DNA of 64,000 nt from Brockia lithotrophica. GTDB lineage: Bacteria > Bacillota > Bacilli > Thermicanales > DSM-22653. The notes beneath the pieces were generated by a model that did no database searches, had not been told where the DNA came from, and saw nothing but the letters and a program-made list of their open reading frames with translations. Below, one piece after another: positions 1-64,000 of the stretch (its first letter is position 1; each line of letters starts with the position of its first letter). The stretch lies in NCBI RefSeq assembly GCF_003633725.1, contig NZ_RBIJ01000005.1, forward strand, positions 1 through 64,000. The letters run 5' to 3'. The position numbers were made by a program, and so were the translations under genes.

Positions 1-1150
1 GAATGATGGCCACCAGGCTTTCTCGGCTCGCTGGCTCCGCTCCAAAAGGATGGGGAAGCAGCTGCCTTTGCGGAACTTGGGGTCTTGAACTCAATGGTAC
101 CTAGGCGGGTATCCCAAAGGCGAGACCGATAGCCGTTTCGATACGCCTTACCTTACACCTTTTGGCCCGTTCATTCGTATATATATTCTTCCATGCAAAC
201 TTAATAAGGAATACCACTAGGCCAGGTAGAATTGGTAAGATAAATGGTTACAAAAATACATTAAAACAGAAAAATTGCCATTACTTTTTCAAACGACTAC
301 TGAGCTGTTCTGCATTGACCACTCGTAATTGGTAGCCAAAGCAATCTCTCCATCCAAAATTTAAACACTGAAAGTAAAAAATCTCTAAATTGTTGCCAGT
401 CATAATAGGAAAATGAATATATTCAACTACTCAATTCCTGAAAAAATTTTAAAAATATCAAAATTTAACACTTCATTCCTGTAATAGACTTTAATAGTTA
501 CAGCGAAAAAGCCTCCCCGAAATGTCGATGTACGTATCTTCCGCCACAGTATGTTACAGTGCAAGTAGCCATCAATAGGTCGATAATAGGCCAACAGAAG
601 CGTATCAGGGGGAATCCAGATCATAATATCATGAACATGTATCATTTTTCTTTTCATTTTTTTATTTTTCATACATCTTCCCGTTCACATCCTTATGCAC
701 ATGATGGTTTTTTTATTATGACTTGTACACAAGAGACAAACCCCTCGTACTCATACGTTGTCAACGCCACAGCTCACATACACTATTCTTTCTGACAAAA
801 GTGTATCAAAGAGTCTAAAAGGCAGACAAGCACCGCTAGTATAAATCGAAATGCTTAACCTTGAGCCGGTAAACGCCCCAGAACCACTTCTGGGCAAATC
901 CGCACTTAGAACAGGGATCCGCGAGAAGATTTAAGAATTATAAGGAATACAACTAAGAATCATGGGTAGGACAACTCGGCGACATAGGATGTTAGTCATC
1001 TATCTTATAGGAGGGCCTCGAAGATGTTGTGCAGTTCTGCATATCCTGATACTTGAACCAACAGACGTTGAAACGGTACGTATATTCTTAAAGAACACGC
1101 CAGGTGATCTGAGAGAAGCAGAACAGAACTTCGATAAAGGCATCTAACTT
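1..1150. other. AT-rich stretch without recognisable gene
   Basis: From about 170 to 1150 the sequence is clearly AT-rich, with long A and T runs, unlike the GC-rich remainder. Bases 1-160 are closer to the window average but contain no open frame I can recognise. The longest frames are an 81-codon minus-strand frame (427-672), a 78-codon plus-strand frame (559-795) and a 61-codon plus-strand frame (962-1147). None has a clear family signature, and only the first has a faintly plausible ribosome site. The stretch could be a decayed insertion, a horizontally acquired remnant or a long intergenic region. I assign no function. Confidence 0.6.
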
Positions 1151-1312
1151 ACTATATTATTTGCCGATATTAACATTTTTGGAAGGCTGGATTTCAGGGA
1201 TGGGCGCAGGTGAGAGACGAAGGCCGAGTCGCATATCGAGTTCGATGCGCGAGGCACGACAGGTTCGAGGATCCACGCCGGTCCCCTCCTCGTCCTCATC
1301 TTACCCGACGCG

Positions 1313-1342
1313 AAAAGGGGAGGCAAGAAGACCTGCCTCCCC
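1313..1342 (-). terminator. Terminator of the acpS-ydcC unit
   Basis: On the minus strand a 9-bp GC-rich stem (arms GGGGAGGCA and TGCCTCCCC, 1317-1342) is followed by TTTT. It lies about 35 bases past the stop of the YdcC-like gene and should end the acpS-ydcC transcript. Confidence 0.8.
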
Positions 1343-1375
1343 GACGAATGCCCCAGACGTGCACACGAACGTCGG

Positions 1376-2395
1376 CTACTTCCGCGGCAGGAAGATGGAC
1401 TGGGCGACAGCGACAAGTTCGTCTTCCGGGACGTCTGTGCTCATGAGGCGGACGTCGAGACCGCGGTAGGTGAAACGCAGGATCCGCAAGTCGTCGCTCC
1501 GCGTGAGCCCTCCCCATGTGAACAGAAGGTCGACGGGGACGCCGTCTTGGGCGGTCACCATGAGCTCCCGCGCCGGCGAGACGGTGAGGGTGAAGCTCCG
1601 GCTCCCCCCGTAGCTCACGGTGAGGGTAGGAACGCCGTCGTCGTAGGTGAGCTGCGAACCCCTCCGCACGACCCCCTCCGGAAGGTACGTAGGTTCGACG
1701 CCTGCGAGGTCTTGGGCGCTCGGCGCCGCGGCGCCCGCCTGCGAAGTCGGGTTCTGCCCGAACTGCTTTTCCACGGCTTCTCTTCGGAAGTCCTCGGGCG
1801 ATAGCGTCGGATTCCAGGTAAAGCCTTCGACGACGAAGCTCGCAAGCGTCTGGCCCTCGGAATCTAAGACGTCTACCTGTTTGGGGGCCAGGGTGTCGCG
1901 GTCAAATCGAACGACTTGCTGAGACAGAAGTCGGTTGGGGGCGTGGGCCTTGACGCGGAAGACGTACGTGCCGTCCTCTACTTCCATCGCCCGACCCTCG
2001 TCGGCGCGAACGCTTTCGACGAGGGATTCGAGGAGGTAGATCTGCCCCCCTTCTCCCGGCCAACGACTCTGAAAACGGAAGGTCTTTTTGAGTTCGGGCG
2101 CAAAGATGAACACGCCCTCCTCGTTCTTCAAGACGACCTGCCGGGTCTCGTTCTTCTCGCCGAGGATTTCCACTCGGTAGTACGTAGGCTTGAGGTGGGC
2201 AACGCGCACGCGGTACGCGACGGGCTCTCCGCCCGTCTTGAGCGTGAGCGTCCCCGTGGTTTCGTACGCCTTGGCTTCCTCTGCGCGCTTGGCGATCCTG
2301 CCGACGACGTCTTCCGGACGATCGGATGCACGACAACCCGCGACGACGAGCATAAGAAGCGTGACCAACACCCCGAGGATGTACCCTCGCCGCAC
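1376..2395 (-). CDS. ydcC: YdcC-like lipoprotein (LolA-type fold)
   Basis: This 339-residue protein has a lipoprotein signal: a short basic N-terminus, a hydrophobic core and a lipobox ending LVVAGC, with the Cys near residue 21. The body resembles the LolA-like superfamily, which in Bacillus is represented by the sporulation lipoprotein YdcC. The N-terminal half carries the beta-rich pattern with the segment TLKTGGEPVAYRVRV; the C-terminal third resembles a DUF4367-like domain. It starts at GTG 2395 behind a GGGGGC-type site, 58 bases after acpS. The acpS-ydcC order is the same as in B. subtilis. It is probably anchored to the outer face of the membrane; the ligand is unknown. Confidence 0.8.
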   Translation of the reverse strand: MRRGYILGVLVTLLMLVVAGCRASDRPEDVVGRIAKRAEEAKAYETTGTLTLKTGGEPVAYRVRVAHLKPTYYRVEILGEKNETRQVVLKNEEGVFIFAPELKKTFRFQSRWPGEGGQIYLLESLVESVRADEGRAMEVEDGTYVFRVKAHAPNRLLSQQVVRFDRDTLAPKQVDVLDSEGQTLASFVVEGFTWNPTLSPEDFRREAVEKQFGQNPTSQAGAAAPSAQDLAGVEPTYLPEGVVRRGSQLTYDDGVPTLTVSYGGSRSFTLTVSPARELMVTAQDGVPVDLLFTWGGLTRSDDLRILRFTYRGLDVRLMSTDVPEDELVAVAQSIFLPRK

Positions 2396-2453
2396 GCCTT
2401 TCGCCCCCTCCGGACGTTTGTCTCACCCCATGTCTATGGGGAGTCGGAAAAGC

Positions 2454-2864
2454 CTATGCCTCGTCGGAGGTGCCGGAACCGTCGATCCGGAGGGCGAGGA
2501 CGAAGGCGACGCTGTAGTTCCGTTCATGGGAAAGGGTAGCGTACAATAGGACGGGAAAGCGTCGCCTCGCTTCCGGTGAGAGTTCGACGAGGGGCGCCCC
2601 GGAAGGAGTGCGAAAGACGCGCACGTCGTGAAAGCGAAGACGCCCCCCGATTCCAGTCCCCAAAGCCTTGGCCGTGGCCTCCTTCAAGGCGAAACGGCCC
2701 GCCAGGAATTCTCCCTGTCGCCGGGGCTCGTCCGGAAATTGTTCGCGTTCGCAAGGGGCGAGAAGGCGCGCGACGAGCTTAGGCTTGCGCGCCAAAATCT
2801 CGGAGATGCGGCGGTTGTCTACGATGTCTACGCCGATTCCCACGACGGCAAGCGGTATATGCAT
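2454..2864 (-). CDS. acpS: Holo-[acyl-carrier-protein] synthase
   Basis: AcpS transfers the 4'-phosphopantetheine arm of coenzyme A to a serine of acyl carrier protein, activating it for fatty-acid synthesis. The 136-residue protein has the family motifs GIGVDIVD (Mg-binding Asp13) and FALKEATAKALGTG (Glu62). The frame is open upstream to 3017, but I chose ATG 2864 because a GGGGAGGGGGAAG site sits just before it and the family begins at this point. It is followed by the ydcC-like lipoprotein gene, as in B. subtilis, and faces a small plus-strand gene across an 87-base divergent promoter region. Confidence 0.95.
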   Translation of the reverse strand: MHIPLAVVGIGVDIVDNRRISEILARKPKLVARLLAPCEREQFPDEPRRQGEFLAGRFALKEATAKALGTGIGGRLRFHDVRVFRTPSGAPLVELSPEARRRFPVLLYATLSHERNYSVAFVLALRIDGSGTSDEA

Positions 2865-2951
2865 CTTCCCCCTCCCCGGTCGCGCAGATCCATCCCGCCT
2901 CGAACGAAGGGCAAAGGGCAGGAACCGGCCCGATGCGAAAGGAGATCCTCC

Positions 2952-3269
2952 GTGGAACACGTACCCTTTACCCTCGTCCACGACGAAGAGCTCGACCTCG
3001 AGCTTCCCGTAGCCCACATCCCGCCGGAGCGCATGCCACCCGCGGCTCGCGATGCCTACTTCGCCGCCGTCGAGCGGGCGAGCGCTGCAATTCGCGACGG
3101 ACTACGCCAGCGGGAAGCGCGCTTTTCCGATCTATACGCGAAAATTTCCGGCGGAGAAGTTGACCTCGAACTCTGGGAAGCGCTGGGAAACCTCACGCGC
3201 GAAATCGAGCGGCTCAACGTGCTCTACTACCAGCTTCAGGGGGAGCACCTCACGCCCCCCCGCTGCTAG
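2952..3269 (+). CDS. Small helical protein of unknown function
   Basis: The 105-residue reading frame begins at GTG 2952 behind a strong AAAGGAGATCC site. Longer upstream extensions are antisense shadow of acpS. The product starts with a hydrophilic acidic stretch (HDEELDLELP), then has long amphipathic helices rich in Ala, Arg and Glu that could pair as a coiled coil, for example around RDGLRQREARFSDLYAKISG and the segment LTREIERLNVLYYQL. There is no signal peptide or membrane segment. I do not recognise the family. It is transcribed divergently from acpS and ends 32 bases before a strong shared terminator. The ribosome site, codon pattern and terminator make it a likely real gene. Confidence 0.7.
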   Translation: MEHVPFTLVHDEELDLELPVAHIPPERMPPAARDAYFAAVERASAAIRDGLRQREARFSDLYAKISGGEVDLELWEALGNLTREIERLNVLYYQLQGEHLTPPRC

Positions 3270-3301
3270 GCCGCTATTTCCCAGGAAATACCAAATCGAG
3301 A

Positions 3302-3331
3302 AACGGGCGGCGCCGTGCGGCGCCGCCCGTT
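3302..3331. terminator. Bidirectional terminator
   Basis: A perfect inverted repeat with 13-bp arms (AACGGGCGGCGCC, loop GTGC) lies between the 3' end of the small plus-strand gene (3269) and the 3' end of korB (3335). Neither side has a long T-run, but stem strength and the tail-to-tail position argue for termination in both directions. Confidence 0.75.
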
Positions 3332-3334
3332 CGC

Positions 3335-4201
3335 TCAACGGAACTCCTCTTCGAGCTCGCGCAAGAGGGCTTCGTCCATCGGCCCCTCCGGAATTTCTCG
3401 CGTCCGAAGTTCGTATCCGAGGGCCGTTTGGTAGTCCGGCGTTTCCGGGTCCACGTAGAGGATCCCGTGTACGAGTCCCCTGTGCTCTTTGACGAAGCGG
3501 ATAGCCTCTTCGCGGGTCGGGAAGGGTTCCTCGACGGTCACGAGGTGCTCCTTGTAGTAGTCGTACGTGAGTACCTTGTTGTACGTGACGCACGGGCTCA
3601 GGACGTTTACGAGGGCAAAGCCCTTGTGCTGGATCGCCCGCTCCAGGATCTCCGTGAGGCGCTTTACGTCACCGGAAAACCCTTGGGCGACAAACGTCCC
3701 TCCCGCCGCAATGGCTACGGACAGCGCGTCTAAAGGACGTTCCTTGTTGCCGTACACGGTCGTACGCGTCACAAACCCCAGGGGGCTCGTGGGCGACGTC
3801 TGCCCTTTCGTGAGGGAATAGACGCCGTTGTCCATGACGACGTACGTGATGTCCATGTTGCGCCGGACGGCGTGGAGGAAGTGGTTCCCTCCGATGCCGT
3901 ACCCGTCGCCGTCTCCCCCCGTCACGATCACGTGCAAGTCCTTCGCCCCCATCTTGGCCCCCTGGGCGATGGGCAGGGCGCGGCCGTGGAGGGAGTGAAA
4001 CCCGTAGCTCCGCATGTACTCCGGAACCTTGGACGAACAACCGATCCCCGAAACGTTGATGACCTCGTGCGGGGGAATTTTGAGGTTCACCAGCGCCCGC
4101 TGGAGGGCGGCGAGAACGCCGAAGTGGCCGCAGCCTGGGCACCAGGTGTTTACGTCGCCGCGGTAGTCCTTAAGCGTGGGCGCGCTCGGCGCGATGCTCA
4201 T
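3335..4201 (-). CDS. korB: 2-oxoacid:ferredoxin oxidoreductase, beta subunit
   Basis: This is the thiamine-diphosphate subunit of a KorAB-type enzyme that oxidatively decarboxylates a 2-oxoacid (probably 2-oxoglutarate) to its acyl-CoA and reduces ferredoxin, or runs the reverse carboxylation. The 288-residue protein has NTWCPGCGHFG near the N-terminus and the TPP/Mg motif TGGDGDGYGIGGNH. The start is taken as ATG 4201 with AAAGGAG 11 bases upstream; it lies inside the korA coding end (32-base overlap), implying translational coupling. No ferredoxin-type cluster domain is fused, as expected for two-subunit Kor enzymes. Substrate preference cannot be read from the sequence. Confidence 0.93.
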   Translation of the reverse strand: MSIAPSAPTLKDYRGDVNTWCPGCGHFGVLAALQRALVNLKIPPHEVINVSGIGCSSKVPEYMRSYGFHSLHGRALPIAQGAKMGAKDLHVIVTGGDGDGYGIGGNHFLHAVRRNMDITYVVMDNGVYSLTKGQTSPTSPLGFVTRTTVYGNKERPLDALSVAIAAGGTFVAQGFSGDVKRLTEILERAIQHKGFALVNVLSPCVTYNKVLTYDYYKEHLVTVEEPFPTREEAIRFVKEHRGLVHGILYVDPETPDYQTALGYELRTREIPEGPMDEALLRELEEEFR

Positions 4202-5927
4202 CGGCAATCCGCTCCTTTGCCTCCCGGACGATCCGCTCCGCAAAGAACGGACGCCCGTCGTATTGGGTAATTGCGGTCGAGTGTTCGTGGATGGGAAGGT
4301 GGCGCCGGAGCCACCCGAGGAGCTGGCCGGTGTAGTTGTGCTCCACGGTGATCACGTGCCGCCCGACGAGGAGAGTGCGGAGCTCCTCCACGGGGAGGGG
4401 TGCGAGTTGCTGGAGAAAGAGCGTACCCACGTCGTACCCCTCTTCCCGAAGGGCCGCGGCCGCCTCTTCCACGGGCCCGCGCGCCGAACCTACGGCGACG
4501 AGGAGCGTCGCGGCATCCGGGTGATCCACGTAGAACGGGTTTTGGATCCTGAGGCCTGTGAGCTTGCGCATCCGCTTTTCCATCTGGGCATTGCGTGCCT
4601 CGATCGTCTCGTCGATGTGGCCGTCCTCGCGGTGCTCGTTGGAGCTCGTGAGCGCGACGGCGTAGGGGTTCCCCGGGAGCGGCCGCGGAGAAATCCCGTC
4701 CTCGGTGAGCCGGTAGCGCTTGAAGAAAAACTCTCCGAGGGCCTTGGCCTCTTCTTCGCTCACGATCTTTCCCCGCCGGATCTCCACGCGGCGCGGGTCA
4801 AAACGCGGGGTCGTCTGCTTGTTCATCCCCAAACCGAGGTCGGAGACGAGGAAGACCACGGTTTGGTAAATTTCGGCGAGGTTCAAGGCTTCGGCGGCGA
4901 GGTAGAAGGCGTCTTCTACGCTCGACGGGTAGAGGACGATGCGCGGGAAATCGCCGTGGGCGGCGTGCAGGAGGTGGTTGAGGTCCCCCTGTTCGTGGCG
5001 CGTGGGCATCCCCGTGGAAGGACCCGCCCGCTGCACGTCTACGACGACCACGGGGGTCTCGCTCTCCCCGGCGAGGGCAATGGCCTCCGTCTTCAACGCG
5101 ATTCCCGGACCCGAAGAAGTCGTCATCGCCCGTGCTCCGGCAAACGAGGCACCGATGGCAAAGGTAATCCCCGCAATTTCGTCTTCCACCTGCATTACCG
5201 CTCCGCCCCGCTTCGGAAGCTTGGCGGCGAGCCATTCCATGATCTCGCTCGCCGGCGTGATCGGGTAGGCGGAGAGGAAGGTGAGCCCGGCCATGTACGC
5301 ACCGAAGGCAATCGCTTCGTTCCCCGAAAGGTAGAGGCGGTTGGGATCGATCTCCCGCGCGGGAAGGGTCTTTACCTTGTGGGCCAGGTGCTCTTGGGCG
5401 ATCTCATATCCGCGATCTACAGCCCGCTTGTTCGAGGAGATGACGTCTGCGCCCTTTCTCTTGAACTGCTCCTCGATGAAGTGGTAAAACGCCTCCCGCG
5501 GGAGGGAAATGAGCCCGCCGGTGATCCCCAAGGCGATCATGTTTTTGGCGAGCGGGTTCCCCAACTCCGTGGCGATCGCCTTGAGGGGAAAGACGGCGAG
5601 GGTGTAGCCGTCCTCTTCGGTCACCTTGGTCCCATCTCCCTCGAGGATTACCACGGCACCGGGCTTTAGCTCCGAACGGTGCACGGGAAGCGTCTCGTCG
5701 TCGAAGCCGACGAGGATGTCTACTTTGTCCCCGTGGAAGTGCGTCGGAGTGGGCGTCGCACGCACCTTGAAATCCGTGTGCCCGCCCTTGATCCGACTCT
5801 CGAATTGGCGGTACGTGGTCACGTAGTACCCGTAGCGGAAGAGCGTGCGGGCGAGAATCTCTCCCGTCGAGTCGATTCCTTCACCCTGTTGCCCACCCAC
5901 CTTCCATTCCAGGGCCGCGAGTTCCAT
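4170..5927 (-). CDS. korA: 2-oxoacid:ferredoxin oxidoreductase, fused gamma-alpha subunit
   Basis: The 585-residue protein joins the gamma domain (about residues 1-190, with GGQQGEGIDSTGEILA) to the alpha/pyrimidine-binding domain (about 200 onward, with LSAYPITPASEIMEWLA and the conserved TSSGPGIALKTEAIALA). Together with korB it forms the cytoplasmic enzyme linking 2-oxoacid and ferredoxin pools. An in-frame GTG lies at 5936, but ATG 5927 is better spaced from GAGGCGGG. A sigma-A-like promoter (5996-6024) and a leader hairpin precede the gene. With ppc directly upstream, the enzyme may serve anaplerotic or CO2-fixing carbon flow; this is inference. Confidence 0.93.
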   Translation of the reverse strand: MELAALEWKVGGQQGEGIDSTGEILARTLFRYGYYVTTYRQFESRIKGGHTDFKVRATPTPTHFHGDKVDILVGFDDETLPVHRSELKPGAVVILEGDGTKVTEEDGYTLAVFPLKAIATELGNPLAKNMIALGITGGLISLPREAFYHFIEEQFKRKGADVISSNKRAVDRGYEIAQEHLAHKVKTLPAREIDPNRLYLSGNEAIAFGAYMAGLTFLSAYPITPASEIMEWLAAKLPKRGGAVMQVEDEIAGITFAIGASFAGARAMTTSSGPGIALKTEAIALAGESETPVVVVDVQRAGPSTGMPTRHEQGDLNHLLHAAHGDFPRIVLYPSSVEDAFYLAAEALNLAEIYQTVVFLVSDLGLGMNKQTTPRFDPRRVEIRRGKIVSEEEAKALGEFFFKRYRLTEDGISPRPLPGNPYAVALTSSNEHREDGHIDETIEARNAQMEKRMRKLTGLRIQNPFYVDHPDAATLLVAVGSARGPVEEAAAALREEGYDVGTLFLQQLAPLPVEELRTLLVGRHVITVEHNYTGQLLGWLRRHLPIHEHSTAITQYDGRPFFAERIVREAKERIADEHRAERAHA

Positions 5928-5954
5928 CGACTTCACCCCGCCTCAAGTGTTGTT

Positions 5955-5979
5955 CCGCCCTTCCCGCAGGGAGGGGCGG
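5955..5979. other. GC-rich hairpin in the korAB leader
   Basis: An inverted repeat with arms CCGCCC-TCCC and GGGA-GGGCGG (loop about 3 bases) lies between the predicted korA transcription start (about 5989) and the korA start codon. On the minus strand it is followed by AACAACAC, not a T-run. It may be a leader structure or a leftover terminator for ppc rather than an efficient terminator of korAB. Confidence 0.5.
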
Positions 5980-5995
5980 TCTGTGTATATGGGAA

Positions 5996-6024
5996 AGTAT
6001 AGGGAAACGGCTCCTGTACTGCAA
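5996..6024 (-). promoter_or_regulatory. Sigma-A promoter for korAB
   Basis: On the minus strand TTGCAG (6024-6019) and TATACT (6001-5996) are separated by exactly 17 bases, predicting a start near 5989, about 60 bases before the korA start codon. Confidence 0.8.
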
Positions 6025-6100
6025 CATCTCTTTGGGAAAATTTTTTCTTACCTGCGAGCCTCGCCGGACCGAGGAGCGCGCCCGCAGCCTGCCGCCGGAG

Positions 6101-8869
6101 CTACCCCGTGTTCCTCAGACCCACGGCGATTCCCCCGATGGTGAAGAGGACCTCCTGCGTGAGGGCGTGGATTTCCGAAGGATCGGCCCCTTCTTCGCGC
6201 CGACGGCGGAGGAGTTCGAGGAGCATGACCTGGAACACATTCAGTGGGTCGACGTGCGGATTTCGAAAGGCGATGGAGGCGCGAATGGTCGGAGAACGCT
6301 CGAGGAAATCCTTCTGCTCGGTGATCGCGAGAATCGCCTGGCGCGCGAGCTGGTAGTCGCGGGAGATCTCGGCAAAGATCCGCTCGGCTTCCGCAGGATT
6401 CCGCGCAAGGCGCAGGTAGCGCCGCGCCGCACCGAGGTCGGCCTTAAGGAGCGCCATCTGCAGGTTGTCGATGAGGGTTTCGAAAAACGGCCAGTGGCGG
6501 TACATCTCCCGGAGGCGCTCGAGCCCACCTTCCCGTGCGAGGAAGGAGGCGAGCGCCTCGCCAGAGGCGTACCAAGCGGGGACGAGCTGACGGCTCTGCG
6601 TCCAGGCAAAGACCCAGGGAATCGCCCGCAGGTCTTCGAACCCCCGACTCTCGCGGCGGCGGATGGGGCGCGACCCGATCTCGAAGTACTGCAGCTCTTC
6701 AAAGGGCGTCGTCTCTTCGAAGTAGCGGAGGAAGTACGGATCGCCGAAGACCGTCTCGCGGTAGCGGCGAAAGGACGTGGCGGCGATCTCCTCCATCGCC
6801 TCGCGCCATTCGGGATGGTTTTGCTCGTCAGCCCCGCCCAGGCGGTCGGCGAAGTAGTGGGCGAGCATCGCCGCCGCCGCCTGTTCCAAGCTGCGCAGGG
6901 CGATTTCCGGGAGGAGATAGCGGTCGGAAAGCACCTCGCCCTGCTCGGTGAGCTTCATTCCCGAACCACGGAGGACGAGGGGCCGGGAAAGGATGCTCCG
7001 GTGCAGGGGAGCTCCGCCCCGCCCCAATGCGCCCCCCCGCCCGTGGAAGAACTTGAAGCGTACGTGGAACCGCTCGCCCAAGGCGGCGAGCTCGACCTGC
7101 GCCTTGTAGATGTACCAGTTGGCCGCAAGCGTCCCGCCGTCCTTGCTCGAGTCGGAATACCCCACCATGACCTCCTGGAGATCGCCCCGCGACCTTAGGA
7201 TGTCCCGATATGCGGAGAGGAGGAAGAGTTCGCGCATGACCTGGGGGGCGCGCCGGAGGTCGTCGATCGTTTCGAAGATCGGAACCACGTCGATGTCGCT
7301 CTCGGGAGTTCCGTCGGCGGAGAGGCGCACGAGCCCCGCTTCCTTGGCGAGCAGGAGGACTTCCAAAAGGTCGCTCGGTTCGGTGGCCATGCTCACGATG
7401 TACGTGTGCACCGCCTCGCGGCCGTACTCGCGCTGAAGCTCGCGCATGGCTACAAAGACGCGAAACACTTCCTCGGCCTCTGGATCGTAGCTGTAAAACT
7501 CCGAGCGAAGGGGGCGAGGGTCGCGAAGCAGGCGGGAGAGAAGCTCGACCTTGACCTCTTCGGGAAGCCGGGTGTAGTCGTCGGCGACGCCAGCCGCCTT
7601 GAGGTAGGCGGCCACGGCGCGCTCGTGCCGCGAGCTGTGTTCCCGAATGTCGAGCGAGGCGACGTGAAACCCAAAGAGTTCCACCTGGCGGATGAGCTTG
7701 CGCAGCGCCTCGGGCACGCGGCGCTTGGGGTGGTGTGCCTCCATACTCCGGGCAATCTGCCTGAGGTCCTGGAGGAACTCTTCAGCGCCGCGGTAGCGGC
7801 CCTCTTCCCCCCGCTCCGTGCGGCGGAGGCGCTCGGCGACGATCCTAAGCTTTCTCCGGTAGATCTCCCGCTTCCCCTTCCACGGGTACCCGTCTTTCAG
7901 GTAGCGGGCTTCTTCCTCCTCTACTTGGGCGATGAGCGTCGGGCTCACGGGAACGAGATCGGCCGACGGGCTTAGGCGCATGACCAGGTCTTCCACCTGG
8001 GCGAGGTACTTCCGTACGGCGAGTTCCCTGTGGCGTCTGAGCGTTTCCAGCGTCACGTCCACGGTGACGTGCGGATTGCCGTCGCGGTCGCCTCCGATCC
8101 ACGAACCAAAGCGGATCACCGGGGGTACCTCGAAGCGAAACTCCGGATAGGCGCGGCGGAGCTCGTAGGCGAGCATCTCGTGGACTTCGGGAAGGACGTC
8201 CCACAAGGTCACGTCGAAGTAGAAGAGGCCGTGCATGACCTCGTCCAAAACCTTGGGGCGCTCCTCTTTGAGTTCCATCGTCTGCCAGAGGATTACGATC
8301 TCGTCGAAGAGGTCCTCTTCGAGGCGCTCCCGCTCGTCCTCCGTGAGGTCCTCGCGGTCGAGGCGGGCGAGGAGCGAAGCGATGCGCCGGTGGCTCTCCA
8401 ATGTGGTGCGGCGTGCCGCCTCCGTCGGGTGGGCGGTAACCACGAGCTCGAGGGAAAGCGTATACAGGGCCGTCTGAATGCGTTCCGGGGGAACGCCCCG
8501 CTCGCGCAACCGGAGGAGGATGTCCCGGATGGAATTCGGCTGTGCCCCCTCCTTGAGGAGGTACTCGCGGCGGCGGCGGATTCGGTGGTTTTGTTCCGCG
8601 ATGTTCACGAGGTGGAAGAACACGGCAAAGGCGCGGATCACGTCCCGGCGGAGCGTGGGAGAAAGGCGTGCAACGTAGGACCAGAGACGTTCTTCGGCTT
8701 CCGGACTCGGGGAGTTTCGCAGTTCGGTGGTGAGGGCGCGGATTTCCCGAAAGGCGCGCACGAGTTCCTCGCCGCCGTGAAAGGCGAGGACCTCCTCGAG
8801 GCGCGCGCCCAGGCGGGCTACGTCTTCCAGAAGAGGGCGCAGGCGAACTTCGAGCGCTTCCGTAGTCAC
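6101..8869 (-). CDS. ppc: Phosphoenolpyruvate carboxylase
   Basis: PEP carboxylase adds bicarbonate to phosphoenolpyruvate to give oxaloacetate, replenishing the TCA cycle. The 922-residue protein has the full family length and motifs: VVTAHPTEAARR (catalytic His147), GDRDGNPHVT, SDSSKDGGTLAANW, FHGRGGALGRGG and the invariant C-terminal GLRNTG. The frame is open far upstream, but the start is GTG 8869, behind GGGGAGGTG and overlapping the HD-gene stop as GTGA, so the two genes are translationally coupled. B. subtilis itself relies on pyruvate carboxylase. Here ppc sits beside korAB, giving a route from PEP and 2-oxoacids to C4/C5 acids. Confidence 0.97.
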   Translation of the reverse strand: MTTEALEVRLRPLLEDVARLGARLEEVLAFHGGEELVRAFREIRALTTELRNSPSPEAEERLWSYVARLSPTLRRDVIRAFAVFFHLVNIAEQNHRIRRRREYLLKEGAQPNSIRDILLRLRERGVPPERIQTALYTLSLELVVTAHPTEAARRTTLESHRRIASLLARLDREDLTEDERERLEEDLFDEIVILWQTMELKEERPKVLDEVMHGLFYFDVTLWDVLPEVHEMLAYELRRAYPEFRFEVPPVIRFGSWIGGDRDGNPHVTVDVTLETLRRHRELAVRKYLAQVEDLVMRLSPSADLVPVSPTLIAQVEEEEARYLKDGYPWKGKREIYRRKLRIVAERLRRTERGEEGRYRGAEEFLQDLRQIARSMEAHHPKRRVPEALRKLIRQVELFGFHVASLDIREHSSRHERAVAAYLKAAGVADDYTRLPEEVKVELLSRLLRDPRPLRSEFYSYDPEAEEVFRVFVAMRELQREYGREAVHTYIVSMATEPSDLLEVLLLAKEAGLVRLSADGTPESDIDVVPIFETIDDLRRAPQVMRELFLLSAYRDILRSRGDLQEVMVGYSDSSKDGGTLAANWYIYKAQVELAALGERFHVRFKFFHGRGGALGRGGAPLHRSILSRPLVLRGSGMKLTEQGEVLSDRYLLPEIALRSLEQAAAAMLAHYFADRLGGADEQNHPEWREAMEEIAATSFRRYRETVFGDPYFLRYFEETTPFEELQYFEIGSRPIRRRESRGFEDLRAIPWVFAWTQSRQLVPAWYASGEALASFLAREGGLERLREMYRHWPFFETLIDNLQMALLKADLGAARRYLRLARNPAEAERIFAEISRDYQLARQAILAITEQKDFLERSPTIRASIAFRNPHVDPLNVFQVMLLELLRRRREEGADPSEIHALTQEVLFTIGGIAVGLRNTG

Positions 8870-10371
8870 GTGTTCACCTCCCCGGAGCCGCGAAGGGGGG
8901 AACCCTTCCGCCGTATTTTCTCCCAAATCTCTACGGCAAGGTCGGAAAGCTCGCGAAGGACGTAGATGCGCCGCTGCGTGAGGGGGCGGTTCGTGAGCAC
9001 CTGAAGGAGGAGGGACACCTCCGAAAGCGGTTTCGCCCTGCCTTCGCGGTCGTACACGTAGACGTGGAGGTCTTCGGCGCCCGCCGCCTTCCCGTTCTTC
9101 CCGCGGGAAAAGAAGGTATCCTTGTACGGTACCGTGTCCGTGGAATCGTAGGCTACGGCGTACTCGCGGATTTCCTCTTCCCTCCACCCCGAAAGGGAGG
9201 GCGGTTTGCGGCGGAGGAGTTCCTCGAGGAGGGCATCGCGAAAGCGGACATAGACGGGGGGAAGCTCGCCCCCGCTGGGCGACTTTGGGGGGGTACTTTC
9301 GAAGGTGGCGGGATCCCCCTCCTCTTCTACGTCCAGCCCGCGCATGGGCCGCCTGGACCAAAGATCCTCCGCGAGCTTTCGGAGGACCGGATCGTCGCAC
9401 GTACGGCGCACGTCGCTCACAAACGCCCACACGCTTTCGTCCGTAAGGGAGAGGTACGTAGCGACATCTTCGGGGCGGTTCGGTTGCAAATCCCCACGGA
9501 GGAAGGCGACTAGCGGCCGATCTACCGTGCATCCCCCGCGCACGGCGAGGTCGCGCGCGCGGCGGAAAAGCGAACGGGCGAGGATTTCCGCACCTCGGGT
9601 TGTCTTGTGGAGGTAAACGTGCTTATACATATAGTACCGAGCCATGAAGAAGTCTTCTGCGATGCTCACCCCCTTCTCACGGTCGAGCCCGACCTCGATG
9701 ACGCCGTGCACGCGTCCCAACCGGAGCGAGTGGATAAGCCACGGCAGATCGAAACGCCCGTAGTGCGCCCCGGTCATATAGGCGTCGCGAACGAGGTAGT
9801 CCATGCGGTCTACGTCGAGTTGGCTCGCCAAAAGCTTCCGGAGGGCCGCCTCCCCGGGCTCTTCTTGGGACGCGTTGGCCGCGTGCGGTCGCTCGAGGAT
9901 GCGCGCGACGGCCTCGGGAAGTTCGGCCCCTCCCGCACGCTCCAGGACTTTGCGCACGTCCGAATCGGAACGCACCACTGCCGCACTCCACATCTCGTGC
10001 GGCGCGTGTACGGCGTCTTCAAGGGCGTGCGAAAACGGCCCGTGGCCGACGTCGTGGAGGAGGGCGGCGGCGAGGGCCACCTTTCGCCGCTCGAGCAGAG
10101 CCTCGACGGCTTCACGGCCTTCGGGAGAACGCGACCGGAGCTCCGCCAGCTCCTGGTGAAAACGGTCGAGAACGCGGCGCATGAGGTGCGCCACGCCCAG
10201 GGAATGAAGAAAGCGCGTGTGTTGGGCACCGGGATAGACGAAAAACGAAAGGCCGAGCTGACGAATGTGATGTAGCCTTTGAAAGGCGGGCGTATCCACG
10301 AGGTCGAAGAGGAAGGCGTCTTCGTCGGCAAAGACGATGAGGTCGTGCAGCGGATCGCGAATCGCCCGCAC
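8866..10371 (-). CDS. HD-domain phosphohydrolase (YwfO/dGTPase-like)
   Basis: The 501-residue protein matches the YwfO-type branch of the HD superfamily. Its N-terminus has the signature IRDPLHDLI, followed by metal-binding motifs in order: HTRFLHSLGVAHL, ALLHDVGHGPFSHALE, and a later Asp in the DVDRMDYLVRDAY segment. YwfO-like enzymes hydrolyse deoxynucleoside triphosphates; that activity is inferred here. The start is GTG 10371 behind GAGGAGGG. The last four bases overlap the ppc start. The long C-terminal region (after about residue 320) contains the GG-rich acidic segment EEEGDPATFESTPP. Its promoter must lie between it and the divergent murG. Confidence 0.88.
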   Translation of the reverse strand: MRAIRDPLHDLIVFADEDAFLFDLVDTPAFQRLHHIRQLGLSFFVYPGAQHTRFLHSLGVAHLMRRVLDRFHQELAELRSRSPEGREAVEALLERRKVALAAALLHDVGHGPFSHALEDAVHAPHEMWSAAVVRSDSDVRKVLERAGGAELPEAVARILERPHAANASQEEPGEAALRKLLASQLDVDRMDYLVRDAYMTGAHYGRFDLPWLIHSLRLGRVHGVIEVGLDREKGVSIAEDFFMARYYMYKHVYLHKTTRGAEILARSLFRRARDLAVRGGCTVDRPLVAFLRGDLQPNRPEDVATYLSLTDESVWAFVSDVRRTCDDPVLRKLAEDLWSRRPMRGLDVEEEGDPATFESTPPKSPSGGELPPVYVRFRDALLEELLRRKPPSLSGWREEEIREYAVAYDSTDTVPYKDTFFSRGKNGKAAGAEDLHVYVYDREGRAKPLSEVSLLLQVLTNRPLTQRRIYVLRELSDLAVEIWEKIRRKGSPLRGSGEVNT

Positions 10372-10466
10372 AGCAAACCCTCCTCGCGCCCGCCGGATCC
10401 TGCGGGATCTGGGCGGGCGGTGGACAATTCTCCTGCCCCGCGCAGCCAGGGAAGGGGGCTTCCCGA

Positions 10467-11555
10467 TTGAACAACCGACTTCCCAAGCGCATCGTCCTCA
10501 CCGGCGGCGGAACGGCCGGGCACGTGATGGTCAACGTAGCGCTGATCCCGCACCTCCGCGCCCGCGGCTGGGAAGTACACTACGTGGGATCGCCCGACGG
10601 CATCGAACGCGACCTCATCGCCCGCATCGAGCCTCCCGTACCTTACACCGCCGTAAAAAGCGGGAAACTTCGAAGATACCTGGACTACAGGAATTTTATC
10701 GATCCCTTCCGCGTCCTGCAAGGAAGCGTCCAGGCCGCGCGCGTCCTCGGGAAACTCCGCCCGCGCGCCGTCTTTTCCAAGGGGGGGTTCGTCGCCGTCC
10801 CCGTGGTCTGGGCGGCGGCCCTGCGAAGAATCCCCGTCTTTCTTCACGAATCCGACCTCACTCCCGGCCTCGCCAACCGCCTTTCCCTACCCTTCGCCAC
10901 GGAAGTGTTCGTCACCTTCCCCGAGAGCGCGGCGTTTTTCCCCCGGAAAAAGAAGGTAGTTCCCGTAGGCCCGATCGTGCGCGAAGAGCTCTTGCGGGGC
11001 GATCCGGCCCGCGGGAGGTCGATCTGCCGGTTCTCGTCCCATCGGCCGACCCTCCTCGTGATGGGGGGAAGCTTGGGTGCGGAGCCGATCAACCGCACGC
11101 TCCGCGCCGCCCTCCCCCTCCTCGACACCTTTCAAATCCTCCACCTCACGGGCCGCGGGCGCATCGATCCTGCGGTGCGGGCCGTCGGGTACTGCCAGCG
11201 GGAGTTCCTCTACGACGAACTTCCGGACGCCTTGGCCGCAGCCGACCTCGTCATCTCGCGCGCGGGAAGCACGGCGATCTTCGAACTCTTCGCCCTGCGA
11301 AAGCCTATGCTCCTCATTCCGCTCCCGCGCGGGAAGGGGCGCGGAGATCAGGTGGAAAACGCCCGGTATTTCGCCGATCGCGGGTGGGCGCGCGTACTCC
11401 CCGAAGAAGACCTCACGCCGGAACGCCTCACCGAAGAGATCCGCCGCCTCTACCGCGAACGCGAGGCGTACGTTCGTCGCATGGAGGCCGCGGCCGGAAA
11501 CTTAGGCAACGGCCTCGAGACGATCGTCGCGCACCTCGAAACGCTCGTCCGCTGA
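10467..11555 (+). CDS. murG: UDP-GlcNAc:lipid I GlcNAc-transferase MurG
   Basis: MurG converts lipid I to lipid II by transferring GlcNAc from UDP-GlcNAc at the inner face of the membrane. The 362-residue protein has the N-terminal glycine motif LTGGGTAGHVMVN, the acceptor-side FSKGGFVAVPV, and the C-terminal donor site with RAGSTAIFEL and GDQVENARYF. The start is TTG 10467 behind GGAAGGGGG. It is transcribed divergently from the HD-domain gene and lies outside any division/cell-wall cluster, resembling the stand-alone MurG type of some Bacillus species. Whether a second murG exists in the genome cannot be seen here. Confidence 0.93.
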   Translation: MNNRLPKRIVLTGGGTAGHVMVNVALIPHLRARGWEVHYVGSPDGIERDLIARIEPPVPYTAVKSGKLRRYLDYRNFIDPFRVLQGSVQAARVLGKLRPRAVFSKGGFVAVPVVWAAALRRIPVFLHESDLTPGLANRLSLPFATEVFVTFPESAAFFPRKKKVVPVGPIVREELLRGDPARGRSICRFSSHRPTLLVMGGSLGAEPINRTLRAALPLLDTFQILHLTGRGRIDPAVRAVGYCQREFLYDELPDALAAADLVISRAGSTAIFELFALRKPMLLIPLPRGKGRGDQVENARYFADRGWARVLPEEDLTPERLTEEIRRLYREREAYVRRMEAAAGNLGNGLETIVAHLETLVR

Positions 11556-11633
11556 AAAAAACGGGTAACCTGTGCACGGGATTCCGTCCCCCCGCATAGG
11601 GTGAAAGGGAAATCGCCTACGGGAGGGACGGGG

Positions 11634-12341
11634 ATGGAGGACTTCGTGCGTATCGGCGACCGCTTCCCCGAGATGGAGGTCCTCACCACGCAGGGAACCC
11701 TTCGGCTCCCGGAACACTTCCGCGGCAGATGGTTCGTGCTCTTCAGCCACCCCGGAGACTTCACCCCCGTGTGCACGAGCGAGTTCATCTCCTTCGAACG
11801 CCATATCAACGAATTCCGCCGCATGAACACGGAGCTCATCGGCCTCTCCGTCGACGAAGTATACGCCCACCTGAAGTGGCTCGAGTGGATCCAACAGAAG
11901 TTCGGGATCCCGATCACCTTTCCCGTGATCGCAGATCCCCTGGGACGCGTGGCGAGCCGCCTGGGCATGTTGCCGCGCGGGGGCACCGCAACCGTGCGCT
12001 CCGTCTTCATCGTAGACGAAGCGGCGACCGTTCGCCTCATCCTGAACTACCCCGCCGAGGTAGGGCGCAACATCCCGGAAATCGTGCGCGCGGTTCGCGC
12101 CCTGCGCCTCGCCACCAGCCTCCACGTATCCACCCCGGCAAATTGGCCGCAAAACGAGATCATCGGCGCCCAGATCTTCCTCCCGCCGCCGCGGACGGGC
12201 GAGGAAATCCGCGAGCGCTACGAGCAGATGAAAAAGGGCGAGATTCAGTGCTTCGACTGGTGGATGTGCGTGGCGCAGGCCCAAGACGAAAAAAAGGCGC
12301 CTCCAAGCAAGCGGGGAGAGGCGGCCGCGAATCCTTCGTAG
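11634..12341 (+). CDS. Peroxiredoxin, Prx6/archaeal TPx type
   Basis: This 235-residue enzyme reduces hydrogen peroxide and organic peroxides. The peroxidatic Cys47 lies in GDFTPVCTSE. The long C-terminal arm carries two further cysteines, Cys206 and Cys212, in the motif CFDWWMC, the same spacing as in the archaeal (Aeropyrum-type) thiol peroxidase, where they act in resolving the oxidised cysteine. I chose ATG 11634, directly behind GGGAGGGACGGGG, over an in-frame start at 11601. It follows murG by 78 bases on the same strand and ends before a bidirectional terminator. It probably acts in oxidative defence; the electron donor is unknown. Confidence 0.93.
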   Translation: MEDFVRIGDRFPEMEVLTTQGTLRLPEHFRGRWFVLFSHPGDFTPVCTSEFISFERHINEFRRMNTELIGLSVDEVYAHLKWLEWIQQKFGIPITFPVIADPLGRVASRLGMLPRGGTATVRSVFIVDEAATVRLILNYPAEVGRNIPEIVRAVRALRLATSLHVSTPANWPQNEIIGAQIFLPPPRTGEEIRERYEQMKKGEIQCFDWWMCVAQAQDEKKAPPSKRGEAAANPS

Positions 12342-12361
12342 GCGCGGCGTCCGGCGAACGG

Positions 12362-12396
12362 AAAAAGGCCCCGGCCTTTCGGCGCGGGGCCGTTTT
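12362..12396. terminator. Bidirectional terminator
   Basis: A 7-bp GC stem (GGCCCCG, 12367-12373, with CGGGGCC, 12385-12391) is flanked by AAAAA on one side and TTTT on the other. It sits between the convergent peroxiredoxin and carboxypeptidase genes and looks functional in both directions. Confidence 0.85.
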
Positions 12397-12431
12397 CCTC
12401 ACGTTCACGCGTTTTAGGAAACACCAATTGG

Positions 12432-13346
12432 CTAGGGGGTTCCCCCGCCGGCCGAGGCGCGGCGGGCGAGGTATTCTTCCAGAACTTCCCCCGTTCGCGC
12501 CATCTCCAAAGCCGCCTCGCGACCCACGTACCGAAAGTGCCAAGGCTCAAACACCACGCGCGTCACGCTTTCTTTGCCCCGAGGGTAGCGAAGGACAAAG
12601 CCGTACTCCGGCGCGTGCGCCGCAAGCCACTTGCCGAAGGGAGTGTCGGCAAAGGTGGCGTCCATCCCGCGACCTTCTTCCAAGATGTCCGCCGCAAGTC
12701 CTGTCTGGTGCTCGCTCGCGCCCGGCGGCGCCACGCTGTAGATGTGGGGCTCATCCGTCCGGTTCCCGTACAGCGTGGCCTGAAGCTCGTAGGAACGGAA
12801 ACCGGAGACGAGAATGGGGCGAAAGCCGGCCGCCTGGGCGTCGCGGAAGAGGGCCTCGAGCGCACGGGCCGCCTCCGCCCTAAGCAGGGCCCGTTCGTCC
12901 CCCCACGCGCTCCGCACGTTCACGCGCACGAGGTCCGGTGGGCGATACCCTTTGGGCAGGCGGTGCTCTGCGTTCACGAGGACGAGGATGCTCTCCCGTT
13001 CCGCGGGGGGGATAATCCCAGGCGACGAAGAAGGCTTCTCTGGTGGGGGCGTCGGCGGTTTCGAAGGCGGAGCTTGCGGCGGAGTCTGCGCGGGAGGAGG
13101 CTCTGGCCCGGAAGGCGTTTCCCCAGCTCCGGGCTCCGGAGCTTGTGGGGGCGGCGGAGGGAGATCTTGGGATGGGTCCTTCAGCGAAGTATCGGAAGAA
13201 GGAGGCGGTACCGCAGGCGGGGGTGTGGTCTCTTCGCCGCATCCTGCGAGCAAGACAAGAGAAAGGAGGAGTGTCCCGATCCCTGGCACCACTCGGATCT
13301 TTCTCCTGCCCGCTTCGGCCCCCTCTCTTCCCTTCCTGCGCGGCAT
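12432..13346 (-). CDS. VanY-like D-Ala-D-Ala/LD-carboxypeptidase lipoprotein (copy 1)
   Basis: The 304-residue protein has a lipoprotein signal ending LLLSLVLLAGC (Cys about residue 36) and then a proline-rich linker (about 37-115) suited to crossing cell-wall space. The C-terminal domain is a zinc M15B peptidase with SGFRSYELQ, the metal motif SEHQTGLAADI and EPWHFRYVG. Such enzymes trim the terminal D-alanine of peptidoglycan stems. It starts at ATG 13346 behind AAGGAGG, with a TATACT element at 13382-13387. A paralogue with the same architecture lies at 14602-15441, with an M23 peptidase between, so the three form a cell-wall remodelling group. Confidence 0.92.
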   Translation of the reverse strand: MPRRKGREGAEAGRRKIRVVPGIGTLLLSLVLLAGCGEETTPPPAVPPPSSDTSLKDPSQDLPPPPPQAPEPGAGETPSGPEPPPAQTPPQAPPSKPPTPPPEKPSSSPGIIPPAERESILVLVNAEHRLPKGYRPPDLVRVNVRSAWGDERALLRAEAARALEALFRDAQAAGFRPILVSGFRSYELQATLYGNRTDEPHIYSVAPPGASEHQTGLAADILEEGRGMDATFADTPFGKWLAAHAPEYGFVLRYPRGKESVTRVVFEPWHFRYVGREAALEMARTGEVLEEYLARRASAGGGTP

Positions 13347-13381
13347 CGGAATCCTCCTTACGGAACGTCTTTATCACTTGG

Positions 13382-13387
13382 AGTATA
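13382..13387 (-). promoter_or_regulatory. Possible -10 element for the VanY-like gene
   Basis: A TATACT hexamer lies 36 bases upstream of the start codon. No good -35 hexamer is seen 16-18 bases further upstream, so this is tentative. Confidence 0.35.
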
Positions 13388-13474
13388 CTCCGAAATCCTC
13401 TACTAGGAAACCGCCGCGACCCACTCCGAGACGAAGTGCCTGCGAACGCGCAAGAGACGTGTCTCAGGAGGAGA

Positions 13475-14401
13475 TCAAGGCCGACGCACGAGCGTGAGGG
13501 GATCGACGGAGCGCCCGTTCACCCACGTACCGAAGTGTAGGTGAGGGCCCGTGCTTCTCCCCGTGTTCCCTGAGAGGCCGATGGTCTGTCCCAGGGAGAC
13601 GCGCTGGCCTACCTGGACGTCCACCCGGCTCAGGTGCCCGTAAAAGGAGGTCACGCCGTCGCCGTGGTCGATGCGGACGTAAAGCCCGTACCCTCCGTTC
13701 CACCCGGCGTACGTCACCGTGCCGGCGCGAAACGCAAATACGGGCGTTCCCGAAGGTGCCGCGATATCGATACCGTCGTGAAATTTCCATTGTCCGTCAA
13801 TAGGATCGATCCGCATCCCCCACGGGCTCGTAATCGTTCGGTAGGCGGTGGGAAGAGGCCATACGGATGCCGGACGTGTGTACTCCGCGGCGATGTACGC
13901 CGTATTGCCCCGGTATACAATCAGGTACCAGTTGTACGGAGAGCCGCGGACGAGGTGGACGACCTCAACCCGTTCTCCCCACCGCAGTTGGCCCAAGATG
14001 GCGTACCCCGTTCCCGGACCGCTGCGGACGTTGAGGACGTCCGCCGTGACCTCGACGACAGGCCATCCGCGGACTACGCGGGTATAGGCCCCGGAAATCC
14101 ACCCACGCCCCGCCACGTGGTACCACGTGCTTACGCCCTCGATCGTCTGCCCCGACGGGGTGAGGTCGTCTACCGTTACCCTTTGCCCTCGGTATAGGAC
14201 GCCGACGATGCGCGCGTTTGTCGTCGGCGCTTCGCGAATGTTGAGGGCGTCTGCCGTCACTTCGACCTCCGCCGTAGGGTCAATCGGCGGCCCGTCTGCC
14301 CAAACCGGAGCGGGAATGAGAAAGCTCGTCCAAAGCAGAAAAAGTACCATCGCGCTACCCGCTAAGCGCGCCGCCATGCGCCTTCTGTTTCCGGAAAACA
14401 C
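13475..14401 (-). CDS. Secreted M23 endopeptidase with two SH3b domains
   Basis: The start is GTG 14401, behind AAAGGAGGC with nine-base spacing; it gives a clean signal peptide (basic NRRRMAAR, hydrophobic core, cleavage after PAPVWA near residue 34) in a 308-residue product. Two bacterial SH3 domains follow (about 40-110, with ADALNIREAPTTNARIVG; about 112-180, with ADVLNVRSGPGTGYAILG) and probably bind the cell wall. The C-terminal M23 domain has HDGIDIAAP and GPHLHFG zinc motifs and should cut peptide cross-bridges. Longer versions of this frame are not supported. It lies between two VanY-like carboxypeptidase genes on the same strand. Confidence 0.92.
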   Translation of the reverse strand: MFSGNRRRMAARLAGSAMVLFLLWTSFLIPAPVWADGPPIDPTAEVEVTADALNIREAPTTNARIVGVLYRGQRVTVDDLTPSGQTIEGVSTWYHVAGRGWISGAYTRVVRGWPVVEVTADVLNVRSGPGTGYAILGQLRWGERVEVVHLVRGSPYNWYLIVYRGNTAYIAAEYTRPASVWPLPTAYRTITSPWGMRIDPIDGQWKFHDGIDIAAPSGTPVFAFRAGTVTYAGWNGGYGLYVRIDHGDGVTSFYGHLSRVDVQVGQRVSLGQTIGLSGNTGRSTGPHLHFGTWVNGRSVDPLTLVRRP

Positions 14402-14507
14402 CGATCCTACGCCTCCTTTCTTCTTCATCTCGGGATCCATGGAATCCCCAGAATTCATTGTACTTCGCGCATCCGTCCTTTTGTGTAAATTTTTGGTTAA
14501 GCACGAG

Positions 14508-14544
14508 CAAAAAAAAATGCTCCCGGGAAGTCCCTTCCCGGGAG
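14508..14544 (-). terminator. Strong terminator after VanY-like copy 2
   Basis: On the minus strand an 11-bp stem (CTCCCGGGAAG / CTTCCCGGGAG) is followed by CA and nine T residues. It ends the transcript containing the second VanY-like gene, so the M23 gene downstream needs its own promoter. Confidence 0.93.
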
Positions 14545-14601
14545 AAAGCGTCGCCTTTTCGTCGGGCAGACGAAAGACAGAACGGCAGAAGGGGCCCAAA
14601 C

Positions 14602-15441
14602 TCAGTTCCCTTCGCCCCGCGCGGCGAGGTACTCTTCGAGCACGACGTTTGTTCGCGCCATCTCTTCGGCGGCTTCGCGTCCGACGTATCGGTAGTGCCA
14701 AGGCTCGAAGACCACGCGGGTGATCGCTTCCTTTCCTGCAGGGTAGCGGAGGACGAAGCCAAATCGCGGCGCGTTTTCGCTCAACCACCGGGCGAGCGCC
14801 GTGTGCGCGAACTCGGGCTGCAAAAGGTACTTCCCGTCTTCTTGGCCCAGATCGACGGCGAGTCCCGTCTGGTGCTCGCTTGCGCCCGGCGGCGCCACGA
14901 CAAAGACTTCCGGCTCTTCGTCTCGGCCCCCGGTCTGCCGCGCGTAGAGTTGCGCCTGAAGGGCGTAGGAGCGGTATCCCGAAACGAGCACGGGGCGAAA
15001 CCCTCTCTCTTCCGCGGCGCGAAAGAGCTCTTCTAATGCCCGGGCGGCTTCTCTTCTGAGCAAGCCCCGCTCGTCTCCCTCGGGAATCCACGCCCGCACG
15101 GCGGGGCGGACGAGGTCCGGGGGGCGGTACTCGGCGGGCAGACGCCGCGTTGCGTTAACGAGGACGAGAACGCTTTCCCGCTCTTCCGGCGGAACGAACA
15201 CCCACTTCGGCCGTTCCGCGTCGGAATGGAGGGGTTCTTTGGATTCCCCGGAAGGCGTCCCCGCTCCCTCCGAGGGAGCCGACGGTTCCTCCGAGGGAGC
15301 GGGAGAAGGGGAAGAAGCGTCGGACGACCACGACGGAGGGAGATGCGGGGAAATCCGGGCCGAACAACCTACCCCGCAAAAGGAAAGCCCGAAAAGCGCA
15401 AGGGCGAGCCCCAAGACCGCCTTCCGGGGGCGTAGGCGCAA
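14602..15441 (-). CDS. VanY-like D-Ala-D-Ala/LD-carboxypeptidase lipoprotein (copy 2)
   Basis: This 279-residue paralogue of the gene at 12432 has a lipobox region FCGVGC (Cys about residue 26), a Ser/Pro/Glu-rich linker with near-repeats of SEEPSAPSEG, and an M15B zinc domain with SGYRSYALQ, SEHQTGLAVDL and EPWHYRYVG. It starts at TTG 15441 behind GGGGGTGG. The catalytic half is closely similar to copy 1 while the linkers differ, pointing to duplication followed by linker divergence. It follows nagB by 16 bases and so is probably co-transcribed with it. The exact substrate (D-Ala-D-Ala or L-Lys-D-Ala bond) is not decidable. Confidence 0.92.
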   Translation of the reverse strand: MRLRPRKAVLGLALALFGLSFCGVGCSARISPHLPPSWSSDASSPSPAPSEEPSAPSEGAGTPSGESKEPLHSDAERPKWVFVPPEERESVLVLVNATRRLPAEYRPPDLVRPAVRAWIPEGDERGLLRREAARALEELFRAAEERGFRPVLVSGYRSYALQAQLYARQTGGRDEEPEVFVVAPPGASEHQTGLAVDLGQEDGKYLLQPEFAHTALARWLSENAPRFGFVLRYPAGKEAITRVVFEPWHYRYVGREAAEEMARTNVVLEEYLAARGEGN

Positions 15442-15457
15442 AATTCCACCCCCTACC

Positions 15458-16192
15458 CTACCTGCGCACGCGCGAAAGCGCCGCTTCGTCCGCGATGACC
15501 CATACCTCGGGGTGGCGGTGGAGGGCAGAAGCGGGAAGTTCGGGATCGAAATCGCTCAACGATAGGAGTTTGGCCATCGCCTCGGCTTTGCTCTCCCCGC
15601 TCGCCAGGAGGATGATCTCGCGGGCGCGGAGGATCGTCCCAAGGCCCATGGTGATGGCGTGCGTGGGAACCTCCTCCGGTCGCTCGAAAAAGCGAGCGTT
15701 TGCCCGACGGGTGCTTTCCGTAAGCTCGACCACGTGCGTCCGGCTTTCCAGGGGAGTTCCCGGCTCGTTGAACCCGATGTGCCCGTTCGGGCCGATGCCG
15801 AGGATCTGCAAGTCTATCCCACCGGCGGCTTCGATGGCTGCTTCGTAGCGCGCGCACTCCTCGTCGAGGTCGGGGGCGATTCCGCTCGGAATATCCCACC
15901 GTCCCGCAGGCAGGTCGATGTGGTCGAAGAGGTGCTCGCGCATGAAATACGCGTAGCTCTGAGGGTGATCGGGAGCGAGGCCGACGTATTCGTCGAGGTT
16001 GAAGCTCCGGGCCTCGCGAAAGCTCAGCTTCCCCGTCTGAACGGCGGAAACCAAACGTTCGTACAGGCCCACGGGGGTCGACCCCGTTGCCAACCCCAAG
16101 GTGAGCTTCGGGTTGGCCGACATGCGCTCGTACACGATCGCAAAGGCTTCGTCGGACATCGCAGCGTAGTCCTTGACGCGGATGAGGCGCAT
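15458..16192 (-). CDS. nagB: Glucosamine-6-phosphate deaminase
   Basis: NagB converts glucosamine-6-phosphate to fructose-6-phosphate and ammonia, the step joining amino-sugar catabolism to glycolysis. The 244-residue protein has the family length and motifs: LGLATGSTPVGLYERL at the phosphate site, FNLDEYVGL (catalytic Asp) and GIGPNGHIGFNEPG (catalytic His). It starts at ATG 16192 behind GGGGGCGAAGGAG. No nagA or sugar transporter gene is nearby. Position next to cell-wall peptidases suggests a role in recycling wall amino sugars, which is inference. Confidence 0.96.
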   Translation of the reverse strand: MRLIRVKDYAAMSDEAFAIVYERMSANPKLTLGLATGSTPVGLYERLVSAVQTGKLSFREARSFNLDEYVGLAPDHPQSYAYFMREHLFDHIDLPAGRWDIPSGIAPDLDEECARYEAAIEAAGGIDLQILGIGPNGHIGFNEPGTPLESRTHVVELTESTRRANARFFERPEEVPTHAITMGLGTILRAREIILLASGESKAEAMAKLLSLSDFDPELPASALHRHPEVWVIADEAALSRVRR

Positions 16193-16325
16193 CTCCTTCG
16201 CCCCCTACCCATTCCGAATCGGTCCCCGGAGGACCACGACGAATACTTTACGCCTCCCGAGGTCGGGTGAAAAGGGGGAATTTCGCAAAAGAAAATTCTG
16301 TGTTTCGGGGACGATGGGGGGGCAT

Positions 16326-17465
16326 CTACACGAGTCGACCGAACGGGCGATCGGCGAAAAAGGGGCGCTCCACGCGAACAATCGTCGCGCCCCCTACCAC
16401 CATCTCGCCCTCGTAGAGGACGAGGGCCTGGCCCGGCGTGACCGCCCATTGGGGGGTGGCAAAGCGAAGGTATACTCGGGTTTCGTCGGCGTCGAGGACT
16501 ACGGCCTCCGCCTCCCGCTGGCGGTAGCGCGTGCGCGCGGCGAGGCGCGTTCCAGGGGCGGGTATTTCTCCGGCGGTCCACACGGCCTCCTCCGCCTCCA
16601 ACCCGACGGCAAAGAGGGAAGGGTGTTCCCTCCCCTGGGCGACGTAGAGAATTCGGCGATCCACGTCTTTGGCGGCGACGTACCAAGGACCTCGCTTGCG
16701 ACGTCCGCGGCCGCCGAGGCGCAACCCCTTTCGCTGCCCGTGGGTATAGAAGTGCACGCCCTCGTGCATGCCGAGGAGTTCTCCGTCGTCTACGTCGCGT
16801 ATTTCCCCCGGGGCTTCCGGGAGGAAGGCGCGGAGAAACGGGCGCATGTCTTCCTCCCGACCGACAAAGCAGAGCCCCACGGAGTCCGGCTTCTCCGCCG
16901 TGGGAAGTCCTACAGAACGGGCAAGGGCGCGTACCTCGCGCTTCCGCCACGTTCCCAAGGGAAAACGGAGAAAGGGGAGCACGTGCGGCGCAAGCGCGTA
17001 GAGGAAGTACGACTGGTCCTTCGTTTCGTCGACGCCCTTGTAAAGGGCAAGGGCTCCGGCCTTTCTCGGGTGGGGAAGAATGCGCGCGTAGTGTCCCGTG
17101 GCGAGGAATTCGGCCCCCCGTTCGAGGACGTATTCGAGGAGGAGGCCAAACTTGACCTCGCGGTTGCAGAGGACGTCCGGGTTTGGGGTAAAGCCCTTCC
17201 GATAGGCGTCGAGGACCGGCGCAAGAACGCGTTCGCGAAAGGCTTCCGTAAAGCGCACCTCTTCTACGGAGATCCCGAGAAACTCCCCGACGCGGCGAAC
17301 GTCGGCAAAGGAGTCCGCGCCGCACGTACCGCCGCAGGGAGCGTCCCAGTTGCGCATGTGCACGCCTCGGACCTCGTAGCCTTCCTCGCGCAAAAGGTAC
17401 GCGACGACGGAAGAGTCCACCCCCCCGGAAAGGGCGACGGCAGCCCAACCGCTTCCGCTCTTCAG
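16326..17465 (-). CDS. mnmA: tRNA 2-thiouridylase MnmA, probable CTG start
   Basis: MnmA uses ATP and a relayed persulfide to convert U34 of Lys, Glu and Gln tRNAs to 2-thiouridine. The required PP-loop SGGVDSS is in frame only if translation begins upstream of GTG 17420. Between an in-frame TGA and the PP-loop the only plausible initiator is CTG 17465-17463, which overlaps the degV stop as CTGA with AGGTGAG about 6 bases upstream. That gives 379 residues, the usual size. Catalytic cysteines are Cys100 (NPDVLCNREV) and Cys199 (SVGLCFVG). The other possibility is a sequencing error near the start. The enzyme identity is secure; the start is inference. Confidence 0.93.
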   Translation of the reverse strand: MKSGSGWAAVALSGGVDSSVVAYLLREEGYEVRGVHMRNWDAPCGGTCGADSFADVRRVGEFLGISVEEVRFTEAFRERVLAPVLDAYRKGFTPNPDVLCNREVKFGLLLEYVLERGAEFLATGHYARILPHPRKAGALALYKGVDETKDQSYFLYALAPHVLPFLRFPLGTWRKREVRALARSVGLPTAEKPDSVGLCFVGREEDMRPFLRAFLPEAPGEIRDVDDGELLGMHEGVHFYTHGQRKGLRLGGRGRRKRGPWYVAAKDVDRRILYVAQGREHPSLFAVGLEAEEAVWTAGEIPAPGTRLAARTRYRQREAEAVVLDADETRVYLRFATPQWAVTPGQALVLYEGEMVVGGATIVRVERPFFADRPFGRLV

Positions 17466-18340
17466 CCGATCTCACCTGCCCGTTCGGCAGCACTCAAGGT
17501 ATACCACCCGAACCCCACGGTCCCCGGACCTACGTGTGCGGCGATGACCGGCGGAAACGTGCGGAGGACGAGCTCGACTTTGTCGCCGTAACGCCCCCGC
17601 AAATCTTCTACCCAGCGGCTCGCCTCTTCTGCCATGGCGCAGTGGATCACACCCACGCGGGCGAAATCGACATCTGCCAAAGCGCGGTCAAGTTCTGCAA
17701 ACACGCGCGCCTTCGCACGGGCGAACGTTCGTTCCTTGTCGAACGGGACGAGTTTCCCGTCCTCAAAGGTGATGATCGGCTTGATGCGGAGGAGTGAACC
17801 TACGATGTACTCCGCACGCGTGAGGCGGCCTCCGCGGTGCAAATGGGAGATGTCGTCTACGACGAAGAGGGCGCGCAGGCGCGACGCCACCTCGTTCATC
17901 CAGCGGACGACGACTTCCACGGGCTTTCCCGCCCGGTGAAGGCGCATCCCCTCTTCGAGGATCCATACCATGGGGTGGACAGTCATCTTGGAGTCCACGG
18001 CGTAGAGGGGAAACCCGACCATCTCCGCTGCCTTCACCGAAGTCGCCCAAGTTCCGCTTAAGCCAGAGGAAATGTGGACGGCGATGCCTAGGTCGTAGGA
18101 GGCTTTGAGGCGCGTGTAGAGCTCTACGAATTCCCCGATCGTAGGTTGGGTCGTCGTCGGCAGGACGCGCTCTTCTCGGAGGCGGCGGAGGAATTCCTCT
18201 TCGCCGATGTCGAGGTTTTCCCGGTAGGCCTTTTCTCCAAAGACGACGGACAAGTAGACGATGTGCACGTCGTTCGCGCGGGCGAATTCGGGGTCGATGT
18301 TCGACGTGGAATCGATGATCCACGCGATGCGCTCGCCCAT
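17462..18340 (-). CDS. degV: DegV-family fatty-acid-binding protein
   Basis: DegV/FakB proteins bind a fatty acid and present it to a fatty-acid kinase for acyl-phosphate formation. The 292-residue protein has the DegV pattern: an N-terminal WIIDSTSNID, the Thr-rich TTTQPTIGEF, and the SSGLSGTW ligand segment. Start is ATG 18340 with AAGGA ten bases upstream, although the frame is open to 18394. In B. subtilis degV follows degS-degU; here a GGDEF gene lies between. Its stop codon overlaps the proposed mnmA start. Confidence 0.9.
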   Translation of the reverse strand: MGERIAWIIDSTSNIDPEFARANDVHIVYLSVVFGEKAYRENLDIGEEEFLRRLREERVLPTTTQPTIGEFVELYTRLKASYDLGIAVHISSGLSGTWATSVKAAEMVGFPLYAVDSKMTVHPMVWILEEGMRLHRAGKPVEVVVRWMNEVASRLRALFVVDDISHLHRGGRLTRAEYIVGSLLRIKPIITFEDGKLVPFDKERTFARAKARVFAELDRALADVDFARVGVIHCAMAEEASRWVEDLRGRYGDKVELVLRTFPPVIAAHVGPGTVGFGWYTLSAAERAGEIG

Positions 18341-18390
18341 GGAGTCACCGTCCTTCGACAGGCATTCGTTCGCAGCGCGAAACTCTGGGT

Positions 18391-19461
18391 TCACGGTGGA
18401 GCTTGGTTTGCGCTGGCGATGCGGTTGCGGCCCCGGCGCTTCGCCCCCAGGTACATGGCCCGGTCGGCACGGTGGATGAGGCCGGCAACGTCATCGGCAT
18501 GTTCGGGAAACGTGGCAACCCCGATAGACACCGTCACCCGGGGCGGATCGAGATCGGGGGTGGGAGAGGGAAGCTCGAGTCGGGCCACCCCGCCGCGCAG
18601 GCGCTCGGCGACGCGCAACGCCGCAGCGTGGTCCGTTCGTGGCAAAAGTACGAGGAACTCCTCTCCCCCGTATCGGGCGAGGACGTCTTCCTTGCGCGTC
18701 ATTCCCTTGAGGAGCGCTGCAAGCTGGCGGAGAAGTTCGTTCCCCATCTCGTGCCCGTACGTGTCGTTAAAGCGCTTGAAGAAGTCGATGTCGAGGAGGA
18801 GGAGGCTCACCTGCTCGCCCCGCTCACGCGCCGCCCGAAGCACGCGTTCGCCGATCTCGCGGAAGGGGCCGAAGAGGAGAAATCCCGTGAGGGCATCGCG
18901 CTGCGTTTCGGCTTCTTCCTCGAGTAGGTGGCGTACCCGGACGAGGACGTCCTCCAGAAGTCGGGCCGCAAAGCGCAAACGCCGCTCTTCGCGAGACGTG
19001 AACGGGCGGAAAGACGGGCGCAAAAAGACGAGCGTACCCCCATCTTCCCACCGGGCGGCGAGGACAGCGTAAGGGCCTACGACGGTTTGAAGGAGGAAAC
19101 GCCGGACTTGGCCGCGGCTTAAGCTCCCGCTTTCGAGAACTCGAGACTGCAATTCGCGGCAGAAAACCCCTTCGCGGTCTCTCCCCCACCCGAGGGCGTC
19201 CGCGTGCTTCCCGACGTAGCACTCGTCGCCTTCGGAAAGGTAGAGAGAAAAATCGAAGGGAAAGATCTTCTCGAACTCCGCAAAGGCCCGCGCGACAAAC
19301 CTCTCTTCGTCGGGGGAGGAGTGAAGTTCCGCAAGAAGGCGGTGCAGGCGTGCGTATACCTCTGCCTCTTCTCGCCAAAGGTTCCACGTAAGGGCTCCCC
19401 CTGCGGCAAGCGCCAGAGCTCCCCCGCCCAAACACGCTAGAGAAAGCACTCCGGGTTCCAT
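18391..19461 (-). CDS. Membrane-anchored diguanylate cyclase
   Basis: The 356-residue protein starts at ATG 19461 (GAGG about ten bases upstream), has one N-terminal membrane helix (LACLGGGALALAAGGAL), a middle region of GAF-like appearance (about 30-185), then a GGDEF domain with the active-site motif GGEEF at 265-269. An inhibitory I-site RKED lies at 256-259, exactly five residues before it, so feedback inhibition by cyclic di-GMP is likely. It should make cyclic di-GMP from two GTP. The gene is placed 11 bases after degU and before degV, so it is likely co-expressed with the DegS-DegU system. Confidence 0.92.
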   Translation of the reverse strand: MEPGVLSLACLGGGALALAAGGALTWNLWREEAEVYARLHRLLAELHSSPDEERFVARAFAEFEKIFPFDFSLYLSEGDECYVGKHADALGWGRDREGVFCRELQSRVLESGSLSRGQVRRFLLQTVVGPYAVLAARWEDGGTLVFLRPSFRPFTSREERRLRFAARLLEDVLVRVRHLLEEEAETQRDALTGFLLFGPFREIGERVLRAARERGEQVSLLLLDIDFFKRFNDTYGHEMGNELLRQLAALLKGMTRKEDVLARYGGEEFLVLLPRTDHAAALRVAERLRGGVARLELPSPTPDLDPPRVTVSIGVATFPEHADDVAGLIHRADRAMYLGAKRRGRNRIASANQAPP

Positions 19462-19472
19462 GGCCCGATGCC

Positions 19473-20201
19473 TCACGTCTTGCCCGCGGCGTCGCTTTCG
19501 CCGACGCGGCGGACGTAGTGGAGGGCTTCGATGGCGAGCTTGGTTCGCTCGCTGATGTTCAACTTGATCCGAATGCTCGCAAGGTGGTTCTTGACCGTCT
19601 TTTCGCTGATCCCGAGCCGTTTGCCGATCTCCCCGTTGGACAGCCCTTCGGCCATGAGGAGGAGGATGTCGCGCTCGCGCGCGGTTAGGCGTTCCCATCG
19701 TTCTCCAAGGACAGAATCTCGTTCGGCGGGAGAAGGAGCGCTGCTCGCGCGCGCCGGGCGCTCTTGAAGCGAAAGACGGCGAAGCTCAGCGATCACGTAC
19801 CCGGCGAGCCGCGGATGGAGGTACGCACCCCCGGCGTGTACGGCGCGCACGGCGGAGACGAGCGTCTGGGCGTCGATCTCCTTGAGGAGGTAGCCGTCCG
19901 CCCCGGCAAGCAAAGCGCGTCGCACGTACTCCTCGTCGTCGTGAATGGAGAGCACGATCACGCGCGTGGGAAGTTGCAGGGCTCGGATCTTACGCGTGGC
20001 CTCGATTCCGTTCATTTCCGGCATGTTGATGTCCATGAGGACGACGTCGGGGGTGAGAAGCGCCGCCTTGTCTACGGCCTCGTGGCCGCTTCGGGCTTCC
20101 CCCACGATCGTAAATCCCTCTTCCTGGCCCAAGATGTGGCGCAACCCCTCGCGGAAGAGGGCGTGGTCGTCCGCCAAGAGGATCGTAATGCGCTCATTCA
20201 C
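19473..20201 (-). CDS. degU: DegU-type response regulator
   Basis: This 242-residue NarL/FixJ-family regulator has a receiver domain (acidic pair Asp11-Asp12, phospho-acceptor Asp57 in VVLMDINMPEMNG) and a C-terminal LuxR-type helix-turn-helix (LTARERDILLLMAEGLSNGE, then GISEKTVKNHL). A long linker joins them, as in DegU. I chose GTG 20201, eight bases after AAGGAGG, because that ribosome site overlaps the degS stop. In Bacillus DegU controls motility, competence, exoenzymes and biofilm genes; the regulon here is unknown. Confidence 0.94.
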   Translation of the reverse strand: MNERITILLADDHALFREGLRHILGQEEGFTIVGEARSGHEAVDKAALLTPDVVLMDINMPEMNGIEATRKIRALQLPTRVIVLSIHDDEEYVRRALLAGADGYLLKEIDAQTLVSAVRAVHAGGAYLHPRLAGYVIAELRRLSLQERPARASSAPSPAERDSVLGERWERLTARERDILLLMAEGLSNGEIGKRLGISEKTVKNHLASIRIKLNISERTKLAIEALHYVRRVGESDAAGKT

Positions 20202-20215
20202 GCAGGAACCCTCCT

Positions 20216-21370
20216 TCATTCGCCGACGTCCCTCGGGATCTCCACCGTCACGATTGTCCCGCGGCCGGGCTCGCTCAGGACGTTGGCCTTCCCACCGACG
20301 AGCTTTGCGCGTTCGACGATTCCCATGAGTCCGTACGTCCCCCGCCCATCCCGCACCTTTTCGGGTACGAACCCCCTTCCGTCGTCGGCTACCGTTGCCC
20401 GAACGACGTGGGGGAGAAACGCGATCTCCACGGAGACGTTCCGCGCCTCTGCATGCTTGATCGCATTGGCCACCGCCTCTTGCACGATGCGAAACAAGGC
20501 GATCTCCACGGGACCGGACAGGCGTTGCTCTTCGCCGACGACGTGGAGTTCCACGGCAGGAAACCCCTCACGTCGGTACATCTCCAAATGCTTGGATAGG
20601 GCGGAAACGAGGCCAAGGTCGTCGAGATGCATGGGCCTTAGGTCGTAAATCACCTTGCGCACGTCGGCGAGGGCGGCGCGCAAGATTTCCCGGAGAGAAC
20701 GCAACTCCTCTGCGGCGAGGGCGGCATCGCCTTCGCGGATTCGCCTTTCCACCAGTTCGACCTTGAGCAGGGCGAGGGCCAAACTTTGGGCGGGGCCGTC
20801 GTGAATGTCGCGGGCTATACGACGCCGTTCTTCTTCCTGCGCCTCGATTACCTTAAACCCGAAGAGCTGCCGCGAAAGGGCCGACTGAACTGCCTCGGAC
20901 ATGCGCGCGAGGTCGCCCTTGAGATAGTCGAGCACCACGCTCATCTGGAGGAGGATGGACTCCGCCTTGTCGATCGTGCGCAAGAGGTTCTTGTACCGCT
21001 GTTCGAGCTCGTCACGGCGCTTTCGCAGGAGCTTTTCGCGTTCCTGTCCGAACTGGAGCGTCGCGAGCATCTCGCTCGCCGCCTCGTACGCCTCGCGGAT
21101 GTCGCGTTCCGAGTAGCGGGAAAAGTTCCTGCTCACCTCGACGAGGCGCTGGCGGAGCTTGCGGTATTCCCGCTCGCGTCGGTCGTTTTCGGCGATGAGG
21201 AACTCGATCTCCCGCTTGAGCTTTGCGAGTTCCTCTTCGACGGTCCGGCTTTCTTCCCGCGCCTGCTCCGCGATGTCGAAGACCTGGGCCTTTGCCGCCT
21301 CCATCGTGCGCACGGTGTGGTCGAGGATGCGCTCCAGCGTTTCCAGGGCAGGAAACGTCCCTTCCTCCAT
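20216..21370 (-). CDS. degS: DegS-type sensor histidine kinase
   Basis: A cytoplasmic sensor kinase of 384 residues, nearly the same length as B. subtilis DegS. An N-terminal coiled-coil sensor region (about 1-170) has DegS-like phrases such as LVEVSRNFSRYSERDIREAY. The HisKA_3 dimerisation motif EERRRIARDIHDGPAQSLA carries phospho-His190, and an HATPase domain follows with NAIKHA and DDGRGF. No membrane segments are present, as in DegS. The start is ATG 21370; the open frame continues far upstream as noise over metK. It phosphorylates the DegU-type regulator encoded immediately downstream. Confidence 0.94.
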   Translation of the reverse strand: MEEGTFPALETLERILDHTVRTMEAAKAQVFDIAEQAREESRTVEEELAKLKREIEFLIAENDRREREYRKLRQRLVEVSRNFSRYSERDIREAYEAASEMLATLQFGQEREKLLRKRRDELEQRYKNLLRTIDKAESILLQMSVVLDYLKGDLARMSEAVQSALSRQLFGFKVIEAQEEERRRIARDIHDGPAQSLALALLKVELVERRIREGDAALAAEELRSLREILRAALADVRKVIYDLRPMHLDDLGLVSALSKHLEMYRREGFPAVELHVVGEEQRLSGPVEIALFRIVQEAVANAIKHAEARNVSVEIAFLPHVVRATVADDGRGFVPEKVRDGRGTYGLMGIVERAKLVGGKANVLSEPGRGTIVTVEIPRDVGE

Positions 21371-21446
21371 CCCGTTGCCCCCGCAGCATGCCTTTGTGCA
21401 CGATTCTACCACAAGTGCCCGCCCGGGCGGCAAAAGGCCAGAATGA

Positions 21447-21473
21447 GAAAGCCCGGCACGTGTCGTGCCGGGC
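21447..21473 (-). terminator. Terminator of metK
   Basis: On the minus strand a 9-bp stem (GCCCGGCAC / GTGCCGGGC, five-base loop) is followed by TTTCTC. It lies 32 bases after the metK stop and before degS. Confidence 0.85.
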
Positions 21474-21504
21474 GGGGGATGTGCCACAGCCTTGGAGGAA
21501 CCCT

Positions 21505-22725
21505 TTAGCGACCCCCACGGGCCGAAAGCCAAGCCTCGGCCGCGCGGCGGAGTACCTCGGCGCGGTCCGTCCGTTCCCACGGGACGTCCAGGTCCTCTCG
21601 GCCGAAGTGCCCGTAAGCCGCCAGGTTCCGGTAGATCGGCCTCCGCAGGTCGAAGTCGCGGATGATCGCGCCGGGGCGGAGGTCGAAGTGTTCGCGCACG
21701 AGCTCGACGAGCTTCGCATCGGGAATGCGGCCGGTGCCGTACGTATCCACGCGGATGGAAATGGGATGCGCCACGCCGATGGCGTAGGAAATCTGCACCT
21801 CCGCGCGGTCCGCAAGACCTGCAGCGACGATGTTCTTGGCGACGTAGCGGGCGGCGTAGGCCGCAGACCGGTCGACCTTCGTCGGATCCTTGCCGGAAAA
21901 CGCGCCGCCGCCGTGGCGGGCGTATCCGCCGTAGGTATCTACGATCACTTTGCGTCCCGTCAGGCCGGCATCTCCCTGAGGCCCCCCGATGACGAAGCGC
22001 CCGGTCGGGTTGATGAAAAAGCGCGTACGCTCGTCGAGGAATTCCCGGGGGATCACCGGCCCCACGACGTGCTCGAGCAGGTCCTCCTTGAGCACTTCGT
22101 ACGGAACGTCGGGGTCGTGCTGGGCCGAGATGACCACCGTATCGATACGCACGGGGCGATGGCCCTCGTATTCTACGGTCACCTGGGTCTTTCCGTCGGG
22201 ACGAAGGTACGCGAGAAGGCCGCTCTTCCGCACCTCCGCCAGGCGACGGGCGAGGCGGTGGGCCAAGTCGATAGGAAGCGGCATGAGCGTCGGCGTTTCG
22301 TTTACGGCGAAGCCGAAGACCATACCCTGGTCTCCCGCCCCGATGCGCTCGGCTTCGTCTTCCGCTCCTCGGTCGCGCGCTTCCCACGCACGATCCACAC
22401 CCATGGCGATGTCTGGCGACTGCTCCTTGAGCGACACGAGGACGGCACACGACGTCGCGTCGCAGCCGTACGCGGGATCCGTATAGCCGACTTCGTGGAT
22501 CACCTGGCGCGCGATGTTGGCCACGTCTACGCGCGCCTTCGAGCTGATCTCCCCGAAGATGAAGACGAGTCCGCCCGTGGCCACCGTTTCGCAGGCGACG
22601 CGGGCGAAAGGATCTTCGCGCAGGTATGCGTCGAGCACCGCGTCGGAAATCTGATCACAGAGTTTGTCGGGATGGCCCTCGGTGACGGACTCGGAGGTGA
22701 AGTAGTGCCGTTCACCCGTGTCCAC
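21505..22725 (-). CDS. metK: S-adenosylmethionine synthetase
   Basis: MetK joins methionine and ATP into S-adenosylmethionine. The 406-residue protein has the expected motifs [32 protein letters not shown], the phosphate loop [20 protein letters not shown] and the C-terminal [11 protein letters not shown]. Translation starts at GTG 22725 behind GAGAGGAGGG. A near-perfect sigma-A promoter lies about 100 bases upstream. The short leader of about 95 bases has no room or signature for an S-box riboswitch, unlike metK of many Bacillales. A strong terminator makes the gene monocistronic. Confidence 0.98.
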
Positions 22726-22827
22726 AAAGATCCCTCCTCTCGTTACTTCTGTTGTTCTCTCGCCCTCCTCGCAAGTATGCGCAAACGAATTGCGAACGCG
22801 ATCTCTTTGGGGGGAGAAGTCGCGTCA

Positions 22828-22856
22828 AGTATAGTCAAGCCCTTCGGGGGTGTCAA
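22828..22856 (-). promoter_or_regulatory. Sigma-A promoter for metK
   Basis: On the minus strand consensus TTGACA (22856-22851) and TATACT (22833-22828) are spaced by 17 bases, with a start expected near 22821. The -35 box overlaps the last codons of tatC. Confidence 0.9.
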
Positions 22857-23659
22857 GAAAGAGGCGGGGAGCTCTCTCCGGCGGTCGAAGAGGGAGGACG
22901 GTCGAGAAAGCGCGTCGAAAAAATCCCCGCTTCGTAGAGGAGGATCAAGGGCACGGCCCCCGAAAGGTGGGCCAAGATGTCCGGCGGGGTGATCATGGAA
23001 GCCGTTACGTACAGAATGAAGTAGGCGTACTTTCGGTAGCGGCGGTACACGGCGGGCTTTACCCATCCCAGGCGGGCCAAGGTGTACATGACGAGCGGCG
23101 TCTCGAAAAAAAAGGCCATGGGAAGCGACAGGCCCACCATGAAGGCGAAGTAGCGCTGCACGCTGTAGTACGGCTCGATGTGGAACGCCTGACTCAAAGT
23201 CAGGGTGAAGCGAAACAAAAACGGAAAGAAGACAAAAAGCCCGAAGAAGAGCCCAAGGACGAAGAGGAAAAAGGCGATGAACACGTAGCGAAACCCGCGG
23301 AAGGGACGTCCCGTGACCGAAGCGTAGACGAAGAGGGCCTCGCGAACGACAAGGGGGATGAGGCAGGCGATGGCGATCACGTTGCTCAGGAGGAAGTACA
23401 CCTGAAAGCCGTCCATGGGGGCAAGCACGTAGAGGGTGATCTCAGGGCGAAAGAGCCGATACAGGTGCGGAGCCCCGAAGAACCCGAGTACGAGGAAGGC
23501 CGCGTACCCTACGAGGAGACGGATGAGCGACTTCCTCAACGCCGGGCCGTATAGGCGGAGCCATTCTGCCAGGGACTCCCGACCTGCGGCCACGATGTCG
23601 CGGCGGAAGCGCCGCCGGAGATACCGTTGCCCGGCCCGCACGAGAAGTTGCCAGGGCAT
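22853..23659 (-). CDS. tatC: Twin-arginine translocase subunit TatC
   Basis: TatC is the membrane receptor of the Tat pathway, which exports folded proteins with twin-arginine signals. The 268-residue protein has six predicted membrane helices, the conserved first-loop Pro-rich region before GFQVYFLLS, FFETPLVMYTLARLGWV, and the late ITPPDILAHLSGAVPLILLY. The N-terminus (about 1-35) is unusually basic. Start ATG 23659 follows a GGAGGAAGG site. No tatA lies beside it, so the partner subunit must be elsewhere. Confidence 0.93.
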   Translation of the reverse strand: MPWQLLVRAGQRYLRRRFRRDIVAAGRESLAEWLRLYGPALRKSLIRLLVGYAAFLVLGFFGAPHLYRLFRPEITLYVLAPMDGFQVYFLLSNVIAIACLIPLVVREALFVYASVTGRPFRGFRYVFIAFFLFVLGLFFGLFVFFPFLFRFTLTLSQAFHIEPYYSVQRYFAFMVGLSLPMAFFFETPLVMYTLARLGWVKPAVYRRYRKYAYFILYVTASMITPPDILAHLSGAVPLILLYEAGIFSTRFLDRPPSSTAGESSPPLS

Positions 23660-23690
23660 GACCCTTCCTCCTTCTCCGCCGCTGCGCCGG

Positions 23691-24572
23691 CTAGGCGGGA
23701 AATTCTTCGCGCGCCAAAGCGAGGGCGCCGAGCACCCCCGAACGATCTCCCAAGGCCGGCGGCACGAGGTACGTCTCCGCGTGCATTGGGGCGTCGAAAG
23801 AAGTATACCCCGCCAGAAGAGCGGAGAACTTGGCGCGTACCAGCCGAAGCACGACCGGACGGCTTCCTACTCCGCCTCCGAGGACGATCCTCTCGGGGGC
23901 GTAGGCGTACGTCACCGCAAGGAGGCCGTGGGCGACGTAGTGGGCGACCGTGGGCCATACGGGGTCGTCTTCGGCGAGTTCTTCGCCCCGCCTTCCCGTC
24001 CGCCGTTCCACCGCAAAACCAGAGGCCAGTCCCTCCCAGCAAGACCTGTGGTACGGACATGCTCCGGGAAAATCGTCCCCATCGGCACGCGGGAGAAAGA
24101 TGTGTCCGAACTCCGGGTGCCCGCCTCCGCCGACAAACCTACCCCGCTCTACGTAAGCCACGCCGATCCCCGTCCCTACCGTGACGTAGGCGAGGGAACG
24201 AAGTCCGACCCCAGAACCGAGGTGCAGCTCCCCCCACGCGGCGGCGGCGACGTCGGTGACCACGCGCACGGGGGCGCCGAGGACCTCTTCCAGGCGGGCA
24301 CGCAAGGGAAATCCCTGCCAACCGGGCTTCGGCGTGGCCCGGAGCACACCGTAGTCCGGGCGTTCCGGAACGACGCCGACGGGGCCAAAGCTTCCCAGCC
24401 CCACGGCGACCAACGGATATGCGGCGAGCGTTTCCGCAACGCGACGGACGGTCCGCTCGGGATCTTCCGTTGGGATGCGGCATGTGCAGAGGGGAGGACC
24501 CGACCGTCCGCCTACGGCGAGGAGCCACTTCGTCCCCCCGGCTTCGATGCCCGCCCAATACCTACCTACCAT
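23691..24572 (-). CDS. ROK-family sugar kinase (fructokinase-like)
   Basis: The 293-residue protein begins with the ROK phosphate motif GIEAGGTKW, has the sugar-binding GTGIGVAYV and the zinc region HPEFGHIFL with following Cys residues (PGACPYHRSCWEGL), a combination typical of fructo-/mannokinases such as GmuE. It should phosphorylate a hexose with ATP. Start ATG 24572 gives the proper N-terminus behind GGGGGTG; extension upstream is shadow of galU. It lies 35 bases after galU. The substrate cannot be fixed from the sequence. Confidence 0.9.
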   Translation of the reverse strand: MVGRYWAGIEAGGTKWLLAVGGRSGPPLCTCRIPTEDPERTVRRVAETLAAYPLVAVGLGSFGPVGVVPERPDYGVLRATPKPGWQGFPLRARLEEVLGAPVRVVTDVAAAAWGELHLGSGVGLRSLAYVTVGTGIGVAYVERGRFVGGGGHPEFGHIFLPRADGDDFPGACPYHRSCWEGLASGFAVERRTGRRGEELAEDDPVWPTVAHYVAHGLLAVTYAYAPERIVLGGGVGSRPVVLRLVRAKFSALLAGYTSFDAPMHAETYLVPPALGDRSGVLGALALAREEFPA

Positions 24573-24607
24573 CCCGCGCACCCCCGGGAACGACTGCGGC
24601 CGCGGAG

Positions 24608-25528
24608 CTACTCCCGCGCCGAACGACCCCGCCCACTTCCCCGCGGAGAAAGCTCCTCCCGCTCGCGGCGAATGCGTTCCTCGAGGAAGCGGAGCAAGGG
24701 AGCCCTCAGGTCTTCCCGCCGCAGGGCGAATTCGATGGAAGTGATGAGGTAATCGAGCTTCTCGCCTACGTCGAAGCGCTCGCCTTCGATCACGTACGCG
24801 TATACCGCCTCGTGTTCGTTGAGGCGGGCGATGGCGTCCGTGAGCTGGATTTCGCCGCCCCGCCCCGGAGGAAGTTCGTCGAGGATGGCGAAAATACGCG
24901 GCGTGAGGACGTATCGGCCTACGATCCCCAAATTCGAAGGGGCTTCTTCCGGGGAGGGTTTCTCCACGAGCCCTTCCACGGCGTAAAGCCCGGGAGCGAT
25001 TTCCTTCCCGGCAATCACCCCGTAGCGATGGATTTCTTCCGAAGGAACCGGACGCACGGCGAGGATCGAGGCGCGGTACCGCTCGTAAAGGTCGAGGAGT
25101 TGGCGGAGACCCGGCTTTTCGGCGACGATGAGGTCGTCGCCGAGAAGCACGGCAAAGGGTTCGTCGCCGACGAATTTCCGCGCCGACCATACGGCATGCC
25201 CCAACCCTCGGGGTTCCTTTTGCCGGATGTAGTGGATGTCCGCTAGTTCAGAAGAGCGGAGGACCTCCTTGAGGAGGTCTTCCTTCCCTCGGGCCCGCAA
25301 AATCGCCTCGAGTTCCAGGTTGCGGTCGAAGTGGTCCTCGATGGCCCGCTTTCCCTTTCCGGTCACGACGATGATGTCCTCGATGCCCGATGCCGCCGCC
25401 TCTTCGACGATGTACTGGATCGTCGGTTTGTCGACGATGGGAAGCATCTCCTTGGGCATGGCCTTCGTCGCGGGAAGAAAGCGCGTCCCCAGGCCAGCCG
25501 CAGGAATGATGGCCTTGCGCACCTTCAT
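24608..25528 (-). CDS. galU: UTP-glucose-1-phosphate uridylyltransferase
   Basis: GalU/GtaB makes UDP-glucose from UTP and glucose-1-phosphate for glycolipids, teichoic-acid glucosylation and polysaccharides. The 306-residue protein has the nucleotide signature [20 protein letters not shown], the VEKP motif, and GEIQLTDAI. Its ATG overlaps the fabZ stop (ATGA), so it is translationally coupled to fabZ. The C-terminal 20 residues are a basic, low-complexity tail. Confidence 0.95.
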
Positions 25529-25992
25529 CGGGCATCCACCCCTTCGGAAGCTCGAGCCTCTCGGGGGACGAGGCCGAAGGAAAGTTCGCCCTCGGCAGCA
25601 ACTTCCCCCTCTACACTCGCCTTTCCGTATCCCTTTCCGGCCCTACCGCGCTGCCAGAGGAGCTCGACCTCCAGACGTAGGACGTCGCCGGGAACCACGG
25701 GGCGGCGGAAACGAAAGCGGTCGATCCCGCCGAACATCGCGAGCAGATTTCGATCCCTTTGGCTTTCGAGGACGAGGAGCGCACCCACCTGCGCAAGAGC
25801 TTCGACGACGAGCACACCGGGGTACACGGGGTACCCGGGGAAGTGCCCGGAGAGAACCGGATCGCTCATGGAAACCGCCTTGATCCCCACGGCACGCCGC
25901 CCGGGATCCAACTCGAGAATTCGGTCCACGAGGAGAAACGGCGGACGGTGGGGCAAAATCTCCGTGATCCACGAGACATCCCGCACGCGCAT
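25525..25992 (-). CDS. fabZ: 3-hydroxyacyl-[ACP] dehydratase FabZ
   Basis: FabZ removes water from 3-hydroxyacyl-ACP during fatty-acid elongation. The 155-residue hot-dog-fold protein has the motif [13 protein letters not shown] and the catalytic region [20 protein letters not shown] (His and the later Glu). Start ATG 25992 is behind GAAGGGAG. It follows epuA by 31 bases in the order found in Bacillus (mbl-flhO-flhP-epuA-fabZ). Confidence 0.95.
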
Positions 25993-26023
25993 CGACTCCC
26001 TTCCCGATCCGGATGGAAACCGC

Positions 26024-26254
26024 TCAAAGCGACGTGAGAAAGCGGAAGAGGTGCCCCCAGGTACTCCCAGAAAAGAATCCGAGGACGGACCCCTTTCCGA
26101 AAACGACGTACCCGAGAAACACCCCGCCTACGAAGGCGAGCGTCCAGACGAGGAGGACGGCGAGCGCCGCAACCCTCCCCCAACGAATTTGCCTCCGGGG
26201 GGAGCGCCCCTGCGGGGGTGTACGCGACGGAGGACCCGACGTCGCCTGTGGCAT
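26024..26254 (-). CDS. epuA: EpuA-like small membrane protein
   Basis: The 76-residue protein has a Pro/Arg-rich cytoplasmic N-terminus, a single membrane helix (VAALAVLLVWTLAFVGGVFL) and a short tail GYVVFGKGSVLGFF with STWGHLF. This layout and the place between flhP and fabZ fit the EpuA family, often mislabelled as an RNA polymerase beta-like subunit. Start ATG 26254 is behind GGAGGTAG. The function is unknown. Confidence 0.75.
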   Translation of the reverse strand: MPQATSGPPSRTPPQGRSPRRQIRWGRVAALAVLLVWTLAFVGGVFLGYVVFGKGSVLGFFSGSTWGHLFRFLTSL

Positions 26255-26259
26255 CGCAT

Positions 26260-27021
26260 CTACCTCCGAACGAGATCGGCGGCCATCCCCGCAAAGGCGT
26301 CCGCAACGCCCAACGTCCGGGCCGCCAGGGAAAGGTAGCGCGCCGCGGGAAGCGTTCGGGCGAGCACTTCCGCGTCGCCGGGAACCCCACGAACTCCTTG
26401 GCGAACAGCCACGGGAAGCGAAAACTCGAGAACGCCTGCGCCGGACGCGTAAAGGCCGTCCCCTATCGGGCGCAAGGCGTCGGGATTGGCAAGGCGTCCC
26501 ACGGCAATGCGCGCGAGGAAGCGTTCGCCCCCTCCCTCCCGTACGAATACCCTTCCTTCTCCGTCCACGCGAAATGCCGCCCCGGGAGGAAGGACGAGCG
26601 GCTCGCCACCCTCCGCGAGCAAAACGTACCGCCCTACCGCGAGGCGATCTCCGTCCGCACCGGGAATACGCGTCAGGGAAAGGGTGGGGGCGTACACCAC
26701 CTCACCCCCGTCCGTCGACCGAAGGGCGAACCACCCCCCGTCTTCGGCAAAGAGGTCGGTTGCACTTCCGGTTTCCACGGGAATTCTCCGATCTTCCCCA
26801 AGCGGCGTAGCGGCCAAGCGGATCCCCGCGCCCAGGTACACACCGCGCGGGTCGCTTTCCGGAGGCAAGAGGGTAAACCGAAGTCCGGGGTTTTCTTCGA
26901 GAACCGCCTCCCGCGGCAGCGCCCCGGGGGTGTCGAGGTTGGCGATGCGGTGCGCGAGAACGTCGAGCTGGCGATAGCCGGCAACCAATCCCTGAACGGA
27001 CAGTGCGAAGCTTCGCTCCAC
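26260..27021 (-). CDS. flhP: Flagellar basal-body rod-like protein FlhP
   Basis: The 253-residue protein belongs to the FlgG/FlgF rod family. The N-terminus after GTG 27021 has a rod-type helix with ANLDTPGA replacing the classic N-N-(I/L)-A-N-x-(N/D)-T-x-G pattern, and the C-terminus ends with a helix of the heptad type. In B. subtilis FlhO and FlhP complete the distal rod. No other flagellar genes are visible here, so whether the organism is motile remains open. It is separated from flhO by 66 bases. Confidence 0.87.
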   Translation of the reverse strand: MERSFALSVQGLVAGYRQLDVLAHRIANLDTPGALPREAVLEENPGLRFTLLPPESDPRGVYLGAGIRLAATPLGEDRRIPVETGSATDLFAEDGGWFALRSTDGGEVVYAPTLSLTRIPGADGDRLAVGRYVLLAEGGEPLVLPPGAAFRVDGEGRVFVREGGGERFLARIAVGRLANPDALRPIGDGLYASGAGVLEFSLPVAVRQGVRGVPGDAEVLARTLPAARYLSLAARTLGVADAFAGMAADLVRR

Positions 27022-27087
27022 GGGTAGAGGCCCCCTTCTCCTCTTCTCTCCCACATCGGGGATTCCTTCTTCGGGCCGAGGATCCGA

Positions 27088-27879
27088 TTACCAGCGTCCG
27101 GCGGCGTCGGAAAGCCGTTGCAGGGCTTCGTAGGCAGACGCAAGGCTTCTGCCGCTGAATTCGGCAAACCTCAAGTTCGCCATGAGGGCCGGGAGCTCGC
27201 GCCCGAGGTCGACGTTGGAGCCTTCGTACACGCCGTTCCGTACGGTAACCCCCTCAGGAGGAAGCCAAGGCCCTCCGACCGCTACGTCCGTCAGGCGGAA
27301 CACGCCGCCGCCGACGCGGTCGAGGCTTGCGAGGGGCGCTGGAGCCTCGCCTCCCAAGGATACCACGCCGAGGCGAACGATCCTCCCGGAGACGTCGAGG
27401 ATGCCACCCGGACCAACGGTGAACGCCGCACCGCCGAGGTAGATCGGATTGCCCGCGTCATCCGCGACGCGCAGTCCGCCTGGGCCGTAGAGGAATCCGT
27501 CTTCGCCCGGGACGAAGCGCCCATCTCGCGTGGCGTACAGGTTGCCCTCGGGGTCCACGAGGAGGAAAAAGGGGACCGCACCGGCGGGACGTAGCGCCTC
27601 ACCTTCAAACGCGAAGTCCAGCGGACGACCCGTCTCCACGAGGGGGCCGGGGGTGAACCGCGACCTTGTACCCGCCACGTACGCCGAAAGCACGCCTTCG
27701 CCGAGCGGGCGACGGGTCCGACGGATTTCTTCGAAGAGCACGGCCGCAAAGCCGCGAACGACGGGATCTTCCGTCCGGTAGCCGGGAGTATCGGCGTTTA
27801 CGAGGTTGTGCGTGAGAATCTCGCCCCTCCGCATCCCGAGGAGAAAGCCCGCCGTTGCGGCGTCTGCACCCCTGAGCAC
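27088..27879 (-). CDS. flhO: Flagellar basal-body rod-like protein FlhO
   Basis: The 263-residue rod-family protein has the rod motif ILTHNLVNADTPGYR near the N-terminus, a central FlgG-like beta region (VDPEGNLYATRDGRFVPGED) and a C-terminal helix (LPALMANLRFAEFSGRSLA) of the polymerising type. I chose GTG 27879, which follows GGGAGGGAAGGAC, because the longer open frame runs over mbl. It begins 14 bases after the mbl stop, so mbl, flhO and flhP are likely one transcript. Confidence 0.88.
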   Translation of the reverse strand: MLRGADAATAGFLLGMRRGEILTHNLVNADTPGYRTEDPVVRGFAAVLFEEIRRTRRPLGEGVLSAYVAGTRSRFTPGPLVETGRPLDFAFEGEALRPAGAVPFFLLVDPEGNLYATRDGRFVPGEDGFLYGPGGLRVADDAGNPIYLGGAAFTVGPGGILDVSGRIVRLGVVSLGGEAPAPLASLDRVGGGVFRLTDVAVGGPWLPPEGVTVRNGVYEGSNVDLGRELPALMANLRFAEFSGRSLASAYEALQRLSDAAGRW

Positions 27880-27892
27880 GTCCTTCCCTCCC

Positions 27893-28894
27893 CTAGCGAC
27901 CGCCGCGCGGCCGCATGAGCTTGTCCATCTGCTCGAGGAGGACGCCCGTGCCACGGGCGACGGCGGTCATGGGATCGTCGGCGATGAACACAGGAACCTT
28001 GAGCTCCTCTGCGAGAAGCCGGTCCATCCCCGCGATCAGGGCTCCTCCCCCGGTGAGCAGAATCCCCCGGTCGATGATGTCCGCGGCGAGCTCCGGCGGC
28101 GTCCGCTCGAGGACCGAACGCGCCGTCGCGACGATCTCCTCCGTGGCCTCCCGCAAGGCGGTACGCACTTCCTCGGAAGTGATCATCACCGTCTGCGGCA
28201 AACCCGTCACCATGTGCCTTCCGCGCACCTCGAGCGAGGCGTTGCGCACGCCGGGATAGACCTCGCCGATCTCGATCTTGATCGTCTCCGCTGTACGCTC
28301 TCCCACGAGCAGGCGATGTTTGTTCCGCAGGTACTGCATGATCGCCGCGTCGAACTTATCCCCCGCGACGTTGATCGACGCCGCGGCGACGATGTCGCCC
28401 ATGGAAAATACCGCCACGTCCGTGGTACCGCCGCCGATGTCGATCACCATGTTTCCCGAAGGTTGGAAGATGTCCAGCCCGGCGCCGATTGCGGCCACTT
28501 TGGGTTCTTGTTCGATCCATACCTCGCGCGCTCCCGTCCGCTCGATCGTCTCGCGAATCGCCTTTTGTTCTACGGGTGTGATGTTTGTCGGCGCGCAGAC
28601 CAAAACGCGCGGGCGGCGAAAGAACCCGCGCAAACCCACGCGTTCCAAAAACGTAGCCAACATCTTTTCCGTAACCTCGAAGTCGGCGATCACCCCGTCG
28701 CGCAACGGGCGCACGGCGACGATGTTCCCCGGGGTTCGCCCGACCATGCGGTAGGCTTCTCTTCCTACGGCCAAAACCTCCCCGCTTTCCGAAAGGGCGA
28801 CGACCGACGGCTCGTCGAGGACGATCCCTTTCCCGCGCTGGTAGATGAGGACGTTGGCCGTACCCAAATCAATGCCGATGTCCCGCGTGATCAC
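27893..28894 (-). CDS. mbl: Rod-shape actin homologue Mbl
   Basis: The 333-residue MreB-family ATPase has the actin-fold motifs DIGIDLGTANVLIY (phosphate 1), IDIGGGTTDVAVFS (phosphate 2) and LLTGGGALIAGMD (adenosine). It forms membrane-bound filaments that orient side-wall peptidoglycan synthesis. GTG 28894 is chosen because GGGGAGG lies nine bases upstream and the product then begins like Mbl. The location between spoIIID and flhO is the Bacillus mbl position. Confidence 0.94.
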   Translation of the reverse strand: MITRDIGIDLGTANVLIYQRGKGIVLDEPSVVALSESGEVLAVGREAYRMVGRTPGNIVAVRPLRDGVIADFEVTEKMLATFLERVGLRGFFRRPRVLVCAPTNITPVEQKAIRETIERTGAREVWIEQEPKVAAIGAGLDIFQPSGNMVIDIGGGTTDVAVFSMGDIVAAASINVAGDKFDAAIMQYLRNKHRLLVGERTAETIKIEIGEVYPGVRNASLEVRGRHMVTGLPQTVMITSEEVRTALREATEEIVATARSVLERTPPELAADIIDRGILLTGGGALIAGMDRLLAEELKVPVFIADDPMTAVARGTGVLLEQMDKLMRPRGGR

Positions 28895-28948
28895 GCGCGG
28901 CGGCCTCCCCCATGCGCGCGTTGCGAAGAAGGCGCGCACATCCTCCCC

Positions 28949-28965
28949 AGTATACGATCAGTATA
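28949..28965 (-). promoter_or_regulatory. Possible promoter -10 elements for mbl
   Basis: Two TATACT hexamers (28954-28949 and 28965-28960) lie between spoIIID and mbl. A weak TTCTTC sits 17 bases upstream of the former. A vegetative promoter is expected here because mbl is needed in growing cells while spoIIID is made only in sporulation. Confidence 0.45.
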
Positions 28966-28999
28966 GCGCAAGAAGAAAAAAAAGAAAAACCGGGGCCGC

Positions 29000-29293
29000 C
29001 TACCGCGAATCCTCCTGGACTTCCCCGTAGGCTTCCCCGAGAACGCGTTCGCGTTTATACTTCCTCCGCGTCGCCTCTCCGCCCCGGAGGTGCCGAATCT
29101 GTTTGTGGTACTCGAGAATTTCTCGGACTTCTTTCCACAACTCGGGGTGGATTTCCGGCAGGCGTTCGGTGAGGTCCTTGTGTACGGTACTCTTGGAAAT
29201 GTCGAAGTCCTTGGCGATCGCCCGCACAGTCTTCCGCGTCTCGATGAGGTGCTGGGCGATCTTCAGCGTGCGTTCTCGGATGTAATCATGCAA
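29000..29293 (-). CDS. spoIIID: Sporulation transcription factor SpoIIID
   Basis: This 97-residue DNA-binding regulator modulates sigma-E genes in the mother cell. It matches SpoIIID nearly end to end: HDYIRERTLKIAQHLIETRK, the helix-turn-helix KDFDISKSTVHKDLTERLP, then HKQIRHLRGGEATRRKYK. The start is TTG 29293, placed eight bases after GGGAGGC, so that it begins at the family's usual HDYI. It lies between spoIIQ and mbl as in B. subtilis. Confidence 0.96.
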   Translation of the reverse strand: MHDYIRERTLKIAQHLIETRKTVRAIAKDFDISKSTVHKDLTERLPEIHPELWKEVREILEYHKQIRHLRGGEATRRKYKRERVLGEAYGEVQEDSR

Positions 29294-29335
29294 ACCCCTC
29301 GCCTCCCTCGCCCCTCGGACCCCGCGAGTTGCTAC

Positions 29336-29343
29336 AGTATATG
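29336..29343 (-). promoter_or_regulatory. Possible sigma-E-like -10 for spoIIID
   Basis: The octamer CATATACT lies about 43 bases upstream of the spoIIID start and resembles the sigma-E -10 consensus (CATACANT). No convincing -35 was found at the right distance. Confidence 0.25.
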
Positions 29344-29389
29344 GGCCCCGCAAAATGCGTAGACCTCCGTTCTCCGAAGGTACAGAGGG

Positions 29390-30154
29390 TCACGAGCGGG
29401 GGAGCGGAGGGAGGAGGGCCGCAGGATTTTCCGGACGATCGCCCTTCCGTACTTCAAAGTGGAGGTGGACGCCCGCATCCTTGTCGAACGCCGCGGTCCC
29501 CGCCGTACCGATCGCCGTGCCGCGTTCTACGGCGTCGCCGACCTTGACCTTGACCTCCGCAAGGCTCTCGTAGACCGTCGTACGTCCGTCTTCGTGGGCG
29601 ATCCATACGACGTACCCGACGAGCGGGTCGCGTTCGGCGCGGACGACCTTTCCGGGGGCTGCCGCGAGTACGGCAAAGGGCTTCCCGTCCTTGCGCGCCA
29701 AATCGATCCCGCGATTCGGATAGTAGCTTCCCGCAAAAGAGACGAGGGCCTTCGCTCGGTCGGCGTCGCTCAGGTGTTCGTCGTCGTAGTAGGGACGGAC
29801 GACCGCGATCTCCTCTTCGGCGGACACGGGCCAAACGTACGCCCCTGCTTCTTCCGCGGTGGGTACCACATGCGCCTCCTCGGAAGACGGACCTTGCGCC
29901 TCCTCAACGGTCCGGGGAGATTCCCCCGTCTGCGGGACGAAGGCCTGCTTCCCCGTCCAGAACACGAGGCTCAAAAGGAGGGCCGCGGCTCCCAGGTACA
30001 CGGCCGGAAAGAACCACTTCTGTGCGGGCAGGCTGCGGAAGGTTCGCGCAAGGCGCGAAAGCATGCGGTCTTCGCGTCCGTTGCCTCCTGCGGCGTGGGC
30101 GGTCGAAGAACTTTGCCCACTTTCTTGCGTCTCGCGTGCGTGTTCCTTGTCCAC
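29390..30154 (-). CDS. spoIIQ: Stage II sporulation protein SpoIIQ (degenerate M23)
   Basis: SpoIIQ is the forespore membrane half of the SpoIIQ-SpoIIIAH channel that bridges the two membranes during engulfment. The 254-residue protein has a cytoplasmic N-terminus, one membrane helix (about 50-70, FFPAVYLGAAALLLSLVFW) and an extracellular M23-fold domain. The usual HxxxD zinc motif reads NRGID, so the first His is lost, while HLHFEV remains; it therefore probably has no peptidase activity, as in Bacillus SpoIIQ. Start GTG 30154 follows GAGGTGAT. It is placed between spoIID and spoIIID. Confidence 0.93.
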   Translation of the reverse strand: MDKEHARETQESGQSSSTAHAAGGNGREDRMLSRLARTFRSLPAQKWFFPAVYLGAAALLLSLVFWTGKQAFVPQTGESPRTVEEAQGPSSEEAHVVPTAEEAGAYVWPVSAEEEIAVVRPYYDDEHLSDADRAKALVSFAGSYYPNRGIDLARKDGKPFAVLAAAPGKVVRAERDPLVGYVVWIAHEDGRTTVYESLAEVKVKVGDAVERGTAIGTAGTAAFDKDAGVHLHFEVRKGDRPENPAALLPPLPRS

Positions 30155-30171
30155 GGAGCATCACCTCACAC

Positions 30172-30201
30172 CCCATCTTGGACAAGGAACAGAGGGTTTA
30201 A
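30172..30201 (-). promoter_or_regulatory. Possible sigma-F promoter for spoIIQ
   Basis: On the minus strand GTTTA is followed 15 bases later by GTCCAAGAT, close to the sigma-F pattern GTATA-N15/16-GGNNANNNT (two mismatches). spoIIQ is sigma-F-dependent in B. subtilis. Tentative. Confidence 0.35.
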
Positions 30202-30249
30202 ACCTCCCCGAACCTTTCCCCGCGCCTGCACCGCACATCTCTTCGGATC

Positions 30250-31296
30250 TTACGGCGTTCGAGGGGGCTCCCGGGTGGCCACCGCCCCCGCAGAGCCGAT
30301 GCGGGTGAGCGCCGTACCCGGATAGTAGTACGCGAGAATCGCCTCGTACGTCTTTCCCCCGCGGGCGAGGCGTTCCGCCCCCCACTGGCTCATCCCCACG
30401 CCGTGCCCGTGGCCGTACGTATCCACGATTACGGCATCGCCTTCGACGCGCATGCGGAAGGTCGCCGAAGGCAAGCCGAGCCGGCGGCTCACCTCCTTGC
30501 CGGCCCATTCGCGGGAACCGATGCGGATGCGCTTCACCTGTTTGCCCGCCGTCTCTTCGACAACCACGACCCGGGCGAGCTCGTCCACGGCAACCTCAAG
30601 CTTCTTTGCCACCTCCGCACGGGAAAATCGAAAGACCTTGTGGTATGTCGGCGCCTCTCGATCCCAAGGAGAAGGAACGCTGCGCAGGTAGGGGCGATCG
30701 CCGCCGAACACGTCTCGGGCGTCGTCCGTCTGGCCGTTGCTCACGGCAAAGTACAGGGTTTCCGCAGGGGTGCCCTTGTACGTGAGGATCTCCCCTTCCG
30801 TGGCGCGCACGGCTGCCCATACCTTTTCGTCGTACGTGGGGTACGCCTCGCCCCACTTTCCCCTGCGGATGGCCTCATCGTGGTAGACTTGGTCCCAGTC
30901 GTCGTCGCGCAGGGCAGACTTTGTTGCCGCCGTTCCCGCGAGCCCCAAACGGTACACGGCGTACGTTCGTGCGGCGACCGCCTGTGCCTTGAGCGCTTCG
31001 GGCGAGAAACTCGCGGGCATTTCCCCGGCGACTACGCCCGCGACGTACGTTTCCAGGGCCACCTGTTCTACGCGTTTGCTCTGGGTGCGAAAGACGGATA
31101 CGACAAGATCCGGAGGCGCGTGCTCATCCGATGAGTCCACGGGAGCGAGGTACACCACTGCGCGCCCCTCGCCCGGAGGAAGGGAAAGGCGAAGCACGTG
31201 TGCCCCGATTCCGGCTCCTCCCGCGGCAAAGAGCGAAACGGCGCCGATAAAGAGCCACCTCCGAATTCCCGGATCCCGACGTCGAGGGCTTCGCAT
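30250..31296 (-). CDS. spoIID: Stage II sporulation protein D (SpoIID)
   Basis: SpoIID is the lytic transglycosylase of the engulfment complex that cleaves denuded glycan strands. The 348-residue protein has an N-terminal membrane anchor (about 13-32), the catalytic segment YVAGVVAGEMPASFSPEALK with the key Glu, then KAQAVAARTYA, and the C-terminal GHGHGVGMSQWGAERLA. Start ATG 31296 lies behind GGGGAGGTGG. It follows murA past a terminator and precedes spoIIQ, the B. subtilis order. Confidence 0.95.
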   Translation of the reverse strand: MRSPRRRDPGIRRWLFIGAVSLFAAGGAGIGAHVLRLSLPPGEGRAVVYLAPVDSSDEHAPPDLVVSVFRTQSKRVEQVALETYVAGVVAGEMPASFSPEALKAQAVAARTYAVYRLGLAGTAATKSALRDDDWDQVYHDEAIRRGKWGEAYPTYDEKVWAAVRATEGEILTYKGTPAETLYFAVSNGQTDDARDVFGGDRPYLRSVPSPWDREAPTYHKVFRFSRAEVAKKLEVAVDELARVVVVEETAGKQVKRIRIGSREWAGKEVSRRLGLPSATFRMRVEGDAVIVDTYGHGHGVGMSQWGAERLARGGKTYEAILAYYYPGTALTRIGSAGAVATREPPRTP

Positions 31297-31355
31297 GCGT
31301 CCACCTCCCCGTACCGAACCCCATACCGGGTACCTACGCGGAAATGGGCGTTCTT

Positions 31356-31396
31356 AGAACAAAAGCCGGCCGGTTCGAAAGTTCGAACCGGCCGGC
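31356..31396 (-). terminator. Terminator of murA
   Basis: A perfect inverted repeat with 15-base arms (GCCGGCCGGTTCGAA, 31365-31379 and 31382-31396) is followed on the minus strand by TTTTGTTCT. It separates murA from spoIID. Confidence 0.93.
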
Positions 31397-31468
31397 ACGC
31401 ATGCTTCCTTGGCCTTTTACGGAAAACCAGATCCGTCCGGGGGAACCGAGCAAAAGGCCGGATCGAGG

Positions 31469-32800
31469 CTACGTCCCCCGGCCTACGGTTTCCCCCGGAG
31501 CGAGGAATCGCGGCAAAAAGAGGGGGGGCGGCTCGGGTGTGAGGTCCTCGTCCTCTATGCGCTCGATCTTGGCCCCGATGCCCTTCAGCTTTTCTTCGAG
31601 CCGCTCGTACCCCCGTTCGATGTGCACGATCTCCAGAACTTCCGTCGTCCCCCGGGCGGCGAGTCCAGCGAGTACGAGCGCCGCCCCCGCGCGCAGGTCC
31701 GTGGCCCGTACGCGGGCTCCGACGAGGGACGTCCCTTCGACTACGGCCGTACGGCCTTCTATACGAATACGTGCGCCCATCTTCGCAAGCTCGGCGGCGT
31801 GGAGGAAGCGGTTTTCAAAGACGGTCTCCGTGACGACGCTTGTACCCGGAACGGTAGCGAGCAGGGCGAGGAACTGGGGCTGCATGTCCGTGGGAAATCC
31901 GGGGTACGGTTGGGTCTTCACGTCCACCGGTTTGGGATCCCGCGTGGCCACAATGCGGATCCCGTCTTCGTCCTCCTCGAGGTAGTGCCCCATCTCGCGA
32001 AGCTTTGCGATCACGGGGACGAGGTGTTCGGCGATCGCCCCCTCCACGTACCCCTCCCCTCCCGTCAGGGCAAAGGCGACGAGGTAGGTCCCCGCTTCGA
32101 TCCGGTCGGGGATGGGGAGGTACGAAGTCCCGGAAAGACGAGACACACCCTCTACGCGGATCGTCCCCGTCCCGGCTCCGCGAATGCGCGCCCCCATGGC
32201 GTTCAAAAAGTTCGCGAGGTCAACGATCTCCGGTTCCTGGGCGGCGTTTTCGATCACCGTCTCTCCGTGGGCAAGCGTCGCCGCCATGAGCACGTTTTCC
32301 GTCGCCCCTACGCTCGGGAAGTCGAAGTAGATCGTCGTCCCGAGGAGGCGAGAGGCGCGGGCGGTCACGATCCCCTGCTCCAGCTGAACTTCCGCGCCGA
32401 GGGCTTGAAAGCCCTTGAGGTGCTGATCGATAGGGCGGCTTCCGATGTTGCAGCCGCCGGGTAAGGCGATACGTACCTCGCCCATCCGCGCAAGCAGCGG
32501 GCCCATGACGAGTACAGAGGCGCGCATGAGCCCGACGAGTTCCGCCGGGGGTTCGGTGGAGTGGATGGCCCGGGCATCGAGGCGATGGGTCGTTCCGCGG
32601 CGTTCGATGCGGACGCCGAGGGATTCGAGAACGGCTTCCATCGTCGCCACGTCGCGCAAGTTGGGAATTTCCTCGAGTTCCGTCGTCCCCTCTTCTGCAA
32701 GCAGCGCCGCTGCAAGAATGGGGAGAACCGCGTTTTTGGCCGTTCCTACGCGAATTGTTCCCGTGAGCGGAACCCCACCTTCGATGCGGTACAGGGCCAA
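31469..32800 (-). CDS. murA: UDP-GlcNAc 1-carboxyvinyltransferase MurA
   Basis: MurA transfers enolpyruvate from PEP to UDP-GlcNAc, the first committed step of peptidoglycan synthesis. The 443-residue protein has Lys22 (GTAKNAVLP) and the reactive Cys117 in [14 protein letters not shown]; Cys at this site predicts fosfomycin sensitivity. The start is TTG 32800, eight bases behind AGGAGGGG, which gives the usual N-terminal spacing to KNAVLP. It lies next to spoIID and the DUF1146 gene, so it corresponds to Bacillus murAA. Confidence 0.97.
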
Positions 32801-32885
32801 CGTCGTTCCCCTCCTGCCAGATCTCCTGCCGGCCGTGCACGGGCGGCGGCGCCCATCCAAAAGCGTAGGGGGAAACCTCCTCGAA

Positions 32886-33128
32886 TCATCCGCCAAAGAG
32901 GTGGCGCAGGTCCCAAGACCAAAGGAGGTACTGCGCAAAAAAACACGACAAAACCGCCGCAAGCGCCAAGGCGAAAAGCGCCCGGAGCGTGCGTGTGCGG
33001 CGGGAGTGGGGGTCTTTTACGAAGTTCTCCCAACGGACGGCATCGACCGCCCAGAACGCGGCGACGACGAAGACGAGGGCGGCGAAGATGTTTACGAGGG
33101 CAAAAACGCCGAGGATCCGCAGGTCCAC
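32886..33128 (-). CDS. DUF1146 small membrane protein (YwzB-like)
   Basis: The 80-residue protein has two membrane helices (about 8-30 and 47-72) joined by a basic loop ([19 protein letters not shown]), the layout of DUF1146/YwzB. In Bacillus this gene lies between the respiratory/ATPase block and murAA, as here. Start GTG 33128 follows GGGAGGG. The ywmB gene, often found in between, is absent. Function unknown. Confidence 0.8.
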
Positions 33129-33148
33129 GAAAAGCCCTCCCTGGACAT

Positions 33149-33154
33149 ATTATA
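33149..33154 (-). promoter_or_regulatory. Possible -10 for the DUF1146-murA unit
   Basis: A consensus TATAAT lies 20 bases before the DUF1146 start codon, just past the nuo terminator. No good -35 hexamer is visible, so this is tentative. Confidence 0.4.
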
Positions 33155-33197
33155 CGGTTTCGTACAGCGGGGGGAAACCGCCCTTCCCCCATGCGCG

Positions 33198-33235
33198 AAA
33201 AAAGAGGCGGTGGAAGGGAGGTCCTCCACCGCCTC
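33198..33235 (-). terminator. Terminator of the nuo operon
   Basis: On the minus strand an 11-bp stem (GAGGCGGTGGA / TCCACCGCCTC, ten-base loop) is followed by six T residues, 20 bases after the nuoN stop. Confidence 0.93.
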
Positions 33236-33255
33236 GAACTACCACGTGACTGCGC

Positions 33256-34749
33256 CTAAGCACCGAACATCCACGTGAGCGCTTGAAAGAACGACTCCGG
33301 CCACACTCCGCCGAGAAGCGTACCGATCGCCGTGAAGACGAGGACGGCGGCCTGTGGCCACGGAAGGGCGACGGGTGCCTCACTTTCTCCTTCGCGCATG
33401 AAGATCATACGCAAAATCTGGAAGTAGTACACGTACGCGATGAGGCTCGCCGCCGCCATGGCGATGGCAAGCGCCCGTTGCCCACCCCACATCGCGCCGA
33501 GGAAGAGGTAGAGCTTTCCCGTGAAACCCGCAGTCAGGGGAATCCCCGCCAAAGAGAGGACGAAGAGGGTCATAAACGCCGCAAGGAGCGGGCGCCGGCG
33601 GTAAAGGCCGCGGAGGGCGTCGAGGCTCTCGTCGCCGCGTTCGCGCGAGACGACATCCGCCACGGCAAAGGCGCCCAAATTCATGAAGAGGTAGGCGAGA
33701 AGGTAGAAGAGCATCTGTTCCAGAGCGAGCGGACTGGAGGCAGCGAAGGGGACGAGGATGTACCCGGAGTGGGCGAGGCTCGAGTACGCGAGAAGGCGCT
33801 TGAGGTTCGTCTGGCGAAGCGCCACGAGGTTGGCGACGAACATCGTAAGGACGCCAATCCACGCCGCAAGTCCGGCGACGAGCTGGGAGAATCCGCTCCA
33901 CATTCCGGGGAGACCGATGAAGAGGGGGTAAAACAGGCGGAGGAAAAGGGCAAATCCGGCCGCCTTAGAGACGACGGCGAGAAAGGCGGTCGCCGAAGTT
34001 GGCGCTCCCTCGTACACGTCTGGCGCCCAGAGGTAGAGGGGAACGCTGGAAATCTTGAAGGTCAGCCCCGCAAAGACGAGCACGACGCCGAGGACGGCGA
34101 GGGGATAGACGTCCCAGGGCATTTCCGCAAAGCTCTGAAACAGGCGCGGCACGTCCGTCTCTCCAGCCACGCCGACGAGGAACGACAGCCCGTAGAGGAA
34201 GATGCCGCTCGCGATCCCCGAAAAGACGACGTACTTAAAGGCCGCCTCCTGCGAGGCCGTGCGCCTCCGCCGCAGGGCGACGAGGACGATCGCCGCTACG
34301 GTGAGGATCTCCATCCCCACGAAGAGGACGAGCAGGTCGTAGGACGACGCCATGAGCGCCGCGCCGAAGGTCGCCAAAAGGAGGAGGGCCGAGCGTTCTC
34401 CTTCGAGCTCGGCGTATTCACCAGTCACCTCCGCCCGACGCCCGGGCGTGAGGAGGAGGGAAAAGAGCGCGCCGAAGAGGAAAATCCCTTGGAAAAACGC
34501 GGAAAACCCGTCCAAAAACAGCGCCCGCCGCCCGAAAAGGGCGGTGGAGGGGAGGAGGGGGGTTCCCCCGACGAGAAACCTCTGCACGTCTCCTACGAGA
34601 AAGGCGAAGGAGAGGAGGACGAACACCGAGGCCAGATAGGGGAAACCCAGCCGTCGCTCGGGGGGGACGACGAGGAGGAGCAAGAGGAGGAAGATCCCGC
34701 CGAAAAGAAGCGTCCCCAGGGGGGCGAGAAGCAGGAATAGGTCGCTCAC
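33256..34749 (-). CDS. nuoN: NADH-quinone oxidoreductase subunit N
   Basis: NuoN is an antiporter-like proton-pumping membrane subunit of complex I. The 497-residue protein is almost entirely hydrophobic (about 13-14 helices) and has the N-type motif KISSVPLYLWAPDVYEGAPT and a broken-helix region with Lys (KAAGFALFLRLFY). This separates it from NuoM, which has a different Trp-Leu-Pro-Asp-Ala-His-type sequence. The start is GTG 34749, one base after the nuoL stop. It is the last gene of the operon before a strong terminator. Nuo clusters normally have nuoM between L and N; here it is missing. Confidence 0.94.
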   Translation of the reverse strand: MSDLFLLLAPLGTLLFGGIFLLLLLLVVPPERRLGFPYLASVFVLLSFAFLVGDVQRFLVGGTPLLPSTALFGRRALFLDGFSAFFQGIFLFGALFSLLLTPGRRAEVTGEYAELEGERSALLLLATFGAALMASSYDLLVLFVGMEILTVAAIVLVALRRRRTASQEAAFKYVVFSGIASGIFLYGLSFLVGVAGETDVPRLFQSFAEMPWDVYPLAVLGVVLVFAGLTFKISSVPLYLWAPDVYEGAPTSATAFLAVVSKAAGFALFLRLFYPLFIGLPGMWSGFSQLVAGLAAWIGVLTMFVANLVALRQTNLKRLLAYSSLAHSGYILVPFAASSPLALEQMLFYLLAYLFMNLGAFAVADVVSRERGDESLDALRGLYRRRPLLAAFMTLFVLSLAGIPLTAGFTGKLYLFLGAMWGGQRALAIAMAAASLIAYVYYFQILRMIFMREGESEAPVALPWPQAAVLVFTAIGTLLGGVWPESFFQALTWMFGA

Positions 34750-34750
34750 C

Positions 34751-36610
34751 TCACCAGAGCCCTCCTTTCCACAGCGCCAAGAAGAGGAGAAGGGCGATGC
34801 CCAGGGTGGCCACGGCGCCGTACGTCTGCACGCGTCCGTTCTGCACGGCGCTCCCGAGGCGCGCAAGGGCCTCCGTTCCGAGGACCACGAGGGCGACGGT
34901 CCCTTCTACGACGAAGGTTTGGATCGCCTGCGCGGCGCGACCGAGGGCGACCGCCCCCTGGACGAAGACGATGTGGTAGAAATCGTCGATGTAGTACCGG
35001 CGGGCGAGCACTTGGAATACGGGGCGGGTGAACCGGCCCCACGGGGCAAGGCGCGTCCCCTGAAGGACGGCGTAGCCGCCCACGAGGAGCCCGAGAAGTC
35101 CGACGCTCACCCCCAAGAGGACGTCCAGACCAAAGACGGGAGGGTGGATTTCGGAAACTGTCCCGTCTGACGCAAAGAAACGGCTGAGAAGCGGTGCCCA
35201 GGGAGTTTCCAAAAACCCATACCCGAGGGCGAAGGCGGTGAGGACGTACAGGGGGACGAGCATGACGGGCGGGCTTTCGTGCACCCCATGGGGGGTGCGG
35301 TTCTCGCCGAAAAACACGTAGCCGACAAGCCTCCCGACGTAGAGGGCGGTGACGAACGCGGCAGCCAGCCCCATGCCGTACAGGGCGGGGTTGGCCTCCA
35401 ACGTACGCTCGAGGATGAACTCCTTGGAGAAGAACCCGGCAAACGGAGGAATGCCCACGAGGGCAAGCGCGCCGGCCAAAAAGGCGATACTCGTTCGCGG
35501 CAGGCGACGAAGGAGGCCGCCCATCTCGCGAATGTCCTGCGTCCCCGTGGCGTGGATGATGCTCCCGGCGGCGAGGAAGAGGAGCGCCTTAAAGTACGCG
35601 TGGGCCGTGAGGTGGAAGAGCCCCGCGACGTACGCCCCGACGCCCAGGGCGAGCGTCATGTGTCCAAGTTGGCTGATCGTCGAATAGGCCAAGACTCGCT
35701 TGATGTCGTACTCCGCCAAACCCATCGTCCCGGCAAACAGGGCGGTAAAGGCCCCAACCCAGGCGACGACATCGAGGGCGTAGGGGGCCGCGAGGAATAC
35801 GGGGTAGGCGGCGGCGACGAGGTACACCCCGGCGGCGACCATCGTGGCCGCGTGAATGAGTGCGGAAACCGGCGTCGGACCCTCCATGGCATCCGGCAGC
35901 CACACGTGAAGGGGGAACTGCCCGGACTTCCCTACCGCCCCGAGGAAGAGAAGGAGGGCGATGGCCGTAAGGGCCCAATCGGGAATCACCCCTCCCGATA
36001 CGGCGGCAAAGAGGTCGGCGTCGTCGAAGCTCTTCACGTAGGCAAAGATGAAGAGCAACGCGGCAAAAAAGCCGACGTCGCCTACGCGCGTGACGAGGAA
36101 GGCCTTTTTCGCGGCCTCCCGCGCAGCAGGCTTTTCAAACCAAAACCCGATGAGCAGGAAAGAGGCGAGACCCACGATTTCCCAAAAGAGGTAACGGGCG
36201 AGCATGTTGGCAGAAAACACAAGGGCGAGCATCCCAAAGGTGAAGAGGCTCAAGTGCGTGTAAAAGACGGGATACCGAGGATCGCCCTCCATGTACCCAA
36301 CCGAATACACGTGTACGAGGAAGCTCACGAGAGAAACGGTGAGGAGCATGATCGCGCTCAGGGCGCTCACTTCGAAGCGCACGTCGACGACGAGATCGCC
36401 CAAGGTGAGCCACGTAAGCCGCGGCCCGACCACCGGCCCCTCTTGCAAGAAGCGAACGAGGAGGAGCGTGGCGGCCCCGGCGGAGAAAAGGGTGGCCGCG
36501 ATCCCCACGAAATGGGCGCGACGGCCGAGCGAGGGGCCGAAGGCGAGGAGAAGGGCGAACGACGCGAGCGGTGCGAGGACGACCAGATACCCTAAGCCGA
36601 GGAGGTCCAC
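34751..36610 (-). CDS. nuoL: NADH-quinone oxidoreductase subunit L
   Basis: NuoL is the distal proton-pumping antiporter-like subunit, with a lateral C-terminal helix. The 619-residue length is normal for L alone, so this is not an L-M fusion. Motifs include GKSGQFPLHVWLPDAMEGPT, ALIHAATMVAAGVYLV, FWEIVGLASFLLIGFWFEK and KRVLAYSTISQLGHM. Start is GTG 36610 with GGAGGTG eight bases before it; GTG 36622 is too close to that site. Confidence 0.95.
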   Translation of the reverse strand: MDLLGLGYLVVLAPLASFALLLAFGPSLGRRAHFVGIAATLFSAGAATLLLVRFLQEGPVVGPRLTWLTLGDLVVDVRFEVSALSAIMLLTVSLVSFLVHVYSVGYMEGDPRYPVFYTHLSLFTFGMLALVFSANMLARYLFWEIVGLASFLLIGFWFEKPAAREAAKKAFLVTRVGDVGFFAALLFIFAYVKSFDDADLFAAVSGGVIPDWALTAIALLLFLGAVGKSGQFPLHVWLPDAMEGPTPVSALIHAATMVAAGVYLVAAAYPVFLAAPYALDVVAWVGAFTALFAGTMGLAEYDIKRVLAYSTISQLGHMTLALGVGAYVAGLFHLTAHAYFKALLFLAAGSIIHATGTQDIREMGGLLRRLPRTSIAFLAGALALVGIPPFAGFFSKEFILERTLEANPALYGMGLAAAFVTALYVGRLVGYVFFGENRTPHGVHESPPVMLVPLYVLTAFALGYGFLETPWAPLLSRFFASDGTVSEIHPPVFGLDVLLGVSVGLLGLLVGGYAVLQGTRLAPWGRFTRPVFQVLARRYYIDDFYHIVFVQGAVALGRAAQAIQTFVVEGTVALVVLGTEALARLGSAVQNGRVQTYGAVATLGIALLLFLALWKGGLW

Positions 36611-36640
36611 CGCCGAGCACACCTCCGTTTCTGCGGTAGG

Positions 36641-36970
36641 TCAGTGTTTGAGGGAATCGTACTCGTCGGCCCAAGAGGTTCCCGTAAGGCGTGCGAGGGA
36701 AATCGTCACCGCAAGCCCTAAGGCGAGCTCCGCCGCCGCAATTACGATCGTAAACAGGGCCAGAAGTTGAAGGACGCCGGGATTCGCCATCGCCCCCGGG
36801 GAAACGAGGGGGTAGTGGGAAAAGGCGAGAAAGTTGAGGACGACGCCGCCGAGCATCACCTCTAAGGACAAAAGCACAAGCACCGCATGGCGCCGCGTAA
36901 ACGCGCCGTAAAGCCCCAAGGCGACGAGCATCGCCCCGAGGAGGAGGTATTGGAGAAGCGACGCGCTCAT
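36641..36970 (-). CDS. nuoK: NADH-quinone oxidoreductase subunit K
   Basis: The 109-residue membrane subunit has three helices and the conserved membrane Glu residues of the proton path (LLSLEVMLGGVVLNFLAF and VIAAAELALGLA). Its ATG overlaps the nuoJ stop (ATGA), so translation is coupled. A gap of 30 bases leads to nuoL. Confidence 0.94.
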   Translation of the reverse strand: MSASLLQYLLLGAMLVALGLYGAFTRRHAVLVLLSLEVMLGGVVLNFLAFSHYPLVSPGAMANPGVLQLLALFTIVIAAAELALGLAVTISLARLTGTSWADEYDSLKH

Positions 36971-37461
36971 GGTTCATCCTCCCTTGCGACGAGGACGGCC
37001 CCTATGAGGGCGAGAGCGAGAAGGAGCCCCCCGAGGACAACGGCGAGGCCGTAGGCGGGATCAAAGGCGAGTTCTCCGATGTCGTGCAGGCGGACAAACC
37101 CCTCTCCGGGCGCACCAAGGAGGGGGAAACGCGCCTTCCAGAGAAACGCCGCCACGAGGAGGAAAAAGCTCAGGGCGGAGACGAGCCCGAGGATCTCCCC
37201 CGTGGTGGTCCTCCCTTCCTCCCGATGGCGGGAGAGCATCACGCCAAATGCGGCGAGGATCGTTACGGCACCCGCGTACACGAGGATTTGAACCGCGGCG
37301 ACGAACTCCGCCCCAAGAAGGAAGTAGAGGGCGGCCAATCCGAGGAAGGCCCCCATGGCGGCAAACACCGCGTGAAGGGTCTTCCGCAGGGAGAGGAGCA
37401 GAAACGCGCTGCCTAAGGTGAGTAACGCGAAGAGGAGGAAAAACGCATAGCTCCACATCAC
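36967..37461 (-). CDS. nuoJ: NADH-quinone oxidoreductase subunit J
   Basis: The 164-residue protein has five predicted helices and the J-family core AVQILVYAGAVTILAAFGVML, including the pi-bulge-type segment used in proton transfer. The start may be GTG 37461 or ATG 37458; both overlap the nuoI stop codon. Coupled to nuoI upstream and nuoK downstream. Confidence 0.93.
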   Translation of the reverse strand: MMWSYAFFLLFALLTLGSAFLLLSLRKTLHAVFAAMGAFLGLAALYFLLGAEFVAAVQILVYAGAVTILAAFGVMLSRHREEGRTTTGEILGLVSALSFFLLVAAFLWKARFPLLGAPGEGFVRLHDIGELAFDPAYGLAVVLGGLLLALALIGAVLVAREDEP

Positions 37462-37895
37462 CGGCGGCTCGTCTCCTTCCGCACGTGGGCGAGGTTATGC
37501 GGATTTTCCGCGAGCCAGACGATGTCCTTGTGCAGGTCGTCCCGTCGGTACGCCGCATGCTCGACGGTAGCGGCCATCGTGATCGCGTCCGTCGGACAAA
37601 CTTCCGTACACAGATCGCAGAAGATGCAGATCTCGTAGTTGATCTCGTAGAAATCCAAAACCTTGCCCTTCTTCGTCGGGTCGGGGTTGGGCTTTCCCCC
37701 CAAGGTAATCGCACCCGTAGGGCAGACGTTGGCGCACTGGTTGCAGACGATGCACTTGTCCACGTAGAGGACGTGGCTTCCGCGTAGGCGGTTGGGAAAC
37801 TCGTACGGTTCGTCGGGGTAGAGGTGGGTTACCTTGGGTTCGAAAAGCTCCCGCAGAGTGACCCCGAGCCCCTTGAGAACGCCGGGGACCTTCAC
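37458..37895 (-). CDS. nuoI: NADH-quinone oxidoreductase subunit I (2x[4Fe-4S])
   Basis: NuoI carries two ferredoxin-like [4Fe-4S] clusters (N6a and N6b) that lead electrons to NuoB. The 145-residue protein has both Cys motifs: CIVCNQCANVCP (Cys48, 51, 54, 58) and CIFCDLCTEVCP (Cys90, 93, 96, 100). The start GTG 37895 has GGGAGGTG six bases upstream; the frame is open to 37940. Without NuoEFG in the operon, this subunit would be the entry point for electrons from ferredoxin or another donor. Confidence 0.94.
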   Translation of the reverse strand: MKVPGVLKGLGVTLRELFEPKVTHLYPDEPYEFPNRLRGSHVLYVDKCIVCNQCANVCPTGAITLGGKPNPDPTKKGKVLDFYEINYEICIFCDLCTEVCPTDAITMAATVEHAAYRRDDLHKDIVWLAENPHNLAHVRKETSRR

Positions 37896-37970
37896 GTGCG
37901 CCACCTCCCGAATTTCGGTTTCGCGGAACTCCGACCTCACCCCACAGGCGCTTTTCGGGGGCTTCGAACC

Positions 37971-38984
37971 TCATGCTGCGAAAGCTCGGTATACGATCGT
38001 CGCGAAGAGGTTGAGGAGGGAAACGGGGAGGAGAACCTTCCAAGAAAAGACCATGAGCTGGTCGATGCGCATGCGGGGAAACGTCGCGTGAAACCAAAAG
38101 GGCACGAAGGAAAGGAGGAGCGCCTTGAGGAGGAACCAGATCCACCCAGGCACCGCGTCTAGCCCCGGAAGCGTGCCCCCGATGGGAAGCGGATACCAAC
38201 CACCGAAGTACAGGGCCGTTGCGAGCGCTCCCATGGCCAAGAGGTATACGTATTCTCCGAGCATGAAGAGGGCGAAACGCATGCCGCCGTACTCCGTGAG
38301 GTATCCGCCGATGAGCTCGGACTCCGCTTCAGAAAGGTCGAAGGGCGATCGGTTGAGCTCGGCCACCGCGGCGACGGCAAACACGAGAAATCCGACGATT
38401 TGGGGAAACACAAACCAGACCTTCCGCTGGGCCTCTACGATGTCCGTGAGGTTGAGGCTCCCCGCGAGCACGACGACGCCTAAGGCGGAAACGATGAGGG
38501 GGATCTCGTAGGCGAGCATTTGGGCAACCGAGCGCATGGCCCCGATGAGCGACCACTTGTTGTTCGAAGACCAGCCGCCCATGAGCACGCCCACCGTAGT
38601 GAGGGACGATACGGCGATGTACAAGAGGAGCCCCACAGCAAAGTCGGAAAAGCGGAGCGTGGAAGACCAAGGCAACACGAGGAAGACGAGAAACGCCGGT
38701 GCAAAGGCGATCACGGGGGCGAGGTGGTACAGGGGGCGGTCCACCTGCGCGGGGATGATGCTCTCTTTCGCGAGGAGCTTTACGGCGTCGGCAATCGTCT
38801 GGAGAAGGCCGTACGGCCCCACGCGGTTCGGACCCAAGCGGCTCTGCATGAACCCGAGGAGCTTACGGTGCACGTAGATCGCGTACGTAGCGTACAGGAG
38901 GATGAGCGAGAGGAGGACAAGGGCGGCGACGGTGAGCCAGAGAAAGGTCGTAACGTTCGGGGGCCCCGCGAGCACTCCCGGCAT
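37971..38984 (-). CDS. nuoH: NADH-quinone oxidoreductase subunit H
   Basis: NuoH joins the peripheral and membrane arms and helps form the quinone site. The 337-residue membrane protein shows the expected RLGPNRVGPYGLLQTIADAV and, on the quinone-side loop, AELNRSPFDLSEAESELIGG, plus SWKVLLPVSL near the end. Its ATG follows the nuoD stop with no gap. It is separated from nuoI by 75 bases. Confidence 0.96.
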   Translation of the reverse strand: MPGVLAGPPNVTTFLWLTVAALVLLSLILLYATYAIYVHRKLLGFMQSRLGPNRVGPYGLLQTIADAVKLLAKESIIPAQVDRPLYHLAPVIAFAPAFLVFLVLPWSSTLRFSDFAVGLLLYIAVSSLTTVGVLMGGWSSNNKWSLIGAMRSVAQMLAYEIPLIVSALGVVVLAGSLNLTDIVEAQRKVWFVFPQIVGFLVFAVAAVAELNRSPFDLSEAESELIGGYLTEYGGMRFALFMLGEYVYLLAMGALATALYFGGWYPLPIGGTLPGLDAVPGWIWFLLKALLLSFVPFWFHATFPRMRIDQLMVFSWKVLLPVSLLNLFATIVYRAFAA

Positions 38985-40091
38985 TCAGGCATCCACCTCC
39001 CCGAGGACGATGTCGATGCCGCCAAGGATGGCGATCATGTTCGCGACGTTTTCGCCAATGAGAAGTTCGCGCAGGATCTGGAGGTTGTGGAACGAGGGAC
39101 GACGGAAATGAATGCGGTAAGGATGGGGGGACTTTCCGTCGCTGAGGATGTACACCCCCTGCTCGCCGCGGGGCATTTCTACAGAAACGTACACCTCACC
39201 GGCGGGGGGACGGATGAGCTTGGGAACCTTGCCCATGACCGGCCCCTCGGGAAGTCCTTCGAGGGCCTGGAGGACGATGCGCTTCGACTCCACGATCTCC
39301 TCGAGGCGGAGGTTCATGCGCGCCCAAAGGTCCCCCTCGCTCCGCACGGGAATGCGGAAGTCGAAGCGGTCGTAGATCGAATAGGGCTTCGCACGACGCA
39401 CGTCGTACGGCACGCCCGTGCACCGCAGGTTTACGCCCGTAAGGCCGTAGCGAATGGCCGTTTCCCGGTCGTAGCGGCCCACCCCTTTGAGTCGTGCCTG
39501 GACGATTTCGTTGCCGACAACGAGGTCGTAAAATTCCTGCATCGTGCGTTCCAAATCGTTTTCGAGGAAGGACTTTACGCGCGCGGGCCATGTCTCGTCG
39601 GGGATATCCCACTTTACTCCGCCGATGCGCATGTAGCTGTACGTAAGGCGGGCACCGGACAACTCGGCAAGGAAGTTCACGATCTTCTCTCGCTCGCGGA
39701 AGGCGTAGAGGAACGGCGTGATCGCCCCGAGGTCGAGGAGAAAGGTGCCGAACCAGACGAGGTGGCTCGCGATGCGGTTGAGCTCCATTGCGATGACGCG
39801 GAGGTACTCCGCCCGTTCGGGAACCTCGATCCCCATGAGCGTCTCGACGGCGTAGACGAGGGAGTAGTTCCCGATCATCGCCGAGAGGTAGTCCATACGG
39901 TCGGTGTAGGGGATGATCTGCGTGTACGTGAGGTTTTCCGCGAGCTTCTCCGTTCCCCGGTGCAGGTAGCCGATCACCGGTTCGGCGTCCACAACGGTTT
40001 CCCCGTCGAGCTTCACGATGATGCGAAAGACGCCGTGCGTACTCGGATGCTGCGGCCCCACGTTGAGCACGTATTCTTCTGTTCGGAGCAC
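38985..40091 (-). CDS. nuoD: NADH-quinone oxidoreductase subunit D (49 kDa)
   Basis: NuoD contributes the quinone-binding pocket beside cluster N2. The 368-residue protein has the family start VGPQHPSTHGVFRIIVKLDG (quinone-ligating His), then IGYLHRGTEKLAE, ELNRIASHLVW and the C-terminal ending ILGGIDIVLGEVD. It is a stand-alone D rather than a C-D fusion. Start GTG 40091 is three bases after nuoC. Confidence 0.96.
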   Translation of the reverse strand: MLRTEEYVLNVGPQHPSTHGVFRIIVKLDGETVVDAEPVIGYLHRGTEKLAENLTYTQIIPYTDRMDYLSAMIGNYSLVYAVETLMGIEVPERAEYLRVIAMELNRIASHLVWFGTFLLDLGAITPFLYAFREREKIVNFLAELSGARLTYSYMRIGGVKWDIPDETWPARVKSFLENDLERTMQEFYDLVVGNEIVQARLKGVGRYDRETAIRYGLTGVNLRCTGVPYDVRRAKPYSIYDRFDFRIPVRSEGDLWARMNLRLEEIVESKRIVLQALEGLPEGPVMGKVPKLIRPPAGEVYVSVEMPRGEQGVYILSDGKSPHPYRIHFRRPSFHNLQILRELLIGENVANMIAILGGIDIVLGEVDA

Positions 40092-40094
40092 CGC

Positions 40095-40595
40095 CTACAC
40101 CCCCTCGTCGTACGGCACGTAATCCTTGCGCAACGGATGCCCCACCCAATCCTCGGGGAGGAGGATCCGCCGAAGATCCGGATGGCCTTCGAAGACGATC
40201 CCCAAGAGGTCGTACGTCTCCCGTTCCGCCCAATCCGCCGCCGGCCAAACGTCCACCACAGAAGGCACGCGCGGGTTGTCGCGCTCCGCGCGAACGTGAA
40301 CGGCGAGGAGGTGCGGATGGCGAAAAGACTGCAAGACGTAGAAGACGTCAAAATAGCTCCCCATGTCCGTTCCGTGGAGGTTGTTCAAAAACGAAAAGTC
40401 CGTTTCCGGGTGGTCGCGGAGGAGGAGGGCCGCATCGTGCCACACCTCCCGCGCGACGGTCAGCGTCGGGAGGTTGCGGCTCTTCTCATTTACGTGCGGT
40501 TCCGAAACGGCCGACTCGCCGAAGCGCTCGCGCAGGAGGGCCACCACTCGGTCGAGGAAGGATTGGGCATCGGGCAAAGCGGTGTGCTCAGCCAC
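40095..40595 (-). CDS. nuoC: NADH-quinone oxidoreductase subunit C (30 kDa)
   Basis: The 166-residue protein has the NuoC core [11 protein letters not shown], then the signature [20 protein letters not shown] followed by [19 protein letters not shown]. It packs against NuoD in the peripheral arm. Its start GTG 40595 overlaps the nuoB end by 8 bases. Confidence 0.95.
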
Positions 40596-41127
40596 GGAGC
40601 ATCTCCGCCCCCTTTCGCCGTGCCTCGTAGCGGATTTTGTCCTGAAGCCGGTTAATTCCGTAAATGAGGGCTACAGGGCTGGGCGGGCAGCCGGGAATGT
40701 ACACGTCTACGGGAACGATTTGGTCGACGCCTTTGACTACCACGTAAGAGTTGATGTACGGCCCTCCCGCCGTCGCACAGCTCCCCATGGCGATCACCCA
40801 TCTCGGCTCGGCCATCTGGTCGTAGAGGCGGCGGAGGAGCGGGGCCATCTTCTTCGTCACGGTCCCTGCGACGATCATCACATCTGCCTGCCGGGGGGAG
40901 TTGCGGAAGAAGACGCCAAAGCGGTCGGCGTCGTAGTGGGCGGCACTGGTTCCCATCATCTCGATCGCGCAGCAGGCGAGTCCGAACGTGAGGGGCCAGA
41001 GCGAATTCGAGCGCGCCCAACTGAAGAGGCGATCGAGGGAGGTGAAGAGGACGTTGCGCTTCACTTCCTCTACGTCCGCTTCCGGCAGCCCTTCGAGTCC
41101 GAGGTCGAAGTCGCGCCCTACTTCCAT
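40588..41127 (-). CDS. nuoB: NADH-quinone oxidoreductase subunit B (cluster N2)
   Basis: NuoB holds the terminal [4Fe-4S] cluster N2, which reduces quinone. The 179-residue protein has the four ligands Cys52-Cys53 ([10 protein letters not shown]), Cys117 ([11 protein letters not shown]) and Cys147 (PGCPPSP). I chose ATG 41127, seven bases after AAAGGGGG, which overlaps nuoA by 10 bases. Confidence 0.95.
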
Positions 41128-41486
41128 TCCAAGGCCCCCTTTCGCCATGCGTAGGCGTACCCGAGGACGAGGAAGAAGAAAAAGCCCAGGACGATTCCCG
41201 CGGCCGTCCACCCGCGTCCGGAAAGAACGAGGAGGGCGGGGGTAACGAGCAAGACGGCGATGTCGAAGGTGACGAAGAGAAGCCCGTAGAGGTAGTACTT
41301 TACGCGGAACGCGACGCGGGCGTCCCCTTGCGCCACGTTACCGCTTTCATAAATGGCAAGCTTTTCTTCGTACACACGCCTCGGCGCGAGGAGGTCGTTG
41401 AGGAGGATGACGACCACCGGAACGCCAAAGGCCAACACGGTGAAGATGAGGAGCGCGAGGAGCGATGTGAGGTAGTTCGCCGGCAC
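41118..41486 (-). CDS. nuoA: NADH-quinone oxidoreductase subunit A
   Basis: First gene of the operon. The 122-residue protein has three membrane helices and the NuoA motif [21 protein letters not shown] in its conserved loop (the usual Cys in that loop is replaced by Asn, as in some Bacilli). Start GTG 41486 is behind GAGGGAGGGGGG. It is transcribed from the promoter at 41548-41576. Confidence 0.94.
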
Positions 41487-41547
41487 GTAAACCCCCCTCC
41501 CTCGTTTTCTCTATGTCGGTAGAGTTAACCCGCGCGTTTACTTTGGG

Positions 41548-41576
41548 ATTATACCAGGTTCCCCTCCTGTTGTCTA
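41548..41576 (-). promoter_or_regulatory. Sigma-A promoter of the nuo operon
   Basis: On the minus strand TAGACA (41576-41571) and perfect TATAAT (41553-41548) are separated by 17 bases, giving a leader of about 55 bases before nuoA. Confidence 0.9.
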
Positions 41577-41595
41577 ACAGAAAGGCCGCACAAAG

Positions 41596-41627
41596 AAAAA
41601 ACCGAGGCTGTACCAAGAAAGCCCCGG
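41596..41627 (-). terminator. Terminator of the atp operon
   Basis: On the minus strand an 8-bp stem with one G-T pair (CCGGGGCT / AGCCTCGG, ten-base loop) is followed by TTTTTTC. It lies between atpC and the nuo promoter. Confidence 0.85.
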
Positions 41628-41641
41628 CCATCCGGAAAAGG

Positions 41642-42061
41642 TCAGTCGCCCTCTGCACTCGATCCGACCTGCAGCCGTACGAGCGCCCTCCGAAGGGCGA
41701 GCTCAGCGCGCGTGTATTCCACATCCCGCGCCTTCTGGAGCGCCTTTTCCGCCTCGAGCTTGGCGCGCAGCGCACGGTCGAGATCGATCTCCTCCGGAAG
41801 TTCTGCCGCCTCGGCGAGAATCGTCACGCGGTCCCTCCGCACCTCGAGGATGCCGCCACAGACCGAGACGAGTTTCCGCGATCCGTCCGGAAAATGCAAG
41901 GCGGCCGCGTGGATGTCGAGCGTGGCGACGAGGGGAAGGTGGTTTGCCGCAATTCCGAGACCACCCTCGACCGTACGCGTGGAGAGGAAGACGACCTCCC
42001 CCGAAAAAACCTTGCGGTCGGGGGTAACGATGTCCAGGTGAAACGTGCGCGTCGGATACAC
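41642..42061 (-). CDS. atpC: ATP synthase epsilon subunit
   Basis: The epsilon subunit is part of the central stalk and can inhibit hydrolysis through its C-terminal helices. The 139-residue protein has the N-terminal beta-sandwich (FHLDIVTPDRKVFSGE, then GILEVRRDRVTILAEAAE) and a helical C-terminal pair. Start GTG 42061 follows AAGGGGGTG. Last gene of the atp operon. Confidence 0.95.
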   Translation of the reverse strand: MYPTRTFHLDIVTPDRKVFSGEVVFLSTRTVEGGLGIAANHLPLVATLDIHAAALHFPDGSRKLVSVCGGILEVRRDRVTILAEAAELPEEIDLDRALRAKLEAEKALQKARDVEYTRAELALRRALVRLQVGSSAEGD

Positions 42062-42073
42062 CGGCGCACCCCC

Positions 42074-43552
<1,479 letters not shown>

Positions 43553-44473
43553 TTACCCCTTGAGCGCCTCCGCTCCGGCCATGACCTCGGAAATTTCCTG
43601 GGTAATCGCCGCCTGACGGGCGCGGTTCATGCGAATCGTCGTCGTGCGGATGATCTCCTTCGCGTTGTCCGTAGCGCTGCGCATCGCCGCCATGCGGCTC
43701 GCGTGCTCGCCCGCCTTCGCTTCGAGTACGGCGGAAAAGATGAGCGCTTCCGCGTAGCGAGGCAGGAGTACCTGAAGAACGGCATCCGGCGAGGGTTCAA
43801 ACTCGTATTCCGCTTCCCCCTCCGAAACCGCCTCGGAAGCGTCTTCTTGGGATTGAAAGAGCCCTTTGCCCAAGGGGAGAAGCGTCACCGCCGTGGGGCG
43901 CTGTACAAGCGCGCTGTGAAAGGCGTTGTACACGAGAACGAGCTCGTCGTATACGCCCTCGGCGAAGGCCTGCACCGCCCCTTTGGCGATCTCCTGCACG
44001 TCTTCGTAGCGCGGAAAATCGCTCAGGCCGGTAACCTCTTTTACCACGGGAAATCCGCGGCGGCGGAAGAAGTCCCGCCCTTTCCGACCTACGGCGATGA
44101 GGACGAAGCGCGACCGATCTCCGCCGTGCCGCTCTTCGAGGGTGCGCAAGAGGAAGCGGAACAGGTTGGCGTTGTACGCCCCCGCAAGTCCCCGATCCGA
44201 GGTGATGAGGAGATACGCCGTGCGCTCCACGGGGCGCTGCACGAGAAGCGGCTGGCGGGAGACGAGTTCTTGGTAATCCGGCCGCGTCTCCAACCCGCGC
44301 ATTATGCCGGCGATCGTGCGCCGCAACTCTTGTGCGTACGGCTTGGCGAGGAGGGCTCGCTCCTGCGCGTGGCGCAAGCGCGAGGCGGAGATGAGCTCCA
44401 TCGTGTGCGTGATTTGCTGGGTCTTTTTGAGGCTGCGAATGCGCGATCGAAGCTCCCGCAACCCTTTGGCCAT
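43553..44473 (-). CDS. atpG: ATP synthase gamma subunit
   Basis: The rotating central stalk subunit of 306 residues. Its N- and C-terminal helices form the coiled-coil axle (LRSRIRSLKKTQQITHTMEL at the start, MNRARQAAITQEISEV near the end), and SDRGLAGAYN marks the globular domain. Residues about 205-225 include an acidic insert (EDASEAVSEGEAEYEFEP). Start ATG 44473 lies behind AGGAGGTGAG. Confidence 0.97.
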   Translation of the reverse strand: MAKGLRELRSRIRSLKKTQQITHTMELISASRLRHAQERALLAKPYAQELRRTIAGIMRGLETRPDYQELVSRQPLLVQRPVERTAYLLITSDRGLAGAYNANLFRFLLRTLEERHGGDRSRFVLIAVGRKGRDFFRRRGFPVVKEVTGLSDFPRYEDVQEIAKGAVQAFAEGVYDELVLVYNAFHSALVQRPTAVTLLPLGKGLFQSQEDASEAVSEGEAEYEFEPSPDAVLQVLLPRYAEALIFSAVLEAKAGEHASRMAAMRSATDNAKEIIRTTTIRMNRARQAAITQEISEVMAGAEALKG

Positions 44474-44512
44474 CGCGACTTCTCACCTCCTACCGCCACG
44501 TTCGGCGCAGAT

Positions 44513-46036
44513 CTAGGCCCCCGTCGCCTCCGACGTGCGGAACATCCCCTTGAAGGTTTCGATCGCCTTCTTCAGGTCTTCCTCCGGCGGGAGGTCTTTG
44601 GTCGTACGAATGTGTTCGAGGAGCTCGGGGTGTTCGGTCTCGATGTAGGCGAGGAGCTCACGCTCGAAGCGGCGCACGTCCGCCACGGGGATGTCGTCGA
44701 GGTAGCCGCGCGTCCCCGCGTAGAGGGAGATCACCTGCTTCTCTACGGGCATGGGCTCGAAGCGGTCCTGCTTGAGGAGCTCCGTGAGGCGTTCGCCGCG
44801 GCGCAGGCGTGCCAAAGTCGCCTTGTCCAAATCAGAACCGAACTGGGCAAAGGCCGCAAGCTCGCGGTACTGGGCGAGGTCGAGGCGCAGGCTTCCCGCC
44901 ACGCGCTTCATCGCGCGGATTTGCGCCGCACCGCCGACACGGGAAACGGATAGCCCGACGTTGATCGCCGGACGGATCCCGGAGTAAAAGAGGTCCGGCT
45001 CCAGGTAAATCTGCCCGTCCGTAATGGAGATCACGTTCGTCGGAATGTACGCGGATACGTCGCCCGCCTGCGTTTCGATGAAGGGTAGGGCGGTGAGGCT
45101 TCCGCCTCCCAGCTCGTCGCTCAGCTTCGCCGCGCGCTCCAGAAGGCGGGAGTGGAGGTAGAAGACGTCACCCGGGTAGGCCTCGCGCCCGGGCGGGCGG
45201 CGCAAGAGCAGGGAGAGTTCGCGGTAGGCGGCTGCGTGCTTGGACAGGTCGTCGTAGATGACGAGGGCGTGCATCCCCTTGTACATGAAGTACTCGCCCA
45301 TGGACACGCCAGCATACGGGGCGAGGTAGAGAAGCGGCGCGGGGTCGGAAGCGCCCGCAGATACGACGATCGTGTAGTCCATCGCGCCGTATTGCCGCAA
45401 GGTCTCCACGACCTTGGCCACGGACGACTCCTTTTGCCCGATGGCCACGTAGATGCAGATCATGTTTTGCCCTTTTTGGTTGATAATCGTATCCACGGCA
45501 ATGGAGGTTTTACCCGTCTTCCGGTCCCCGATGATGAGCTCGCGCTGCCCGCGCCCGATGGGGATCATGGCGTCAATGGCCTTGATCCCCGTAAGCATCG
45601 GCTCGTGTACGCTCTTCCGGTCGACGACGCTTGGCGCCGGCGATTCGACGCGGCGGTATTCCTTTGTCTCTATGGGGCCGCGCCCGTCGAGGGGCTGCCC
45701 GAGGGGGTTCACCACGCGTCCGATGAGCGCCTCGCCGACGGGGACCTCCATGATGCGGCCCGTACGGCGGACGATGTCTCCCTCGCGAATGTGGCGGTAC
45801 GGACCGAGGATGACGGACCCCACGGAATCCTCGTTCAGGTTGAGGACCATCCCCATGGTCCCACCCGGAAACTCGAGGAGCTCGCTCGCCATCGCCCCTT
45901 CAAGACCCTCGAGGATCGCGATGCCGTCGCCCACCTGAATGACCGTACCGACCTCTTCCGTTTCGACCTCTACGGTAAACTCCTCCAAGCGTTTCCGCAG
46001 GACGGCGCTGATTTCTTCCGGCTTGATCGCACACAT
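44513..46036 (-). CDS. atpA: ATP synthase alpha subunit
   Basis: The non-catalytic nucleotide-binding F1 subunit, 507 residues, with P-loop GDRKTGKT at 170-177, [14 protein letters not shown] and the arginine-finger region [19 protein letters not shown]. Start ATG 46036 has GGAGTGA about ten bases upstream and is 18 bases past atpH. Confidence 0.98.
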
Positions 46037-46054
46037 CGCCCGTCGGTCACTCCT

Positions 46055-46618
46055 TCACGAATTGACGGTTTGCTCGCCAAACACGAGGTGTCTACGGACG
46101 CGTTCGAGCTGTCCGGCGGCGCTCCCGTCGAAGAGAACTCCTCCCGCGCGCAGGCGAAAACCCGCGATGAGTTCGGGTACGTGGCGTACCTCAAGGCGTA
46201 GATCGTTTCCCAACCGGGCGGCAAACTGCGCCTGCAGTTGGGGAACGTACTCCTCGTCTTCCGGACGCGCAAGCTCGAGCACGCCGCGAACCACGCCTTC
46301 CCGGCGGTCGCGCTCCGCCCGAACGGCGTCGAGAACTTCCGGCAGCAATTCGATACGCCCCTCTCGAACGAGGAGGCGGATGAATCTCTGGAGTACCTCC
46401 GGCGCACCGGATAGGGCTTCCGCGAGCGCGGCTTCTTTTGCGGACGGAGGAAGGGAACGCGCCGCGAGGACCCGGCGCAGGTGCGGATCGAGGCGGACGG
46501 CCTCCACAAGCGCCTCGAGCACAGGGAGCACTTCGGAAAAGACACCCGCCGCAACCGCCGCATCGACGAGGGCACGGGCGTAGCGGCGGGCAATGCGCCG
46601 TCGTTCTAGGCTTCGCAT
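46055..46618 (-). CDS. atpH: ATP synthase delta subunit
   Basis: Peripheral-stalk subunit of 187 residues connecting F1 to the b dimer. It has the N-terminal RRYARALVDAAVAAG and the C-terminal signature ELIAGFRLRAGGVLFDGS. The ATG shares one base with the atpF stop codon (TGATG), so it is translationally coupled. Confidence 0.94.
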   Translation of the reverse strand: MRSLERRRIARRYARALVDAAVAAGVFSEVLPVLEALVEAVRLDPHLRRVLAARSLPPSAKEAALAEALSGAPEVLQRFIRLLVREGRIELLPEVLDAVRAERDRREGVVRGVLELARPEDEEYVPQLQAQFAARLGNDLRLEVRHVPELIAGFRLRAGGVLFDGSAAGQLERVRRHLVFGEQTVNS

Positions 46619-47148
46619 CAGCGGCTCACTTCCTCGAGGAGCTTTTCGAGGTAGGTCCTGTCGCCCTTCGCCTCTACCTCGCGGGCGAGGATCTTTTCCG
46701 CCATGGCGATCGAGAGCTCCACGGCCTCACGCCGCAGCGCGAGGATCGCCTCTTCCTTGGCGCGGGCGATGTCCGCCTGGGCATCCGCCCGGATCTTCTC
46801 TACCGCCTGCCGCGCCTCTTCGAGCATGCGCTCGCGCTCTTCTTCGGCAATCCGCTCGCTTCGACGGAGGATCTCCTCCGCCTTGGCCCGAGCTTCGTCG
46901 AGAAGCCGTCGCTGCTCCTCGATGAGCGCCTGAGCTTCCGCGCGTTGGCGGGCAGCTTCTTCTAGGTCCGCGCGAATGCGCTCGCGCCTTTCTTCGAGCG
47001 CCCGCGCTACGTAAGGCCACGCATAGCGTTGGAGCAAATACACGAGAAGGAGAAATACGACGAGCTGAAAAAGCATCGTCCCGATCTGCACGGGAAGGCC
47101 GAGGAGCGTGAGGTCACCCCCGGCCGCTTGGGCTGAAGTCTCAGGCAC
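46618..47148 (-). CDS. atpF: ATP synthase b subunit
   Basis: The membrane-anchored peripheral stalk subunit of 176 residues has one N-terminal membrane helix (about 22-42, MLFQLVVFLLLVYLLQRYAW) followed by a long charged helix. I chose GTG 47148 behind AAAGGGTGAG, because longer starts add a segment not seen in the family. Confidence 0.94.
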   Translation of the reverse strand: MPETSAQAAGGDLTLLGLPVQIGTMLFQLVVFLLLVYLLQRYAWPYVARALEERRERIRADLEEAARQRAEAQALIEEQRRLLDEARAKAEEILRRSERIAEEERERMLEEARQAVEKIRADAQADIARAKEEAILALRREAVELSIAMAEKILAREVEAKGDRTYLEKLLEEVSR

Positions 47149-47235
47149 GCGTCTCACCCTTTCGCGCGCGACTTGCGGCGGAGAAAGGCTGAGGTGGCCG
47201 GCGGCCACCTCAGCTCGATATCGTCCAACCGCATC

Positions 47236-47451
47236 TCATCGACCCAGGAGGATGAAGGCGATCACGATGGCGATGATGGGGAGTGCCTCGATGAGGGCGA
47301 TCCCGATGAACATCGTCGTGCGGAACTGACCGCCGTATTCCGGCTGGCGCGCCGTGCTGGCGATCGTCTCCTTGACCACGATGGCGTCTCCGATGGCCGC
47401 CGCGAGAGCTGCTGCAGCTGCGATAATCGCTACCGCCAAGAGGCTCGTCAT
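47236..47451 (-). CDS. atpE: ATP synthase c subunit with Ala-rich helix 1
   Basis: The 71-residue ring subunit has two helices, the loop ARQPE and the ion-binding Glu55 in IALIEALPII. The surroundings match proton-type rather than sodium-type rings. Helix 1, normally with a GxGxGxGxG-like pattern, reads AAAAALAAAIGDAIV, keeping one of the six glycines of the B. subtilis sequence and carrying Asp22 where Asn is usual. Alkaliphile c subunits with AxAxAxA form larger rings, so a larger ring is possible here. Start ATG 47451. Confidence 0.96.
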   Translation of the reverse strand: MTSLLAVAIIAAAAALAAAIGDAIVVKETIASTARQPEYGGQFRTTMFIGIALIEALPIIAIVIAFILLGR

Positions 47452-47528
47452 GTCTTCTTTTCCACCCCTTCTGTGGATTTGGTGCGATCTCCGGGATTTC
47501 CCGGGAAATCTATACCCTCGCCCAGGCG

Positions 47529-48242
47529 TCAGTGGGCTTCTACGCGCTGGGCGATGTACACCGCGGCCAAGACGGTAAAGATGAACGCCTGGATCGTTCC
47601 GATAAAGAGGCTAAACCCTTGCCAGATGAGGAGGGCGGGAGAGAGGAGAATCGCCATTAGAAAGCTGTACTTGAGGGTCCCTACGAGGAGCCCCACGAGA
47701 ACCTCGCCGGCAAAGATGTTGCCAAAGAGACGAAGGCCGTGGGTGAGGGTGTTCGTGAACGTCTCCATGAGCACGAGCAGAGGTCCGATGGGGCTCGGCT
47801 GCAAAAGCCCCTTCAGGTATCCTTTGACGCCGTTGAGGCGGATGCTCATGGCGTGCGCCGCCACGAGTACGATGAGGGCCATAGTGAGCGTCACGTGCGC
47901 ATCCGCCGTCGGGGACTTCCAGTAGCTCTTGTCCCCTACGACGAAGTTGAAGACGAGCCCCACCTGGTTGGCGACAAAGGTGTAGAGAAAAAGCGTGGCG
48001 AGGAAGGGGGAAAAGATCTTCGCCCGTTCCGAGGAAAACGCATCCCGGGCGATCCCTTCGATGAACTCGTAGTACCACTCCAACGCGTTTCCCAGACCTT
48101 GGGGGACCCCCGCCTGCGCGCTGCGCGCGCCGCGCAAGGCGAGCCAGAGAACCAAGAGGGCCGTCACCGTCGAAGAAATCGCCACGGATAGGTCGAGGTG
48201 CACACCGAAGACTTGAACCAACGGGGTCCCGTGCTCCCCCAA
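47529..48242 (-). CDS. atpB: ATP synthase a subunit
   Basis: The stator membrane subunit forming the two proton half-channels. The 237-residue protein has the essential Arg in THGLRLFGNIFAGE and a late helix pair FSLFIGTIQAFIFTVLAAVY. The start is TTG 48242, with GGCGGTGAA as the probable ribosome site. It follows atpI and precedes atpE. Confidence 0.95.
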   Translation of the reverse strand: MGEHGTPLVQVFGVHLDLSVAISSTVTALLVLWLALRGARSAQAGVPQGLGNALEWYYEFIEGIARDAFSSERAKIFSPFLATLFLYTFVANQVGLVFNFVVGDKSYWKSPTADAHVTLTMALIVLVAAHAMSIRLNGVKGYLKGLLQPSPIGPLLVLMETFTNTLTHGLRLFGNIFAGEVLVGLLVGTLKYSFLMAILLSPALLIWQGFSLFIGTIQAFIFTVLAAVYIAQRVEAH

Positions 48243-48275
48243 GAAAGTTCACCGCCTTCCCGCCGTAATCCTCGA

Positions 48276-48707
48276 TCAATCCCCCCGTTCGGAAGGAGGG
48301 GGTCGGAGAGCCCTTCCTCCCGCGCGGAACCACCACCCTGCAAAGGAGAAAAAAAGGAGATAGAAGAAAGCCGCACCGCCCACCGCGCCGTACACACCGA
48401 CCAGGCCGCCAACGTACCAGGCCGCCAACCCCGCGAAGACGGCCGCCGGAAGCCTCCCACCTGCTGCAAGGAGGGCGAGCAGCGTGAGCCTTCCGCCACC
48501 CAGAGAGGTTGCTGCCTTCCCCCAAAGGCGGTAGGCCGTAAAGAGGAGGGCGTAAGCAAGGAGCCATCCGACAAAAAAATTTCTCGCAATTTCACCTATA
48601 CCGGAAACGATAAAAAACAGGAAAAATTTTGCGCCTAGGATTCCCGCGCCTATGCGAGTCCACAGGGCGAGAAAGCAACCCAGCTCATCGCCCTTCCCTC
48701 GGGCCAC
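48276..48707 (-). CDS. atpI: ATP synthase subunit I
   Basis: A 143-residue membrane protein with four helices. GTG 48707 has GGAGGAGG six bases upstream and overlaps the atpZ end by 23 bases. The place before atpB and the helix layout fit AtpI, which helps assemble the c-ring or stabilise the a subunit. Sequence conservation in this family is low, so the call rests mainly on context. Confidence 0.8.
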   Translation of the reverse strand: MARGKGDELGCFLALWTRIGAGILGAKFFLFFIVSGIGEIARNFFVGWLLAYALLFTAYRLWGKAATSLGGGRLTLLALLAAGGRLPAAVFAGLAAWYVGGLVGVYGAVGGAAFFYLLFFSFAGWWFRAGGRALRPPPSERGD

Positions 48708-48945
48708 GGGAATCCTCCTCCCGCAGAAAAGGGCGAAGCGTTCGGAACACCGCGTACCACGCCAAGGCGAAGCCGCCAAGGCCGCCGAGCGCCGCTCCCA
48801 CGGACGCCTGCCCCAGCTCCGCGCCCAACGCGCGACCGACGTACACCCCGACCAACACGGACCCTACGAACTCCCCGCTCAAGGTCGAGACAAGTGCCGC
48901 CGTCCGCCATAGGGACTGCGACCTCCTCGGCTTCACGGTGTTCAC
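48685..48945 (-). CDS. atpZ: AtpZ/AtpR-like ATP synthase accessory protein
   Basis: The first gene of the atp operon encodes a small protein with two membrane helices (TAALVSTLSGEFVGSVLVG and ALGGLGGFALAWYAVF) of the ATPase gene 1/AtpZ type. An ATG at 48978 is in frame, but the predicted transcription start is about 48972, so that codon would not be transcribed. GTG 48945 (86 residues, GGGGAAAG just before) or GTG 48936 is the likely start. AtpZ-AtpI pairs are thought to supply Mg2+ or Ca2+ or to help assembly. Confidence 0.82.
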   Translation of the reverse strand: MNTVKPRRSQSLWRTAALVSTLSGEFVGSVLVGVYVGRALGAELGQASVGAALGGLGGFALAWYAVFRTLRPFLREEDSRGPREGR

Positions 48946-48978
48946 CGCTTTCCCCGCGAAATCCGGGCATTCACGCAT

Positions 48979-49007
48979 ATCCTAGCGGATCCGAGGGACG
49001 AAGTCAA
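48979..49007 (-). promoter_or_regulatory. Sigma-A promoter of the atp operon
   Basis: On the minus strand TTGACT (49007-49002) and TAGGAT (48984-48979) are spaced by 17 bases. The predicted start at about 48972 falls inside the longest version of atpZ, which decides the start-codon choice there. Confidence 0.8.
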
Positions 49008-49107
49008 CCGACGCGGTTCCCCGCCCGTGAACGTTCTGTGAAAAAGTTTTTCCGTAAGAGCTACTCTTCTTTCGCAATCTCTTTCGTAACGCCGGCAAAC
49101 GATCCAA

Positions 49108-49737
49108 TCACTTCGTCCCGAAGAGGCGATCCCCCGCATCGCCGAGCCCGGGTACGATGTACCCGTGTTCGTCGAGGCGTTCGTCCACGGCAGCGACGTA
49201 CACGTCCACGTCTGGGTGGGCATCCGTAAGGCGGCGAATCCCTTCCGGCGCGGCAATCAGGGAAACAAAACGCACGTGGGTTCCTCCGCGCCGTTTCACG
49301 GCGTCCACCGCCCAAACCGCCGACCCTCCTGTGGCGAGCATGGGATCGAGGAGGAAGAGATCGCGTTCGGGTAGGTCGGGGGGAAGTTTTACGTAGTACT
49401 CTACGGGCTCGAGCGTCGCCGGATCTCGGTACACGCCAATATGGCCTACCTTTGCCGCAGGAATGAGCCTCAACATCCCCTCCACCATTCCGAGGCCGGC
49501 GCGGAGGATAGGGATGAGACCAAGCTTCCGCCCGGCGAGCACCCGAGAACGCGCCACGGCGATGGGCGTTTCGACCTCCACCTCTTCCGTGGGGAGGTCG
49601 CGGGTCATCTCGTAGGCCATGAGCATGGCGATTTCGTTGACCAACTCGCGAAATTCCTTGGGCCCCGTCCGCCGATCGCGCAAGATCGTGAGCTTGTGTT
49701 GGATGAGCGGATGGTCGAAAACGTGCACCCGCGCCAC
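49108..49737 (-). CDS. upp: Uracil phosphoribosyltransferase
   Basis: Upp salvages uracil to UMP with PRPP. The 209-residue protein shows the PRPP loop [18 protein letters not shown], the uracil-site region [18 protein letters not shown] at its C-terminus and [16 protein letters not shown]. Start GTG 49737. It stands directly upstream of the atp operon, as in B. subtilis, though glyA is separated from it by a plus-strand ABC gene. Confidence 0.97.
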
Positions 49738-49906
49738 GGGGTTGCCTCCTTCGCTTCGACAAGAAACCGCCTTGAAAAACCGCCAGGCCCATTATACCAG
49801 AGGGGCATCTGTACCCCAAGTCGGCCAAAGCCTTGGCATGACGGCACGTTTTGTGGTAGGGAAAAGAGAAACGCGCAACGCGATCCTCTCGAGGGAGGGA
49901 CGTCCC

Positions 49907-50680
49907 GTGCTCGAACTTAAAAACGTCGGCGTGCGCCGAAAGGGGCGCACGCTTTTGGAGGACGTGAATTGGTCGGTGGAACGCGGGAGCGCCTGGGCCG
50001 TCCTCGGCCCCAACGGAGCAGGCAAAACCACCCTCCTCGAGGTCATCGGCGGCGAGCTCCACCCGAGTTCGGGGTACGTGCTCTGGGAAGGAACCCCCCT
50101 TTTCCGCATTCCGCTCGCGGAGAGAAGGCGCAAGATCGCCTGGGTCTCTTCGGCACTCGGGACCCGCCTCTATCCAGGGGATTCGCCTCTGGAAATCGTC
50201 GCCGGGGCGCTTTTTGCGGCAACGACCCTCTACGGGCGCGTGCCCCCGGAGGCCGCATGCCAGGCCGAAAGGGCCCTCGCGGGCGTGGGTCTCGCCTCCC
50301 GCCTCAACGTACCTTACGGCGAGCTTTCTCTGGGCGAACAGAAAAAAGTCCTCCTCGCACGCGCCCTCGTGCGCGCGCCGGAACTCCTCGTCCTGGACGA
50401 AGCCACGGAAGGACTGGACTTCGCCGCGCGGGAGGCGTTCCTCGCCACACTCAAGAGCCTAAGGTCTGCCCATCCCACCCTCACCATCGTCTTCGTGACC
50501 CACCGGCTCGAAGAGTTGGGGCCCTTTTTCGATTCCGTTCTCCTTTTGGGAGGTGGGCGAATCCGCGCCCAGGGGCCGCGCGAGGAGGTCTTACGTGCGG
50601 AAGTGCTCGAAGAGCTCTTCGGAGCACCGATGGAGCTCCGCTGGTGGAACGATCGTCCTTATGCCGTGCCGCGCGTGTGA
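49907..50680 (+). CDS. Stand-alone ABC ATPase (YlmA-like)
   Basis: A 257-residue ABC ATP-binding protein with Walker [12 protein letters not shown], signature [12 protein letters not shown], Walker [13 protein letters not shown] and the switch His in [13 protein letters not shown] 49907 has GAGGGAGGG just upstream; longer starts have no site. No permease or binding protein gene is adjacent, and the closest family by eye is YlmA/ModF-like. It is on the opposite strand to its neighbours, inserted between upp and glyA, and its end overlaps the end of glyA by 22 bases. The substrate is unknown. Confidence 0.9.
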
Positions 50681-51957
50681 GGCGGCGCCTCCCCGCCGAC
50701 CGCCTCCCACAATTCGGGGTAGAGGGGAAAACGGCGCGTGAGTTCGGCTACGGACCCGCGCACCTCCTCGCGCACCCTTTCGTCGCCAGGGTGGCGAAGG
50801 ACGCGGGCAATGAGGTCGGCGACCAGACGCATTTCGTCCGGCCCGAATCCACGGGTCGTAAGGGCGGCCGTCCCCAGGCGAATCCCGCTCGTCTTTGCGG
50901 GAGGCTCAGGGTCGAACGGCACGGCGTTCTTGTTTGCCGTAATCCCCACGGCGTCCAGGAGTTCTTCGGCCTCTTTCCCCGTGAGCCCCGTCCCGCGGAG
51001 GTCGACGAGCAAGAGGTGGTTGTCCGTGCCGCCAGAGACGAGGGAGAACCCGTGCTCGAGCAGGCGGGCGGCGAGCGCCTGGGCGTTTTCCACGACGCGG
51101 GCGGCGTAGGTGCGGAACTCCGGCCGCAGCGCCTCCCCGAAGGCAACCGCTTTGGCGGCGATCACGTGCATGAGCGGCCCCCCCTGTACCCCGGGGAACA
51201 CCGCACGGTCGAGGGCGCGAGCGTGTTCGGCCGTCGTGAGCACAAATCCGCCCCGCGGCCCGCGGAGCGTCTTGTGCGTCGTCGAGGTGACGAAGTGCGC
51301 GTAAGGTACGGGATTCGGGTGCACGCCCCCCGCTACAAGGCCGGCGATATGGGCCATATCCACCATGAGGTACGCTCCGACTTCGTCGGCGATCTCCCGG
51401 AAGGCGGCAAAGTCGATCACCCGAGGATAGGCGCTCGCCCCCGCGACGATCATCCGCGGCCTATGTTCCCGGGCGAGACGACGGACTTGGTCCATGTCGA
51501 TCCGGTGCGTCACGGGGTCCACGCCGTAACTCACCACGCGGTACATCTGCCCCGAGAAGTTCACGGGGCTTCCGTGCGTGAGGTGACCGCCGTGGGCGAG
51601 GTCCATGCCGAGGATCGTGTCGCCAGGCTTGAGAACGGAAAAGTACACGGCCATATTGGCTTGGGCACCGGAATGCGGCTGGACGTTGGCGTGCTCGGCC
51701 CCGAAGAGCGCCTTCGCCCGGCTGCGGGCGAGTTCCTCCACGACGTCGACGTGTTGGCAACCCCCGTAGTAGCGGCGGCCGGGGTACCCCTCCGCGTACT
51801 TGTTCGTAAGAACCGTCCCCATGGCTTCCAGGACGGCGAGGGAAACGAAGTTCTCCGAAGCGATGAGCTCGAGCCCGTGCTCTTGGCGACCGAGCTCGGC
51901 TATGATGGCCTGAAACACCTCGGGGTCGCCGGCACGTACGTGTTCCAACGGCGCCAC
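50659..51957 (-). CDS. glyA: Serine hydroxymethyltransferase
   Basis: GlyA interconverts serine and glycine with tetrahydrofolate and supplies one-carbon units. The 432-residue PLP enzyme has [26 protein letters not shown], and the PLP-binding Lys in [17 protein letters not shown] 51957 has GGAGGTGA at good distance; GTG 51966 is the alternative and overlaps the ywlG stop. Coupled to ywlG. Confidence 0.97.
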
Positions 51958-51962
51958 CGCGT

Positions 51963-52535
51963 TCACCTCCGGTATTCGGGATAGCGGGCCCGCGGCCCCC
52001 CGATGAGTCGGGGACGCGTCACCGCCATGGTCACAAAGGCCTTACCGACAAATGGCTTAGGCGGCCGTACCGGGACGGCCACGGGCTTTAGGTGCATGCC
52101 GATGAGCGTGGCGCCGACGTCGATCCCCGCGTGGGCGCGGACGGCTTCTACGCACGTACCATCCCACGCGTCGTAAGCGACGGTGGCAAAGGCGCCGCCG
52201 GCTTCCGGCACGGGACGGACGAGCACGGGATCCAGGGCAAAGCGTTCCACAGTCTCGGGGCGCACGACGAGGGCGCGGTTGAGATGCTCGCAACACTGCA
52301 CGGCGACGTGCACCCCCGTGTCCCGGCGAAACGCCTCGAGCACTTCGAAGAGGGCGTGGGCTACGGCGAGGTTGGACCCCTTCCCGATCGGCAGCCCCAC
52401 AACTTCGCTCGTGCTGAGTCCTACCACGAGGAGGTGCTGGGAGGAGAGGGGAAAGCGCTCCCCGAGGTACGCGAGGTCCGCCCGGAAGGCCTCGGCCGCC
52501 TCCTCGATGCCGCCGCCGTGCCGCTCGCCTTCCAC
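51963..52535 (-). CDS. ywlG: UPF0340 protein (YwlG-like)
   Basis: The 190-residue protein matches the YwlG/TIGR01440 family, with the segment [19 protein letters not shown] and the Cys-containing [15 protein letters not shown]. The start is GTG 52535, nine bases after AAGGAGGT. It stands between rpiB and glyA, which is the family's usual place. The function is unknown; B. subtilis has the same order. Confidence 0.9.
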
Positions 52536-52539
52536 CGCG

Positions 52540-52998
52540 TCAGACCTCCTTCCTGCCTTCCTCCAGGGCGCGGATCTTCTCGAGGCGCCGGACGTGGCGC
52601 CCTCCTTCGAACTCCGCCGTGAGGTAGGCGCGCACGATTTCCTTCGCGAGTTCGGGGCCGACGACGCGGCCGCCAAAGGTGAGGATGTTGGCGTTGTTGT
52701 GCGCCCGCGCCATGCGCGCGGAGTACGGGTCTTGAACGTGGGCGGCGCGAATTCCGGGAATCTTGTTGGCGGCGATGGACATCCCGATTCCCGTCCCGCA
52801 GAGGAGAATCCCCCGCTGGGCTTCGCCTGCGAGGACAGCACGGGCAACCTTTTCGGCAAAGTCGGGGTAATCCACGGAGGTCTCGTCAAACGTACCCACG
52901 TCGAGGACCTCGTACCCTTCCGACCGCAGGAATTCCTTGACGACCTCTTTGAGGGCGTAACCGCCGTGGTCGGCTCCGAGGGCGATCGTCTCCTTCAC
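52540..52998 (-). CDS. rpiB: Ribose-5-phosphate isomerase B
   Basis: RpiB interconverts ribose-5-phosphate and ribulose-5-phosphate. The 152-residue protein has the RpiB start IALGADHGGYALKEVV, the catalytic Cys in GILLCGTGIGMSIAANK and the later RAHNNANILTFGGRV. GTG 52998 is the start, with GGAGGTGAACGG upstream. Confidence 0.96.
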   Translation of the reverse strand: MKETIALGADHGGYALKEVVKEFLRSEGYEVLDVGTFDETSVDYPDFAEKVARAVLAGEAQRGILLCGTGIGMSIAANKIPGIRAAHVQDPYSARMARAHNNANILTFGGRVVGPELAKEIVRAYLTAEFEGGRHVRRLEKIRALEEGRKEV

Positions 52999-53063
52999 AC
53001 CCGTTCACCTCCGCGCGTGTTTCCCCATCTCCCACCACCGGAAAAACCCTTTGCCCGAGCTCA

Positions 53064-53354
53064 CTACGCTTCGTCCTCGTCTTCGGAGTCTTCCTCTCCG
53101 TGGGCCGCCCGATACTCCGCCTCGTTGTAGGCGTCCACGACTTTTTGCCACTCTTCCGGATCCTCCACCGGTTCAAAGGTGTACCCTGCGTCTGTCTCCG
53201 CGATCCGAAAGACGACGCCCTCGTGGGAAAGCCCGAGGTTTTCGGGGAGGAATATGGCGTAGGCGACTCCCTCTACTTCGAGTACTTCGTCCAGGCGGTA
53301 GACGACCCCTTCTTCCCCTTCGATGCGCAACTCTCCCCAGGCTTCGCGAAACAT
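53064..53354 (-). CDS. DUF1292 family protein
   Basis: The 96-residue acidic protein has a beta-rich core of the DUF1292 type (VYRLDEVLEVEGVAYAIFLP, then GYTFEPVEDPEEWQKVVDAY) and a strongly acidic tail (GEEDSEDEDE). Start ATG 53354. Similar genes occur near ywlE or mreB in Firmicutes. The function is unknown. Confidence 0.8.
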   Translation of the reverse strand: MFREAWGELRIEGEEGVVYRLDEVLEVEGVAYAIFLPENLGLSHEGVVFRIAETDAGYTFEPVEDPEEWQKVVDAYNEAEYRAAHGEEDSEDEDEA

Positions 53355-53366
53355 GGGATCCCCCCT

Positions 53367-53969
53367 TTAGGCGTGCGCGTCTCCGTCCGGCCGCCCTTCC
53401 TCCGCGGTCCCGCCCGACAAAGCTTCCGCACCGCGGGCGGGAGCATCCGCCTCGGACGCGTTTTGCGCATCGCCGTCAGGACCGTTTCCGGAAACTGCCG
53501 CAACGCCGAGCTTCCCGGAGGAAAAGGCATCGGCCAGCGCGTGAAGGAGTTCTTCGAGACGTGCGGCCGTGGCCTCGTACGCCTCGATCCCCTTCCCGGC
53601 CGGATCTTCGATGTCCCCGCCGAGATCGCGGCCGCTCACCTCGGATACCCATTCCGCAAACGTCCAGATCTTCTCCCGAGCTTCGGGAAACGCGGCGAGG
53701 AGGGCTTCGCGGTGCGCGGCGGTCATCGCGAGCACGACGTCCGCCCAGGCGACATCTTCTGGACGCAGCTGGGCAGCGCGGTGCGCGCTGAGGTCGATCC
53801 CCCGCCGCCGAAGGACCTCCACTGCCTCCGGCGAAGCGGGGATCCCTTCCCAAGTAAAGATCCCCCGAGACCGAGGTTCCACGCCGTATTCCGCAAGAAG
53901 GTGACGCGCAAGCGCTTCGGCCATCGGACTCCGACACGTGTTTCCCGTACACACGAAGAGGATCTTCAC
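53367..53969 (-). CDS. ywlE: Low-molecular-weight phosphatase YwlE-like (arginine phosphatase)
   Basis: The active-site loop VCTGNTCRSPMAEA is at the N-terminus (Cys7, Arg13), with the general acid Asp122 in DIEDPAG. The Thr at the fifth place of the loop is the feature that gives YwlE specificity for phospho-arginine. GTG 53969 overlaps the sua5 stop (GTGA) and has AAGGAGGCGG upstream. The product is 200 residues, about 50 more than the family, because of a low-complexity Ala/Gly/Asp tail after residue 150. It probably acts with an McsB-like kinase, not visible here. Confidence 0.92.
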   Translation of the reverse strand: MKILFVCTGNTCRSPMAEALARHLLAEYGVEPRSRGIFTWEGIPASPEAVEVLRRRGIDLSAHRAAQLRPEDVAWADVVLAMTAAHREALLAAFPEAREKIWTFAEWVSEVSGRDLGGDIEDPAGKGIEAYEATAARLEELLHALADAFSSGKLGVAAVSGNGPDGDAQNASEADAPARGAEALSGGTAEEGRPDGDAHA

Positions 53970-55102
53970 GACCCTCCGCCTCCTTCCCGCGGTTCCTCCG
54001 GCGAACCGTCGCACACCTCGGAGGCCGCCGCAAGCAGGCGTTCGCGCAAAGGTCGGAGGACTTCGCCGGGGGGGAGAAACGCGAAGGCGGCGGCGACTTC
54101 TGCCGCCTCCAACGCCCGCAAGACCGGGTAGAACTGCCGCATTCCCGAGGCACCGCGGGGTAAGGCAAACGGAACGAGAAGGTGCGGAAAGGATCCCGGC
54201 GTGGGAACGCGGTAACCCTCGGGGAGGACTACGGCGAGGCGAAGGGGAGAGCCTTCTTCTCGCCCGCGGTGCGGAAGGACTCCTGCCCGGCGAAGCCGGG
54301 CAACCCCCCGAAGGAGGAGGGCGGCAAAAGAACCTTCATCCGCGGGCGGCGCCGCTTCCCAAACGAGGAGGGGGACACGGAGGCGAAGAAGGGAGGAAGT
54401 TGCCCCCTCCCGTCCCCCAGACGGATGAGCGGTAGCCTCAGGGGGGAGAAGGGGGTGCCCCAAAACTTCGGCGACGGCCTCCGCGGAAACCGCCCCCTCG
54501 CGAACGAGTCGGGGGAGATCCCCGCTCAGGTCGACAATCGTCGACTCGAAGCCCAGGGAAGTTTCTCCTCCGTCGAGAAGGAGGGGGAGCGAGCCCGCAA
54601 AGTCGCGGAGCACGTCCTCGGCACGCGTAGGCGAAGGACGAGCGCTCCGATTTGCGCTCGGCGCCGCAATGGGTTCGCCGACGGCCCGAAGGAGAACCCG
54701 GGCCACGGGATGGTCGGGGGAACGAACCGCCGCCCCCTTTAGCCCGTGCACGGCCGCCAACCGCACCCCGGGGCGAACGGGAAGGATGAGCGTGAGGGGA
54801 CCGGGGACAAACGCTTCCCAGAGGCGTTCGGCCTGCGGGGAAAAGAGCACGAACGCCTCGGCCATCTTTCGGTCGAGGACGAGGAGGCTGAGCGGCTTCC
54901 CCTGCGGGCGCCCCTTCGCGGCGTAGATCCGTGCCAATGCCTCTGGCAGACGGGCAAGCCCCCCCAGTGCGTAGACGGTCTCCGTGGGAAAGGCCACGAG
55001 TTCCCCGCTCCGGAGGAGGGAAGCAGCACGCCGAATTCCTGGATGCTCGAGGTGCGCGTCCTCGGCGGAGATCGGCCACACCTCGGTCACGCCCTCCAGC
55101 AA
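53966..55102 (-). CDS. ywlC: L-threonylcarbamoyladenylate synthase (Sua5/YwlC)
   Basis: Sua5 makes threonylcarbamoyl-AMP from threonine, bicarbonate and ATP for the t6A37 tRNA modification. The 378-residue protein has a YrdC domain (about 20-210: FPTETVYALGG, KGRPQGKPL, FVPGPLTLILP, APSANRSARPSPT) and a C-terminal Sua5 domain. The start is TTG 55102 behind GGAGGTGGGG; GTG 55090 is possible. A promoter is predicted at 55136-55164 and DnaA boxes lie just upstream. Confidence 0.94.
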   Translation of the reverse strand: MLEGVTEVWPISAEDAHLEHPGIRRAASLLRSGELVAFPTETVYALGGLARLPEALARIYAAKGRPQGKPLSLLVLDRKMAEAFVLFSPQAERLWEAFVPGPLTLILPVRPGVRLAAVHGLKGAAVRSPDHPVARVLLRAVGEPIAAPSANRSARPSPTRAEDVLRDFAGSLPLLLDGGETSLGFESTIVDLSGDLPRLVREGAVSAEAVAEVLGHPLLPPEATAHPSGGREGATSSLLRLRVPLLVWEAAPPADEGSFAALLLRGVARLRRAGVLPHRGREEGSPLRLAVVLPEGYRVPTPGSFPHLLVPFALPRGASGMRQFYPVLRALEAAEVAAAFAFLPPGEVLRPLRERLLAAASEVCDGSPEEPREGGGGS

Positions 55103-55135
55103 TTCCCCACCTCCCGCGTCGCCTCTTCTCCGCCC

Positions 55136-55164
55136 ATTGTACCGTCCCGCCCTTTAGGCGACAA
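55136..55164 (-). promoter_or_regulatory. Probable promoter of sua5-ywlE
   Basis: On the minus strand TTGTCG (55164-55159) and TACAAT (55141-55136) are spaced by 17 bases, 33 bases before the sua5 start. Confidence 0.65.
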
Positions 55165-55212
55165 GGACGAGGGCGGAGAACGCCGGGGAAAATGCGGGAG
55201 GAGCGGGTCCCT

Positions 55213-55253
55213 TTGTCCACAGGATGTGGATAACTCTGTGCATAATCCTGTGG
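55213..55253. promoter_or_regulatory. DnaA-box cluster between hom and sua5
   Basis: Two sites fit the DnaA consensus TTATNCACA on the minus strand: TTATCCACA (55233-55225) and TTATGCACA (55245-55237), 12 bases apart. A near match TTGTCCACA lies on the plus strand at 55213-55221. All are embedded in an inverted repeat (CCACAGGAT, 55217-55225, and ATCCTGTGG, 55245-55253). From memory, the region next to ywlC is one of the DnaA-binding clusters outside oriC in B. subtilis. Confidence 0.7.
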
Positions 55254-55259
55254 GCAGTC

Positions 55260-56558
55260 CTAGGAAAGCACGCGGAAAAGCGTGTGGACTTCCCGCACGA
55301 AGGGGAGGGAAGCAAACTCTTCCCGAGCCTTTTCCACGGCGGATAGGGGGGCCCGGTGGGTCAAAAACGTGATTTCTGCCGTATGGGTGTTGGGGATTTG
55401 GAGCATGCGCGAAATGCTCAGTCCGTGGCGGGCGACGACCGCTGTGAGTTCGGAAAGCACGCCGGGGACGTCGTCCGTCGTGAGGCGAAAGGCGTAGGGA
55501 AAGACGAACGCTTCCTCCGGAGGGACGACTTCCACGGACTGGCGCAAACGGATGTGCCCCCGCCCGCTTACGCCCAAGAGGGCGTTTTTTACAGCGGCCA
55601 CGAGGTCAGAAACGACGGCCATGGCCGTCGGGAGATCCCCCGCGCCTCGGCCGTAGAACATCGTCTCTCCGACCGCCTCGCCGTGTACGTACACCGCGTT
55701 GAAGGAGCCGTGGACGTGGGCGAGCGGGTGGTCGCGCTTTACCCACGTGGGGGCGACGCCGATTTCGATGCGTCCGTCCTTCCGGGCCGCCCAACCGATG
55801 AGCTTGACGGTGTAGCCAAAGTCGCGGGCACGAAGGAGGTCTTCACGCGTCACCGAACGAATTCCCGCCACCCGCACGTCCGTCAGTCGGACGGGGGCGT
55901 GAAAGGCGAGGCGGGAGAGGATGACCATTTTGTAGGCCGCATCGAGGCCGTCTACGTCGTTGGTTGGATCGGCCTCCGCATATCCGAGTTCCTGGGCCTC
56001 CCGGAGCGCTTCAGAGAAGTCCACGCCTTCGCGGTCCATCTTGGAAAGGATGTAGTTCGTGGTACCGTTCACGATTCCGTACGTGTGCGTGATCCGATCG
56101 GAGGCAAATCCCTCGATCACCGTGCGCAAAAGAGGGATTCCGCCGCCTACGCTCGCTTCGTAAAAGAGGTCCACCCCGTTCTCCTCGGCAAGGGCGTGTA
56201 GACCAAGGCCATGCAGGGCGAGAAGGTCCTTGTTTGCCGTGATCACTGGCTTCCGCGCCCGAAGGGCAGCTTCGATCAACGCCCGCGTCGGTTCGATGCC
56301 GCCCATGACCTCTACGACCACGTCCACGTCGTCGGCGAGGACCACCTCCTCGCCGCGCACGGTGTACCGCGCCGTAGGCACTTTGACAGGGCGTTCCTTG
56401 GTCGGGTCCTGAACGAGAATTCGCGTGACCTCGAACCGCACCCCCGTTCGCTCGCGAAGTTCCTCCGCGTGCTGGGTGAGGATGCGCACGACGCCCGTTC
56501 CGACCGTGCCGAGGCCGAGAAGGCCGATGCGCACCGTTTGCCCCTCGCCGAACGCCAC
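55260..56558 (-). CDS. hom: Homoserine dehydrogenase
   Basis: Hom reduces aspartate semialdehyde to homoserine on the way to threonine and methionine. The 432-residue protein has the NAD(P) motif GLLGLGTVGTGVV, the catalytic-domain ANKDLLALHG and YEASVGGGIPLLRTV, EAQELGYAEADPTNDVDGLD, and a C-terminal ACT domain (about 350 on) for feedback control by amino acids. GTG 56558 is taken because GGAGGAGG lies upstream and the Rossmann motif then starts properly. A strong promoter lies 50-80 bases upstream. No hom-thrC-thrB cluster is nearby. Confidence 0.97.
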   Translation of the reverse strand: MAFGEGQTVRIGLLGLGTVGTGVVRILTQHAEELRERTGVRFEVTRILVQDPTKERPVKVPTARYTVRGEEVVLADDVDVVVEVMGGIEPTRALIEAALRARKPVITANKDLLALHGLGLHALAEENGVDLFYEASVGGGIPLLRTVIEGFASDRITHTYGIVNGTTNYILSKMDREGVDFSEALREAQELGYAEADPTNDVDGLDAAYKMVILSRLAFHAPVRLTDVRVAGIRSVTREDLLRARDFGYTVKLIGWAARKDGRIEIGVAPTWVKRDHPLAHVHGSFNAVYVHGEAVGETMFYGRGAGDLPTAMAVVSDLVAAVKNALLGVSGRGHIRLRQSVEVVPPEEAFVFPYAFRLTTDDVPGVLSELTAVVARHGLSISRMLQIPNTHTAEITFLTHRAPLSAVEKAREEFASLPFVREVHTLFRVLS

Positions 56559-56610
56559 TGCTTCATTCCTCCTCCGGTGTACATCTGTTCTTCCCAGGTG
56601 GACGCCGTCC

Positions 56611-56639
56611 ATTATACCGGCCTGGGGCACGGGCAGCAA
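56611..56639 (-). promoter_or_regulatory. Sigma-A promoter for hom
   Basis: On the minus strand TTGCTG (56639-56634) and perfect TATAAT (56616-56611) are spaced by 17 bases; the leader is about 45 bases, too short for a T-box or riboswitch. Confidence 0.85.
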
Positions 56640-56645
56640 GGGCGG

Positions 56646-56679
56646 AAAAAAAGAGCCGCCGCGTCGAACGCGGCAGCTC
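56646..56679 (-). terminator. Terminator of spoIIR
   Basis: On the minus strand a GC-rich stem (GAGC-GCCGCG / CGCGGC-GCTC with one mismatch, five-base loop) is followed by seven T residues, directly after the spoIIR stop. Confidence 0.9.
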
Positions 56680-56683
56680 GGCT

Positions 56684-57427
56684 TCAGCGATAGAAGGTGC
56701 GCTCCCACAAGGAATGGACGAAATCCCACACGTAGAAATGCCAGGCGAATTTCCCTTCCTGCCGCCCCTCCGCCTCCGCTCTCGAAGGGAAAGGCAAAAG
56801 CGGCGAAGGTTCGGATCCGCCCGTAAGGGCGAGCTGATCGACCCGATCCGGAAAACGGCGTTCCTCCTCCCGTTCGTGCGAAAGCGCGTTTCCCTCCGAT
56901 CGCGGCGGAGATTCCTGCAGGTACGCGCCCTTGGGAGTGAGGTGGGGAAACAGGAGGGTCCAAAAGTTGTGCCCCTTCCCCTCCCCTAGGGTGATGAGGA
57001 TCGTGGGCGCCTCGCCTGCGGCGAGGAGGTGCCCCCCGTACGTGCGGGGGGGCTGGGCAATCTCGCCGACGTCTATGCGAAATCCGTATGGCACGCCGCC
57101 TTCGGCGAGCCACGTACGCACCGCCCGGCGGAGGACTTCGAGATCGTCGCCGGATAAGGCAAGAGAAGTCCCGCGAAGCCTGTCCGGGGAGTTTTGCGCG
57201 CCCCGACCTTTCGCCGAAGACGCTACCTCCCACCAGGAGAGCGCGATGCGGGCGATCTCCCCCTTTACCCACTGGTCGTAAGGCGCGTCGCTGTGCGCGA
57301 CGACGCGCAGGCGGGGTACGTCGTAGACCCGCCGGAAAAAGGCGACGTCACCGAAGTAGGCGAGAAGCAGGGCGACGGCGAGAAGCCCCGCGTAGACGAA
57401 AAGCGCTGCCCGCGCATCGTGCTTCAT
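56684..57427 (-). CDS. spoIIR: Stage II sporulation protein R (SpoIIR)
   Basis: SpoIIR is the forespore-secreted signal that triggers SpoIIGA to process pro-sigma-E. The 247-residue protein has an N-terminal signal/anchor (about 8-28), the family start VPRLRVVAHSDAPYDQWVKG and the C-terminal signature TLGEGKGHNFWTLLFPHL. The Cys usually present near that signature is not seen. A longer-than-usual tail (about 180-247) follows. Start ATG 57427 behind GGGAGGG. It stands downstream of prmC, as in B. subtilis. Confidence 0.9.
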   Translation of the reverse strand: MKHDARAALFVYAGLLAVALLLAYFGDVAFFRRVYDVPRLRVVAHSDAPYDQWVKGEIARIALSWWEVASSAKGRGAQNSPDRLRGTSLALSGDDLEVLRRAVRTWLAEGGVPYGFRIDVGEIAQPPRTYGGHLLAAGEAPTILITLGEGKGHNFWTLLFPHLTPKGAYLQESPPRSEGNALSHEREEERRFPDRVDQLALTGGSEPSPLLPFPSRAEAEGRQEGKFAWHFYVWDFVHSLWERTFYR

Positions 57428-57513
57428 GGCCTGTCCCTCCCGCCAATCAGGATGCCCTGCGGCGGGAGGTTCTAAACGCCCTAGGCGCGTTTCGCACCTC
57501 GAGAGAAAAGGCG

Positions 57514-58425
57514 CTACTTGCGCTTCCAGAGGAGGCCGCGGAGGCGTCTCCCATAGTCGACGACCTCCCCAGCAAACTCGAACATCCGGGGAGAAACCAT
57601 TCCGCGAACACGGGCCACCCTTTCCGGTCCCCCGCCTACCTCCACGGCGAGAAACCCCCCGGGCCTCAGGAGCATTTCGGCGAGAGCGGCGATCCGGGGG
57701 TAGGGGCGAAGGCCGTCGGCTCCGCCGTCGAGGGCGAGGATCGGCTCCCAGCGCACTTCCGGGGCGAGCGCGGGAATTTCCTCCGTGGCGACGTATGGGG
57801 GGTTGGCGACGATCCCGTCATACGCCGCCGCAAGCCCTTCGGGCAGGGCGGAGGGGGCAAACGCGTCTCCCCAAAGAATGCGCACGCGCCCTGCGAGCCC
57901 GAGCCTGCGGGCGTTATGGGCAGCTAGGCGAAGGGCAGTATAGGACACATCCAAAAGATCCGCCGTCCAGCGGGGGCGACGGGAGAGGAGGGCAAGTCCC
58001 AAGGCCCCGCTTCCGGTACCCAGGTCGAGGATGTGTCGGGGTTTTTCGAGGTCGTCTTGGGTGAGTGCGAGGACGGCCTCGACGAGGCGCTCGCTGTCCC
58101 CTCGCGGAACGAGGACGTCGGGCGTCACCGTAAGACGCAACCCGAAAAACTCCGCCTCGCCTACGAGGTAAGCAAAGGGGATTCCCCATCCCCGGGCCCG
58201 GAGAAAGGCCGAGATCAGCGGCTCGGGAACGCGAGGTTCTCCTCCGCGCATCGCCTCCAAAAAGGCTAGGGCGCTCAGGCCGTAAAGCCATTGGAGGTAA
58301 AAGCGGGCCTCCGCCTCCGCTTCCGAATCCCCCTTCCCCGCACGAACGAGACCCTCACGCAACGCTTCGTATGCCTTGCGAAAGGACAACGTCGGGGCAC
58401 GACCGTCCTCCCTACCCCCGTACAT
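57514..58425 (-). CDS. prmC: Release-factor glutamine methyltransferase PrmC
   Basis: PrmC methylates the Gln of the GGQ motif in release factors. The 303-residue protein has an N-terminal helical RF-binding domain, the SAM motif LDLGTGSGALGLAL and the catalytic NPPY at 208-211. The usual Arg-Pro-Glu-Thr-Glu segment reads RGDSE at 108-112, which is unusual. Start ATG 58425 is two bases after the prfA stop, so the two are coupled. Confidence 0.93.
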   Translation of the reverse strand: MYGGREDGRAPTLSFRKAYEALREGLVRAGKGDSEAEAEARFYLQWLYGLSALAFLEAMRGGEPRVPEPLISAFLRARGWGIPFAYLVGEAEFFGLRLTVTPDVLVPRGDSERLVEAVLALTQDDLEKPRHILDLGTGSGALGLALLSRRPRWTADLLDVSYTALRLAAHNARRLGLAGRVRILWGDAFAPSALPEGLAAAYDGIVANPPYVATEEIPALAPEVRWEPILALDGGADGLRPYPRIAALAEMLLRPGGFLAVEVGGGPERVARVRGMVSPRMFEFAGEVVDYGRRLRGLLWKRK

Positions 58426-58427
58426 CC

Positions 58428-59501
58428 CTAGCCATTCCCCTCGCGGAGCAATGCCTCCGCCTCGAAGTGAGTTTCGAGGGCGTCGAGGAGCTCGTCGAGG
58501 TCGCCGTCCAACACTTCTTCGAGTCGGTAGAGGGTGAGGCCGATGCGGTGGTCCGTGACGCGGTTTTGCGGAAAATTGTACGTACGAATCCGCTCGCTTC
58601 GTTCTCCCGTCCCAACCGCCTGACGCCGCGTCTCCGAAAGTTCCGCCTCGCGCTGGCGCGCGTAGTAATCGAAGAGCCGCGCCCGCAAGATCTTCATCGC
58701 CTTTTCCCGGTTCCGGTGCTGGGAACGCTCGTCCTGCACGGATACCGTGATTCCCGTGGGAAGGTGAACGATGCGCACCGCAGACATCGTCTTGTTCACG
58801 TGCTGACCCCCCGGCCCTCCGGCGGAAAAGACGTCAATGCGCAGGTCCTTCTCGTCGATCTCCACCTCCACGTCCTCGACTTCAGGGAGTACGGCTACCG
58901 TAGCCGTGGAGGTGTGGATTCGCCCTCCCGCTTCCGTCTCCGGCACGCGCTGCACGCGGTGCGTTCCGCTTTCGTACTTCAGGCGGCGGTAGGCCCCCTT
59001 TCCGCGAATCTGGAGGACGACCTCCCGCACGCCGCCGAGGTCCGTAGGGTGCATGTCGAGAACTTCCGCCGTCCAACCCCGGCGTTCCGCGTACCGACTG
59101 TACATGCGCAGGAGGTCCGCGGCAAACAGGGCCGCCTCCTCCCCTCCCGCCGCCGCGCGAATTTCCAAAAACACGTTCTTCGTGTCGTGCGGGTCGCGGG
59201 GAAGAAGTAGCCGCCGAAGCTCTTTCTCGAGCTTTTCTCGTTCTTCCTTGAGACGCTCGAGCTCCTCACGGGCAAGCTGGCGGAGTTCCGGATCGCTTTC
59301 GTTCGCGAGGAGCTCGCGGGCCTCCTGTGCGGCGCGCTCTAAGCGCTCGTACGCGCGGTAGCCCTCGGCGATCGGCGCGAGCTCCGCCTCTTCCCGCGAG
59401 AGCGCTTCCAGCGCCTCGAAGTCCTGCCGTTCCGCCGCCTCTGCAAGAAGGCGCGTCACGACTTCGTGGCGTGCAGCGAGTTCTCGAACCTTCTCCCACA
59501 T
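58428..59501 (-). CDS. prfA: Peptide chain release factor 1
   Basis: RF1 terminates translation at UAA and UAG. The 357-residue protein has the codon-recognition segment [15 protein letters not shown] (PxT type), the GGQ motif in [11 protein letters not shown] and C-terminal [20 protein letters not shown] 59501 follows AAGGAGG; the frame open upstream is not part of the gene. Confidence 0.97.
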
Positions 59502-59626
59502 CTCCACCACCTCCTTCGTTCGCTGATCGGGGAGCGATACGAAAAGGTGGGCCAAGGCGACGCCCTGACCCACCCTCCGCAACCTGCGCAAGAACTCTCC
59601 TCCCGTTCCGTTCGCCGAAATGCCGT

Positions 59627-60169
59627 TCAGAACGTCCCGGCGGGAAGTGCCCTCCCCAAAGCGTCGAATTCCGGGTAGAGCGCCCGGGGGTTCTCTCCAC
59701 TCCGGACGCGCTCGGCGAGAGTTTCAATCCGGCGCACGAGATCGGGGTCTCCCGTGACGCGCACGTCCACACGCGGAAAGCGCGACGCAAGGTGGGCGCG
59801 CACGCGTTCCGACGCCCCTTCCTCCCCCGCGACGCCCACGAATACCGTGCGGCCGACGGCGAGAGCTTCCACCTGGGTTACGCCTTGGACTCCCGCAGCC
59901 TCTTGCGCCACCTGCGCCGCAAGCTCGGAAGCCTCCATCGCCCCTGCAGGAGAAACCCCAGAAGGGCGGGAAGCACGCCCATCCCGTGCGGCAAGGGGGG
60001 TAAATCCGTATCCTTCTGGAGCGCGCCCTTCCGCCGAAACCGGAGGGCCTGCGGGAAGCTCTTCCGAAGTGGGCCGTCCCGGAGCGGGAGCCGCACATCC
60101 TCCGGACCCGAACGAGAGGGCGAGGGAAAGAAAGAGCCCCGCCCAACCTACGCGTAGAACCCTCTTCAC
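59627..60169 (-). CDS. YhcN/YlaJ-type sporulation lipoprotein
   Basis: The 180-residue protein has a lipoprotein signal with Cys near residue 25 (SFGSGGC) and then a low-complexity linker. Its C-terminal domain has the YhcN/YlaJ pattern [20 protein letters not shown] and a later [20 protein letters not shown]. This family sits in spore membranes and affects germination in B. subtilis. Start GTG 60169 is behind GGGAGGTGG. The place between rpmE and prfA suggests no functional link. Confidence 0.85.
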
Positions 60170-60229
60170 AGACAGCCACCTCCCGTCCCTAGGGTGGACG
60201 GGAGGGGAAAGTTTACGCAGGATAAGCTG

Positions 60230-60433
60230 TCAGGAAAGGTTGTAGCGCTTTTTGAACCGCTCGATGCGGCCGCCGGTGTCTACGTACTTTTGTTTGCCCG
60301 TGAAAAACGGGTGGCATGCGGAACAAATTTCCACGTGGATCTCTTTCTTCGTAGATCCCGTGCGAAACGTATTTCCGCAGGCGCAGATCACCACGGCGTC
60401 CTCGTAAAACTCCGGGTGAATGCCCTTCTTCAT
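60230..60433 (-). CDS. rpmE: Ribosomal protein L31 (zinc-binding form)
   Basis: A 67-residue large-subunit protein with four zinc ligands: ICACGNTF (CxC) and EICSACHPF (CxxC). The start ATG 60433 behind GCGAGGTGAAG gives the usual [10 protein letters not shown]-terminus. Confidence 0.97.
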
Positions 60434-60471
60434 CCTCTTCACCTCGCCCTTCCGCCGATCACACGAAGGGT

Positions 60472-60501
60472 ATTGTACTACGAAAACGTGCAAGGACTCA
60501 A
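60472..60501 (-). promoter_or_regulatory. Probable promoter for rpmE
   Basis: On the minus strand TTGAGT (60501-60496) and TACAAT (60477-60472) are spaced by 18 bases, 38 bases before the rpmE start. Confidence 0.6.
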
Positions 60502-60518
60502 GGCGACGGGGGCGAAGG

Positions 60519-60541
60519 AAAAGAGAAAACCCCCTCAGGGG
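60519..60541 (-). terminator. Small terminator after the M23 gene
   Basis: On the minus strand CCCC-TGA-GGGG, whose loop is the stop codon itself, is followed by a T-rich TTTTCTCTTTTC. The stem is short, so efficiency is uncertain. Confidence 0.5.
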
Positions 60542-61131
60542 AGAAAGGCGAGCGGGTTTTGTGGTGTTTTCTGGTACCGGACCTCGAAGTGAAGGTGTAC
60601 GCCGGTGGCGTTCCCCGTCTGCCCCATCCAGCCGATTGGGTCCCCCGCCCGAACGATTTGTCCCTCCCGGACGTACCGCTGGGCGAGGTGGGCGTAATAC
60701 GTCTCGTACTCCCCTTCGTGCCTGAGGATCACGAGGTTCCCGTACCCGCCGTTTGTTCCCGAAAAGACGACCACGCCGGATCGGGCGGCCAAAATCGTGT
60801 AGTCGCCGCGGGCGCTCACGAGATCCACCCCGAAATGGAACCCGCCCCCCCGAGGGCCGAAAGGGCTCGTGATGAGCGGGGCACGAACCGGCCAGAGAAA
60901 GTGCGGGGTTTCCCGCGCCGCCCGCGGCCCTACCCGCACTTCGGCGGCGACGAGCGGGACGACGGCAACGCGATCCTTGGAGGAGGCGGCAAGCTGCGCC
61001 CGTTCGCGAAACGCGCGGGCGGTGGGAGAGGTCGGGGTGGCAGAAAAAAGGAGAGAAGCGGGTTGTCCCGGGGCCCCTTCCACACCGTGGCGGGGAAGGT
61101 CTCCCGCAACGTCCAGACCGAAAAGACCCAC
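60535..61131 (-). CDS. M23-family peptidase without obvious signal peptide
   Basis: The C-terminal two thirds form an M23 (LytM/SpoIIQ-type) zinc domain with [17 protein letters not shown] and [10 protein letters not shown], so both metal motifs are complete. GTG 61131 has GGGGAGGGAGGA just upstream and gives 198 residues; the N-terminus has only a weak hydrophobic stretch. A TTG start at 61176 adds a very basic segment ([14 protein letters not shown]) but has no ribosome site. Export is therefore unclear. It stands between glpX and rpmE, where B. subtilis has rho. Confidence 0.82.
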
Positions 61132-61147
61132 GGTCCTCCCTCCCCTT

Positions 61148-61163
61148 CGAAACGTTCGTTTCG
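61148..61163. repeat. Palindrome upstream of the M23 gene
   Basis: A perfect inverted repeat CGAAACG-TT-CGTTTCG lies 17 bases upstream of the M23 start codon. It could be an operator or a small hairpin over the ribosome-binding region. Confidence 0.5.
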
Positions 61164-61210
61164 TCCTTCTCTTCAAGGTATGCAGGAAGGGGGAGGGAGA
61201 ACCCAGGGAA

Positions 61211-62215
61211 TTACGCCTCTTTTTCCGTCCCGTGGGGGACGAAGTCCTTAATCACGAGGCTCGGCTTCTGCCCGAGGCGGTGTTCCGCATCTACGAAACG
61301 CACGGTACCCGTCTTCGCACGCATGACCACGGAGTGGGTGATCGCCCTCGATCCGGTGAAGCGCACGCCGCGTAGGAGTTCGCCGTCGGTAACCCCCGTC
61401 GCGGCGAAGATCGCGTCGTCTCCCCGAACGAGGTCGTCGAGGTAGAGCACGCGATCGGGGTTGTCGATCCCCATCTCCCGCAAACGCCGAAGCTCCGTCT
61501 CGTTTTGCGGCTTGAGGCGGCCCATCATGTCGCCTCCCATGCACTTCAGCGCCACGGCGGCGATCACCCCTTCCGGCGCTCCCCCAATCCCCACGAGCAT
61601 GTCGATGCCCGTGTGGGGGAAGGCGGTGCTGATGGCGCCGGCGACATCGCCATCGGGGATGAGCTTGATGCGTGCCCCAACCTCTCGGATGCGGGCGATG
61701 AGTTCTTCGTGCCTTGGGCGGTCGAGGACGACGACCACGACGTCCTCGACATCCTTCCCCTTAGCCTTGGCGACGGCCCGGATGTTTTCTTCGATGGGAC
61801 GGTCGATGTGTACGTACCCCTTGGCTTCGGGGCCGACGGCGATCTTGTCCATGTACATGTCGGGGGCGTGAAGGAGGTTCCCGCGATCGGCAATGGCCAC
61901 GACGGTAATCGCATTCCACAACCCCTTGGCGACGATGTTCGTCCCCTCGAGCGGGTCGACGGCCACGTCCACCTTGGGGTGACCCGGTCCGCGAAGCCCC
62001 AAGGGCTCGCCGATGTAGAGCATCGGCGCCTCGTCGAGTTCTCCTTCGCCGATCACGACGACGCCGTCCATGGGAACCGTGTCGAACATGGCGCGCATCG
62101 CCGTGGTTGCCGCGTCGTCCGCCTCGTTCTTCTTCCCCCGACCCATCCAACGCGCCGCGGCGATGGCCGCCGCCTCCGTTACGCGGACGAGTTCCAACGT
62201 CAAACTCCGGTCCAC
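61211..62215 (-). CDS. glpX: Fructose-1,6-bisphosphatase, class II (GlpX)
   Basis: GlpX dephosphorylates fructose-1,6-bisphosphate in gluconeogenesis. The 334-residue protein has the metal/phosphate motifs [14 protein letters not shown] and [12 protein letters not shown], and [20 protein letters not shown]. It starts at GTG 62215 behind GGGGGAGAGG. With fbaA upstream it forms a gluconeogenic pair, separated by a terminator-like hairpin. Confidence 0.96.
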
Positions 62216-62269
62216 GGCCTCTCCCCCCTGCTTTCTTCCCTGCCCTGCGCGGATTTCTCGATGCGGGAT

Positions 62270-62300
62270 GCGAAAGGTCGCGCTCCCAGGGGAGCGCGAC
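62270..62300 (-). terminator. Terminator-like hairpin after fbaA
   Basis: On the minus strand an 11-bp perfect stem (GTCGCGCTCCC / GGGAGCGCGAC) is followed by CTTTCG. It separates fbaA from glpX; the T-run is short, so read-through is possible. Confidence 0.75.
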
Positions 62301-62327
62301 GCACGCTCGCATCCGACTGGCCGTTGT

Positions 62328-63179
62328 TTACGCCTTGCCCGACGAGCCGAAGAGGCGCATCTTCGCCTTCACCACGGCCTTGATCGCCTCGCGACCGGGC
62401 CCGAGGTACTTCCGCGGGTCGTAGAGGTCGGGTTGTTCCGCGAGCACGCGGCGGACGGCTTCCGTCATCGCCTGCATGTTTTCCGTGTTGATGTTGACCT
62501 TCCCCACGCCGACCTCGATCGCCCGCCGAATCTGATCGTCGGGTACCCCAGAGGCGCCGTGCAGGACGACGGGCACGGGGATCTTTTCCGTCACGGCTTG
62601 GATGATGTGGTGGCGGATGTTCGGAACGCCCTTGTACACCCCGTGCGCGGTGCCTACGGAAAGGGCGAGGGCGTCAACTCCCGTCTCCTCGTAGAAGCGA
62701 ATTCCGTCTTCGGGACGGGCGAGGAGTTCCTCTTCGTTCGTAATCTCATCTTCCGTCCCGCCAATCGCGCCGACTTCCCCTTCTACGGAAACCCCCACCG
62801 CACGGGCCATGCGCACGACGAGCTTGGTCTCGCGGATGTTCTCTTCGAGGGAGAGGTGGGATCCGTCGAACATTACGGAGGTAAACCCTGCCCGGATCGC
62901 CTGCGCGCACTGCTCGAAGCTCGTCCCGTGGTCGAGGTGCAGGACGACGGGCACGAAGGTCCGTTCCGCGAGCGTTTTCGCGATCGCTACCGCGAGGTCC
63001 CACCCGCCCATGTACTTAATCGCACCTTGGCTCACGCCAAAGATGACCGGCGAACGTTCTTCCTCCGCGGCCTCGATAATCGCCTGGGCGAACTCGAGGT
63101 TGTTCAGGTTGAACTGGCCGACGGCGAACTTCTCCTTGCGTGCGCGCTGCATGAGTTCCGTCATCGATACGAGCGGCAT
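62328..63179 (-). CDS. fbaA: Fructose-bisphosphate aldolase, class II
   Basis: FbaA splits or forms fructose-1,6-bisphosphate with a zinc ion. The 283-residue protein has [14 protein letters not shown] (zinc His), [26 protein letters not shown] and [18 protein letters not shown]. The start is ATG 63179 behind GCGAGGAGG. It is followed by glpX and preceded by spo0F, the B. subtilis arrangement. Confidence 0.97.
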
Positions 63180-63226
63180 GCGGATCCCTCCTCGCAATTG
63201 CTCGGCCGCACAGGGCCACATCCTGT

Positions 63227-63235
63227 ATTATAGCA
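63227..63235 (-). promoter_or_regulatory. Extended -10 promoter for fbaA
   Basis: On the minus strand TGCTATAAT (extended -10) overlaps the spo0F stop codon, 47 bases before fbaA. The -35 region is weak. Confidence 0.65.
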
Positions 63236-63611
63236 AAGAATTCGAAGAGGCGCCCCCTCGAAAACGGTCCAAAAGTTCCTTCAAATGCTCTATGTCAAAA
63301 GGTTTCGCCAGGAAGGCGTGCACGCCGAGGCGCTTCGCCTCTTCTTCGATGTCGCGCTCACCGTAGGCCGTCATGAGCACTACGGGAAGGTGGGGATGGG
63401 TCTCGCGGATCTTCCGCAGGAGCTCCAAACCGCTCATCCCCGGAAGCTTGACGTCAAGGAGGAGGAGGTCGGGCGGGCCTTCGGAAAATTTCTCTAAGGC
63501 CTCGCGCGCGTTCCCGGCAAGCACGACCTGAAAGCCCTGCTGCTTGACAACTTCCGCGAGCAAAGCGCGTATCCCGACCTGATCGTCGACGACCATCACG
63601 CGCATTTTCAC
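63228..63611 (-). CDS. spo0F: Sporulation phosphorelay receiver Spo0F
   Basis: A stand-alone receiver domain of 127 residues that passes phosphate from sensor kinases to Spo0B. It has the acidic pair Asp9-Asp10, phospho-acceptor Asp53 in LLLLDVKLPGMSG, Thr81 in MTAYGE and Lys103 in LAKPFDI, very close to Spo0F. The start is GTG 63611, or ATG 63605. Its neighbours pyrG and fbaA are as in B. subtilis. Confidence 0.95.
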   Translation of the reverse strand: MKMRVMVVDDQVGIRALLAEVVKQQGFQVVLAGNAREALEKFSEGPPDLLLLDVKLPGMSGLELLRKIRETHPHLPVVLMTAYGERDIEEEAKRLGVHAFLAKPFDIEHLKELLDRFRGGASSNSLL

Positions 63612-63661
63612 AAACCCCCCGGAAAAGGATCTCTCGGCCCGTCTTTCGACCTCGCTTTTCC

Positions 63662-63667
63662 ATTATA
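63662..63667 (-). promoter_or_regulatory. Possible -10 element for spo0F
   Basis: A perfect TATAAT lies 51 bases upstream of the spo0F start, without a good -35. Spo0F in B. subtilis is driven by sigma-A and sigma-H promoters; neither is clear here. Confidence 0.35.
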
Positions 63668-63745
63668 AGACAAGCTGGGGGGAGGAAAGTTCGGCCAGGG
63701 AAAAGTTGGAAAAAACGTCGCCTTCCTCACGAACGGGAAAGAAGC

Positions 63746-63773
63746 AAAAGAGCCCGAGGATGTCCTCGGGCTC
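63746..63773 (-). terminator. Terminator of pyrG
   Basis: On the minus strand an 11-bp stem (GAGCCCGAGGA / TCCTCGGGCTC) is followed by TTTTGC, 11 bases after the pyrG stop. Confidence 0.92.
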
Positions 63774-63783
63774 ATCGTGTTGC

Positions 63784-64000
63784 CTAGCGAAGCGGAGTGC
63801 GGGCGCGCGCCTTGACGGCCGCACCGATGAAGGCGAGAAAGAGGGGGTGGGGACGCGTGGGCCGCGAGGCAAACTCCGGGTAAAACTGAACGGCGACAAA
63901 CCACGGATGCCCTTCGAGGCGGAAACCCAAGAGGTACTCGCGGCCTTCGCTCCACGCCTCGGGAAGGCCTCCCCGTCGCCCGAGCTCTTCGGCCCAGGAA
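63784..64000 (-). CDS. pyrG: CTP synthase, C-terminal end (partial)
   Basis: Only the last 72 codons are in the window; the gene continues beyond 64000. The frame reads [19 protein letters not shown] and then [16 protein letters not shown], the C-terminal end of the glutamine amidotransferase domain of PyrG, which makes CTP from UTP. The catalytic triad His of this domain normally lies in QFHPEF; here the codon at 63882-63880 is TAC, giving Tyr. If real, glutamine hydrolysis would be impaired and ammonia would have to be the nitrogen source. Position next to spo0F and fbaA supports the identity. Confidence 0.92.

Follow-up and report, generated by a model that had tools for sequence, protein, structure and literature searches.

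Displacement of nuoM from the nuo operon of Brockia lithotrophica

Results

The nuo operon and the nuoL-nuoN junction

The window analysed here, a stretch of 64,000 nucleotides, belongs to the genome of the spore-forming thermophile Brockia lithotrophica (Bacillota), a 12-contig draft of 1.87 Mb (99% complete, 64% GC). Its minus strand carries the genes nuoA-B-C-D-H-I-J-K-L-N, in that order and directly downstream of the atp operon (Table 1). The nuoL-nuoN pair spans positions 33256-36622 and no nuoM is found in between. The TGA of nuoL ends at 34751 and the GTG of nuoN lies at 34749, leaving a gap of one base, into which no nuoM could fit. Both the stop of nuoL and the start of nuoN are clean, the latter being preceded by a ribosome-binding site (GGAGG-like). 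The initial annotation had already described this gene order, with the single base and the missing nuoM, and both the sequence and the family scores bear it out.

Table 1. Features of the nuo operon in the window, with the RuBisCO-linked nuo loci of relatives in the last row. L numbers denote extracted loci, with positions within them.
Feature	Position	Strand	Description and evidence
terminator-like hairpin	33204..33235	-	13 pairs + T tract, 3' of nuoN; consensus scan
nuoN	33256..34749	-	497 aa, GTG start, last nuo gene; TIGR01770 NDH_I_N 349 bits (cut-off 333)
nuoL/nuoN spacer	34750..34750	-	site of nuoM in relatives; sequence read, same junction in G001
nuoL	34751..36622	-	623 aa, GTG start; NF005141 634 bits (cut-off 556)
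nuoK	36641..36970	-	NF004320 64.8 bits (cut-off 57)
nuoJ	36967..37461	-	NF005168 E 2e-30
nuoI	37458..37940	-	61-69% (tblastn) to nuoI-position genes of complete nuo clusters in family/order members; 97% to G001
nuoH	37971..38984	-	NF004741 390 bits (cut-off 305)
nuoD	38985..40091	-	NF008974 618 bits (cut-off 522)
nuoC	40095..40595	-	TIGR01961 129 bits (cut-off 122)
nuoB	40588..41211	-	TIGR01957 241 bits (cut-off 143), residues 53-195 matched
nuoA	41118..41486	-	first nuo gene; NF005839 E 8e-22
promoter-like TAGACA-17-TATAAT (11/12)	41548..41576	-	between atpC and nuoA; consensus scan, putative
RuBisCO-linked nuo loci	L029 4219-18717 with L030; L032-L033; L042 22-15558; L046

NuoL also exceeds the TIGR01974 cut-off (589 bits) and carries its distal Lys in AGFFSKEFIL. 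It is thus the normal single subunit that had been proposed from the outset, and its length as called is 623 codons, the 619 given initially differing by start-codon choice only. NuoN has an N-type distal Lys in AGFTGKLYLF. Since it scores above the cut-off of its own family and below that of NDH_I_M (130 bits, cut-off 264), it is not a mislabelled NuoM. Family scores and the distal-residue signature therefore rule out both an L-M fusion and a mislabelled N, as the initial annotation had argued. Elsewhere in the operon, the translation of nuoI shows ferredoxin-type cysteine motifs, and the called nuoB ORF overlaps nuoA by ~90 bases, so that nuoB probably begins further inside this ORF. The nuo operon follows straight on from the atp operon (window 41118-48242), with the promoter-like site of Table 1 between the two.

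An intact nuoM on another contig

A search of the whole genome with the antiporter-domain profile PF00361 returned exactly three genes. Two are nuoL and nuoN of the window, and the third lies on contig C1 (match at C1:809158-810030). This last match belongs to a complete nuoM of 506 codons, which stands alone at ~C1:808936-810456 (L026 7936-9456) within this 859-kb contig. Its product scores 453 bits against NDH_I_M, and in the PDB it is closest to NdhD, Paracoccus NuoM and ND4 chains, aligned over almost the full length. All four expected catalytic charges are kept, comprising the ion-pair Glu (IFFEVVLV), the Lys residues in AVKLPMFPFHTW and VLLKLGAYG, and a distal Glu in AGFVSEVQV. At the distal position Glu occurs in NuoM only (E407 in E. 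coli), with Lys in NuoL and NuoN (PMC9271201). The three Brockia proteins follow this rule, NuoM having AGFVSEVQV, NuoL AGFFSKE and NuoN AGFTGKL. A move of nuoM to another place was one of the options raised for its absence from the operon, and the genome search settles the matter as a relocation. Replacement by another antiporter subunit, of Mrp or hydrogenase type, is ruled out, the bona fide NuoM being the only further antiporter-type gene that PF00361 finds.

In both Brockia genomes examined, nuoM is flanked by minC-minD-spoIVFA-spoIVFB upstream and rplU-ysxB-rpmA-spo0B-obg downstream; tblastn located the spoIVFB and rplU ends, and the other flanking genes were named from their translations and the usual Bacillus order. 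By eye, a promoter-like TTGTGT-18-TATAAT was found ~50 bases upstream of the gene in both genomes, which falls below the default threshold of the promoter scanner because its -35 element is weak. A strong terminator-like hairpin (15 pairs and a T tract) lies 3' of the gene. Given these two elements, nuoM looks like a one-gene transcription unit with its own predicted signals. The genes on the rplU side of nuoM differ between the two species, being ABC transporter genes in one and MFS-like and lipoprotein-like genes in the other. This site, inside the usually tight spoIVFB-rplU region, therefore seems prone to insertions.

The second Brockia genome

The second genome of the genus (G001, ~1.7 Mb) comes from another Brockia species. 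Its nuo operon likewise occupies the atp-nuo-murA locus and its nuoL-nuoN junction is identical apart from point changes near the stop and start codons. Its nuoM is also a lone gene on a different contig from the operon, in a matching neighbourhood. NuoM is 93% identical between the two species, and the codon differences comprise 107 synonymous against 35 non-synonymous changes. The shared junction and a lone gene conserved in this way speak against both an assembly error and gene decay; as judged from these substitutions, purifying selection maintains nuoM in the two species.

The ancestral locus and NuoM phylogeny

Order- and class-level relatives were compared, comprising G002 and G004 (Hydrogenibacillus-like members of Brockia's family), G005, G025 and G043 (Kyrpidia-like) and several Paenibacillaceae-type clusters. 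The standard copies of G002 and G004, G005 and several of the Paenibacillaceae-type clusters have a complete nuo operon after the atp operon, with contiguous nuoL-M-N, and then murA-spoIID-spoIIQ. The operon in the window occupies this same ancestral atp-nuo-murA locus, and it is therefore nuoM that left the operon.

Brockia NuoM branches within the clade formed by the NuoM proteins of its own order (100/99), and the concatenated other nuo subunits place Brockia within the same order clade (100). NuoM has therefore not been swapped for a distant one. An origin from a distant donor is ruled out by this placement together with the base composition of nuoM, which matches that of nuoL and nuoN.

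Discussion

The genome encodes the full set NuoA, B, C, D, H, I, J, K, L, M and N, ten of them in the window and NuoM on C1. A PF01512 search for NuoF gave no match in the genome, the same search being positive in 9/14 controls. Brockia most likely has an 11-subunit complex I without the NADH-oxidising module, as judged from the search for NuoF. The same 11 subunits, NuoM among them, already appear in a published legend on the reconstructed metabolism of B. lithotrophica AL31 and neighbouring organisms (Kadnikov et al. 2018, PMC5928048). Candidatus Carbobacillus altaicus and Hydrogenibacillus schlegelii have the identical subunit set, including NuoM and again without the NADH-oxidising module (PMC5928048), but in Brockia nuoM is encoded outside the operon. 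Examined relatives of this kind share the atp-nuo-murA location with Brockia.

We are therefore confident that this is an ordinary 11-subunit complex I with three antiporter modules, one of which, NuoM, is provided in trans by a gene transposed away from the operon. The gene has moved from the nuo operon to the spoIVFB-rplU region, where it would form a separate unit using its own promoter-like and terminator-like signals. NuoM made in trans would assemble between NuoN and NuoL as usual, and a complex without NuoEFG would keep its three antiporter modules and presumably a normal proton stoichiometry. Very probably, then, the gene order alone is unusual and the enzyme itself is normal, so far as can be read from sequence. 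A parallel exists in cyanobacteria, in which ndhD, encoding a NuoM-type subunit, lies apart from other ndh genes and its product is likewise made in trans. However, several ndh genes are dispersed there and ndhD is multi-copy, whereas in Brockia one gene has gone from an otherwise intact operon.

Two other accounts of the missing gene must be weighed against this relocation. The initial annotation had considered an enzyme with two antiporter modules, in which L docks directly to N and fewer protons are pumped per electron pair. The absence of the gene from the operon speaks for such an enzyme and nothing else does, whereas three antiporter-type genes are encoded and an intact NuoM with M-type catalytic residues is under purifying selection in the two species; we regard it as very improbable. 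Loss of nuoM from the operon through a collapse or misjoin during assembly is conceivable because L, M and N are homologous. However, the junction is clean, with a ribosome-binding site. The independent G001 genome has the identical junction, so that this is not a local assembly deletion, and its nuoM again lies apart from the operon, on another large contig and among conserved genes. The chance of an artefact is accordingly close to nil. Separate transcription of nuoM could also be imagined to give these hydrogen-oxidising autotrophs a variable proportion of NuoM to the other subunits, so that complex I would be assembled in one form with the middle pump module and in another lacking it, an idea to which we give hardly any credence.

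The origin of the displacement is a separate matter and leaves the enzyme unchanged. Like Brockia, the RuBisCO-linked nuo operons of order-level relatives (G002, G004 and G025/G043) have nuoL directly before nuoN and nuoM elsewhere. However, they are second copies beside a complete nuoLMN operon, with nuoM after transketolase, whereas Brockia has one operon and a lone nuoM. A single ancestral event common to Brockia and these Hydrogenibacillus- and Kyrpidia-like operons, with nuoM orphaned later, would account for the adjacent L-N pair in both operon types and for the NuoM tree, in which all displaced NuoM (Brockia and the RuBisCO-linked operons) form one group (92/89). Against this, the Brockia operon lies at atp-nuo-murA and not at RuBisCO, and the other ten subunits place Brockia outside the displaced group (99 SH-aLRT). 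Forcing that group gave p-AU values of 0.079 with the ten subunits and 0.045 with L and N only, and NuoM itself does not reject the alternative to the group (p-AU 0.157). Two independent displacements are therefore mildly favoured over one, and a shared event is possible yet rather unlikely.

The relocated nuoM is a gene-order curiosity and no new form of complex I. No paper describing nuoM relocation itself was found in the literature. The result removes a false lead, in that the Brockia enzyme is not a natural two-pump complex I, and it is a warning to surveys that judge how complete complex I is from the genes in its operon, by which this genome would be called "nuo-partial". It also provides a small comparative case of nuoM leaving its operon, in a group with a second nuo operon tied to Calvin-cycle genes.

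In these second operons, which stand beside RuBisCO genes in G002, G004 and G025/G043, nuoL and nuoN are adjacent and nuoM immediately follows transketolase within the Calvin-cycle cluster. After nuoM comes a LysR-type regulator in G002 and G004, and in G025 a ribose-5-phosphate isomerase B-like gene with nuoA next to it (names of the surrounding genes were taken from translated sequence). The Kyrpidia-like second copies fall within the clade of the other order, which suggests that the whole cbb-nuo block was transferred. Brockia has rbcL, rbcS and prk at C5:117782-120812 (L045 7782-10812), on the same contig as the window. L045 contains no nuo gene, and no nuoM remaining in Brockia's own Calvin-cycle cluster was found. 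This locus lacks the cbbX, ferredoxin-NADP reductase-like and transketolase genes found beside RuBisCO in G002 and G004; transketolase-like and transaldolase-like ORFs lie ~7 kb from it.
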